In this document: piece by piece, positions 1 to 41,879 of the stretch
Position numbering within the stretch: the stretch's first letter is position 1
How the letters are laid out: each line of letters begins with the position of its first letter
Assembly: GCA_024697185.1 (NCBI GenBank)
Contig: JAILGB010000015.1
Span: forward strand, 1-41,879
DNA: 41,879 nt
Source of the DNA: Opitutales bacterium
GTDB lineage: Bacteria; Verrucomicrobiota; Verrucomicrobiia; Opitutales; UBA953
Reading direction: 5' to 3'
Position numbers and translations under genes: made by a program
The notes under the pieces: generated by a model
Seen by the model: only the letters and a program-made list of their open reading frames with translations
What the model was told of the DNA's origin: nothing
Databases searched by the model: none

Positions 1-390
1 GCAAACCCATTCAATTTTGTCGGTTTTGTTCCTAAACTTCTCCCTGTCGTAGCAAGTTTCATCTATTTTATCGAAGGCCGTTTCGCCTGATTTGCTTTCC
101 GTTTTTGAGACTTTTTCTATCTCATACACATTCAGATTGTCCATGTACGGCTCATGGTCTTTGAGCCAAGGAAAATTCTTTGTGCGGTCGTAGCACTCGC
201 CGCTCATAATGCGTTTCAAACGTTTGGTCGTCACGTCGTAAGCAATGCCGTTGGGGTTTGTGTCTGTTACTTCGTTGTTGGTGCAGAGGATGAATTTGCG
301 GTTGCCGCCATCTTCCTTGTTCAGTTCCATCACGGCTTGACCAGTTGTGCCGGAGCCGGCGAAGAAGTCGAGAACAATAAAATTCTTTTT
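1..390 (-). pseudogene. Detached C-terminal part of the DNA methyltransferase (other frame, runs off the window)
   Basis: This 130-codon open stretch continues the methyltransferase at 330-1562 in a different frame and is still open at the window edge. It begins with the S-adenosylmethionine-binding motif I (LDFFAGSGTTGQAV), followed by a segment (NRKFILCTNNE...YDVTTKRLKRIM) typical of the C-terminus of beta-class adenine methyltransferases. A stop codon at 391-393 closes the frame upstream and no start codon precedes motif I, so it cannot be translated alone. One extra A in the A7 run (386-392 as T on the + strand) would join it in frame to the upstream part. It is therefore the 3' half of a single broken or phase-variable gene. 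Any partner restriction gene would lie beyond position 1. Confidence 0.8.
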
Positions 391-1562
391 TTAATAAGAT
401 TAATACAAAATTCAATTAATTCAATTGGCTTTGGATTTGCGAATAAATTCTTTTCAGAAAAAATACTATTAAACAATACAGTACCTTTTCCATTTTGAAA
501 ATCATCTAACCACAATTTTTCATATTGATACTTATTTTGATCTTCATCTTGATTGTAATAATGTTTTATATAAATAACACCATCTTTTGCATATAAATCC
601 TTATTATCTGCATCAAATTTCTTCTTACTCCACATCCAACGACCCTCTTTATTTTGATGTGTTTTAGGAAGAATTTTTTGTTTATAAACTTTTGGTTCAT
701 TATATGTAAAAAGTCCGTTTTCTAACTCATAAATTGGATACCATAAATTAGGTCTCGCTTCACGAGTTCCATGCGGTCCATTATCTTGTAATGGAACAAT
801 ATAGAACTTGCCTCTTTGATCTTCATACGGATATTTTTTTTCTCCAACTATTTTCTTTTGAAGTGATACTTCTTTTTTTTGTTTTGCAAAAATTATTAAA
901 TAATCACAAATTGTTTGCAATTCAGCTTCTCCTTTTGTTGTTGCAGATCCACGGGTTTTTCTTGGTGCAAGTCCTATAAAATTCTCCTCCCCAAAAACCT
1001 CATCAAACAGACATTTCACGTATGCTTGGTTCTTATCGTCGATGCTGCAAAAAATTACACCCTCGGGAGTGAGCAGACGTTTCGCCAATTGCAATCGAGA
1101 ATAGAGCATCGAAAGCAGATTGTCGCGCGTGATGGAGTTGTTGTAATTGGTTTGCGCAAACTCGCCCATGTTGTCCTTGCCGTATGGCGGGTCGATGTAG
1201 ATAACGTCGATTTTGCCCTTGTGGGTAATCAACAGATTTTGCAAGGCATCATAGTTGTCGCCGATAATCAACTCATGCGTCGGACGATTCTTGTCATTAA
1301 CAAACGACAGTTTTTTGTTCTTTACTTTGTATTTGATGTCGTTTGAAATCTTCTCCAAACGTTTGTCGAAATGAAAACCGGTACGTTTGTATGTTGTTCC
1401 GAGCGCGGCGATGTTGAGAGCCTCCGTCTCCGTTTCGGCATTTTGTATCAATTTTTTGAGCAAATCGGCATTGGATTGCTCAATGATTTGGTCGGTAACG
1501 CGTTTCTCAATATTGTCGATGAGTTGTTTTTTATATTCTTCCAAATTAGAATTTTCTGACAT
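330..1562 (-). CDS. Beta-class (type III Mod-like) adenine-specific DNA methyltransferase, frameshifted
   Basis: The protein would methylate adenine in a short DNA target, probably as the Mod subunit of a type III restriction-modification system. The catalytic motif IV, DPPYGKD, is at residues 124-130, preceded by the family N-terminus (HELIIGDNYDALQNLL). In this beta-type order the target-recognition region (about residues 200-380) follows motif IV and motif I should come last. Motif I is instead in another frame: after CINLIKKR the ORF reads out of frame and stops at 330. The break lies at the A7 run 386-392. DNA for the recognition region (about 380-960) is far more AT-rich than its flanks, suggesting replacement by recombination. 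There is no clear Shine-Dalgarno sequence, and the gene contains no GTTCCCGC octamer, unlike its GC-rich neighbours. Slippage at the run could restore function; a sequencing error is the alternative. Confidence 0.85.
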   Translation of the reverse strand: MSENSNLEEYKKQLIDNIEKRVTDQIIEQSNADLLKKLIQNAETETEALNIAALGTTYKRTGFHFDKRLEKISNDIKYKVKNKKLSFVNDKNRPTHELIIGDNYDALQNLLITHKGKIDVIYIDPPYGKDNMGEFAQTNYNNSITRDNLLSMLYSRLQLAKRLLTPEGVIFCSIDDKNQAYVKCLFDEVFGEENFIGLAPRKTRGSATTKGEAELQTICDYLIIFAKQKKEVSLQKKIVGEKKYPYEDQRGKFYIVPLQDNGPHGTREARPNLWYPIYELENGLFTYNEPKVYKQKILPKTHQNKEGRWMWSKKKFDADNKDLYAKDGVIYIKHYYNQDEDQNKYQYEKLWLDDFQNGKGTVLFNSIFSEKNLFANPKPIELIEFCINLIKKRILLFSTSSPAPAQLVKP

Positions 1563-1611
1563 AGGGCTTGCAGGGATTAAGGGCTAAATACCCCGCAATT
1601 CTACTAATATC

Positions 1612-1680
1612 CAAAAAAAAAAACGCAAGACTTTTTTTCGCCTTTAAGGGACAAAAAGTTCCACGTTGCCCAACTTGCGT
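1612..1680 (-). terminator. Possible terminator after the DUF5131 gene
   Basis: ACGCAAG (1623-1629) pairs with CTTGCGT (1674-1680) and, read on the minus strand, is followed by a long T run (1612-1622). The 44-nt loop is long, so efficiency is uncertain. It would end the five-gene efflux operon. Confidence 0.4.
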
Positions 1681-1696
1681 TCCCGCGAGATTTTGG

Positions 1697-1720
1697 CGTT
1701 CCCGTGGGGTTTCGGGAACG
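1697..1720. repeat. Inverted pair of the CGTTCCCG motif directly after the DUF5131 stop codon
   Basis: CGTTCCCG (1697-1704) faces CGGGAACG (1713-1720) across an 8-nt loop; the flanking ATTTT and AAAAT extend the symmetry. The right arm abuts the stop codon at 1721-1723. Another exact octamer follows at 1679-1686. Confidence 0.7.
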
Positions 1721-2545
1721 TTAAAATTTGCATTTGCCGCAGTTGCGGCAGCCGTTGCATTGGGCGTTTCGCGGGCAGGTGGCGCAGCGGGGGTTCATTC
1801 GCGGGAGCGTTGCGGGATCGCTTGGCGGGAACGAGAGATTGCTGCGTGCGGCTTGGATTCTTTGGTAGGCTTTGCAAATGTGATATTCTCTGCCGTCTTT
1901 GACAAAGACGTTCCCGGTGCCAAAAAATTCAAACGGGACTTTGTGCCGGGCGCATTGTTCGCTGAGGGATTTGACCCATTCGTAATGGAGCGGTCGGGTT
2001 CCCTCGTAGTTTTCGCCGTCGGCATAGACAAATTCGATTTTAGCGCTCGCCAGATAGGTTTCGAGATTGACGGGAGCGATAAAGGGTGCGACCATAACGC
2101 CTTTGTGGGCGGCGGGAACGGCGAGGAGGATGGGGATGCGTTCGTCCGCCCGTTTTTGATTTTCAGCCGTGATCGTCAGTGTGACATTGGGATAGCCGCT
2201 GTCGCCCCAGTCGGGCGGCAGGCATTCGCGAATGCGGTTGGCGCGTTTGGTGATGAGAAAAAACTCGAGATCCTGGCGGGTTTTCATCATCTGCCAGCAT
2301 TCTTCCCGCCATTTGTCGGCTTCTTCGAGAAAAAAGTCGCTGGTCAGGCAGACGTGAACTTGCGTTCCCGCGGGCACTTTGTAGGCTTTGTCGCGGGAAC
2401 GCGCCACGGGGAGATAAAAATTTGTTTTTACCTTATAAATCTTGGAGCCGTCGTTCCCGCGCGTTTTGTCGAGATAATACATGTAGCAGTTTTCGCAACC
2501 TTCGGAAAACTTGCGACAGCCGTGCCATGGATTCCAGGTGAACAT
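1721..2545 (-). CDS. DUF5131 / phage Gp37-Gp68 family protein
   Basis: This 274-residue protein begins with the family signature WNPWHGCRKFSEGCENCYM (residues 4-22), whose three cysteines resemble a metal- or Fe-S-binding motif. Further family-like blocks follow (LTSDFFLEEADKWREECW; FFLITKRANRI, near 97-107). The C-terminus is a second cysteine cluster, with seven cysteines in the last 30 residues (CATCPRNAQCNGCRNCGKC), suggesting an added metal-binding tail. Members occur in phages and bacteria and their biochemistry is poorly known; a radical-SAM-like activity is a guess. It starts 6 bp after tolC, so it is the last gene of the efflux operon, although no functional link is evident. There is no Shine-Dalgarno sequence. 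The family assignment is fairly sure; function is unknown. Confidence 0.75.
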   Translation of the reverse strand: MFTWNPWHGCRKFSEGCENCYMYYLDKTRGNDGSKIYKVKTNFYLPVARSRDKAYKVPAGTQVHVCLTSDFFLEEADKWREECWQMMKTRQDLEFFLITKRANRIRECLPPDWGDSGYPNVTLTITAENQKRADERIPILLAVPAAHKGVMVAPFIAPVNLETYLASAKIEFVYADGENYEGTRPLHYEWVKSLSEQCARHKVPFEFFGTGNVFVKDGREYHICKAYQRIQAARSNLSFPPSDPATLPRMNPRCATCPRNAQCNGCRNCGKCKF

Positions 2546-2551
2546 TTGGCG

Positions 2552-3907
2552 TTATTCGCCGATCAGGAGGGCGACCTGTGCGAGGGCGTCGAGATAATCG
2601 TATTGTGCGGAGACGAGGGCGGCGGAGGCTTCTGTCAGGGAGACTTGGGCATCGGTGCGGTCGAGCGATGAGGCTTTGCCGACATTAAACTGTTCGGTGA
2701 CGATGTCCAAGTTTTGCGCGGCGGCTTTTTGGGAGAGTTTTGCCACGTCCGTTTGTTTGCGGGAACGGGAGAGGATGAGTTCCGCCTCGGTCAGTTTTGC
2801 GAAAAGACTTTGTTCGTATTCGGCGACTTTGCTGCGGGCGATGCGGAGTTGCGCGACGGCGTTTTCGATGGCGCGCATGTTGCGTCCGCCGTTAAAGATA
2901 TTTTGAACCGCCGTTCCCGCGCCGACGATGTTCCAGACGTGGGGCATATCGAGATTGTTGCCGGTCAGAGCGGCGCTGACGCTGATGCCGAGATTGGGAT
3001 AAAGATCGGCGATCGTTTTGTCGAGATAGGCCGATGCCGCCGCTTCTTGGGCTCGCAGGACGGCAAATCCCGGTTCGCGTTCCCGCGCGATTTTCATCAG
3101 TTCTTCGACGTCTTCCGGGAAGACTTTGAGTTTTCCCGGCCCCAGTTCAAATTCGGGGGATTCGGCGAGTCCGAGTTCGAGATTGAGTTTTGCCCGCGCC
3201 GTTTTGACGGTATTGGCAGTCGAGATATTTGCCAAGACGGCGTTGTTGTAATCGACTTCCGCCTTGGTGCAATCGTATTTGGTGCCTTTGCCCGCTTCGT
3301 AGCGCGAATTCATTTGTTCGGCGTGCTTGCGATATTGCTCAACAGATTGGAGGGCGACTTCGTTGAGCTCGACCGCGCGACGAAGTTCAAAATAAGCTTT
3401 GCGGACATTAAAACGGATTTGGTTTTCGGCGAGAACGAGCTCCTGTTCCGCGGCGAGCAATTGGGCGACGGCGCGTTGGAGTTTTGCGTCGGTTTTGCCA
3501 AAATCATAGACGAGCAGATCCAGTTCGAGCCCCATGCGGGTCGTTCCCGCGGAGTGTCCGCTCTGTCCGTGACGGCTGACATTGTTGGTCTGCCGCAAAT
3601 AGGATGCCGAGGCGTCAACGGTCGGATAATAGTCCGCACGAATGTCCTTGACCGCCAGTTGGGCGATGATCACCGCCTGACGCGCCTGAAAAATTTTGGG
3701 ATTGGCTTCAAGCGCGATCGCTTCCAGGGCTTCCAGGTTTAGAGTTTTACCGAAGACTTCAAACTCGGAAAAATGAACCGTGCGTTCGCCGTGCAGGCGT
3801 TTTTCGATATCTTGTTGTTGCACTTCCCGCGCCTGGCGAACCGTTTCGCAGGCGGAGAAAATCAGCAGGGGCGTCAGCGCCAGTGCCGCTAAAAGTTTTT
3901 TTGTCAT
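2552..3907 (-). CDS. TolC/OprM-type outer-membrane efflux channel
   Basis: This 451-residue outer-membrane factor would form the trimeric exit duct of the tripartite pump encoded just upstream. The N-terminus is a signal sequence ending in FSAC (Cys20), a near-lipobox, so it may be a lipoprotein like OprM. Two internally similar halves rich in long helices follow, with typical outer-membrane-efflux segments such as ANPKIFQARQAV, YYPTVDASASY and, in the second half, DLYPNLGISVSAALTG and QFNVGKASSLDRTDAQVSL. It starts 3 bp after the RND pump gene and ends 6 bp before the DUF5131 gene. No Shine-Dalgarno sequence is visible; the leader is nearly all A/T. The family assignment is secure but the transported substrate cannot be told. 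Confidence 0.93.
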   Translation of the reverse strand: MTKKLLAALALTPLLIFSACETVRQAREVQQQDIEKRLHGERTVHFSEFEVFGKTLNLEALEAIALEANPKIFQARQAVIIAQLAVKDIRADYYPTVDASASYLRQTNNVSRHGQSGHSAGTTRMGLELDLLVYDFGKTDAKLQRAVAQLLAAEQELVLAENQIRFNVRKAYFELRRAVELNEVALQSVEQYRKHAEQMNSRYEAGKGTKYDCTKAEVDYNNAVLANISTANTVKTARAKLNLELGLAESPEFELGPGKLKVFPEDVEELMKIAREREPGFAVLRAQEAAASAYLDKTIADLYPNLGISVSAALTGNNLDMPHVWNIVGAGTAVQNIFNGGRNMRAIENAVAQLRIARSKVAEYEQSLFAKLTEAELILSRSRKQTDVAKLSQKAAAQNLDIVTEQFNVGKASSLDRTDAQVSLTEASAALVSAQYDYLDALAQVALLIGE

Positions 3908-3910
3908 ATT

Positions 3911-6900
3911 TTATTTATATTTTTTAAATTCATCCGGAGTATCGAGGAGAACGGCGGGAACGTTTGCCTTGCGAACCGTTTCGCGCATTCTGGAAAACAG
4001 GGAATAGAGCGCGGGAGCGAACATGATCCCGACCAATGTCGCCAAGAGCATCCCGCTAAATGTCGTGATGCCGATCGCCCGGCGGGAACCGGCGCCCGCA
4101 CCTGTCGCGATGACAAGCGGGAACACGCCGAACAAAAACGACCACGCCGTCATCAAAACCGCACGGAAACGCAAACCGGCGCCCATCAAAGCCGCGTCGT
4201 GAATGTTGTAGCCCGCCTCATGGGACTGTTTTGAAAACTCGATCATCAAAATGGCATTTTTTGCCGACAAGCCAATCAGCATCACCATGCCCAATTGCGC
4301 ATAAACCGACAAAGAAAGTCCCGCCAGCCAAAGGCCGACAAAGGCGCCCAAAATCGGCACCGCCACCGTCAGCATGACCGGCATCGGGATCGTCCAACTC
4401 TCGTATTGCGCCACTAAGAAGAAATAAGCGAACAAAAGCGCCAAGCCCATAATGATCATCAGCTGGCCCTGGTTTTGGCGTTCCTGATAACTTTGTCCCT
4501 TCCATTCAAAATGGAAGCCGGTCGGGAGCGTCATCTTGCTGAGCGACTCCATCATCTCACCCGACGAAACACCGTTGGCGGGCTGGATGGAAATGTCCGC
4601 AGAGGTCAGTTTGTTAAAGCGCTGGATCTCCGTCGGCCCCACCATGTAATGAATCGTCGCCAACGCCGAAAGCGGCACCATCTCTCCCGAGGCGTTGCCG
4701 ACGAGAATCGAACAAATGTCGTCCTGGGTCACACGAAAAGATTTTTCCGCCTGCATTTTTACATAAAACGCGTCGCCGGCGTAATTGAAATCGTTGATGT
4801 AAAACGACGCCAGCTGACTTTGCAACGCGGAAAAAATCGAGCCCACGGGAACGCCGAGCGTCTCCGCCTTGGTGCGGTCGATTTCCAGCTCCAACTGCAT
4901 CGTGTCCGCATTGTAGGCGCTCGAAGCGCGACGGACGGTCGGCCAGGAATTGATCTCGGCGACGACTTCCTTGACGATTTTTGAAAACTCCACGGCGTCA
5001 ACATCGCCTTCGCCGCAAAGCACCGCCGAAACGCCGCCGACCGCACCCAGTCCCATAATTGCCGGCGGAGTGAAAAATACGATGTTCGCTTCGGGAATAT
5101 CCGCCACGCCCGCCTGCAATTTGCCGACGATACTCGACAGCTGCAAATCCGCCGTCTTGCGCTTATCCCAAGAATCCAAACGCACAAAACCCATCGCGAC
5201 ATGTTCGCCGTTGCCGCTCATCATCGAATGCCCCGGCATCATCATCACACCCTCGACGCCGGCGACTCTCATAATGCGTTCCCGCACCCGTTCCAATGTC
5301 GCCTGCGTCCGGACCGTCGAAGCGCCCGGAGCCAGTTCGATATTCATCATCACCATGCCCTTGTCCTCTTCCGGCAAAAACGAGCCCGGCACAACTTGGG
5401 AAATCCCCCAAATCGCCAAACAGATGCCCGCAAAAAGCGCGATCGTCAGTCCCGCGCGCTTGACTAAAGTATTAACGCAGGCGAGATAAGCGCGCTTGAA
5501 GCTGTCCAAAATCCAGTTGAACGGCTTGAAAACCACGGGAACGACTGTTGACGGAGGACGCAAAATCAATGCGCAAAGCGCCGGCGAAAGCGTCATCGCC
5601 ACCGTCGTCGAAAGAATCAGCGCGATACACATCGTAACAGAAAACTGCATATAAATCTCGCCGACCATGCCGCCATAAAACGCCAGCGGCACATAACAGG
5701 AAATCGTCACCAATGTTGTCGCGATGATCGCTCCCGTAATCTGCTTCATGCTTTTGAGCGCCGCCTGCTTTGGCGAAAGCCGTTCCCGCAGCATCAGCGA
5801 CTGGCAGTTTTCGACGACGACAATGGCGTCGTCCACCAGGGAGCCGATGACCAGAATCAGACCGAACATCGACAGCACATTGATGCTGTATTCCATCAAA
5901 TACATAAAGGTGAAGGTGCCGATCAGGGCGACCGGGATCGCCAGTGCGGGAACGAGCGTCGCACGCCAATCCTGCAAAAACACATAGGTGACCAAAATCA
6001 CCAATGCCAACGCCACGACAATCGTAATGACAATCTCCCGCAAAGTGACGAGAATAAATTTTGTCGGGTCGTTGGCGACAACATAGGTCACACCATCCGG
6101 GAAACGCTCCGACATTTCTTTGAGCACCGCCTTCACGCCGTTCATCGTCTCGAGGGCGTTGGAATCGTTGTTGCGGTAAACGACAAGACCGCAGGCGCGC
6201 TTGCCGTCGCAAACGCCGCGTCCCGTGTAGCTCCTGGCACCCAGCTCCACATCGGCAATGTCCTTCAATCGCAAAATCGAACCGTCCGCCGCGGAACGGA
6301 TAACGATGTCCCCGAACTCCTCCGCCGTCTTCAAGCGACCTTGGACATTGATTTTAAACTGCAAAAATTCGTTGCCCTGCTCCGCGCCCAGCGTTCCCGC
6401 CGCCGCCTGGATATTTTGAGACTGGACAGCAGATGAAATGTCACCGATCTTCACGCCCAAACCCGCCATACGCAACGGATCAAGCCAAATGCGCATCGAA
6501 TAGACGTCACCGCCCATCACATCCGCCGACGAAACGCCGTTCACGCGCGAAACCGCATCCGCCACCGTCGTCGAAATATAGTTGTTGAGCTGCATCGAAC
6601 TCATGACCGATTCGTCCGTGCTAAACGAAAAAACGCCCAACATATCGCTGCTGCGCTTGCGGACGCGAACGCCGGTGCGCTGCACTTCGCTCGGCAGTTT
6701 CGCCTCCGCCGCCTTGATCGCATTTTGGACATTGACCATCGCGATATCGTCGTCCACGCCCGTTTTAAAAGTGATACTGCAGTTGTAGCGGCCGTCATTT
6801 GAGCATGTTGAGGAAAAATAAATCATATCCTCCACGCCATTGATTTCGGAGTCCAACTGCGTCGCGATGACATCCCGCACCGTTTCCGCCGAACAGCCGG

Positions 6901-7051
6901 TATAATTGCAGCTCACATTGATCGACGGCGGTGCGATTTGAGGATATTCCTCGACCGACAGTTTGGTCATACAAAGAGCGCCGGCGATAAAAATCACCAG
7001 ACTGACGACAGCCGCCAGCCGGGGACGCTCGATAAAGATATGCGAAAACAT
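3911..7051 (-). CDS. RND efflux pump inner-membrane subunit (AcrB/MexB, HAE1 family)
   Basis: This 1046-residue proton antiporter has the length and layout of AcrB: TM1 at about 10-30, a large periplasmic porter/docking domain, TM2-6 around 335-495, a second periplasmic domain and TM7-12 at the C-terminus. The proton-relay residues are present: Asp407-Asp408 in GSLVDDAIVVVEN, at the same numbers as in AcrB, and Lys931 in GLSAKNAIL. The N-terminal MFSHIFIERPRLA is also canonical. It probably exports hydrophobic or amphiphilic compounds together with the adaptor (gap 25 bp upstream) and the TolC-like channel (3 bp downstream). The gene carries several GTTCCCGC octamers (for example 5274, 5784, 5944, 6389). 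No regulator gene is adjacent. The assignment is secure; the substrate is unknown. Confidence 0.96.
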   Translation of the reverse strand: MFSHIFIERPRLAAVVSLVIFIAGALCMTKLSVEEYPQIAPPSINVSCNYTGCSAETVRDVIATQLDSEINGVEDMIYFSSTCSNDGRYNCSITFKTGVDDDIAMVNVQNAIKAAEAKLPSEVQRTGVRVRKRSSDMLGVFSFSTDESVMSSMQLNNYISTTVADAVSRVNGVSSADVMGGDVYSMRIWLDPLRMAGLGVKIGDISSAVQSQNIQAAAGTLGAEQGNEFLQFKINVQGRLKTAEEFGDIVIRSAADGSILRLKDIADVELGARSYTGRGVCDGKRACGLVVYRNNDSNALETMNGVKAVLKEMSERFPDGVTYVVANDPTKFILVTLREIVITIVVALALVILVTYVFLQDWRATLVPALAIPVALIGTFTFMYLMEYSINVLSMFGLILVIGSLVDDAIVVVENCQSLMLRERLSPKQAALKSMKQITGAIIATTLVTISCYVPLAFYGGMVGEIYMQFSVTMCIALILSTTVAMTLSPALCALILRPPSTVVPVVFKPFNWILDSFKRAYLACVNTLVKRAGLTIALFAGICLAIWGISQVVPGSFLPEEDKGMVMMNIELAPGASTVRTQATLERVRERIMRVAGVEGVMMMPGHSMMSGNGEHVAMGFVRLDSWDKRKTADLQLSSIVGKLQAGVADIPEANIVFFTPPAIMGLGAVGGVSAVLCGEGDVDAVEFSKIVKEVVAEINSWPTVRRASSAYNADTMQLELEIDRTKAETLGVPVGSIFSALQSQLASFYINDFNYAGDAFYVKMQAEKSFRVTQDDICSILVGNASGEMVPLSALATIHYMVGPTEIQRFNKLTSADISIQPANGVSSGEMMESLSKMTLPTGFHFEWKGQSYQERQNQGQLMIIMGLALLFAYFFLVAQYESWTIPMPVMLTVAVPILGAFVGLWLAGLSLSVYAQLGMVMLIGLSAKNAILMIEFSKQSHEAGYNIHDAALMGAGLRFRAVLMTAWSFLFGVFPLVIATGAGAGSRRAIGITTFSGMLLATLVGIMFAPALYSLFSRMRETVRKANVPAVLLDTPDEFKKYK

Positions 7052-7076
7052 AAAAATCTACTTGGAAATTCGGTAA

Positions 7077-8153
7077 TTATTTTTGAATGACATTGACCGC
7101 CTTGCCGGGAACGACCTTGTGCGTGCCGTCGATTACAATGCGCTCACCCGGTTTTAAGCCTTCTCCGACAAAAAACAAATCCTTTGTCTCGTTGACAACG
7201 GTAATCTTGCGACGGGCGGGAACGTTGTTTTCGTCGAGCACATAAACATAGGCGCCTTCGCGATCATAGAGCATCGCCGACGGGACAAGCGCCGGCGACT
7301 TGCCGCAGTCTTTTGAAACGACGACCGAGAGCGTCGAGCCCGGGACCAGGACATAATCGTCATTTTGGAAAAGCGCATAAACTTGCACCGTATCCGTCGA
7401 AGCGTTGGCGCTGTTGTCGATAAAATCGAGCGTTCCCGCAAGCGGATATTCTTTGCCGTTTGCCAAAATCAAAGAAATTTTTGCCGTCTCACGAAATGTT
7501 TTTTCATCGCCGAAAATCGTCAAAAAATCGCGGTTGGACAACGCGAAACGGGCCCGGATCGGATTGAACTGAACGATTGTCGTCAGTGTTCCGGACGCCG
7601 GCGTCACATAGGTTCCCTCCGGCATTTTGTTCACGCCGACGCGACCGTGGGAACGCGCATAGATTCGCGTATTGTCCAAATCGTCCGTCGCGACGATCAA
7701 ATCCGCCTCCGCGGCGGCGAGCAAAGCCTTGTTGGCTTCGTATTCCGCCAATGCCGAATCAAGCTCGTCCTGCGTCGAAACCTCTTTTTCAAACAGATGC
7801 TTGGTGCGCTCGTAATTTGCCTTGGAATAGCTCACGCGCGCTTTGTATTGGGCAATTTTTGCCTCCGCCGCCCTTTTTGCCGCCACATAACGAATATCAT
7901 CGAGCCGGTAAAGCAATTGTCCGCGCTCGACAAAATCGCCCTCCTTGAAGGCGACTTCCAAGAGATCGCCGCTCACGCGCGAGACCACGGGAACATCCGA
8001 AACCGAGACAATGCGGCCCGGATAACGGCGGACGACATTTTGGACAGCTTCGACAACTTCACCTGCCGCAACCGTCGGCTGCGCCTGGGCAAAAAGCTCC
8101 GGCGTTCCCGCCAAAACCGAGATTACAAATAAAAAAACAATTTTAGATTTCAT
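7077..8153 (-). CDS. RND efflux periplasmic adaptor (AcrA/membrane-fusion protein)
   Basis: This adaptor links the inner-membrane pump to the outer-membrane channel. The start is placed at 8153, giving 358 residues that begin MKSKIVFLFVISVLAGTPELFA, a good signal peptide. A longer frame from 8186 would encode the Shine-Dalgarno-like GAAAGGA as residues, and that site ends about 9 nt before the chosen ATG. After the signal come a biotinyl-lipoyl-like half (RIVSVSDVPVVSRVSGDLLEVAFKEGD split around the hairpin), a long helical hairpin rich in A/E/K (about 80-150), the second lipoyl half (LDNTRIYARSHGRVG) and a beta-barrel domain. There is no lipobox cysteine, so it is probably not lipidated. It lies 29 bp after the GH20 gene and 25 bp before the pump gene. 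Confidence 0.94.
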   Translation of the reverse strand: MKSKIVFLFVISVLAGTPELFAQAQPTVAAGEVVEAVQNVVRRYPGRIVSVSDVPVVSRVSGDLLEVAFKEGDFVERGQLLYRLDDIRYVAAKRAAEAKIAQYKARVSYSKANYERTKHLFEKEVSTQDELDSALAEYEANKALLAAAEADLIVATDDLDNTRIYARSHGRVGVNKMPEGTYVTPASGTLTTIVQFNPIRARFALSNRDFLTIFGDEKTFRETAKISLILANGKEYPLAGTLDFIDNSANASTDTVQVYALFQNDDYVLVPGSTLSVVVSKDCGKSPALVPSAMLYDREGAYVYVLDENNVPARRKITVVNETKDLFFVGEGLKPGERIVIDGTHKVVPGKAVNVIQK

Positions 8154-8182
8154 AAATTTTTGTCCTTTCAAAATTCTTTTCG

Positions 8183-9997
8183 TCAATCTTCCCTTGTCTC
8201 AAAAAATGAAAGCGCCTCCTCGAGTCCGCCCTCACAATCGCGTTCCCGCCAGGCAAAGGAAAAAAGTTCTTTGAGGCGACGGTCATTATTTTTTATTTTT
8301 TTGCCGCCGTTTTTGCCCGTCAAAATCAGCGAAACCGATTGAATGTCGAACGCCAGCGCGACCGCGATGTCCGTCAGCAATTTTCTGACATTGCCACTTC
8401 CCTCGCCGTCATCTTCGATTTTGATCGCCATCAGTTTTTTGACAAGCGCGTTCCCGCAAGCCAGCGCGCGCTCGCATTCTTCCGCGGGAACGTCCGCGAT
8501 CAAATCCTCGCGTTCCCGCCGCGAGGCAAAAAATGCGCGATGCAGCAGGCTGCGATTGGGCATTTTTTTGCTAAAAATCCCGTCGATCTCACCGACTTGC
8601 AAAAGCAAATCGACGGCGGCGGCGATTTTTTCGCGTTCCCGCGGCAAATCCAAATAGGCGCGCAGGGCGATTTGCAAATCGGGCCGATCGTCGTTCCCGT
8701 CAATATTCCATGCGTTCCCGCCGGCAAAAACAATTGCCGGCAACGCGATTCCGAAACTGTTGTAATAGCCTTTGTCGCCCCAGTTGGTCAGCAAAATTCC
8801 GCCGGCGGCATATTTTTTTGCCGCCTTGCATGCCTGGCGAATATTGATCTCGGCATTTGTCAACCGTCCCGAGAAAGACAGCCATGTCGATGTTCCCGGA
8901 GCGAGGAGAAAATAATGCTTTCGATTTTTGGGCAAGGCTTCGACAACGCGCCGGCACTGCTCGTCAAACGGATGGTCCGGCTCATAGCCCCAAATCACGG
9001 GAACGGTATTTTCGAGCATTGCCGCCGGCAAAGTTTCTTTGGAATCCTCCAGCAAAACATCCGCCCAAAACAAAATCGTTTTTTCGTGAGCCTCCGCTTT
9101 TTTGATCAGTCGCAGCATGTGCTCGACATAGACGGCGCGGCGGCCTTTGGCTTCGCAGGCGGTTTTTGATTTTCCCATTCCCAGTTCCCACGGCTCGTCG
9201 CCGCCGATATTAAACCATGATGATTTAAAATTTGGAAGATATTCGTCGTATAGCGTTCCCACAAAATCGGCGGATTCCTCCGTCGGCGCGAACGTTCCCG
9301 CCGGACGGTGTTCCTTTGCCAGATCATGATAAAAGCCGTCCGGACATTCCGCCAAATCGTTATACGGCTTATGCTTTAGCCAACGCTCGACATGACCGAA
9401 GGAATTCAGATTGGGCACCAGCTCGATTTCCATCGCATCGCACCATTCTTGCAAACAACGGATAATGTCGGGATCGAGAGGCGAGGATTTTTTCCAAACC
9501 TTCGAATGGTTTTTGAACGCGTAAGTGTGCTCGACGTAAAGTTGCAGTTGATTGTAGCGGGAACGGTGCAAAAGCAATAAGATTTCAAAAAACTCATCCA
9601 AGGTCGGCACGCGCCCTCTCGAAATATCCAGCATAAAGCCTCGAATCGGCAAATCCGGCCAATCTTCGATCTCACAACACGGCAACTGTGTTGACGGCAT
9701 TTGCAAAATCATCTGCCACAAAAGTTCCATCGCCCAATCGGCGGCAGCGTTCGAGCCCGCAAACAATTCGACAAGATTCTTTTTTATCGAGATTTTAAAA
9801 TATTCGGGATCCGTGTCCGGATCTTCAAGTAGAAAAATTTTAAAATTTTCCAATTTTGTCAGCAGATCGCTTCGGCACAGCGGTCCTGTTTTTTGCCATG
9901 ATGAAAAATCAAAAAAATCGCCCGCAGGATCAAAGATTAAGTTTTTGGGGCGAGGGAACAAGTGCAAATCGCGGGAAAAATCATGGGCTGACGCCAT
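8183..9997 (-). CDS. Glycoside hydrolase family 20 beta-N-acetylhexosaminidase
   Basis: This 604-residue enzyme would release terminal GlcNAc or GalNAc from glycans by substrate-assisted catalysis. The GH20 TIM barrel is recognisable from PIRGFMLDISRGRVPT (117-132) through FGHVERW to the catalytic pair Asp267-Glu268 in WFNIGGDEPW, followed by ILFWADVL and GGILLTNWGDKGYYNSF. The last 150 residues are a helical C-terminal region that I do not recognise. There is no signal peptide, so the enzyme should be cytoplasmic and act on imported sugars or recycled cell-wall fragments. It heads the operon with the efflux genes (29-bp gap), an unexpected partnership. A promoter-like TTAACT-17-TAGAAT ends 6 nt before the ATG and there is no Shine-Dalgarno sequence, so the mRNA may be leaderless. 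The gene is dense in octamers. Confidence 0.88.
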   Translation of the reverse strand: MASAHDFSRDLHLFPRPKNLIFDPAGDFFDFSSWQKTGPLCRSDLLTKLENFKIFLLEDPDTDPEYFKISIKKNLVELFAGSNAAADWAMELLWQMILQMPSTQLPCCEIEDWPDLPIRGFMLDISRGRVPTLDEFFEILLLLHRSRYNQLQLYVEHTYAFKNHSKVWKKSSPLDPDIIRCLQEWCDAMEIELVPNLNSFGHVERWLKHKPYNDLAECPDGFYHDLAKEHRPAGTFAPTEESADFVGTLYDEYLPNFKSSWFNIGGDEPWELGMGKSKTACEAKGRRAVYVEHMLRLIKKAEAHEKTILFWADVLLEDSKETLPAAMLENTVPVIWGYEPDHPFDEQCRRVVEALPKNRKHYFLLAPGTSTWLSFSGRLTNAEINIRQACKAAKKYAAGGILLTNWGDKGYYNSFGIALPAIVFAGGNAWNIDGNDDRPDLQIALRAYLDLPREREKIAAAVDLLLQVGEIDGIFSKKMPNRSLLHRAFFASRREREDLIADVPAEECERALACGNALVKKLMAIKIEDDGEGSGNVRKLLTDIAVALAFDIQSVSLILTGKNGGKKIKNNDRRLKELFSFAWRERDCEGGLEEALSFFETRED

Positions 9998-10003
9998 AGG
10001 GAT

Positions 10004-10032
10004 ATTCTAACAAATCGCCCTCTAAAAGTTAA
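10004..10032 (-). promoter_or_regulatory. Putative promoter of the GH20-efflux operon
   Basis: Read on the minus strand: TTAACT (10027-10032), a 17-nt spacer and TAGAAT (10004-10009). Only 6 nt separate the -10 box from the ATG at 9997, implying a leaderless transcript. Confidence 0.5.
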
Positions 10033-10062
10033 CACATAAACGACATCCTATGACGCCGTCAT

Positions 10063-10107
10063 AAAAAAAGCGCGTTCCCGCAAAAAAGACGGGAACGCGC
10101 TTTTTTT
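10063..10107. terminator. Bidirectional terminator built from an octamer pair (3' of infB)
   Basis: GCGCGTTCCCG (10070-10080) pairs perfectly with CGGGAACGCGC (10090-10100). It is flanked by A7 (10063-10069) and T7 (10101-10107), so it can terminate on either strand. On the minus strand it ends nusA-infB. The left arm contains the exact octamer. Confidence 0.92.
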
Positions 10108-10121
10108 ATTATCTGACAATC

Positions 10122-12782
10122 TTAGAGAGTTTGACGTTCCTTGAGCATTTCGAAACACTCAATGATGTCGCCTTCCTGATATTTGTCAAAACCGGTGATA
10201 CAGATACCGCACTCGTAGCCTTCTTTGACTTCGGTAACATCGTCTTTGAAGCGCTTGAGCGTATCGATCCGTCCCGTGTGAAGAACTTCTTTGCCGCGAA
10301 TAAGTCTGGCACTGTAGTCGCGGTGGACATAGCCGGAAATGACCATTGAACCGGCGACTGTCAATTTTGACAGCTCGAGCACCTTGCGGCACTCCGCACG
10401 ACCGACAATATTTTCGCGGAACACCGGATCCAGGAGATCCGCCATTGCGTCCTTTACATTGTCGAGCAGGAAATAAATGATGTCGTGCGAGATCAACGGC
10501 ACGCCTTTTTGCTTGAGCAAGGCGGGAACGCCGTTCGCGGGCTTGACGTCAAACGCGACAATCGTCGCTTTTGCTGCCTCGGCGGCGGCGACTTCGCTCG
10601 GAGTGATGGGACCGACAGAGCCGCCGACGATTTCGAGTTTGACCTTCGTCGATTTGATTGACTCGAGAGCCGCATCGAGCGCCTCCAAAGTGCCGTCAAC
10701 ATCCGCTTTAGTGAAGACTTTGAAAACTTTTTCGGAATTGCCGGCGAGAAGTGCGTCAAGTGCCGCCAAATCCGACATCTTTTTGCCGTTCCCGCCCGAA
10801 GCCGCCAAAGCGTCTTCCTGTGCGTCTTCCGCCTGTTGTTCTTCAATCGCCTTGCGAAGAGCCAATGCGTTTTCTTCCGCGATACGTTCTGCTTCGCGCG
10901 GATTTTTGACGCCGGTAAAGATCGCGCCGGCAGAAGGCACGCCGCTCCAACCCATAACGCGACCGGGACAGCCCGGAGCAATTGATTTGAGAGGCTTGTT
11001 GTATTCGTCAAAAATAGCGCGAACACGACATGAAAACTGTCCGCAAACCAACGCGTCGCCTTGTTTGAGGGTGCCGCGTTGAACGATGACGGTCGCCGTC
11101 GGTCCGCGTCCCTGCTCCATTTGAGCTTCGACGACGGTGCCTTCGACCGCACATTTGGGATTTGCTTTGAGTTCCATCATTTCCGCCTGCAACAATATCG
11201 CATCGAGCAAACCGTCCATGTTGACGCCCTTGAGAGCGGAGACCGCTTCTGTTTGAATCTCTCCACCCCAATCTTCAGATGCGATTCCGCGTTTTTGCAT
11301 TTGCTGTTTGACGCGATCGACATTTGCGCCCTTTGCATCGACTTTGTTGATGGCGACGACCAGTTGGACATTGCTCTTTTGTGCGAACTTGAGCGCTTCG
11401 TCCGTTTGGGGCATGAAGCCGTCATCCGCCGCCACAACGAGCACGGCGATATCCGTCAGTGCCGCACCGCGCTCGCGCATTTTTGAAAATGCCGCGTGAC
11501 CCGGAGTGTCCAAAAAAGTGATTGTTTTATCGCCGTGTTTGACGGAGTAAGCCGCAACGTGCTGGGTAATGCCGCCCGCTTCGCCCGCTGTAACATTTGA
11601 TTTGCGATAGTAGTCAAGCAATGTCGTTTTGCCATGGTCAACGTGTCCCATAACACAAACAACCGGCGGGCGCGGCGCGAGATCTTTTGTCTCATCGACC
11701 GGTGCCGGTTTTGGAGGGACAACTTGGGCAAGCGAGGGCTTTTCACCTCGACGACGAATATCAATGATAAAGCCCAAACGATCGCCGATCTTAATCGCGA
11801 CATCATCTTCAAGCACTGTCGAAACCGATGCGAAAACATTCATGTTCATCGCGACTTTGATGATGCGGAATGTCTGCAAACCTAATGCGACAGCCATGTC
11901 TTTTACAATCACGGGAGCGCGCAAAGTCACTTTCTTCTTTTCCGCCTCGGTATATTCGGGCTTTGCATTTGCCAAATTGGCGATACGATGCGCCGCCGAT
12001 GGAACCTTGGGAGCGGACGGCTCACGATGGATTTCCGCCTCCGGCATTATTTGACGCGGAGCCGGAGCAACCGGACGCGCCGCGGGAACGGGAATCGGAG
12101 CCGGAGCGACCGGACGTGCCACGGGAACGGGAATCGGAGCCGGAGCGACCGGGCGTGCCGCGGGAACGGGAATCGGAGCCGGAGCGACCGGACGTGCCGC
12201 GGGAACGGGAATCGGAGCCGGAGCGACCGGACGTGCCACGGGAACGGGAATCGGAGCCGGAGCGACCGGACGTGCCACGGGAACGGGAATCGGAGCCGGA
12301 GCAACCGGCGCAGCCTCTGATTGTTCCGCAGACGCCGCAATTGGCGGGAGCGTATTTTTTTCAGTAACTGAATTATCTTCCGGTTTTACATCGTCATTCT
12401 CGGTTTCGGGAATCGAATTTTCTTCCGGCGCAGCCTCTTTCACTTCCCGAGGTTCGTCTGCGGCGGAAGCAGAGCTTTCCTTAGATTTTGACTTTGAAGA
12501 CGTTTTCTTTGCCGCCGTTTTCTTTTTCGGCAATAACTCTGGATATTTTTCATCAAACCAAGCCAAAAAATCTTTCTTGATGATCTTGGCGGTTTCTTTA
12601 TCATCCTTGCCCGCTTCTCCCCACCAGGAAACGTCCGAGGTCTGCTTGGGGTCTGTCGGGGCTATCAGTCCCTTTTCGCCGATAATGTTGAGCCACTCGA
12701 CAAAATGCTTCGCTTGCAACTTTTTATAAGTTGCAGATTTTGAAAAATGATCTTTTACAAAATCTCTTGGTTTAAAATTCAT
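10122..12782 (-). CDS. infB: Translation initiation factor IF-2
   Basis: This GTPase delivers initiator fMet-tRNA to the 30S subunit and promotes subunit joining. The 886-residue protein has an unusual N-terminus (1-85, lysine-rich, not the classical IF2_N fold by eye), a Lys/Ser/Glu linker, a Pro-Val-Ala repeat region (about 160-242), and an IF2_N-like module (TLRAPVIVKDMAVALG, from about 286). The G domain starts with GHVDHGKT at 379-386, followed by DTPGHAAF and NKVD. Domains II, III and IV follow, ending in the fMet-tRNA-binding C2 domain (KEGYECGICITGFDKYQEGDIIECFE). It follows nusA by 23 bp, the usual pairing. Its leader is AT-rich without a Shine-Dalgarno sequence. A strong hairpin terminator lies just after the stop codon. 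Confidence 0.97.
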   Translation of the reverse strand: MNFKPRDFVKDHFSKSATYKKLQAKHFVEWLNIIGEKGLIAPTDPKQTSDVSWWGEAGKDDKETAKIIKKDFLAWFDEKYPELLPKKKTAAKKTSSKSKSKESSASAADEPREVKEAAPEENSIPETENDDVKPEDNSVTEKNTLPPIAASAEQSEAAPVAPAPIPVPVARPVAPAPIPVPVARPVAPAPIPVPAARPVAPAPIPVPAARPVAPAPIPVPVARPVAPAPIPVPAARPVAPAPRQIMPEAEIHREPSAPKVPSAAHRIANLANAKPEYTEAEKKKVTLRAPVIVKDMAVALGLQTFRIIKVAMNMNVFASVSTVLEDDVAIKIGDRLGFIIDIRRRGEKPSLAQVVPPKPAPVDETKDLAPRPPVVCVMGHVDHGKTTLLDYYRKSNVTAGEAGGITQHVAAYSVKHGDKTITFLDTPGHAAFSKMRERGAALTDIAVLVVAADDGFMPQTDEALKFAQKSNVQLVVAINKVDAKGANVDRVKQQMQKRGIASEDWGGEIQTEAVSALKGVNMDGLLDAILLQAEMMELKANPKCAVEGTVVEAQMEQGRGPTATVIVQRGTLKQGDALVCGQFSCRVRAIFDEYNKPLKSIAPGCPGRVMGWSGVPSAGAIFTGVKNPREAERIAEENALALRKAIEEQQAEDAQEDALAASGGNGKKMSDLAALDALLAGNSEKVFKVFTKADVDGTLEALDAALESIKSTKVKLEIVGGSVGPITPSEVAAAEAAKATIVAFDVKPANGVPALLKQKGVPLISHDIIYFLLDNVKDAMADLLDPVFRENIVGRAECRKVLELSKLTVAGSMVISGYVHRDYSARLIRGKEVLHTGRIDTLKRFKDDVTEVKEGYECGICITGFDKYQEGDIIECFEMLKERQTL
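12056..12315 (-). repeat. 39-bp tandem repeats inside infB (13-residue Pro/Val/Ala repeat)
   Basis: Six near-identical 39-bp units plus a partial one encode PVAPAPIPVP(V/A)AR. They differ mainly at one Val/Ala codon and a few silent sites. Each unit holds GCGGGAACGGG or ACGGGAACGGG, three being exact octamers (near 12082, 12160 and 12199). The array probably forms a flexible linker and could vary in copy number. Confidence 0.9.
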
Positions 12783-12805
12783 ATTTTTTAATTTTTTTGT
12801 TACTT

Positions 12806-14092
12806 TTATCGATTAGCCACTACGATGACGCCGTCGATTTCTTCTTGAGTGAACAGCGGCTCGCCTCTTTCGTTGCAAGAACTTGCAAGATTTTTGTCCG
12901 TTCCCGGTTCGCGAAGGCCTTCCAAAGATGTATAACCGACAGACATCAAACGGATCACGAGGTCTTCCGGAATGCCTGCGGCGACCAATTCGGCAACGGC
13001 CGCATTTGTCTTATCCGCCTCACTAACGCCCTGGTCTGAGCTGGCAAAAACATTCACCTTCAAGTGATAGCCGAGCAAATTTTGCGTCAGATTCAAGTTT
13101 TCACCCCGTTGACCGATAACGCGAGCGGCGTCCTCTTTTGTCACGCCAAACGAAACAACACGTTTCGCCTCATCGACCTGAACATTGTAAACATTGACCT
13201 TAAAACACTCGCAAAGTAATTTTTCAACATCGTCAGTCCATTTGACAAAATCGACTTTTTCTTTGCCGAGTTCCATCCCGAGGGCCTTGACGCGCGAGCC
13301 GCGAATGCCGACGCAGCAGCCGACGGGATCGAGATTCGGATCTTCTGATGCAACAAGAATCTTCGTGCGGCTTCCGGGTTTTCGGGCCACATTGACGATG
13401 GAAATTGTCCCGTCCGCCATTTCCGTGACTTCACGGCTAACCAATGCCAAAACGAAATCTTCGTCGGCGCGCGAAAGAATGAGATATTTGCGCTGGGTAT
13501 CGTTTTTGTCGTCCGCCTTTTCATCAATCGAACCGACACGTTTCAAAAGAAACATATGGCGGGAACCCTTTATGAGTGTTTCGCCTTTTACACGTTCCTT
13601 ACGGGGCAATTTGGCTTCGGTATTGTTGCCGATATCAACCGTGATTGTGCCGCGATCATCACCGATTACGATTCCGGAAATCAGTTGGCCGACTTGTTCC
13701 GAATATGTTTCAACCAGACGACGGGTTTCAATTTTGCCTAAAAATTCTTTGAGGCGCTGGCGAACTGTTTGGGACGAAATGCGTCCGAGAGTCTCGGGAT
13801 CGATGGAAACCGGAACGCAATCTCCCAACTTCGGATCATCCACGTGAAGTCGGGCATGTCTAAGATCGATTTCCCTCAAAGGATCCGACACTGCCTCAAC
13901 GACAGTTTTCAAAGCCTTCATCGAAATATCCCCGGTGACAGGCGAAATACTGACAGTCACATCCTGTCCGGCATTGACGCCTTTTTTAGAAGCTTCCAGG
14001 ATCGCATCGCAAATCGCGGGGATCAGTTCTTCGCGCTTCACTTTTTTTGTATCCTCCATCATTTTGAAGAGGTCAAGAATTTCTTTATTCAT
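12806..14092 (-). CDS. nusA: Transcription elongation/termination factor NusA
   Basis: NusA binds RNA polymerase and nascent RNA and modulates pausing, termination and antitermination. The 428-residue protein has the N-terminal polymerase-binding domain (1-125, MNKEILDLFKMMEDTKKV), an S1 domain (about 130-200, ISGIVIGDDRGTITVDIG), KH1 (PVGCCVGIRGSRVKAL) and KH2 (DAARVIGQRGENLNLTQNLLG). The C-terminus contains one helical AR-like segment (IPEDLVIRLMSVGYTSLEGL). It precedes infB in the usual order, but no rimP-like gene lies upstream: the next gene is tonB-like and is separated by a terminator. No clear Shine-Dalgarno sequence or strong promoter was seen in the 200-bp leader. Confidence 0.96.
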   Translation of the reverse strand: MNKEILDLFKMMEDTKKVKREELIPAICDAILEASKKGVNAGQDVTVSISPVTGDISMKALKTVVEAVSDPLREIDLRHARLHVDDPKLGDCVPVSIDPETLGRISSQTVRQRLKEFLGKIETRRLVETYSEQVGQLISGIVIGDDRGTITVDIGNNTEAKLPRKERVKGETLIKGSRHMFLLKRVGSIDEKADDKNDTQRKYLILSRADEDFVLALVSREVTEMADGTISIVNVARKPGSRTKILVASEDPNLDPVGCCVGIRGSRVKALGMELGKEKVDFVKWTDDVEKLLCECFKVNVYNVQVDEAKRVVSFGVTKEDAARVIGQRGENLNLTQNLLGYHLKVNVFASSDQGVSEADKTNAAVAELVAAGIPEDLVIRLMSVGYTSLEGLREPGTDKNLASSCNERGEPLFTQEEIDGVIVVANR

Positions 14093-14141
14093 AATTTCGA
14101 TTGTCAGATTGTTAATAAATATCGCATTCCCCCTTTATAAC

Positions 14142-14172
14142 AAAAAAAGCCGAGGTTCGTGGAACCCCGCCT
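14142..14172 (-). terminator. Rho-independent terminator of exbB-exbD-tonB
   Basis: On the minus strand a GC-rich stem (GGCGGGGTTC pairing with GAACCTCGGC, CAC loop, one mismatch and one G-T pair) is followed by T7 (14142-14148). It lies between the tonB-like gene and nusA. Confidence 0.8.
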
Positions 14173-14294
14173 TCTAAGAGAAAGCAAATTGTTTAATAAT
14201 TATTATACTTGTTTCTATTTAAAAATCAAGTATATTCTATATTTAAAGGAAAATATTGCTGTTTTTGCACCCGACGAGGAGGTTTTCAACAACT

Positions 14295-15248
14295 TTACCC
14301 GACTCTGAATTCAATTCTTTCCAGTTTCCCGGTAAACGCCTTATTTTCCGGCGGCGTCTTGAATCGTGTTGAAAAAGCGGCTTTAAAAACTTTCTCAATA
14401 AATTTGTGAACGCTTGGATTTTTGTTCCCGATAACCTCAAGCAGTTTTACGTTCCCGCGAGCATCGACAGAAAAACGCACATCGACGAACAATGTTTCCG
14501 TCAGTTCCAGTTGCGCAGACGGATATAAATCTCTAAAAAATGTTGTAAAACGCTGGTCGATTTCGTTACAATAGGCGACTCGGGCATCGCCAATACGTTT
14601 TCCGCCGTCGCCTCCGTTTTCGCCGATACCGTCAGGTCTGCCAAAGACACCGCCCGAGCTTTTGCCGTTTTGCGTTCCCGAAGCTCCGCGTCCGCCGATC
14701 GTTCCAGTGCTGATTTTTACAGGAACACGTGCTGCGCCGTTCCCGCTTTTGGCGTTCCCGCCGTTATTCTTAACACTTTCCCGGTGATTATTAATATTAA
14801 CGCGCTTAGGGCCCTTATCGCTTTTTGCCGTATTTTTTGTCTTGTCCTGTTTTTTTTCAGAACTTTTTTTATCGGATTTTTTATTGTCTGCCACTCGAGG
14901 AGGCTGTTTTACAGACTCTTCATTTTTTTGAACTTCCTGAGCAGCCAACGCCTCCTGTTCGTTTTGTCGAATAATCTCTTCGAGCAAAGAATTGTCGGCA
15001 AATTTGTGATCGGGTTCTGATTCACGGGGATCATTGATTTTACCGTCGGCAGTTCCCTTTGCCGCTCCCCGTTCGCGATCGACAAGGCCGGCATCCTTAT
15101 TCGGATCATCACCCAAAATTAAAACGATATCGCTATTGGATGAAAAATCCTCGTTCACAGCCTCAAAAGCTCCAAACAACACAAAACTCCCTATCAAAGC
15201 GGCATGAGCCCCCAAAGAAATCAAAAAACTTTTTTGTTCGCCGGTCAT
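14295..15248 (-). CDS. TonB/TolA-like energy-transducing protein
   Basis: This 317-residue protein should span the periplasm and pass the proton-driven motion of ExbB-ExbD to the outer membrane. It has a short cytoplasmic tail, a TM helix at about 9-27, a long hydrophilic Lys/Glu/Asn/Gly-rich region (about 35-225), and a C-terminal domain from about 230 (LFVDVRFSVDARGNVKLLEVIG) like TonB/TolA C-termini. The spacer is Lys/Gly-rich rather than the Pro-Glu/Pro-Lys-rich linker usual in TonB, so a TolA-type role is also possible. The start overlaps the exbD stop by 4 bp, and a terminator follows the gene. Octamers occur at 14451, 14741 and 14754. Family confidence is good; TonB versus TolA is unresolved. 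Confidence 0.8.
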   Translation of the reverse strand: MTGEQKSFLISLGAHAALIGSFVLFGAFEAVNEDFSSNSDIVLILGDDPNKDAGLVDRERGAAKGTADGKINDPRESEPDHKFADNSLLEEIIRQNEQEALAAQEVQKNEESVKQPPRVADNKKSDKKSSEKKQDKTKNTAKSDKGPKRVNINNHRESVKNNGGNAKSGNGAARVPVKISTGTIGGRGASGTQNGKSSGGVFGRPDGIGENGGDGGKRIGDARVAYCNEIDQRFTTFFRDLYPSAQLELTETLFVDVRFSVDARGNVKLLEVIGNKNPSVHKFIEKVFKAAFSTRFKTPPENKAFTGKLERIEFRVG

Positions 15249-15670
15249 TTTAATTCGGTATCAAATGAAACCTTCGAAATTCCCTGCTCTTTCGCCATGT
15301 CGAACAAAGAAATTAACTGCTGAACTAACAACGAGCCGTCCGCACGAACACGAACGACGGGCTGTTTGTCCTCCGGCATTGATGCAATACGGGAAAACTC
15401 CTCAAGCAAAGCCTCCGGCAAAACTTCTTTGCTCCCGATAAAATAACGCCCCTCTGCATTAAGCGACACAATCACCGGTTCAATTTTGGGACTCGTCTCT
15501 ATCGCCTTTCCGATTGATTCCGAAGCGACCGGCAAATTAACAACCGTTGTCTGTTCAAGAACGGGCGTCGAAATCATAAAAATAATCAATAAACAAAAAC
15601 ACATGTCAAGTAGCGGGGTCACATTGATCTCGCTCATTGATTTCAGTGTTGTTTTGGGACGTCTAAACAT
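15245..15670 (-). CDS. ExbD/TolR family biopolymer transport protein
   Basis: This 141-residue proton-channel subunit has one TM helix (about 18-38, LLDMCFCLLIIFMISTPVLEQ) with the conserved membrane aspartate Asp22 in NVTPLLDMCF. A periplasmic domain follows, ending VRADGSLLVQQLISLFDMAKEQGISKVSF, which matches the family. It lies 7 bp after exbB and overlaps the tonB-like gene by 4 bp, so the three are translated together. It uses the proton gradient with ExbB to energise TonB or TolA. Confidence 0.93.
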   Translation of the reverse strand: MFRRPKTTLKSMSEINVTPLLDMCFCLLIIFMISTPVLEQTTVVNLPVASESIGKAIETSPKIEPVIVSLNAEGRYFIGSKEVLPEALLEEFSRIASMPEDKQPVVRVRADGSLLVQQLISLFDMAKEQGISKVSFDTELK

Positions 15671-15677
15671 TGTGAGA

Positions 15678-16430
15678 CTAATCGTTGGTCATTTCAAGCG
15701 TTCCCGACTGGCGGAGGGTTTTGTTTTTTAACGATAAGCGATTTCGAAGGTCTGCAGCAAAATTATCTACAAAAATTGATGCAAAATTTTCAAGTTCCGT
15801 ATACATCTTTTTTGTTTTTGCCAAAAGTATATTGTAGAAAAAAACTGACGGGATCGCCAAAATCAATCCGCACATTGTCGCAGTCAGTGCAGCCGAAACG
15901 CCAGGCGCCAACTGGGCGATCGTAGCCTTTTCCGACAATGTTGCAAATGTGATAGTGATTCCGTAAACTGTTCCCAAAAGTCCAAGAAAAGGCCCTAAAG
16001 TAACCGCAGAACCGATTGTTGGCAACTTTTCGGTATATTTATCCTCCACATTGGCCAAAAAGCGTTGAACGGCATTTTGAAGATAATTCAATCTCAGCTC
16101 CAATTCTTCGCTTGTTTCAGGAGTGCCTCCATGTTCATCAAAAGCCTTATAGGCGGCAACCATCAAATTCTGATAAACGCAAAAATCCGCACCCTTGCTC
16201 GGGCGCCACTCTATGAGTTTGACATTATGAACCTTCTTCTCAAACGCCTTGTTGGCGCGATCGGCTTTTCTCAAATAAGAACGGCGGGAAAAAATCGTTT
16301 GCCAAACATATACAGACGCCGCCCCCAAAATTGTTATGACCAGCCACCCAATCAAATCATTTTGCGAAAAACACCACCAAATACTACGTTCGGAAGATTC
16401 CTGTGCTAAAAAAAATCCAATAAAATTCAT
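15678..16430 (-). CDS. MotA/TolQ/ExbB family proton channel
   Basis: This 250-residue inner-membrane protein would form the proton-conducting pentamer with ExbD. It has a TM helix at about 28-48 and two more at about 145-215. The diagnostic block is TIGSAVTLGPFLGLLGTVYGITITF, then PGVSAALTATMCGLILAIPSVFFYN. It heads the three-gene operon. The -10-like TAGAAT lies 8 nt before the start codon, with TTGCGG 17 nt further upstream. There is no Shine-Dalgarno sequence. Confidence 0.93.
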   Translation of the reverse strand: MNFIGFFLAQESSERSIWWCFSQNDLIGWLVITILGAASVYVWQTIFSRRSYLRKADRANKAFEKKVHNVKLIEWRPSKGADFCVYQNLMVAAYKAFDEHGGTPETSEELELRLNYLQNAVQRFLANVEDKYTEKLPTIGSAVTLGPFLGLLGTVYGITITFATLSEKATIAQLAPGVSAALTATMCGLILAIPSVFFYNILLAKTKKMYTELENFASIFVDNFAADLRNRLSLKNKTLRQSGTLEMTND

Positions 16431-16438
16431 ACATCTAC

Positions 16439-16467
16439 ATTCTACAAATCTTTTTCATATCCCGCAA
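16439..16467 (-). promoter_or_regulatory. Putative promoter of exbB operon
   Basis: On the minus strand: TTGCGG (16462-16467), a 17-nt spacer and TAGAAT (16439-16444). The start codon follows 8 nt later, so the transcript would be nearly leaderless. The -35 match is weak. Confidence 0.4.
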
Positions 16468-16838
16468 ATAAAAGATCTGCATTAAAGAAATCTTCCTGAT
16501 TTAAAAATATTATAAATTATTTTCTAAATAATGATTTTATAAAAACTAAATATAATCATTATTACGCACTCAAATAACCACTTTCATCCCCTTCCTCAAA
16601 ATATATTCCCTAAAAATTACAGCAATCAATACAAAAATCTACATTTAAAATAAATGTGATTAAAATTTTACACAATTTAAAATGAAAGATTAGGTATTCC
16701 AAAAACAAAATTTCAAACGATAAATTAAACAATCCCCCATCTCATAATAGTTGCAACTTATCAAAAAAAACAAAAAAGCACGAAGTCGTTTTTAATGATT
16801 ATTTTCAAATAACGATCGCGAACAAACTCTGAAAAACA
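16468..16838. other. AT-rich intergenic region between mnmG and exbB
   Basis: I see no gene here. It contains a perfect 10-bp inverted repeat, AATAATGATT (16527-16536) and AATCATTATT (16554-16563), about 60 bp upstream of the exbB -35 box; it could be an operator or a small hairpin. Base composition changes sharply here, from GC-richer sequence on the left to the AT-rich origin block on the right. Confidence 0.5.
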
Positions 16839-18710
16839 TTATTTCATCAAGCGATAAACGGCAATTATCAATTGTTGAATATCACTTGTTCTTATACCGG
16901 AAATCGATGTTGCCTGTGCGATTGTTTTAGGTCGAACAGAAATGAGTTTTTGCCGGGCTTCTATTGAAATATTCGTAAGCGAATTATAATTGATGTCGGC
17001 AGGAATCAACATTGATGTCTGCTGTTTCATTTTATCAACTTGCCTCAACTCTCGTTCAAGATAGCCGGAGTATTTCACACGATATAAAATTTCTTTTTTA
17101 ACAGAATCACTTAAAATTGAAAATCCTTCCGGTGCGGCAAAATTCTCAAGATTTAATGTTTCATCAATAAGAGTTGAATAATGTTTTCCCTGATAATTAG
17201 ACTTTAAAAGTCGTGCAACCCAATACTCAATTTGAGATTTTTTATGACGAATAGATTTTACACGAGTATCAGACAAAAGACCTGTATTGGCAATCTTTTC
17301 AATAAATCTCAATTCAGCACTATTATGATTAAAGAGCAAACGATACTCAGCCCGACTTGTGAACATTCTATAGGGCTCCTGAGTTCCCTTTGTAACAAGA
17401 TCATCAATTAAAACACCCGCATAACCATCACTGCGGCTTAGAATAATTTCTTCTGAGCCCAACGCCTTAGCAGCTGCATTCGCACCGGCTATAAGACCCT
17501 GAATCGCCGCTTCTTCATAACCGGAAGTCCCATTTATCTGACCCGCCAAAAACAGATTCTCAATCATCTTGCTTTCAAGCGTGATCATTGTTTGAGTCGG
17601 CGGGATATAATCATACTCGATTGCATAAGCCGGCCGCAAAATAGTCACATTTTTTAATGCGGGAATTGAATAAACAATCTCTCTTTGCACATCAAACGGC
17701 AAAGAAGTTGATAAACCGTTTATGTACCATTCATCAGAAAAACGACCCTCCGGCTCCAAAAAAAGACGATGTGTTTCCTTAGCCGGAAATTTTACATATT
17801 TGTCTTCAATACTCGGACAATAACGCGCACCATGACCATAAATTAATCCGGAATAAAGCGGCGATTGGTCTATATGTTGATTAACAATATCTTTTGTCGA
17901 AAAATCAGTATTGGTAATCCAACAGGAACGCTCAACGCTCCCTGGCTTCCAACCGATTCTTGATTCGTTGATGCCTAAATTCAAATCCTCCTCGGCGCGC
18001 GTATCGTAAAAAGAAAAAAATGTCGGACTTTCATCACTTTTTTGCTCATCACAAAATTTAAAATCAATCGTAGATCCGAGAATACGCGCGGGAGTTCCTG
18101 TCTTCAATCGTTCAACATTTAAACCCGCAAATCTAAAACTTTCTGGAAGGGTTCTAGAATTAAAATCCCCAAGTCTGCCTCCGTTTGTAGTATTTGATCC
18201 AATAAAGATTTTTCCCTTAAGAAAAGTTCCCGTTGTTATAACGATTGTTTTTGCATAAAAATTAACATTAAAATTGGTTTCAACTCCAACAACTTTCCCA
18301 GACTTATAAATCAACTTAGTTACAATTGCCTGAAAAAGCGTTAAATTTGAAAGATGTTCCAATGTCTGCTTCATTCGCAAAGAATATTGTTGCTTATCAC
18401 ACTGTACACGAGGCGACTGGACAGCAGGCCCTTTGGAGGCGTTTAAAAGTTTGAATTGGATTGCCGTATGATCGGCACAATTTGCCATCTCACCGCCAAG
18501 AGCATCAATCTCACGAACAATCTGACCCTTTGCAATCCCTCCGATAGAAGGATTGCACGACATTTTGGCGATCGTATCCAAATTCCCGGTCAACAATAAT
18601 GTTTGAGCACCCATACGGGCTGCAGCAGAGGCCGCTTCAACGCCGGCATGGCCAGCTCCAATAACAATAACATCATATGGATTTAATGGAGAAGTGCGAA
18701 TAATTGGCAT
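16839..18710 (-). CDS. mnmG: tRNA U34 carboxymethylaminomethyl-modifying enzyme, FAD subunit MnmG (GidA)
   Basis: With MnmE it installs the 5-carboxymethylaminomethyl group on wobble uridine of tRNAs, using FAD, NADH and methylene-tetrahydrofolate. The 623-residue length is normal. The FAD dinucleotide-binding motif GAGHAGVEAA is at 18-27 and is followed by the family block CNPSIGGIAKGQIVREIDALGG. Other family segments are GRLGDFNSRTLPESFRF, GSVERSCW and, late, QINGTSGYEEAAIQGLIAGANAA. It lies 101 bp after mnmE on the same strand. TATAAT lies 7 nt before the ATG with no Shine-Dalgarno sequence, suggesting its own leaderless transcript. Linkage of mnmE and mnmG near oriC is common in bacteria. 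Confidence 0.97.
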   Translation of the reverse strand: MPIIRTSPLNPYDVIVIGAGHAGVEAASAAARMGAQTLLLTGNLDTIAKMSCNPSIGGIAKGQIVREIDALGGEMANCADHTAIQFKLLNASKGPAVQSPRVQCDKQQYSLRMKQTLEHLSNLTLFQAIVTKLIYKSGKVVGVETNFNVNFYAKTIVITTGTFLKGKIFIGSNTTNGGRLGDFNSRTLPESFRFAGLNVERLKTGTPARILGSTIDFKFCDEQKSDESPTFFSFYDTRAEEDLNLGINESRIGWKPGSVERSCWITNTDFSTKDIVNQHIDQSPLYSGLIYGHGARYCPSIEDKYVKFPAKETHRLFLEPEGRFSDEWYINGLSTSLPFDVQREIVYSIPALKNVTILRPAYAIEYDYIPPTQTMITLESKMIENLFLAGQINGTSGYEEAAIQGLIAGANAAAKALGSEEIILSRSDGYAGVLIDDLVTKGTQEPYRMFTSRAEYRLLFNHNSAELRFIEKIANTGLLSDTRVKSIRHKKSQIEYWVARLLKSNYQGKHYSTLIDETLNLENFAAPEGFSILSDSVKKEILYRVKYSGYLERELRQVDKMKQQTSMLIPADINYNSLTNISIEARQKLISVRPKTIAQATSISGIRTSDIQQLIIAVYRLMK

Positions 18711-18717
18711 AGAACTT

Positions 18718-18723
18718 ATTATA
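18718..18723 (-). promoter_or_regulatory. -10 box of mnmG
   Basis: A perfect TATAAT on the minus strand, 7 nt before the start codon. No convincing -35 box was seen (TTTATT at 17-nt spacing). Confidence 0.4.
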
Positions 18724-18811
18724 CAAAATAAGATCTATGGAATAAAGGTGATAAAAATCAATAAACAGAGATTTCAAAAATTGAATTTATTTACTCAAAA
18801 TCTAAAAACTC

Positions 18812-20170
18812 TTATTTTCCGATACAAAAAGACGAAAAGATTTTATCCAATGTCCTTTCATTATTATAATGCCCCATAAATTGTTCTAATAAATTGACAG
18901 ACAATCTCAATTGTTCCACGTGGAACTCATCTGAAACTGTTCCAAAATCATCGAGCAACAAATTAAGTGTTTTCTGAACATGTTTCAACAGATCTAACTG
19001 CCTTAATCCTAAAAATAATGTTCCAGCCGGAGGCAAAATTTTATTTTCTTTTAAAAAATTAATAAGTGATCCGGAAAGTTCTTCAAGAATATTTTCATTT
19101 TTAAGAGAGATTTGCATTTTCTTAAAACCCTCTAAAACCAATTCGGGATTAAATACTGCAGGAAGATCCGATTTCGTAAACAACACAAGCGTCTTGTTCG
19201 GATCAATTTTTTCAATGGCAGGCAAGCGCGATGGGAAGAAATCTGAACGATCAATTAAATAAAGTACAAAATCCGAATCCTCCAAACACGAAAGTGTGCG
19301 CTCCATTCCCGCAACTTCAATCGGGTCGAGACTATTATTATGAAGACCTGCAGTATCAATCAAACGAAATGTGTGTTTTTTAATTGTTATCACCTCGGAA
19401 ATAAAATCCCTTGTTGTTCCCGCAACAGGGGCGACAATCGAACGACTATTCCCAACAAGCAGATTAAACAAAGACGATTTTCCGGCATTTGGAGCGCCAA
19501 CAATTGAAACGGTTAAATATTTATGGGCACCTGCCAAATAGCGAGAATGAGAAATTAAGCCCGAAAGCTGATCAATAATTTGTTTCAACTGTTTTTTTTG
19601 TTGTTCCACGTGGAACTCCGGAATTTCTTCTTCCGAAAAATCCAAACCAGCCTCCAAATCTGCTATCAAACTATAGATAGAAGCAGCCCATCCTTTTATC
19701 ATTTCTTTCAATTCGCCAGAAAGAAAACGCCTGGAAGATGTAATCTCTTCTTCAGACTGAGCACTAATAAGCGTTTGAACCGCCTCCGCCTGGGAAAGAT
19801 CCATTTTACCGTTCAAAAAAGCCCTTTGTGTAAATTCTCCCGGTTTTGCAGACTCACAACCTCTCTCGCGCGCGTCCGCGACTATATTAAATGCAATTAA
19901 AGGATTTCCATGACACGAAATCTCAAAAGAATCTTCACCCGTATAAGAACTAGGGGCTTTGAAATAGGTGAAAACACAATCGTCTAAAATTTCGCCTTCG
20001 ACAGAATGATACTTCCCCCAATAAACATGTCGCGCCTTAGGAAACTCTTTTAAACAAAACGCATCTTGTAAAAATTGACCGGAAAAAGGTCCTGAACCCC
20101 TCAACAAAATCAATGCAGACTCCTGAAGCGGCGTTGATGGTGCAATAATTGTTGTGCAAAAATTCGACAT
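18812..20170 (-). CDS. mnmE: tRNA modification GTPase MnmE (TrmE)
   Basis: This is the GTPase partner of MnmG in wobble-uridine modification. I start it at 20170 (452 residues, MSNFCTTIIAPSTP), because the 16 residues of the longer frame are merely hydrophobic and overlap the promoter. An N-terminal folate-binding domain (AREDSFEISCHGNP-like segment; KPGEFTQRAFLNGKMDLSQAEAV) precedes the G domain: GAPNAGKSS at 225-233, AGTTRDFI, DTAGLH, TKSD. The C-terminal CIGK, essential in the family, is intact. Two 16-bp parS-like palindromes lie within the gene, both read as EFHVEQ (185-190 and 415-420). A TATAAT box ends 7 nt before the start and no Shine-Dalgarno sequence is present. Confidence 0.96.
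   Translation of the reverse strand: MSNFCTTIIAPSTPLQESALILLRGSGPFSGQFLQDAFCLKEFPKARHVYWGKYHSVEGEILDDCVFTYFKAPSSYTGEDSFEISCHGNPLIAFNIVADARERGCESAKPGEFTQRAFLNGKMDLSQAEAVQTLISAQSEEEITSSRRFLSGELKEMIKGWAASIYSLIADLEAGLDFSEEEIPEFHVEQQKKQLKQIIDQLSGLISHSRYLAGAHKYLTVSIVGAPNAGKSSLFNLLVGNSRSIVAPVAGTTRDFISEVITIKKHTFRLIDTAGLHNNSLDPIEVAGMERTLSCLEDSDFVLYLIDRSDFFPSRLPAIEKIDPNKTLVLFTKSDLPAVFNPELVLEGFKKMQISLKNENILEELSGSLINFLKENKILPPAGTLFLGLRQLDLLKHVQKTLNLLLDDFGTVSDEFHVEQLRLSVNLLEQFMGHYNNERTLDKIFSSFCIGK
18912..18927. other. parS-like ParB-binding site 1 (inside mnmE)
   Basis: TGTTCCACGTGGAACT contains the 14-bp perfect palindrome GTTCCACGTGGAAC and differs by one base from TGTTCCACGTGGAACA, a known pseudomonad parS sequence. 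ParB-parS complexes seed SMC loading and origin segregation. Confidence 0.78.
19602..19617. other. parS-like ParB-binding site 2 (inside mnmE)
   Basis: The same 16 bases as site 1, TGTTCCACGTGGAACT, 690 bp away. Both sites encode EFHVEQ in mnmE. Confidence 0.78.
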
Positions 20171-20177
20171 CGAAGAT

Positions 20178-20183
20178 ATTATA
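20178..20183 (-). promoter_or_regulatory. -10 box of mnmE
   Basis: A perfect TATAAT on the minus strand, 7 nt upstream of the chosen ATG at 20170. The position of this box supports the shorter start. A -35 box is poor. Confidence 0.4.
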
Positions 20184-20218
20184 AAAAATACTAAAAAAAG
20201 AATAAAGTATAAAAACAC

Positions 20219-20247
20219 TTGATTTTATAAATTCGATATTGTATTAT
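20219..20247 (+). promoter_or_regulatory. Putative promoter of rpsR
   Basis: TTGATT (20219-20224), a 17-nt spacer and TATTAT (20242-20247). The ATG is 11 nt after the -10 box, so the leader would be about 5 nt. Confidence 0.5.
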
Positions 20248-20258
20248 TAACAGAACAT

Positions 20259-20444
20259 ATGGAAAATCAAAAACATTCACGCACACCATTAGATTTTGAC
20301 TTCACAGACGTTGAACAGCTTAGCCGCTATGTTACGGAAACCGGCAAAATCAAGCCGCGTTCCCTTACACACTTGACAGCCAAGCAACAGCGTCATGTTA
20401 CCAAGGCAATCAAGCGTGCACGCAATATGCTCTTAATGAAATAG
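20259..20444 (+). CDS. rpsR: Small ribosomal subunit protein bS18
   Basis: bS18 is part of the 30S platform, where it pairs with bS6. At 61 residues it is somewhat shorter than the E. coli protein (75). The core [27 protein letters not shown] (31-57) matches the S18 signature (KILPRRITGLSAKHQRxxTRAIKRAR). It stands alone, without rpsF or rplI next to it as in many genomes. No Shine-Dalgarno sequence is visible, and the promoter is almost adjacent to the start codon. Confidence 0.93.
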
Positions 20445-20479
20445 TCGGTTTTATCGCCTATTTCTTATAGCGCTTTCTC

Positions 20480-23281
20480 ATGGCGCATAAATATCGGCGA
20501 TTTTCGCCAATATTACATAAAAAAAGCAACCATAAGGGTTTTTCTCTTGTTGTTGCTTTACTTTTGATGTCCCTTATAATCACCTTAGGGATATCTATAA
20601 CGACATTTATCACTTTACAAAGTCGTTTTATAGCCGCTGCAAACGAACGCTCTATTATTTTAAATATGGCGAGAGAATACTCAATTTACGAATTGGGTAG
20701 GTTGCAAGAAATAACTGGAAGAGATTCTGTCATAACTGTTGAAAAACAAAGCGACAGTAAAAATTTACAACCATGGGTCTATGCCATAGACGCAAAAGGC
20801 AATAAAACGGCACTGGTTTCTAATGCCGGTGATTTTAGTGAAGACGGGAAAAAATCTTTTCGTCTGCCTAATGGTAAGATTGCGGATGTTCCTTGGAAAT
20901 ATTCCAAAGACGGTAAATTTCGTTTTGCGAGTATTGTTATCGATGAAGGAGTCAAACCAAGTTTGGGAGCGATTCCTCCCGAAAATTTTAAATTCGACAA
21001 ACACCTGAAGCAATTTCTCATTGAAAGAGATTATTCAAAATGGTTTCGTGATTTAGATTTTGAAGATCCGTGTACCAAACATTTTGCAATTTATAATCAT
21101 GGCTATCTTGCAAAAAATCTGACAGGGAAGTGTTCAATCTCAGATTTTACATCCGGAACATATACTGTTTTGGCTGACTGGCCAAGAGAAGTTTTAAAAG
21201 AGGATCTTTCAAATCCAAACTATGATAAAACATTATTTGGAGATGCATTAAAAGAAAATAAAAGATTTTTCGATGCTCCGGATGATGGCTTGGAAATCAG
21301 TTGTAATAAAGAAAAAATAAGTGGAAAATGGGGATTCGAACAAAAATATTTCTTATTTCCCATCGAAACAAAATTACATATTGTATTTTTTAACGCACGA
21401 ACAGATGGTCAGCATCGTTCAAAATTTTACCTCACGACAACATTTTGGAATCCCTATTCTTGTCCGCTTAATGCACAAGCAAACGGTTATTTCACTTTGA
21501 CGGATTGGGCACGTTTACCATCTGTCAAAATAGAAAATTTAGATACCGGATCACATTACGAATATTCCCTTTCAGATTTTCCACAAGGACAATTTGGAAA
21601 TGCCAAACAAACAGCTTCCGACAAAACTTTTAATGCGTATAATTATATTTACGATTCCAATACGTTAGGATTAAACAAAAAAAATAATGGTTTTCATTCG
21701 GGAGAAATTTATGAATCGCGTTATCCGGATCCACAAAATATGCCGCAAGGACTTTCTCGGATTACCGGAATGCCAACTTGGAAACGCAGTACAAATAAAA
21801 ATCCAAACAAAACTCCATCAGGTGTTGCCGGACCCGACCGATGGTTCCATAACGATCATACGATCGTCATCAAATCCATTTCAGAAAATGGAGAAGCGGA
21901 TATTGTCTTTAGAGCTTATGTTGGAAATTTAAAAAGCAATCAAACAAGTTCCGACTACTCATTCCCGCTCATTGAATTTAAAAATGTTCCCATTCCGGAT
22001 TTTGAAATTCGTCTAAGTGGAGCAGAATACAACCGGGTTACAGCAAACATCAATAAAATCGAAGAAGCGCAAATTGTTTTCTCAATACGGTTCCGGATTG
22101 AAAATGAAACTGCAATCAGATCATTTTTTGAAAAATATGATCTGCGTAACACCACTTTCGATTTTAAAGATCCGATTGTCTCAAATGTTTTTGAAATTAA
22201 AGTATCGACAGACAAAGACTTAAATAAAAATCCTTCTTGTGTAACAACAAAAAAGGGTTATCTTCTATTTGACGAAAAAATCAATACTCACGATGCTTAT
22301 TTTTCATGCTTTCCATTTTTTGACAATCCCAACAACCAACTTCTATCCGTCGGTTTGCTGCGACACTTTTATTGGTCAAAAATTCCACAACTTGCAATCG
22401 GTCATTCAAGCAATTTTTCAAAATCAGAAAAAATAAATGAAATTTATGACCGATACTATTTTTCAGGTTTAAAATACGATAAAAATACCGTTGATTTTAA
22501 AAAAGAAAAAAGTAAAAATCCGTATTTGGTCCAATCCAATTATTTTTACGGAAAAACAGAGAATCCGGAAAAATATTTATTAGCTTCCGGGGTATTGAAT
22601 ATTAATTCAGAACGTGAAGAAGCCTGGGAACTCTTATTTCGCAACAAATATGAAAAGTGGCAACAAATTTTAAGAAATGATAAAAATGACTCCTTTTCTT
22701 ATGATAATGAAAAGTCTCATAACTTAAAAAACACAATATTTACCAGACCTTTTTCAGCACAAGCACCACTTGCAAACGCATACAATTCTATCTACAGTGA
22801 CAACGAATTGGAAAAAAAGGATATTGTATCTATTAAAAAATCATTAATCTCCCAAGGACTTCGACAATTAACTGATGAAAAAATTAAAAAATTATCAGAA
22901 GAAATTGTAAAAGAAATTAAAAAATACCACGAATCCGATATTTATTTTAATTCACTTGAAATGTTCATCAATGAAGGAATTTTAGAAAAAGCCATCAAAA
23001 GATCCGACATTAACAATATCGGTTCATTTGAAATTTCATCTTGGATTCCCAATTATATTACCCAACAAATTCTTTTAGATTCAATAACTCCTGCAATTGC
23101 TCCAAGATCTGACACTTTTAAAATAATTGTCTATGTTGAAAAAATAAATCCGTTTAACGGGACAATAATATCAAGATCAGGAGCAGAATTATCAGTTCAA
23201 CGAACACCGGAAGCCTTTGAAGGAAATATTTATAAACACCTTGGCCGAAAATATAAAATTATCAATTTTAGGTGGTTATAA
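20480..23281 (+). CDS. Very large GspK/PilX-like prepilin, resembling Verru_Chthon cassette protein A
   Basis: The 933-residue protein has a class III (type IV prepilin) leader: a basic N-terminus, then G20|FSLVVALLLMSLIITLGISITTF, for cleavage after Gly20 by prepilin peptidase and N-methylation of Phe21. Position +5 is Val rather than Glu, as in GspK-type tip pseudopilins. The rest (about 60-933) is a large, aromatic- and Asn-rich exported domain without repeats I recognise. Its size and layout resemble a verrucomicrobial family of giant pilin-like proteins; that assignment is from memory and moderate. It may sit at the tip of a pilus or secretion pseudopilus. No other pilus gene is nearby. 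It starts 35 bp after rpsR and ends just before a hairpin terminator. Confidence 0.6.
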   Translation: MAHKYRRFSPILHKKSNHKGFSLVVALLLMSLIITLGISITTFITLQSRFIAAANERSIILNMAREYSIYELGRLQEITGRDSVITVEKQSDSKNLQPWVYAIDAKGNKTALVSNAGDFSEDGKKSFRLPNGKIADVPWKYSKDGKFRFASIVIDEGVKPSLGAIPPENFKFDKHLKQFLIERDYSKWFRDLDFEDPCTKHFAIYNHGYLAKNLTGKCSISDFTSGTYTVLADWPREVLKEDLSNPNYDKTLFGDALKENKRFFDAPDDGLEISCNKEKISGKWGFEQKYFLFPIETKLHIVFFNARTDGQHRSKFYLTTTFWNPYSCPLNAQANGYFTLTDWARLPSVKIENLDTGSHYEYSLSDFPQGQFGNAKQTASDKTFNAYNYIYDSNTLGLNKKNNGFHSGEIYESRYPDPQNMPQGLSRITGMPTWKRSTNKNPNKTPSGVAGPDRWFHNDHTIVIKSISENGEADIVFRAYVGNLKSNQTSSDYSFPLIEFKNVPIPDFEIRLSGAEYNRVTANINKIEEAQIVFSIRFRIENETAIRSFFEKYDLRNTTFDFKDPIVSNVFEIKVSTDKDLNKNPSCVTTKKGYLLFDEKINTHDAYFSCFPFFDNPNNQLLSVGLLRHFYWSKIPQLAIGHSSNFSKSEKINEIYDRYYFSGLKYDKNTVDFKKEKSKNPYLVQSNYFYGKTENPEKYLLASGVLNINSEREEAWELLFRNKYEKWQQILRNDKNDSFSYDNEKSHNLKNTIFTRPFSAQAPLANAYNSIYSDNELEKKDIVSIKKSLISQGLRQLTDEKIKKLSEEIVKEIKKYHESDIYFNSLEMFINEGILEKAIKRSDINNIGSFEISSWIPNYITQQILLDSITPAIAPRSDTFKIIVYVEKINPFNGTIISRSGAELSVQRTPEAFEGNIYKHLGRKYKIINFRWL

Positions 23282-23320
23282 AAATATTAAAAAAAATTCC
23301 ATAAAAATCTATATTAGAGG

Positions 23321-23358
23321 ATAGTCTGTGCGAAAGTTTGCACCGGCTATAATTTTTT
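23321..23358 (+). terminator. Rho-independent terminator after the large prepilin gene
   Basis: ATAGTCTGTGC (23321-23331) pairs with GCACCGGCTAT (23340-23350), with one mismatch and one G-T pair, and is followed by AA and T6 (23353-23358). Confidence 0.8.
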
Positions 23359-23549
23359 ACACAAGATCAGACACAAACGGATTATCAGAGACGACATATC
23401 TCTCTCCCGAAGACTCGATGGAATAAGCCAAGAATTATCACCTTGGCATTTTAAAGTCCTCTCTTAACAGACCGTCAAATTATAAAGCCGACACACTCGA
23501 CCTCGTTATCCACTCCAAAAATAAATTCCTATAAATTTTTGTCTATATT
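23359..23549. other. Unassigned 190-bp intergenic segment
   Basis: No ORF of note is present. It has higher GC content than the surrounding AT-rich genes and contains a clean hairpin, GCCAAG-loop-CTTGGC (about 23427-23447). It could hold a small RNA or the argS 3' region, but I recognise no RNA family. Confidence 0.35.
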
Positions 23550-25331
23550 TTACATTTTTTCAAGTGTATCAATAGACAAAATTTTCAAACAACGTTTAAG
23601 AACCATAGCCGTAGTTGCGCACAACTTTAAGCGAAAATCTCTAATATTGCCATCTTCCACATTTATCTTACACTTCGAATAAAACACTGAGAAAAGTCCA
23701 GCCAACTCATAAATATAAGTGCAAATGTAATGTAATTTCAACTCAGACACTGAAAGATTGATTACATTTTCAAAAACTTCAAGTTTCTTTACAATCTCAA
23801 TTTCCTCCGGCTCTGTAAAATTAGCGAATCCAATATTTTTATTTAAATAATCATCGAGCGATAATTCCATTTTTTTAAAAACAGAATTAATTCTTACAAC
23901 AGCATAAAGCAGATAAGGAGCTGTATTGCCTTCAAAAGCTAACAATCTTTTCCATGAAAACATATAATCAAGCGTTCTATTTTGCAATAAATCCGCATAT
24001 TTGATCGAAGAAATTCCAACAATTGTTGAAATTTTTTCCATTTCTTCCATATCTAAATCTGTATTCTTTTCTTTAACGATTGTTAAAGCTCGTTCAGTTG
24101 CTTCATTTACAAGCGCTTTAAGTTTAATTGATTCTCCAGATTTTGTTTTTATCGGTTTTCCGTCTTCACCTAATATTTTTCCAAATGTAACATGACAAAG
24201 TTTAGGCAAGGGGTATTTTTTTTGACTAAACCAACGATCAACAGTTGAAAAAAGCATTTTAAAATGTTCTTTTTGACGATCGTCTGTCACATAAATAACC
24301 TCATCGGCATTAAAATGTTCAGACCGGTATAATACTGTTGCAAGATCTGTCGATCCATAATTGGAGCCACCATCTTTTTTTCTGATAATAAATGGCGCGA
24401 TATTACCTTTTTCCTTATCTTCCGCTTTTTGCCATACGACTAACGCACCTGCATCTTCTTCTGCAATTCTCAACGAAATCAATTCATCATAAACACGATT
24501 TACTTTATCGCGATAAAAAGATTCACCCAAAGTAACGTCCGGATGAACTCCAAAAAGTTCATAAATTTTTTCACAAGCGGAATTCGAAACTCTCACAATA
24601 TGCTTCCAAAGTTCCATATTTTCGGGATCACCTTGTTGCAGTTTTACAAGCTCCAAACGCGCCTCATCAAGTGCCCCCGGATGGTTTTCCTCATCCTTAC
24701 AATAGGACATTCCGGATTTATAAAGACTTTCAAGCTCCTCCAAAGTCTTTGAATCATCCTTATTGAACTGATAATTCACTCTCTTGATTTCAAAAATCAA
24801 AACACCAAAATTTGTCCCCCAATCACCAATATGATTATCACGAATAACTTTTGAACCGCAAAATTCAAGAAGACGCGAAATAGCTTCTCCAATAACTAAA
24901 ATTCTCAAATGCCCGACATGCATTTGTTTTGCCGTATTTGGAGAAGGATAATCAATAATAATATTTTTATTGAAATAATTTAAATTTTTATAATTATCAA
25001 AAAAACTGTTATTGCAATAATGATCAAAATATTCTTTATGATAAAGTTTTGAAAGCTTAAAATTAAGAAATCCAGGACCTGAAATACCGATTTTTTCAAA
25101 TTGTCCTTCATTGATACGATTTAATTCTTCAACAAATTTTTCGGCCAATTCACGCGGATTGCACCGTGAACGTTTGGCTGCAGTTAAAATACCGTTTGCC
25201 TGCAAATCTCCAAAGCGAGGGTCAGAAACACGAACATCAGGTTTAAAAATTTCTAAAGAAAGCCCGATCTTTTCGGCAACTTCATTTAAAATATCTTCTA
25301 AAAAAGTAATTGTATTAAATTTAATTTTCAT
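23550..25331 (-). CDS. argS: Arginyl-tRNA synthetase
   Basis: This class I synthetase charges tRNA-Arg. The 593 residues show the N-terminal Add1 domain, the HIGH-equivalent HVGH at 138-141 (SPNTAKQMHVGHLR), the GDWGTNFG block, SNYGSTDLATVLYR, and YVTDDRQKEHFKMLF. The KMSKS-like region is replaced by KTKSGESIKLKAL, as is usual for ArgRS. The C-terminal anticodon-binding DALR domain follows. It is transcribed away from the putative oriC. TAAAAT lies 9 nt before the start codon and no Shine-Dalgarno sequence is apparent. Confidence 0.96.
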   Translation of the reverse strand: MKIKFNTITFLEDILNEVAEKIGLSLEIFKPDVRVSDPRFGDLQANGILTAAKRSRCNPRELAEKFVEELNRINEGQFEKIGISGPGFLNFKLSKLYHKEYFDHYCNNSFFDNYKNLNYFNKNIIIDYPSPNTAKQMHVGHLRILVIGEAISRLLEFCGSKVIRDNHIGDWGTNFGVLIFEIKRVNYQFNKDDSKTLEELESLYKSGMSYCKDEENHPGALDEARLELVKLQQGDPENMELWKHIVRVSNSACEKIYELFGVHPDVTLGESFYRDKVNRVYDELISLRIAEEDAGALVVWQKAEDKEKGNIAPFIIRKKDGGSNYGSTDLATVLYRSEHFNADEVIYVTDDRQKEHFKMLFSTVDRWFSQKKYPLPKLCHVTFGKILGEDGKPIKTKSGESIKLKALVNEATERALTIVKEKNTDLDMEEMEKISTIVGISSIKYADLLQNRTLDYMFSWKRLLAFEGNTAPYLLYAVVRINSVFKKMELSLDDYLNKNIGFANFTEPEEIEIVKKLEVFENVINLSVSELKLHYICTYIYELAGLFSVFYSKCKINVEDGNIRDFRLKLCATTAMVLKRCLKILSIDTLEKM

Positions 25332-25340
25332 AATACCCTG

Positions 25341-25346
25341 ATTTTA
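25341..25346 (-). promoter_or_regulatory. -10-like box of argS
   Basis: TAAAAT on the minus strand, 9 nt before the argS start codon; the -35 region is unclear. It overlaps the edge of the proposed origin. Confidence 0.35.
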
Positions 25347-25616
25347 ATAGTGAATTGTTCTGTGAATAAACTCCTCAATTTTTGATTATAACTGTTTTTC
25401 AAACAAATAGCCAAAATTTTATAACGCTGATTTAAACATTGTGAATAAACGGGAATTTACATCAACTGTCGCAAAATAAACAGTGAATAATTAGATATTC
25501 ACAATATTAACAGGATAATTAAGGATTAAGAAATATTTTAAATTTTAATTTCTAATCATTCACAATGTGAGCTTTAATTTGTTGATAAATTTTTTCTATT
25601 GAAAATCAAAAAATAC

Positions 25617-25645
25617 TTTAAAACAAATATGTGAGACTTTATAAT
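25617..25645 (+). promoter_or_regulatory. Putative promoter of dnaN
   Basis: TTTAAA (25617-25622), a 17-nt spacer and a perfect TATAAT (25640-25645). The ATG follows after 8 nt, so the predicted leader is only about 2 nt. Confidence 0.6.
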
Positions 25646-25653
25646 GGAAATGT

Positions 25654-26781
25654 ATGAAATTTAAGACAAATCAATCCCAATTTTTATCCGCTCTTAATCA
25701 AGTAGCTTCTGTTGTTGGCGCTCATGCGGCTCTTCCGATTTTAAATAATATTTTGATTGAAGCGTGTGACGGATTCTTGAAATTGACAACGACAAGTATT
25801 GATCTTCGTATTTGTTGTAAAGTTAAAGCCGATGTCATGGAGGAAGGAAAAATCACACTTCCCGCAAAAATTTTGAAAGAAATGTTGGGCGGCTTTCAAG
25901 ATGAAGTCTTTTTTAATCAAAAAAATCCAACCCGTGTTGAGATTTCTTCCGGTAATTCACTTTTTACTTTGAATGGAATTGATGCGGGTGAATTTCCGCT
26001 TGCTCCTTCGTTTAATGATGAAATTGCATTCGAATTCGAAAAATCTTTGATTTCATCGATGTTGAATTCTGTAGCCTATGCTCAATCGACTGATGAAAAT
26101 CGTTATGTTTTGAACGGTGTCTATTTTAAAATTGACGGAAATACTATTTCTGTCGTTGCAACAGATGGAAAACGTTTGGCTGTTTGCAAAAAAAATTGTG
26201 AAATCTCGGTAGATAACCCGATAAAGTTTATTTTGCCCGCGAAAACTGTTTTTGAATTGCAAAAACAATTAGTCGGTGACGGCAAGATGACTTTTTCTTT
26301 CTCCAGTCATTTGATTGCTTTCAAAATCGATGCCGCCGATTCTGAGAAAACGGGTATTATCGATAAAATTACATTAGTTTCAAAATTGGTTGACGGAACC
26401 TATCCGAAGTATGAAGGTGTTATCCCAAAAGATTCGTCAAAATTGATTGAAATTGACCGGGATGAAATGTTTTATGCCATTTCACAGGCAAAAAGTGTTA
26501 TTTCTGACAGAAATAATAATTCCGTTACGTTTGACATCCGAGAAAATCTGATAGATGTCACCGCTGTTTCATCTGAATTTGGTGAGGCGAGTGTTAAACT
26601 TGATGTTCGTTATTCTGGTGATGAAGTTAAGATTTCATTTAATCCGAACTTTATTCTTGATTTAATGAAAGCACTTCCTCAAAACAAATTGATTTTTGAA
26701 TTTAAAGATCAAATGAGTCCTGGAGTCATTAAAACAAAAGAGGATGATTTCATCTGTGTTATAATGCCTCAAAGACAATAA
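25654..26781 (+). CDS. dnaN: DNA polymerase III sliding clamp (beta subunit)
   Basis: This beta clamp encircles DNA and tethers the replicative polymerase. Its 375 residues fit three clamp domains. Recognisable segments are the N-terminal MKFKTNQSQFLSALNQVASVV, ALPILNNILIEA, the middle YVLNGVYFKIDGNTISVVATDGKRLAV, and the C-terminal end DDFICVIMPQRQ (VMPMR in E. coli). It starts immediately right of the putative oriC and is transcribed away from it. A promoter box lies 8 nt before the start codon. The downstream gene lepB follows after 56-71 bp containing an inverted repeat. Confidence 0.97.
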   Translation: MKFKTNQSQFLSALNQVASVVGAHAALPILNNILIEACDGFLKLTTTSIDLRICCKVKADVMEEGKITLPAKILKEMLGGFQDEVFFNQKNPTRVEISSGNSLFTLNGIDAGEFPLAPSFNDEIAFEFEKSLISSMLNSVAYAQSTDENRYVLNGVYFKIDGNTISVVATDGKRLAVCKKNCEISVDNPIKFILPAKTVFELQKQLVGDGKMTFSFSSHLIAFKIDAADSEKTGIIDKITLVSKLVDGTYPKYEGVIPKDSSKLIEIDRDEMFYAISQAKSVISDRNNNSVTFDIRENLIDVTAVSSEFGEASVKLDVRYSGDEVKISFNPNFILDLMKALPQNKLIFEFKDQMSPGVIKTKEDDFICVIMPQRQ

Positions 26782-26800
26782 TGTCATTTTCAAACTCAAA

Positions 26801-26841
26801 TCATGATTGTTGATTTTATTTACTATCATCAACAATTGTGA
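26801..26841 (+). repeat. Inverted repeat between dnaN and lepB
   Basis: TCATGATTGTTGAT (26801-26814) and ATCAACAATTGTGA (26828-26841) pair at 12 of 14 positions across a 13-nt loop. There is no T run, so it is more likely an mRNA hairpin or operator than a terminator. The right arm includes the GTG at 26838, disfavouring that codon as the lepB start. Confidence 0.6.
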
Positions 26842-26852
26842 TTGATGGTTTT

Positions 26853-28070
26853 ATGTTTTCATTTTTTAAAAAAAGATCGATAAAACAAAAGAATAAAAAA
26901 CTTTTGTCCAATATACAGCGTGTCTTAAATTATCGTGGTGATCTTTTAAAAGAGGAGGATTTTTTCAGCTTGAAAAAATTTGAATCAATTTTAAAAAAAA
27001 ATGAAATTGTTGACGAAGAAGCTTTAGAGGAGCTTTTAAAATCGTGCGGTGGCTTTATTTATCCGCAGGGAACTTTGGCTGAATATACGGAATTAATCGT
27101 TGTTTCTTTAATTTTAGCTTGTGGAATTCGTGGTTTTATTGCCCAACCGTTTAAAATTCCGACAAATTCAATGTATCCGACATATAACGGAGTTGTGACG
27201 AATGTTTGCGAGCAACCTGTTAAACCATTGAAATGGATTAATAAAATTTTATTGGGCAATACCTATTATCAAATAAATAATAATTCTTCTTTTGGTGGAG
27301 AAATTTCCATTAAGTTAAGTGATAATGGTAAGAGAATCGAACCTGTTTATGAAAATTCCAATGGAAATGTTTATGAATTTTTTATTGGAGATAATCTGTT
27401 AAAGCTTGAAATTCCCAAAGAAGCATCGCTTGAAAATTTATTAGTTGATACTTTTTTTTATCAAGATGCATTATTGAAAAATCCACGCGAAATATTGTTG
27501 GAAAAAATATCAAAGCCGACTATATTATCCAACGGATCTTATGTAATATCTCTTGGTAAAAACATTTCTCCGGGCGAAACAATATTTAGTTTTGCATTAA
27601 AAACGGGGGATATGGTTTTAGTTGATCGTATTTATTATAATTTTTTTAAACCCTCAGTAGGGGATCCTTTTGTTTTTAAAACTGGAAATATTCCCGGTTT
27701 GAAATATCAAAAACTTTATTATATTAAACGTTTGGCGGGTGTTCCCGGAGATAAAATAAAAATTGAAAACGGGCAATTTTTTAATAACGGTCAATTGCCG
27801 GAAGGAATAGCGTTTGATGCCAATAATTTAAAACAGACAGAAAATGACTATTTTGGTTATCTTCAAGAGTGTGGCAGCCCATTGACACCCTATAGTTGGC
27901 CGTTGAATAAAGAAATGATTGTTCCAGAGAATTATTATTATGCTTTAGGGGATAATTCATGGAACAGTTATGATTCCCGCGGTTGGGGTGGTGTTCCCGT
28001 CGCTGATACAATAGGTCCCGCGCGCTTAATTATTTATCCGATTTCAAATCATTGGGGAATTGCAAAATGA
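26853..28070 (+). CDS. lepB: Signal peptidase I
   Basis: This membrane protease removes signal peptides from exported proteins. I start it at the ATG 26853 (405 residues); an upstream GTG at 26838 lies inside a hairpin arm. After a 65-residue charged N-terminus comes one TM helix ([20 protein letters not shown]). The nucleophile serine is in PTNSMYPT (Ser106) and the general-base lysine in [14 protein letters not shown] (Lys292). The C-terminal box is [17 protein letters not shown]. An insert of about 140 residues separates the Ser and Lys boxes, making it longer than E. coli LepB (324). The stop codon overlaps the hisB start (ATGA). Confidence 0.95.
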
Positions 28071-28672
28071 CAAATAAAAAAAATAATCGCAAAATATCCA
28101 TTGAACGCAATACAAAAGAGACGCAAATTAAATTGAGCATCGATCTTGATGGCGAGGGAAAAGCTGAAATCAATACGGGTATTCCATTTTTTGATCATAT
28201 GCTCAATCTTTTTTCACGTCACGGATTGTTTGATCTCTCCGTAAAAGCAGTGGGGGATATTGATGTGGATTATCATCATACGGTTGAAGATGTGGGCATT
28301 GTTCTTGGTAATGCGATAAAACAGGCGCTTGGAAACAAAGTCGGCATCAATCGCTATGGTTTCTTTATTTTACCGATGGATGAATCGCTTGCAAGAGTCG
28401 CTATCGACCTGTCGGATCGCCCTTATTTTGTTTATGATGTTTCTGCAAAAAATATGATGATTCGCGATTTTAATCTTTGTCTCGTTCGCGAATTTTTTCA
28501 AGCTGTTTCCAACAGCCTTGCTTGCAATCTTCATATTAAGCTTGAATACGGGGAAGAACCGCATCATATCGCCGAAGCGATTTTTAAATGTTTTTCAAAA
28601 GCCTTGATGAACGCATGCAGTTTAAATGAACGCGCAAAAAATATTTTGCCGAGTACAAAGGAAAAACTTTAA
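28067..28672 (+). CDS. hisB: Imidazoleglycerol-phosphate dehydratase
   Basis: It catalyses the sixth step of histidine biosynthesis, dehydrating imidazole glycerol phosphate to imidazole acetol phosphate. The start is the ATG at 28067 overlapping the lepB stop codon (ATGA), giving 201 residues, normal for the monofunctional enzyme. Metal-binding histidine motifs are seen: [30 protein letters not shown], and later [21 protein letters not shown]. It is directly followed by hisH with no gap, but other his genes are not in the window. Confidence 0.96.
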
Positions 28673-29296
28673 ATGAAAACAGTAGCCCTTATCGATTATG
28701 GTATGGGAAATCTGCGCAGTGTTGCGCGGGCTCTCGAAAAAATTGGAGCACAGGTTAGAATTGTCAGCCAACCCGATGAGGTTGCAGATGCTAAAGCGTT
28801 GATTTTCCCGGGACAGGGCGCTATTGGAGATGCAAAAGATGCTCTTGCGAAAACAGGTTTTGATAATTTTATAAAAAATTGGGTCGATAAAGATCGTCCG
28901 TTTATGGGAATTTGCTTAGGTCTTCAAATTCTTTTTGAGCATTCTGAAGAAGGTGATGTCCGCGGACTCGGTATATTCAAAGGCAATGTTCTTCGTTTTC
29001 CATCCGGAACACAGGATAAAATTCCTCATATGGGTTGGAATACGGTCGAAATTGTTCCCGGAAATGAGGGAAATTTATCATCCGGCATTTCTTCCAATGG
29101 AGAATCGTTTTATTTTGTGCATAGCTATTATGTCAGTACAACACAGGAGGAAATCGTTTGGAGTAAAACCCATTATGCCGGCATTGATTTTGTAAGCGCC
29201 ATTAGACGCGGAAATCTTTTTGCCGTTCAATTTCACCCCGAAAAAAGTCAAAAAAAAGGCCTTCAAATCTATAAAAATTTTCTAAATAGTTTTTAA
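28673..29296 (+). CDS. hisH: Imidazole glycerol phosphate synthase, glutamine amidotransferase subunit
   Basis: HisH hydrolyses glutamine and feeds ammonia to HisF for synthesis of imidazole glycerol phosphate and AICAR. The 207-residue protein has the class I amidotransferase triad: Cys81 in MGICLGLQ, with His188 and Glu190 in FHPEKS. The N-terminal IDYGMGNLRSV and FPGQGAIGDA are typical. An AAGGAA Shine-Dalgarno-like site lies about 9 nt before the ATG. The gene abuts hisB. hisF is not here, so the his pathway is split in this genome. Confidence 0.96.
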   Translation: MKTVALIDYGMGNLRSVARALEKIGAQVRIVSQPDEVADAKALIFPGQGAIGDAKDALAKTGFDNFIKNWVDKDRPFMGICLGLQILFEHSEEGDVRGLGIFKGNVLRFPSGTQDKIPHMGWNTVEIVPGNEGNLSSGISSNGESFYFVHSYYVSTTQEEIVWSKTHYAGIDFVSAIRRGNLFAVQFHPEKSQKKGLQIYKNFLNSF

Positions 29297-29349
29297 GATT
29301 GTTTTTTGTGAAACTTTTTTTGCTTTTTATCGTTTAACCTAAATGAGGA

Positions 29350-29898
29350 ATGAATGATAATGAGACAGATATTTTCTTAATGAGAAGAATCGCAAAAGGT
29401 GATGATGTCGCCGTCCGCGATATTGTCTTGCGCTGGCAAAAGCCGTTGATAAACTTTTTTTATCGATCATTAAATGATGTTCATACTGCTGAAGATTTAA
29501 CACAGGAAACTTTTATAAAACTTTGTCAATCCGCTACAAAATATGTTCCAACTGCGGCATTTTCTTCTTATCTTTTTCAGATTGCCCATAATATTCTCGT
29601 TAGTAATTATAGAAATTCGAATAACAAATTTGAAATTTTAGTGGCACCACAAGACTTGCCGGAAATTGAGGATGAAAGAGAAAATCCTGCATTTTTAAAA
29701 AATGAGATAGAGACACTACTTGCAAAGCATATCAAGGATTTACCGGATAATCAACGAACAGCACTTCTTCTTTTTTCCCAACAACATTTTTCTTATGAAG
29801 CTATTGCGGAGACGATGAAAATCTCTATTCCCAATGTAAAAACATTAATTCATAGAGCACGACTCGTGTTACGTAAAAAAATACAAAAATATTTTTAA
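29350..29898 (+). CDS. ECF-type RNA polymerase sigma factor
   Basis: This 182-residue protein has sigma region 2 (about 10-85, VLRWQKPLINFFYRSLNDVHTAEDLTQETFIKL...AFSSYLFQIAHNILVSNYRN) and region 4 (about 120-178, LPDNQRTALLLFSQQHFSYEAIAETMKISIPNVKTLIHRARLVLRK). It should direct RNA polymerase to a small regulon, probably envelope-related. A GAGGA immediately precedes the ATG, too close for a normal Shine-Dalgarno sequence. The next gene, 2 bp downstream, encodes a small membrane protein likely to be its anti-sigma factor, and a periplasmic protein follows, forming a sigma/anti-sigma/sensor-type operon. Confidence 0.92.
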   Translation: MNDNETDIFLMRRIAKGDDVAVRDIVLRWQKPLINFFYRSLNDVHTAEDLTQETFIKLCQSATKYVPTAAFSSYLFQIAHNILVSNYRNSNNKFEILVAPQDLPEIEDERENPAFLKNEIETLLAKHIKDLPDNQRTALLLFSQQHFSYEAIAETMKISIPNVKTLIHRARLVLRKKIQKYF

Positions 29899-29900
29899 TC

Positions 29901-30296
29901 ATGGACGAAATGATAGAAAAAATGCTCAGTGAGCAAGTGATTGAACCGTCGCCGGATTTTGCAAATCGGATTTGCAGCGCGATTGCCGCCGAGCGGGCGA
30001 TTGATAAATTTTTGGAGCAAGAACCTGTCGAGCCGTCAAAAACAATAAAGATTCAAACACTGACTCCGAAAAATCATTTTTCACTAACAAAGGTCTTGCT
30101 TTCATTTTCATCTATGGCGGCAAGCATCGCAGTTGGACTCCTTGTCATTTCCGCCTTTATTAAAAATATCGATGAAAGAATTGATGACGCAATAGCCCAA
30201 GATTGCCAAGATGAGTTTGAAACCTTGATTCAATACGCCGATTTATTGGACGATATCGATAGTCAAACACTTGAAATTTTTGCTTATAATGAATAA
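29901..30296 (+). CDS. Small membrane protein, probable anti-sigma factor
   Basis: The 131-residue protein has a cytoplasmic N-terminal part (1-70; PSPDFANRICSAIAAERA is typical of verrucomicrobial and planctomycetal anti-sigma-like proteins), one TM helix (about 72-90, SMAASIAVGLLVISAFI) and a short acidic outer segment. It contains no zinc-binding HxxxCxxC motif. Its role is inferred from position 2 bp after the ECF sigma gene. It overlaps the next gene by 8 bp. Sequence evidence for function is weak. Confidence 0.6.
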   Translation: MDEMIEKMLSEQVIEPSPDFANRICSAIAAERAIDKFLEQEPVEPSKTIKIQTLTPKNHFSLTKVLLSFSSMAASIAVGLLVISAFIKNIDERIDDAIAQDCQDEFETLIQYADLLDDIDSQTLEIFAYNE

Positions 30297-30807
30297 AAAA
30301 TCAATAGTAGCTTTAATTCTTGTTTTTTGCTTTGGGGCTTTAAATGTCTTTGGGCAAGAACAGCAATTACAAAAAAATGACAACGAACTTGTTTCCCAAT
30401 CGGAAACAAAAGCGGATAAGCAACGGATACGACCGATAAGAACACTTTTTCAAATGTCCGATCAAGAATTGGATAAATTGGCTATCGCGATTGAGCGTAT
30501 TCGTAAAATCCCACAGGAAAAGCGTCGCCAAATCGCGCAAGAAATGGATAAGTTTGAAAAATCAAAAAATCAGACGGACGCGCGAAAAATGATGAAAAAA
30601 ATGCATTCGCATTTTCGAGATGAACAACGGAAAATTTTAAATCAGTATTTTTCAACTCTTGATGAAGCGACAGCAAAAGCTGAGAGAGAGGCTTTTATAA
30701 AAATGTCCCCGCGGGAACGTTTTGAGTTTATGAAAAAAGCTTCGGAGGCAATAGGAATTGACAGAGTTCCTCCTCCACCCTTCGATTGTCCCCCGCGCGA
30801 AAAATAA
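30289..30807 (+). CDS. Exported helical protein, Spy/CpxP-like in layout
   Basis: I start it at 30289 (172 residues, MNKKSIVALILVFCFGALNVFGQ), which gives a proper signal peptide; the longer frame lies within the preceding gene. The mature part is charged and helical, with MSDQELDKLAIAIERIRKIPQEKRRQIAQEM and KMSPRERFEFMKKASEAIG, broadly like periplasmic chaperone/sensor proteins of the Spy/CpxP type, but no LTxxQ repeat is clear. It ends in a Pro-rich tail. As third gene of the sigma/anti-sigma operon it could sense envelope stress. One octamer lies at 30711, the first to the right of the origin block. Confidence 0.5.
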   Translation: MNKKSIVALILVFCFGALNVFGQEQQLQKNDNELVSQSETKADKQRIRPIRTLFQMSDQELDKLAIAIERIRKIPQEKRRQIAQEMDKFEKSKNQTDARKMMKKMHSHFRDEQRKILNQYFSTLDEATAKAEREAFIKMSPRERFEFMKKASEAIGIDRVPPPPFDCPPREK

Positions 30808-30826
30808 AATTAGGCTGATAAATATA

Positions 30827-30880
30827 ATAAAATAAAATCCCCGCACCATGATCTTTAGTGCGGGGATTTATTATTTTTTA
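30827..30880. terminator. Bidirectional terminator between the sigma operon and the ferredoxin gene
   Basis: AAATCCCCGCAC (30835-30846) pairs perfectly with GTGCGGGGATTT (30858-30869), flanked by A/T-rich tracts on both sides. The genes converge here, so it serves both strands. Confidence 0.88.
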
Positions 30881-30887
30881 TTTTTAA

Positions 30888-31121
30888 TTATTCTCCATCG
30901 TCACCGATAGCATCAACAGGGCAAGACGATTTAGCTTCGTCACAAAGGGCGATTTCATCATCTGTCGTCGGCTGCTTGATCACAATGGAAATACCGAGAT
31001 CATCGTTGCGTCCGAAGAAATCGGGAGCAGCTTGACGGCAAACATCACAGTCGATACATGCGGAATCGACGTAGAATTTACCGGGAACATTACCTTCGTT
31101 TTTGTCATCTGGATTTGCCAT
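30888..31121 (-). CDS. 4Fe-4S ferredoxin
   Basis: This 77-residue acidic ferredoxin has Cys22, Cys25 and Cys28 (ACIDCDVC) and Cys67 (SSCPVDAIG), enough for a single [4Fe-4S] cluster; an extra Cys60 could form a disulfide. The form DSACIDCDVCRQAAPDFF is that of short ferredoxins that transfer electrons in soluble redox reactions. It is monocistronic by eye: the terminator follows it and about 80 bp separates it from the upstream zinc-ribbon gene. Confidence 0.92.
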   Translation of the reverse strand: MANPDDKNEGNVPGKFYVDSACIDCDVCRQAAPDFFGRNDDLGISIVIKQPTTDDEIALCDEAKSSCPVDAIGDDGE

Positions 31122-31200
31122 ATTTTTATAGGGATTTGGTGTTAGTATTAGTGTTCGCTTATCTATTGTGCTATTTTTTTATTCGCGGGTCAAAGATTTT

Positions 31201-31434
31201 TTAAAATTTAAGATGTGAATTTTTAAAGCCGCAATGAGGACAGACAGCATATTCTCTCGCGTGTTTTCGGGTATAAATCGTTTTACATTTGATACAGCAA
31301 AAAACGGTGATGAGTCGTCGCCGATCTCGCAAAACACTTTCACGTCGCTGATAGAGAACGACTAAAAGTGCAAAAAATAACATTACACCGCTGATGATGA
31401 TTGCAAAAAAATAAACGAGATCGATTTGAAACAT
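31201..31434 (-). CDS. Small membrane protein with a C-terminal zinc ribbon
   Basis: The 77-residue protein has one N-terminal TM helix (about 6-28), a basic segment (QRRESVLRDRRR) and a zinc-ribbon-like knuckle pair, Cys47-x2-Cys50 and Cys65-x2-Cys68 (CPHCG). The ribbon should be cytoplasmic by the positive-inside rule. It starts 1 bp after obg and is therefore cotranscribed. I do not recognise a named family; a role in ribosome or membrane biology is only a guess. Confidence 0.7.
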   Translation of the reverse strand: MFQIDLVYFFAIIISGVMLFFALLVVLYQRRESVLRDRRRLITVFCCIKCKTIYTRKHAREYAVCPHCGFKNSHLKF

Positions 31435-31435
31435 T

Positions 31436-32428
31436 TTATTTTATTGTCGGTTTGACAATTTCGCGCAGGCGTTGCTTAAGATTTTTCAAACCTTCACCGG
31501 TGAGACATGAAATTTTTTCGATTTCCACCTTATGTTTTCTTTTAAAGGCAGTGAGATTTTTGGCAGCGCCTTCAACATCAATTTTATTGGCGACAACCAA
31601 ACGTGGTTTTTCGAGAAGGACGGGATCGAAATTTTCGAGCTCGATGAGCAATTTTGAATAGTCATCGGCTGGTTTCCGATTGTCCGTTCCCGCCATATCG
31701 ATAATAAAAATAAGCAGTTTGCAGCGTTCGATATGTTTGAGAAAACGATGCCCCAGTCCTTTGTTTTCGCTGGCGCCTTCAATAAGCCCCGGAATATCAG
31801 CCATTGAGATTCTTGCATAATCTTCGTATTCGATAATGCCGACGCTGGGCGATTTTGTGGTAAAAGGGTAGGGCGCCATTTGAGGCTTGGCGTTCGTAAA
31901 GGCGTTTGTCAGCGAAGATTTTCCGGCATTTGGAAAACCGACAAGGCCGATATCCGCGATTGTTTTTAGTTTGAAGACAAATTCTCCCATTTCTCCCGGT
32001 TTTCCCGGTGTTGTTTTGCGAGGAGCCTGATTGACCGAATTTTTGAACTGATTGTTGCCGAGCCCGCCGCGCCCTCCTTTTAGGAGGGTGACGCGCTCGC
32101 CATTTTCAAGCAATTCGGCAATCAGCAAATTGCCGTCATTAAAAACTTGTGTTCCCGCCGGAACGCGCAAAACGATGTCGGCTCCGTCAGCGCCGTGCTT
32201 ATTGCGCCCTTCGCCGGGCCGACCGTTTTTTGCGTTCCAATGCGGTTGATATTTGTATTCCCTCAGATCGTTAAAGTTGTCGTCACAAAGCAAAATAACA
32301 TCTCCGCCGTTCCCGCCGTCACCGCCGTCGGGACCGCCTTTGGGCAGATATTTCTCGCGACGGAAGCTTAAGCAACCGCTCCCGCCGTCACCGGCTTTTA
32401 AAAATAATTTTGCTTCGTCAACAAACAT
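31436..32428 (-). CDS. obg: Obg/CgtA ribosome-assembly GTPase
   Basis: Obg binds the 50S subunit and links ribosome assembly and growth to GTP/ppGpp level. The 330-residue protein begins with the glycine-rich Obg fold (1-157, FLKAGDGGSGCLSFRREKYLPKGGPDGGDGG split by loops) and then the G domain: GFPNAGKSS at 164-172, TT, DIPGLIEGAS, NKID. It lacks a C-terminal OCT extension, as is common. It starts 8 bp after an exported-protein gene and is followed by the zinc-ribbon gene, so all three could form one transcript. No rpmA/rplU is adjacent, unlike in many genomes. Confidence 0.97.
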   Translation of the reverse strand: MFVDEAKLFLKAGDGGSGCLSFRREKYLPKGGPDGGDGGNGGDVILLCDDNFNDLREYKYQPHWNAKNGRPGEGRNKHGADGADIVLRVPAGTQVFNDGNLLIAELLENGERVTLLKGGRGGLGNNQFKNSVNQAPRKTTPGKPGEMGEFVFKLKTIADIGLVGFPNAGKSSLTNAFTNAKPQMAPYPFTTKSPSVGIIEYEDYARISMADIPGLIEGASENKGLGHRFLKHIERCKLLIFIIDMAGTDNRKPADDYSKLLIELENFDPVLLEKPRLVVANKIDVEGAAKNLTAFKRKHKVEIEKISCLTGEGLKNLKQRLREIVKPTIK

Positions 32429-32436
32429 GATTTTGT

Positions 32437-33504
32437 TTATTCTTCAACGCATTCGTCGATTTCTTCGATGCCGTCAAAGTTATTGAAAACATCTTCGTCT
32501 TTGGGAATGCTTTTCGTTTGGTATTTTTCCCAAATTTTTTCTTCAATCGCGGCATCAATGCAAGTGTTGATTTCTTTCACATCGCAGGTCGCCGTCAGTG
32601 AAATGCGGTTGTCGGTGTTTTTGACGACAGCGCCGGCTGCCGTTTTGGCACCCATGCTCAACAACTGTTTTTCAAAGTTGCTCGGATTGTCTTGAGTGCC
32701 GAGGAAGGACAACATCATGCTGGCTCTTTGCAAGTCTTTCAAAGCTTCCTGTGCATTTTTTTGCGCCTCTTCGGCGGTTTTCAGCATAACATCAGCTTTG
32801 ACTTTAAGGAGAGAATTGCTTTCCGAAACGGTGACAAGCCCTTGTTCAAGTCCATTATTGTCCGGCAGATTTGCGCCATTGGCATAAACAACGAGCATCG
32901 GATTCTCTTTAACTTTGACAGCCAATTTGGGACCGATTCCCTTTTCGCGGTTTTTGAGCAGGCGCTTAAAAGATTTTTCCGCTTTTTTGCTGCCGTTCCC
33001 GACAATGCAGACAATTGTCTTTTTGTCGAGCTGGACAAGATAGGCGATGACTTCAGAATCCTTAACGGCGATGAGATAGCAGTTTTTATCGCAAAGTTTG
33101 GATTCCTGGACAGATATGTCTTTGTTGAACTGCGATTTGGAACTTTGGATGATCGCTTTCAAATCAAGTCCGTTCCCGCGAATATAGCCGACACCGTCAA
33201 CATTCTTTTCTTCCGGATCATCAAGTTTGAAACCGCAGGTGATCGAAGTGATTTTTTCATTTTGTTCCTTTAAAATCGCATCGATGCCATTTTCATTTTT
33301 AGTCTGTTGGGGCAGTTTGTCTGAGACGGCATTTATATGTTTGACGAGCTCGGAAGTCTTATAGCTGTCATTGTCGAAGTGGACCAGAATATCGGTTTTT
33401 TTGGGGAAACCGATGGCGCTTGCATCACTGTAAGGCTCCGCAAAGGCGCCGAGTCCGCCGAGAGCGATCAAGGTGAGTGTAGAGAGTGTTGTTCTAATTT
33501 TCAT
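32437..33504 (-). CDS. Exported protein of unknown function
   Basis: The 355-residue protein has a cleavable signal peptide (MKIRTTLSTLTLIALGGLGAFA). The mature part begins with a segment on small-number variables (KTDILVHFDNDSYKTSELVKHIN), contains Cys pairs (LCDKNCYLIAV), a helical stretch rich in Ala/Gln (about 245-270) and an acidic C-terminus (EEIDECVEE). The layout recalls verrucomicrobial proteins that compute with whole-domain repeats, but I recognise no family. It is probably periplasmic. It lies 8 bp upstream of obg. An octamer is present at 33173. Confidence 0.6.
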   Translation of the reverse strand: MKIRTTLSTLTLIALGGLGAFAEPYSDASAIGFPKKTDILVHFDNDSYKTSELVKHINAVSDKLPQQTKNENGIDAILKEQNEKITSITCGFKLDDPEEKNVDGVGYIRGNGLDLKAIIQSSKSQFNKDISVQESKLCDKNCYLIAVKDSEVIAYLVQLDKKTIVCIVGNGSKKAEKSFKRLLKNREKGIGPKLAVKVKENPMLVVYANGANLPDNNGLEQGLVTVSESNSLLKVKADVMLKTAEEAQKNAQEALKDLQRASMMLSFLGTQDNPSNFEKQLLSMGAKTAAGAVVKNTDNRISLTATCDVKEINTCIDAAIEEKIWEKYQTKSIPKDEDVFNNFDGIEEIDECVEE

Positions 33505-33561
33505 AGGATTGATGGGGTTAGAATTATGGGGTTGTTTTATAGAAAACGAAGTTAAAAAAAA

Positions 33562-34047
33562 TTATTTTGTAAATTTCTTATAATTTCCTATGATCGCTGC
33601 GGGATGGCCGCTGGTGATCAATTTTCCGTTGGATTTAAAAATAAAAACTTGTGGAATCACACCCGGTGTCGATGTTCCCGTTCCAAAAATTTGTTTTTCG
33701 TCGGCACTGTGAAGCGTCACGGGGAACTCAATTTTTTCTTTTTCCGCCCACGCCTTCATATCATCTGCGGATCTGTCGTAGGAAATCATGACGAGTTCCA
33801 CTTTTTTGTCATTTTTAATTTTTTCGGTGTAGGTTTTTGAGATTTGCGGCATTTCTTTTCTGCACGGGCCGCACCAGGAAGCGGAGCAGAGCACGATGTA
33901 GTATTTGGCGCCTGTTTCGACGTTTTTGTTCAAGAGATAATTAGCATTTTCGAGTTCTTTCACGAAATCACTTTTTGCAAAAAGTGTTCCCGCGCAAGCG
34001 CAAAAAAATGTTCCGGTCAAGAGGAGGATTTTAATTATGTTTTTCAT
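33562..34047 (-). CDS. Exported thioredoxin-like protein (TlpA/ResA type)
   Basis: I start it at 34047 (161 residues), giving the signal peptide MKNIIKILLLTGTFFCACAGTLFA; the longer frame would run through trmL. The redox motif WCGPC is at 58-62 (SASWCGPCRKEMPQIS), followed by MISYDRS and the cis-Pro loop VIPQVFIF. It would reduce or exchange disulfides in the periplasm. The start overlaps the end of trmL by 17 bp, so translation is coupled. The next gene on the strand is separated by 57 bp. Confidence 0.87.
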   Translation of the reverse strand: MKNIIKILLLTGTFFCACAGTLFAKSDFVKELENANYLLNKNVETGAKYYIVLCSASWCGPCRKEMPQISKTYTEKIKNDKKVELVMISYDRSADDMKAWAEKEKIEFPVTLHSADEKQIFGTGTSTPGVIPQVFIFKSNGKLITSGHPAAIIGNYKKFTK

Positions 34048-34510
34048 AAATGGGATGATGGATTTGCCGCAGCGCCTCATAAGTTGCGATTCCGGCACTG
34101 GTGGCGAGGTTGAGTGAACGCAGAGTTTCGTTAAATTGCGGGATTTTGATTTCTCGTTCCCGCCCGACAAGTTTGTGGAGCCATTCGGGAGCGCCGTGAC
34201 CTTCGTTTCCGAAGACTAATCCGTCTTCGTCTTCAAATTTTGCGTCCCAGAGACTTTTGCTTGCTTTTGTTGTCAGGAGCCATAGTCGTCGCGGCCCGCC
34301 GGAAAAATGCTCAAAGGCTTCCCAATTTTCGTGATGGACGATGTCCAAGGATTTCCAATAGTCCATTCCGGCGCGTTTCAAATGCGCGTCGGTGATTGTA
34401 AATCCCAACGGATGGATAAGATGCAGGCGACATTTTGCAATGGCGCACATCCGACCTACGTTCCCGGTATTTTGGGGGATTTCCGGATTAAAAAGAACGA
34501 TATGAAACAT
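34031..34510 (-). CDS. trmL: tRNA (cytidine/uridine-34 2'-O)-methyltransferase TrmL
   Basis: This SPOUT-fold enzyme methylates the wobble ribose of tRNA-Leu isoacceptors. The 159 residues begin MFHIVLFNPEIPQNTGNVGRMCA, a TrmL hallmark, and end with the knotted SAM-binding region: LVFGNEGHGAPEWL, IPQFNETLRSLNLATSAGIATYEALRQ. It is transcribed divergently from the aminotransferase. Its promoter TTGAAA-17-TAAAAT is clear and lies 9 nt before the ATG, without a Shine-Dalgarno sequence. Its spacer contains a GTTCCCGC octamer. Confidence 0.95.
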   Translation of the reverse strand: MFHIVLFNPEIPQNTGNVGRMCAIAKCRLHLIHPLGFTITDAHLKRAGMDYWKSLDIVHHENWEAFEHFSGGPRRLWLLTTKASKSLWDAKFEDEDGLVFGNEGHGAPEWLHKLVGREREIKIPQFNETLRSLNLATSAGIATYEALRQIHHPIYEKHN

Positions 34511-34519
34511 GCCATTCTC

Positions 34520-34548
34520 ATTTTACCTGCGGGAACATCAATTTTCAA
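34520..34548 (-). promoter_or_regulatory. Promoter of trmL with an octamer in its spacer
   Basis: On the minus strand TTGAAA (34543-34548) and TAAAAT (34520-34525) are 17 nt apart. GTTCCCGC occupies spacer positions 7-14. The ATG is 9 nt after the -10 box. Confidence 0.7.
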
Positions 34549-34580
34549 GGAATAAGCGCGCGGGAACAAAGATTTTTTGT

Positions 34581-34609
34581 TTTAAAAATGGCGTTCCCGC
34601 GAGTAGAAT
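34581..34609 (+). promoter_or_regulatory. Promoter of the aminotransferase gene with an octamer in its spacer
   Basis: TTTAAA (34581-34586) and TAGAAT (34604-34609) are 17 nt apart. GTTCCCGC again occupies spacer positions 7-14, in the same orientation relative to transcription as in the divergent trmL promoter. The ATG is 9 nt after the -10 box. Confidence 0.65.
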
Positions 34610-34618
34610 TGCTTTATT

Positions 34619-35698
34619 ATGAATACGCCCAAATTGTTTATTCCCGGTCCAACGGAAGTTTTGCCGGAGGTCTTGGCGGAAATGTCCCATCCGATGGTGA
34701 CTCACCGCAATAAAACGGCATCGGAACTCCAACGACGCATCAGCAACAACTTGCGTCGCGTGCTGTTGACCAAAAATGAGATTTTGCTTTCGACTTCCTC
34801 GGGAACGGGATTTATGGAAGGCGCTGTTCGCTCAACGACCGCCAAGCGCGCCGCTATTTTTTCGGTCGGCGCTTTCGGCAAAAAATGGTATAAAATCGCC
34901 CAGGGGAACGGTGTTCCGTCGGATATTTTTGAATCCGAACTCGGTCAGCCGACAACCCCGGAAATGGTCGATGCCGCTCTTGCAACAGGCAAATACGATA
35001 CAATTTGCGTTACCCACAATGAAACTTCGACAGGCATTCAAAACCCGGTCGAGGAAATTGCGGAGCTTCTGAAATCCAAATATCCGGAAGTCGTCTGGTG
35101 TGTCGATGCCGTTTCTTCCGCCGCCGGCTCAAAAATCGAGACCGACAAATTGGGGATCGATTGCCTCGTCACATCAACACAAAAAGCATTGGCGTTACCT
35201 CCGGGAATGGCCGTTTGCGCAATTTCCCAAAAAGCTTATGAACGCACGGCAACAGTAAAAAATCGTGGCTGCTACTTTGATCTCCGCGATATTTACGATG
35301 TCATCCAAAAGAAGGATTACCAATACACAAACACGCCTTGCGTCTCCATTATGTTCGCGATGGACAAGCAGTTGCAGCATATTTTGCAGGAAGGCGTCGA
35401 ACATCGTTTTGAACGCCACGAAAAAATGGCAGAATATGTCCGCAATTGGGCGCGGGAATATTTTGCGATTTTCCCCAACGAGAAATACCTCTCAAAAACG
35501 CTCACCGTCGTCACCAACACCCGCAATCTCAACATCGGCGATCTCAACAAGGCGCTGATCGAACGCGGCATGTTGATCGGCAACGGTTACGGCGATTTGA
35601 AGGACAAAACATTTCGAATCGCACATATGGGCGAATTGACCCTCGACGATTGTCGCGCAGTTACCGAGAGCATTCTCGATATTTGCGGGATCAAGTAA
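34619..35698 (+). CDS. Class V aminotransferase (alanine/serine-glyoxylate type)
   Basis: This 359-residue PLP enzyme belongs to the alanine-glyoxylate/serine-glyoxylate/soluble hydrogenase small subunit group of fold type I. The start LFIPGPTEVLPEV is diagnostic. The cofactor lysine should be Lys189 in TSTQKALALPPG, with the PLP-binding Asp163 in CVDAVSSAAGS. Similar proteins in related bacteria transaminate serine or phosphoserine, so a role in serine or glyoxylate metabolism is likely but the exact substrate is open. No serA or glycerate gene is adjacent. A leaderless-type promoter precedes it and a perfect hairpin terminator follows. The gene itself has no exact octamer although both flanks do. 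Confidence 0.88.
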   Translation: MNTPKLFIPGPTEVLPEVLAEMSHPMVTHRNKTASELQRRISNNLRRVLLTKNEILLSTSSGTGFMEGAVRSTTAKRAAIFSVGAFGKKWYKIAQGNGVPSDIFESELGQPTTPEMVDAALATGKYDTICVTHNETSTGIQNPVEEIAELLKSKYPEVVWCVDAVSSAAGSKIETDKLGIDCLVTSTQKALALPPGMAVCAISQKAYERTATVKNRGCYFDLRDIYDVIQKKDYQYTNTPCVSIMFAMDKQLQHILQEGVEHRFERHEKMAEYVRNWAREYFAIFPNEKYLSKTLTVVTNTRNLNIGDLNKALIERGMLIGNGYGDLKDKTFRIAHMGELTLDDCRAVTESILDICGIK

Positions 35699-35720
35699 AA
35701 GATTGCCCGCAATCCCTAAA

Positions 35721-35760
35721 ACAATGAAGCCGTTCCCGCCGGAACGGCTTCATTGTTTTT
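35721..35760. terminator. Terminator between convergent aminotransferase and lptD genes
   Basis: A perfect 16-bp stem, 35721-35736 with 35741-35756, CGCC loop, then T4. The left arm and loop contain the exact octamer (35732-35739). Two more octamers follow at 35774 and 35793. Confidence 0.85.
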
Positions 35761-35808
35761 GTCCTCAAAAAATGCCGTTCCCGCAAATTTTAGCGTTCCC
35801 GCCAAGCC

Positions 35809-37971
35809 TTAAAAAGTAACGAGACTGGCGCTGATCCCGACAGAAACATCGCTCCCGTCGCGAATATCCTTGCTGTATTCCCAATAATAATTGAGCGTCC
35901 AGGCATTGCTTATCCGATGGTAAAAACCGATTTCAAAATCATTCCAACAGGAATAGCGATCATCGTAGCGCGCGTCAACATAGGCCGTCAGACGGGAAGA
36001 AACGCGATAGTCAAAATAAATGTCATATTGGCGCGCCCGCGTTGTAACCCCGTAAAAAGCGAGATCGGGATTGTCGAGATAGTTGATCCCCAGCCTCAAA
36101 CGCCAAAGATTGCCGTCCAAGAAAGAAACGCCCGCCGTAATCGCCTTGGCGTCAAAATGATACACATCCGTCCTTTGGGCATAATCAAAACAAATCCAGT
36201 CGGCGGGCGTGAGAAGAAGTTCTATAAAATTGTCCGAAAAACTGCGGTTGTCGCAGTTGGGACGAAAAGTGTCGCGCCAGTCCTGATAAATGTTAAATTC
36301 CGCCAGATTTTTTGATCCGTAATTTTTGTCCCGCGTCTGCAAGAGATTTTCAAATCCGAGCCGGATAACATGACGGTCATAAAGCTGATCGATCGCGCGG
36401 GTGTTTGAAATGTCAATGATCGAAGGTTTCGTGAGATAGATTTCGCGATCGATCATCGGAATGCGCGACAAATCCTGACTGCCGAGTCCCGCGAGATAAC
36501 GATATTGAAGAATCGGACGAAAAACATGGCGCAGACCGTCGATACCCCAAGTCTGATTTTGGTAATCGCCCGTTCCCGAAAATGTCAATGCCAGATCGAA
36601 ACCTAATTGCCCCAAAGTGCGGGAAGCGCTGCTGTTGCCGTTGGCGGGAACGGTGTTGGCGTAAAAAGTTTCACGCAGACCCGCAATCGGAGTGAAGGAG
36701 AAAAAATCATCGGCAGCAACGGGCGCACTGATTCCGTAATACAAATCGAAACGGTTTGAGACAAGCTGGTCGTTGCGGTGATTGTGCTGATTGAGAAGCA
36801 TCCGGGAATCCTGTTCCCGCAACGAAGCGAAAGAAATAAATGCCGTTTGCTTCAAAAAGCCCTCCGCCATCGGCAGGTAATCGAGCCGGATCTCCGGCAA
36901 ACGCTCCTGAGTGTTGCGAAACTTGTTGATGTGCAGACGGGTCAGGGCACTCAGATAAATGTTGTTTTGAGCCGGCAAAACCGCTTCGATGTAGCTGTCC
37001 GGATTTTGATTTTCGTTGTAAAGTTCACGCCTGAAATCCTCAACGACGGCGGAGTCCGACCAATAGTGAATCGAGGCGCTTAGATCGATTCTGTCAATTT
37101 CCTGCTTGTGAAACCAGTCGATAAAACCGCGATTGCCGGTCGTGTCGTCCCCGTAAACGCTCCTCTTGCGATGAGATGTATCGTTGATGTAGCCGGAAAT
37201 AAACTTGCCTTTGACGCTGTTTTTTTCATCAACTTTTACATTGTAATTGAAGGCGGGACCGATCATCGGACCGGCGCTGGAGTTAAAATCGAGAAGCAGA
37301 CCCGGCTCGAACGCTTCCCAAAGCGTCAAATAAGTCGTCGTGCGCAAATAGGCGCCGGCCTCGCTTTCCGAGCCGATCTTCGCCCAAATTTTTACGGGAG
37401 GACGGTCGAATTTTGGCACAGTCATCGTCGGCAAGGGCAGGACGGGAACGCCGGCAATGCAGAGTTTTGGCGAGCCGAAGCGCACGCGCTCCGTATCGGC
37501 ATAATAATTGATGGAGTCCAAAGCCAACGACGGCGACAAACGGTCAGGCTCGCCATAGTAAACATTCGTATCCTTGAGATTGATCGTGTTGCGTGTGCCC
37601 AAAATGTCCGCCCCGTCAAAATAGACGAAACTGACGTTCCCGCGGGCGGATTTCGTCGTCAGCCGCTGCTGGCCGCCATTATAAAAAGCACCTTCGGAGA
37701 CAACTTTGAGCCGGTCATAGTTGCTAATGATCCCACCATCCGTTTTCGCATTTTTGTTGACAGTGTCATAAGTGACCTGATCCGTCTCAAGACTGAACTT
37801 GCCATGCGTCAAAACAACATTCCCGCGAAGAATTTGGTCGCCGCCGGTCGAAATTGTCATTTCGTCAAAACTGATTTCCGTGTCCGCCAACGCGGCAGCA
37901 GACAACGTTCCCGCAAAAGTCGCAAAACTTGCCGCCGCTAAGAAAAACTTTTTGAAAGACAATCTCTTCAA
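35809..37971 (-). CDS. lptD: LPS-assembly protein LptD-like outer-membrane protein
   Basis: LptD inserts lipopolysaccharide into the outer leaflet of the outer membrane. The 720-residue protein starts with a signal peptide (to about residue 29) and an OstA/LptA-like N-terminal domain (DTEISFDEMTISTGGDQILRGNVVLTHG...), then a long beta-barrel rich in aromatic residues, ending in Phe720 as barrels do. The barrel shows the LPLPTMTVPKF segment near 175 seen in LptD. The start is a TTG at 37971, giving the signal peptide MKRLSFKKFFLAAASF. TATAAT lies 9 nt upstream with TTGTGA 17 nt before it. Length and sequence are divergent, so similarity is moderate. It implies an LPS-bearing outer membrane. 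Confidence 0.82.
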   Translation of the reverse strand: MKRLSFKKFFLAAASFATFAGTLSAAALADTEISFDEMTISTGGDQILRGNVVLTHGKFSLETDQVTYDTVNKNAKTDGGIISNYDRLKVVSEGAFYNGGQQRLTTKSARGNVSFVYFDGADILGTRNTINLKDTNVYYGEPDRLSPSLALDSINYYADTERVRFGSPKLCIAGVPVLPLPTMTVPKFDRPPVKIWAKIGSESEAGAYLRTTTYLTLWEAFEPGLLLDFNSSAGPMIGPAFNYNVKVDEKNSVKGKFISGYINDTSHRKRSVYGDDTTGNRGFIDWFHKQEIDRIDLSASIHYWSDSAVVEDFRRELYNENQNPDSYIEAVLPAQNNIYLSALTRLHINKFRNTQERLPEIRLDYLPMAEGFLKQTAFISFASLREQDSRMLLNQHNHRNDQLVSNRFDLYYGISAPVAADDFFSFTPIAGLRETFYANTVPANGNSSASRTLGQLGFDLALTFSGTGDYQNQTWGIDGLRHVFRPILQYRYLAGLGSQDLSRIPMIDREIYLTKPSIIDISNTRAIDQLYDRHVIRLGFENLLQTRDKNYGSKNLAEFNIYQDWRDTFRPNCDNRSFSDNFIELLLTPADWICFDYAQRTDVYHFDAKAITAGVSFLDGNLWRLRLGINYLDNPDLAFYGVTTRARQYDIYFDYRVSSRLTAYVDARYDDRYSCWNDFEIGFYHRISNAWTLNYYWEYSKDIRDGSDVSVGISASLVTF

Positions 37972-37980
37972 GGTAGTCCC

Positions 37981-38009
37981 ATTATAAGTTCAAGAACTCC
38001 AATTCACAA
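37981..38009 (-). promoter_or_regulatory. Putative promoter of lptD
   Basis: On the minus strand: TTGTGA (38004-38009), a 17-nt spacer and a perfect TATAAT (37981-37986). The TTG start codon is 9 nt further on. Confidence 0.5.
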
Positions 38010-38084
38010 TTCATAAAAGGCGGAAACACGGAAAAACAATAAATTGAAAAAAAATACTTGATTTATTTTTTGTATATGATAAAA

Positions 38085-38200
38085 TTGAATCGGTGATTAA
38101 CAGAATCACTGCTCTCATTCAAATGTGAGCTGGGGTAATAAGCAACGAGATATAGAAAACAACGAGCGGCTACTTAGGGGTAAGTAGTCGCTCTTCCATT
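38085..38200. ncRNA. Possible structured RNA in the lptD-DUF3472 gap
   Basis: The 346-bp gap has no supported gene. It contains a small hairpin, GTGATT-AACAG-AATCAC (38093-38109), and a strong 13-bp hairpin, 38164-38176 with 38181-38193 (GGGG loop, one G-T pair), just before TTCCATTTT. The upstream DNA is very AT-rich and promoter-like. This could be a small RNA, a 5' leader of the DUF3472 gene or a type I toxin-antitoxin RNA. No family was recognised. An octamer lies at 38239. Confidence 0.3.
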
Positions 38201-38317
38201 TTATCGGGACGAAGGATTTACTTAAAAAAACGATTCTTGCGGGAACGCCGTATTTCGTTTTTTGTATTTTACAGCGATTCGCGGGATTGCTAAAATTTTC
38301 CTAAAAGATAACCTGTT

Positions 38318-39670
38318 ATGATTTCTTTAAAAAATTGTTTTACCCCTTTCTTGACATCCCTGTTGCTGACGATGGCAACATTGTCCGCTTTTGCCGATAT
38401 GAATCCTTTCGGAAGCGGGGGCAAGGCCATTATTAGCGAGTGCAGTCTCGAGATGGCGGGCAACGCCTTTGTGACAAGAGGTTCGGGAGCGACAGTCGAT
38501 TATACTAAAGGTCTTGTTGACTGGAGCGACAGCAAAACAATCGTTACCGCCTATTTCGGAATCGGAGCTCCGCAAAAAGACGTCGATTTGTTCATTGTGG
38601 CAAAGGGAAGCGGAGAAATCGGCGTGAACATCAACGGCAAAAAGACCGTTTTTGTCAAACTGGATTCCGACGTAATGAAGGAATATAATCTCGGGCGCAT
38701 CGAAATCGGCGGCGACAGCAGTTTCCAAAAAGGCTACCAAAAGATCTATCTCCGCGGAAAAACCTTGGGCAAAGACGGAAAATTCGGTGAAGTCGAACGT
38801 ATTATTTTGAGAGGCTTGGAAGGGGTTTCGACAGTCGTCCCCTACGCCGACAGTTATTGGGGACGTCGCGGTCCTAGCGTTCACCTGCGCTACGAACTGC
38901 CCAAATACAAAAGTATCGAATATATCTACAACGAAATTACCGTCCTTAAAGATCAAGATCCGGAAGGCTCCTATTATATGGCGAACGGATTCGGCGAAGA
39001 GGGCTATTTCGGTTTTCAAACTCTCGAAAACGGCAAGCGCATTGTCATCTTCTCCGTTTGGAGCCCCTTTAAAACAGACGATCCCAGAGAAATCCCCGAA
39101 GAACTCAAAGTGAAATGCGTTCGTCTCGGCAAAAACACAAAAATCGGCGATTTCGGGAACGAGGGTTCCGGCTCCAAAACAATAATGCCCTACGAATGGG
39201 AAACCGGTAAAACCTACGGCTTTTTGACACGCGTTCACCCCAACAACGACAAGACGACCGATTACACATCCTACTTCTTTGATAAGGAAAAACAACGCTG
39301 GCACCTTGTCGCCAAATTGCGCCGTCCCAAAACGAATACCTGGCTCCGCTCCCCCTATTCCTTTGTCGAAAACTTTAGTGTCAAAAACGGCTACAAAAGC
39401 CGTGCCGCCAGCTTCTCCAACACATGGGTCTGGGACAAAAAAGGCGATGCGTTCAACTTGGACGATCTGACATTCACCACCGACGCAACAGGCCAGAAAG
39501 GCATAAGAACCGACTTTACCGCCTATCTCAACCCCAACAAAACGGCGGCAATCTTAAAAATGGGCGGATTCTTTAACGAAAACTGCGCGCACGGAACAAC
39601 CTTCGAACGCCAGCCGCTCAACCGCCGGGAACCGATGATCAATTTCGCAGCACTTGAAAGACTCGACTGA
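38318..39670 (+). CDS. Exported DUF5077/DUF3472 family protein
   Basis: The 450-residue protein has a signal peptide (MISLKNCFTPFLTSLLLTMATLSAFA), a first domain (about 40-170) resembling DUF5077, and a DUF3472-type second domain with YFGFQTLENGKRIVIFSVWSPF and GSGSKTIMPYEWETGKTYGFL. Such proteins occur in polysaccharide-using gut and soil bacteria, and the beta-sandwich look suggests carbohydrate or surface binding; biochemical function is not established to my knowledge. It precedes the next gene by 11 bp, so they are probably cotranscribed. Confidence 0.75.
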   Translation: MISLKNCFTPFLTSLLLTMATLSAFADMNPFGSGGKAIISECSLEMAGNAFVTRGSGATVDYTKGLVDWSDSKTIVTAYFGIGAPQKDVDLFIVAKGSGEIGVNINGKKTVFVKLDSDVMKEYNLGRIEIGGDSSFQKGYQKIYLRGKTLGKDGKFGEVERIILRGLEGVSTVVPYADSYWGRRGPSVHLRYELPKYKSIEYIYNEITVLKDQDPEGSYYMANGFGEEGYFGFQTLENGKRIVIFSVWSPFKTDDPREIPEELKVKCVRLGKNTKIGDFGNEGSGSKTIMPYEWETGKTYGFLTRVHPNNDKTTDYTSYFFDKEKQRWHLVAKLRRPKTNTWLRSPYSFVENFSVKNGYKSRAASFSNTWVWDKKGDAFNLDDLTFTTDATGQKGIRTDFTAYLNPNKTAAILKMGGFFNENCAHGTTFERQPLNRREPMINFAALERLD

Positions 39671-39681
39671 TAATCCCGATT

Positions 39682-40053
39682 ATGAAAAAAATCATTCTCG
39701 CAAGTATCGCATTCGTCGCGACTTCAATCGCACTTGTCGCCGGGCAATTTGACTTTTTGGAAGATCTGATCGAACTAAAATTCCAAAACATCAGCGACGG
39801 CAACAAAAATTACACCCTCGACGATGTCGATGTGGAAATTTTTAACGGGCAACCCTACGTAAAACTCGAAATCGAAGGCTTTTCCGGAGATGCCGGCTGG
39901 AGCGATTTTGACAAAGAAAAATATAAGGCATACGCCACCGGACTCGCCAACTTTGTGCGCGAACAGCTTTCGAGCGACACCAAAGTCCGCATCGCCCTCA
40001 TCTTGGACTGCACCATCGGCAAAGACCGTTTGCTCGAAGACGGCTTATATTAA
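39682..40053 (+). CDS. Small exported protein of unknown function
   Basis: The 123-residue protein has a signal peptide (MKKIILASIAFVATSIALVAG) and an acidic mature domain with the segment YVKLEIEGFSGDAGWSDFDKEKYKAYATGLANFV. No family is recognised. It follows the DUF3472 gene by 11 bp and is followed by an octamer-pair terminator, so the two exported proteins probably form an operon and may work together outside the inner membrane. Confidence 0.6.
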   Translation: MKKIILASIAFVATSIALVAGQFDFLEDLIELKFQNISDGNKNYTLDDVDVEIFNGQPYVKLEIEGFSGDAGWSDFDKEKYKAYATGLANFVREQLSSDTKVRIALILDCTIGKDRLLEDGLY

Positions 40054-40079
40054 AAAATAACGCCGTTCCCGAAGATTCG

Positions 40080-40110
40080 CCGTTCCCGCCGCGGGAACGG
40101 CTTATTTTTT
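40080..40110. terminator. Terminator built from an octamer pair (between convergent genes)
   Basis: CCGTTCCCG (40080-40088) pairs with CGGGAACGG (40092-40100); T6 follows at 40105-40110 and A-rich DNA lies on the other side. Exact octamers occur in both orientations (40082 and 40091), plus one at 40113. Confidence 0.85.
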
Positions 40111-41601
40111 GTCGTTCCCGCGACAAAGCTTTCCTCTAATACTCGCCAGCAAAGCGATCAAAGCCAAAATCCCGACGGCGACACAAAACCACGGAATATA
40201 ATAGGACGCGCCGAGAGGGTAAAACTTGTCCCAATAACCTTTGAGATAAATAACGACAATCCCCGCAGGCAAAAGATAACGACAATAATAAAAATTGAAA
40301 ATTCGCGGAAATTTAAGCCCGCTGCCAAGATCGGACTCCGCCAAAAAATTGCGAAAACCCCAAGCGTTCCCACCCGTGCAAAAAAGAAGAAAAACAATCG
40401 AACCCAACGGCAAAATATTGTTCGAAATCAAAAAATCCTCAAAATCCAAAATGCTCGTTCCCGGACCGAGAGGCTGGGCACCACTCAAAAAATTAAAACC
40501 GAAAATGCACGGCAGGGAAATCATAGGAATAATGAAAAGATTGATAAAAACAGCCTTCGTCCGCGAAAAATTGAAACTGTCCATAATCATCGAGATTATA
40601 TTCTCAAAAACCGCAATGACCGTCGTGAGAGCCGCAAACGACAAAAAGACAAAAAAACAAATCCCCCACAAATGACCATAAGCCATTTGATTAAAAATCT
40701 TGGGCAAAGTGATAAAAATCAGCGACGGACCGGCATCCGGAGCAATCCTGAATGAAAAACAGGCGGGAATAATAATAAGCCCCGACATAATGGCGACAAA
40801 AGTGTCCAAAGCGACAATAAAAGCCGATTCCCCCGTGACCGAACGGCTTTTGCCAAGATAACTGCCAAAAATCGCCATCGACCCCATCCCGATACTCAAA
40901 GTGAAAAACGCCTGCGACAAAGCCGCAAAAGCAACAGAAAAGAAACCGCGCTCAAAAAGAGCATCCCAGTTAGGCAAAAAATAAAATTCCAAACCCCTGC
41001 CGGCGCCTGGTAGCAAAATCGAATTTACCGCCAAAACAACAATCAGCAAAAGCAAAAGGCTCATTATTATTTTTGAAATCCGTTCAACACCTTTTCTCAC
41101 CCCAAAAAAACAAACACCCAAAGCAAGAACAACCGTAAGAACCATCCAAAAAATCATCGTCCCGGGACTCTCAAGCATCTGAGAAAAATCCGATGTGATC
41201 GAATCCACCGAAATCTCCGTTCCCGCAAAATCCCCGCGCATCGATTTGTAAGTATAATAAAGCATCCACCCGCAAACCGTCGTATAAAACGCCATCATCA
41301 ACTGATTGGCAAAAAGAAAAACATAACCGGCAAGATGCCAGCGCGTTCCCGCAGGCTCAAGAAACCTGAAAGCCTGAGCCGAACTTTTCTGACTCGCCCG
41401 ACCGACGGAAAACTCCATCACCATAATCGGAAGACCCATAAAAAACAAAAAAAACAAATAGATCAAAATAAACAAAGCCCCGCCGTTTTCTCCACACATA
41501 TAAGGAAATTTCCAAACATTCCCAAGCCCGATCGCACAGCCGGCGGAAACCAAAATAAATCCCAGACGGGAAGCAAATTTTTCTCTCATTTCATCCGTCA
41601 T
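40102..41601 (-). CDS. Neurotransmitter:sodium symporter (NSS/SNF) family transporter
   Basis: This 499-residue inner-membrane protein with about 12 TM helices would import an amino acid or similar solute with sodium. The N-terminus KFASRLGFILVSAGCAIGLGNVWKFPYMCGENGGALF (in parts) is the TM1 signature of LeuT-like NSS proteins, with the unwound, Na+-binding region at about 20-26. Further helices are strongly hydrophobic throughout. A second in-frame ATG at residue 5 also fits the family. It is not linked to a metabolic gene, so the substrate is unknown. A 15-bp hairpin of two octamers lies just upstream. Confidence 0.92.
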   Translation of the reverse strand: MTDEMREKFASRLGFILVSAGCAIGLGNVWKFPYMCGENGGALFILIYLFFLFFMGLPIMVMEFSVGRASQKSSAQAFRFLEPAGTRWHLAGYVFLFANQLMMAFYTTVCGWMLYYTYKSMRGDFAGTEISVDSITSDFSQMLESPGTMIFWMVLTVVLALGVCFFGVRKGVERISKIIMSLLLLLIVVLAVNSILLPGAGRGLEFYFLPNWDALFERGFFSVAFAALSQAFFTLSIGMGSMAIFGSYLGKSRSVTGESAFIVALDTFVAIMSGLIIIPACFSFRIAPDAGPSLIFITLPKIFNQMAYGHLWGICFFVFLSFAALTTVIAVFENIISMIMDSFNFSRTKAVFINLFIIPMISLPCIFGFNFLSGAQPLGPGTSILDFEDFLISNNILPLGSIVFLLFCTGGNAWGFRNFLAESDLGSGLKFPRIFNFYYCRYLLPAGIVVIYLKGYWDKFYPLGASYYIPWFCVAVGILALIALLASIRGKLCRGNDKK

Positions 41602-41613
41602 TCTATAAAAACA

Positions 41614-41649
41614 TTCCCGTTCCCGCGAGCGTTTTCGCGGGAACGGGAA
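41614..41649. repeat. 15-bp perfect inverted repeat from two octamers
   Basis: TTCCCGTTCCCGCGA (41614-41628) pairs with TCGCGGGAACGGGAA (41635-41649) across a 6-nt loop. Octamers start at 41619 and 41637. It lies between two divergent starts, where a terminator is not needed, immediately upstream of the -35 box of the next gene. Confidence 0.85.
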
Positions 41650-41655
41650 AAGTGC

Positions 41656-41684
41656 TTGACTTAAAGAGGGTTTTTAAGGATACT
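41656..41684 (+). promoter_or_regulatory. Sigma-70-type promoter of the last gene
   Basis: TTGACT (41656-41661), a 17-nt spacer and GATACT (41679-41684). The ATG is 66 nt downstream, giving a real leader with a Shine-Dalgarno sequence, unlike most promoters here. Confidence 0.65.
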
Positions 41685-41750
41685 GAATGAGGTTTCCGGC
41701 AACCCCGCCGGAATAGCGATTTGTTAAAAACAATAGAAACAGGTGATTTT

Positions 41751-41879
41751 ATGTCTGATCAAGATCCGTCGTTGGAGCAATTGACTCCGTTTCCGGGGAC
41801 ATGGGTTCCGACGGGCAATGTTCCCGCGGGTTTTGCTCCTGTTACTGATGACACGGGAGCGTCGGCGGATTCGGATTGT
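41751..41879 (+). CDS. 5' end of an unknown gene (cut by the window edge)
   Basis: 43 codons are visible from the ATG at 41751: MSDQDPSLEQLTPFPGTWV..., rich in Pro, Thr and Asp, with no signal peptide. AGGTGA about 5 nt before the ATG is one of the few convincing Shine-Dalgarno sites in the window. An exact octamer lies within the coding part at 41820. Too little is present to name a product. Confidence 0.6.
   Translation, partial: MSDQDPSLEQLTPFPGTWVPTGNVPAGFAPVTDDTGASADSDC

Follow-up and report, generated by a model that had tools for sequence, protein, structure and literature searches.

We propose that the 322 bases between argS and dnaN are the DnaA-dependent oriC of an Opitutales (Verrucomicrobiota) genome, an assignment to which we give a probability of about 0.93 and which rests on comparison of sequences. 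The window, by which we mean the whole stretch of 41,879 nucleotides that was analysed, comes from an uncultured gut-type Opitutales bacterium; the closest named loci belong to Opitutales metagenome bins, of which the nearest two come from the colon of water buffalo and the rectum of sheep. That oriC probably lies between these two genes had been suggested in an initial annotation of the window, and the suggestion is now supported by parS, by the skew in the window and in relatives, and by DnaA boxes whose positions ahead of dnaN are conserved throughout the order. Origins of the DnaA type that lie close to dnaN while dnaA is encoded elsewhere are already known. The part that a specialist would not expect is the trough in GC content around oriC and parS.

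Results

The gap was described initially as holding two perfect and three near DnaA boxes and an AT-rich core, and both observations hold (Table 1). Two exact copies of TTATTCACA are present where 0.017 are expected from Markov copies of the gap, and five copies with at most one mismatch where 0.39 are expected; none of 1000 Markov copies reaches the observed counts. Exact TTATTCACA does not occur in the rest of the window. The gap as a whole has 23% GC. In the half next to dnaN, A+T rises to as much as 86% in 50-base steps. Scanning the window for Rfam families and tRNA genes gave no matches. Two details of the initial description need correction. The gap is not the only large one, as 16431–16838 and 30808–31435 are larger in the ORF list, and the outward polarity of the genes is true broadly but not in detail: the ORF at 20480–23281 is on the plus strand on the left side, and genes are mostly on the minus strand again from 31.4 kb. 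This ORF (933 aa, without Pfam match) adjoins mnmE and argS, and its relatives (33%) are found beside mnmG/mnmE in G001 and G006.

Table 1. Features of the proposed origin region in window coordinates
Feature	Position	Strand	Remarks
Intergenic region, probably bearing oriC	25332..25653	.	between argS (-) and dnaN (+); skew change
argS	23550..25331	-	PF00750
dnaN, sliding clamp	25654..26781	+	Pfam PF00712/02767/02768
DnaA box TTATTCACA	25361..25369	-	exact
DnaA box TTATTCACA	25440..25448	-	exact
DnaA box TTATTCACT	25482..25490	-	one mismatch
DnaA box ATATTCACA	25495..25503	+	one mismatch; inside order-conserved element
DnaA box TCATTCACA	25556..25564	+	one mismatch
Additional TTATCAACA	25580	-	
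Order-conserved putative unwinding element, diverged copy	25494..25545	+	box ATATTCACA, followed by a weak second box (TTAACAG) and an AT-rich run
Most AT-rich part, probable unwinding region	25504..25640	.	78-86% A+T
parS-type palindrome GTTCCACGTGGAAC	18913..18926	.	inside mnmE
parS-type palindrome GTTCCACGTGGAAC	19603..19616	.	inside mnmE
AT-rich trough around oriC and parS	15654..30654	.	35.1% GC vs 52% in genome sample

The window genome (1.59 Mb, 97% complete) is in 32 contigs, too fragmented for a cumulative skew curve. Because it is not closed, skew was also read in three relatives, namely G040 (same order, one contig, 2.63 Mb), the nearly closed G055, and G003 (same genus); the values for skew and composition come from sampled stretches. 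In the window, GC skew goes from −0.22/−0.24 at 23–25 kb to +0.11/+0.18 at 26–28 kb, a change that is partly confounded with gene polarity. In G040, samples between 1.05 and 2.28 Mb have negative skew, and those from 2.293 Mb onwards, across zero and up to 0.92 Mb, have positive skew. The switch from minus to plus coincides with the 5´ end of dnaN (2.293 Mb); the reverse change lies near 1.0 Mb, almost diametrically opposite. In G055 the minus-to-plus change is between samples at 0.885 and 0.905 Mb (0.89–0.91 Mb), with dnaN at 0.905 Mb, and in G003 the sign changes between samples at 245 and 265 kb, with dnaN at 264.6 kb. GC skew, which had been named as a check on the assignment, hence changes from minus to plus at the gap in the window and at dnaN in all three relatives. 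A cumulative-skew minimum is placed there by the local change in the window, the chromosome samples of G040 and G055, and the contig of G003.

The annotation had also stated that dnaA is separated from dnaN, which is borne out and is not particular to this genome. The window genome has an intact dnaA on a different contig (C30). Its product carries PF00308 and PF08299, with a box-binding domain and the box-reading helix usual for the order. The two genes are on different contigs or 0.25–1 Mb apart in 14 of 14 relatives checked, and judging from these gene positions the split is old and order-wide, from well before this species arose; cyanobacteria show such a split too. In G040, dnaA lies at 0.680 Mb inside a replichore, in G055 it is 250 kb into the plus arm, and in G007 it is inside a contig with negative skew on both sides. 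The skew change at dnaN, taken with the location of dnaA inside one skew arm in these three genomes, marks dnaN as the site of the origin.

The same locations weigh against a reading that places the origin in the AT-rich stretch preceding dnaA on C30 and sees the dnaN gap as no more than a promoter region regulated by DnaA. Two exact and two one-mismatch boxes are indeed found within 330 bp upstream of dnaA, the 600 bp upstream have 29% GC, and boxes at about −305 to −315 and near −30 from dnaA recur across the order (in the window genome, L001 2343–2700, G000:C30). However, skew on C30 goes from weakly positive on the left to negative on the right, which is not the direction expected of an origin, and C30 is without a parS-type palindrome at up to two mismatches. 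The conserved boxes upstream of dnaA probably fit dnaA autoregulation. We consider this reading very improbable.

Upstream of dnaN, boxes near −255, −215, and −130 recur across Opitutales. Alignment of these upstream regions gave a 52-bp element, box plus AT-rich run, with the consensus GTTATTCTACTTATTCACAGCCCATAATAATACGAATATATTTATATATTGA; 69 of 76 Opitutales have it, in most cases at −140 to −50 from dnaN. An ungapped profile built from 68 relatives, without the window genome, ranks 25494 on the plus strand first among all window positions on both strands, but its score is near zero (0.1 bits against local composition), and without the spacer columns it no longer ranks first. A HMMER profile of the element reported no match in the window. 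For a basal unwinding system, at least three NAN triplets would be expected within 16 bp of a box. The box at 25495 is followed by at least five on the top strand, a tentative strand polarity, where AT-rich shuffles often give three. For period-3 runs, 57–60% have three or more against 26–35% in shuffles, only a modest excess.

The parS-like sites noted near the gap are two exact GTTCCACGTGGAAC palindromes, 6.0 and 6.7 kb to the left of dnaN. They are the only ones in the 1.59 Mb genome (one mismatch allowed in GTTNCACGTGNAAC), and the palindrome is found near mnmE/mnmG in eight relatives. Unlike in the genus of the window, GTTCCACGTGGAAC was not found within about 10 kb of dnaN in G040 (L033) or within about 20 kb of it in G055 (L086, L087) and G009 (L080, L081). 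The parB gene of the window genome is on contig C22. In G040, parB (L190, G040:C1:984888-985163; 0.985 Mb) lies near the terminus deduced from skew, far from oriC. It is barely credible that the boxes only regulate transcription of dnaN and argS, with the origin elsewhere and at neither gene: sigma-70-like matches do overlap the boxes, but the six found are not clearly beyond shuffles (mean 3.2, sd 2.1), and this reading is opposed by the skew, whose sign changes at dnaN both in the window and in three relatives, by the element that relatives conserve ahead of dnaN, and by the unique parS sites nearby.

The composition of the trough was compared with a genome mean from about 425 kb sampled on 21 other contigs, in which one 2-kb contig without readable bases was counted as zero. 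The lowest 15-kb stretch among the sampled other contigs has 47.3% GC. GC at four-fold degenerate sites is 0.81 at −22 kb, declines gradually to 0.26 in argS, and is back at 0.6–0.7 by +6 kb. Comparable troughs near oriC or parS are seen in most of the genus. They are present in G006, with a four-fold minimum of 0.28 at +0.7 kb, and in G003, G004, and G007, whose minima of 0.29–0.36 lie between +4.3 and +5.2 kb, close to parS (+3.3 and +4.5 kb); L152 has one as well (0.31 at dnaN). G001 has a weak trough, at parS, G008 has none, and across most of the order GC drops by no more than a few points. An exact centring of the trough on oriC was rejected, because the minima in G003, G004, and G007 are 4–5 kb off, near parS. 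A chimeric contig or a foreign island was rejected as the cause, because the core genes are most similar to those of the same genus and the four-fold change is gradual. Identities to G001, of the same genus, are 54% for dnaN, 62% for argS, and 66% for mnmG, and G001 and G006 share the gene order argS-dnaN-lepB-hisB-hisH with the window.

Discussion

In the mechanism that we envisage, DnaA, encoded elsewhere, would bind the TTATTCACA boxes, and oligomerisation from the box pair at 25495–25513 would open the AT-rich stretch at about 25504–25640. Two forks would then depart in opposite directions, and such opposite forks from the gap would give rise to the skew change. The two parS sites 6.0–6.7 kb away may load ParB and so segregate the new origins.

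We found nothing relevant to an origin-proximal GC trough in the open-access literature. Our preferred guess, a tentative one, is that in this genus substitutions in the oriC-parS domain are locally AT-directed, resulting in a synonymous-site trough of 10–15 kb that tracks oriC/parS through changes in gene order. Such a regime might, just as tentatively, come about for example where ParB/SMC-covered or early-replicated DNA escapes GC-biased recombination or repair. The trough is a clear example of its kind near an origin, and models of mutation and recombination can be tested on it by comparing sister species. The analysis further provides an origin assignment for Opitutales in which dnaA is uncoupled from dnaN, and the conserved element may help to place origins in draft genomes.

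The conserved element is reminiscent of Bacillus subtilis oriC, where the basal unwinding system consists of a DnaA box pair and DnaA-trios (PMC8287927), in that a box pair is directly followed by an AT-rich period-3 run conserved in Opitutales. It differs in that the period-3 excess in Opitutales is modest, the strand register is tentative, and the window copy is diverged. The palindromes resemble the parS sites of the ParABS system in being present in two copies, origin-proximal, and unique in the genome, with putative ParB binding, whereas the window sites lie inside mnmE and parB is on a separate contig. A further close parallel can be drawn with Synechococcus elongatus oriC (PMC7198777). 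Although that organism is a cyanobacterium and its origin was shown by experiment, whereas ours is read from sequence, both have a DnaA-type origin near dnaN at a shift in GC skew with dnaA encoded elsewhere, DnaA binding being predicted in the present case.
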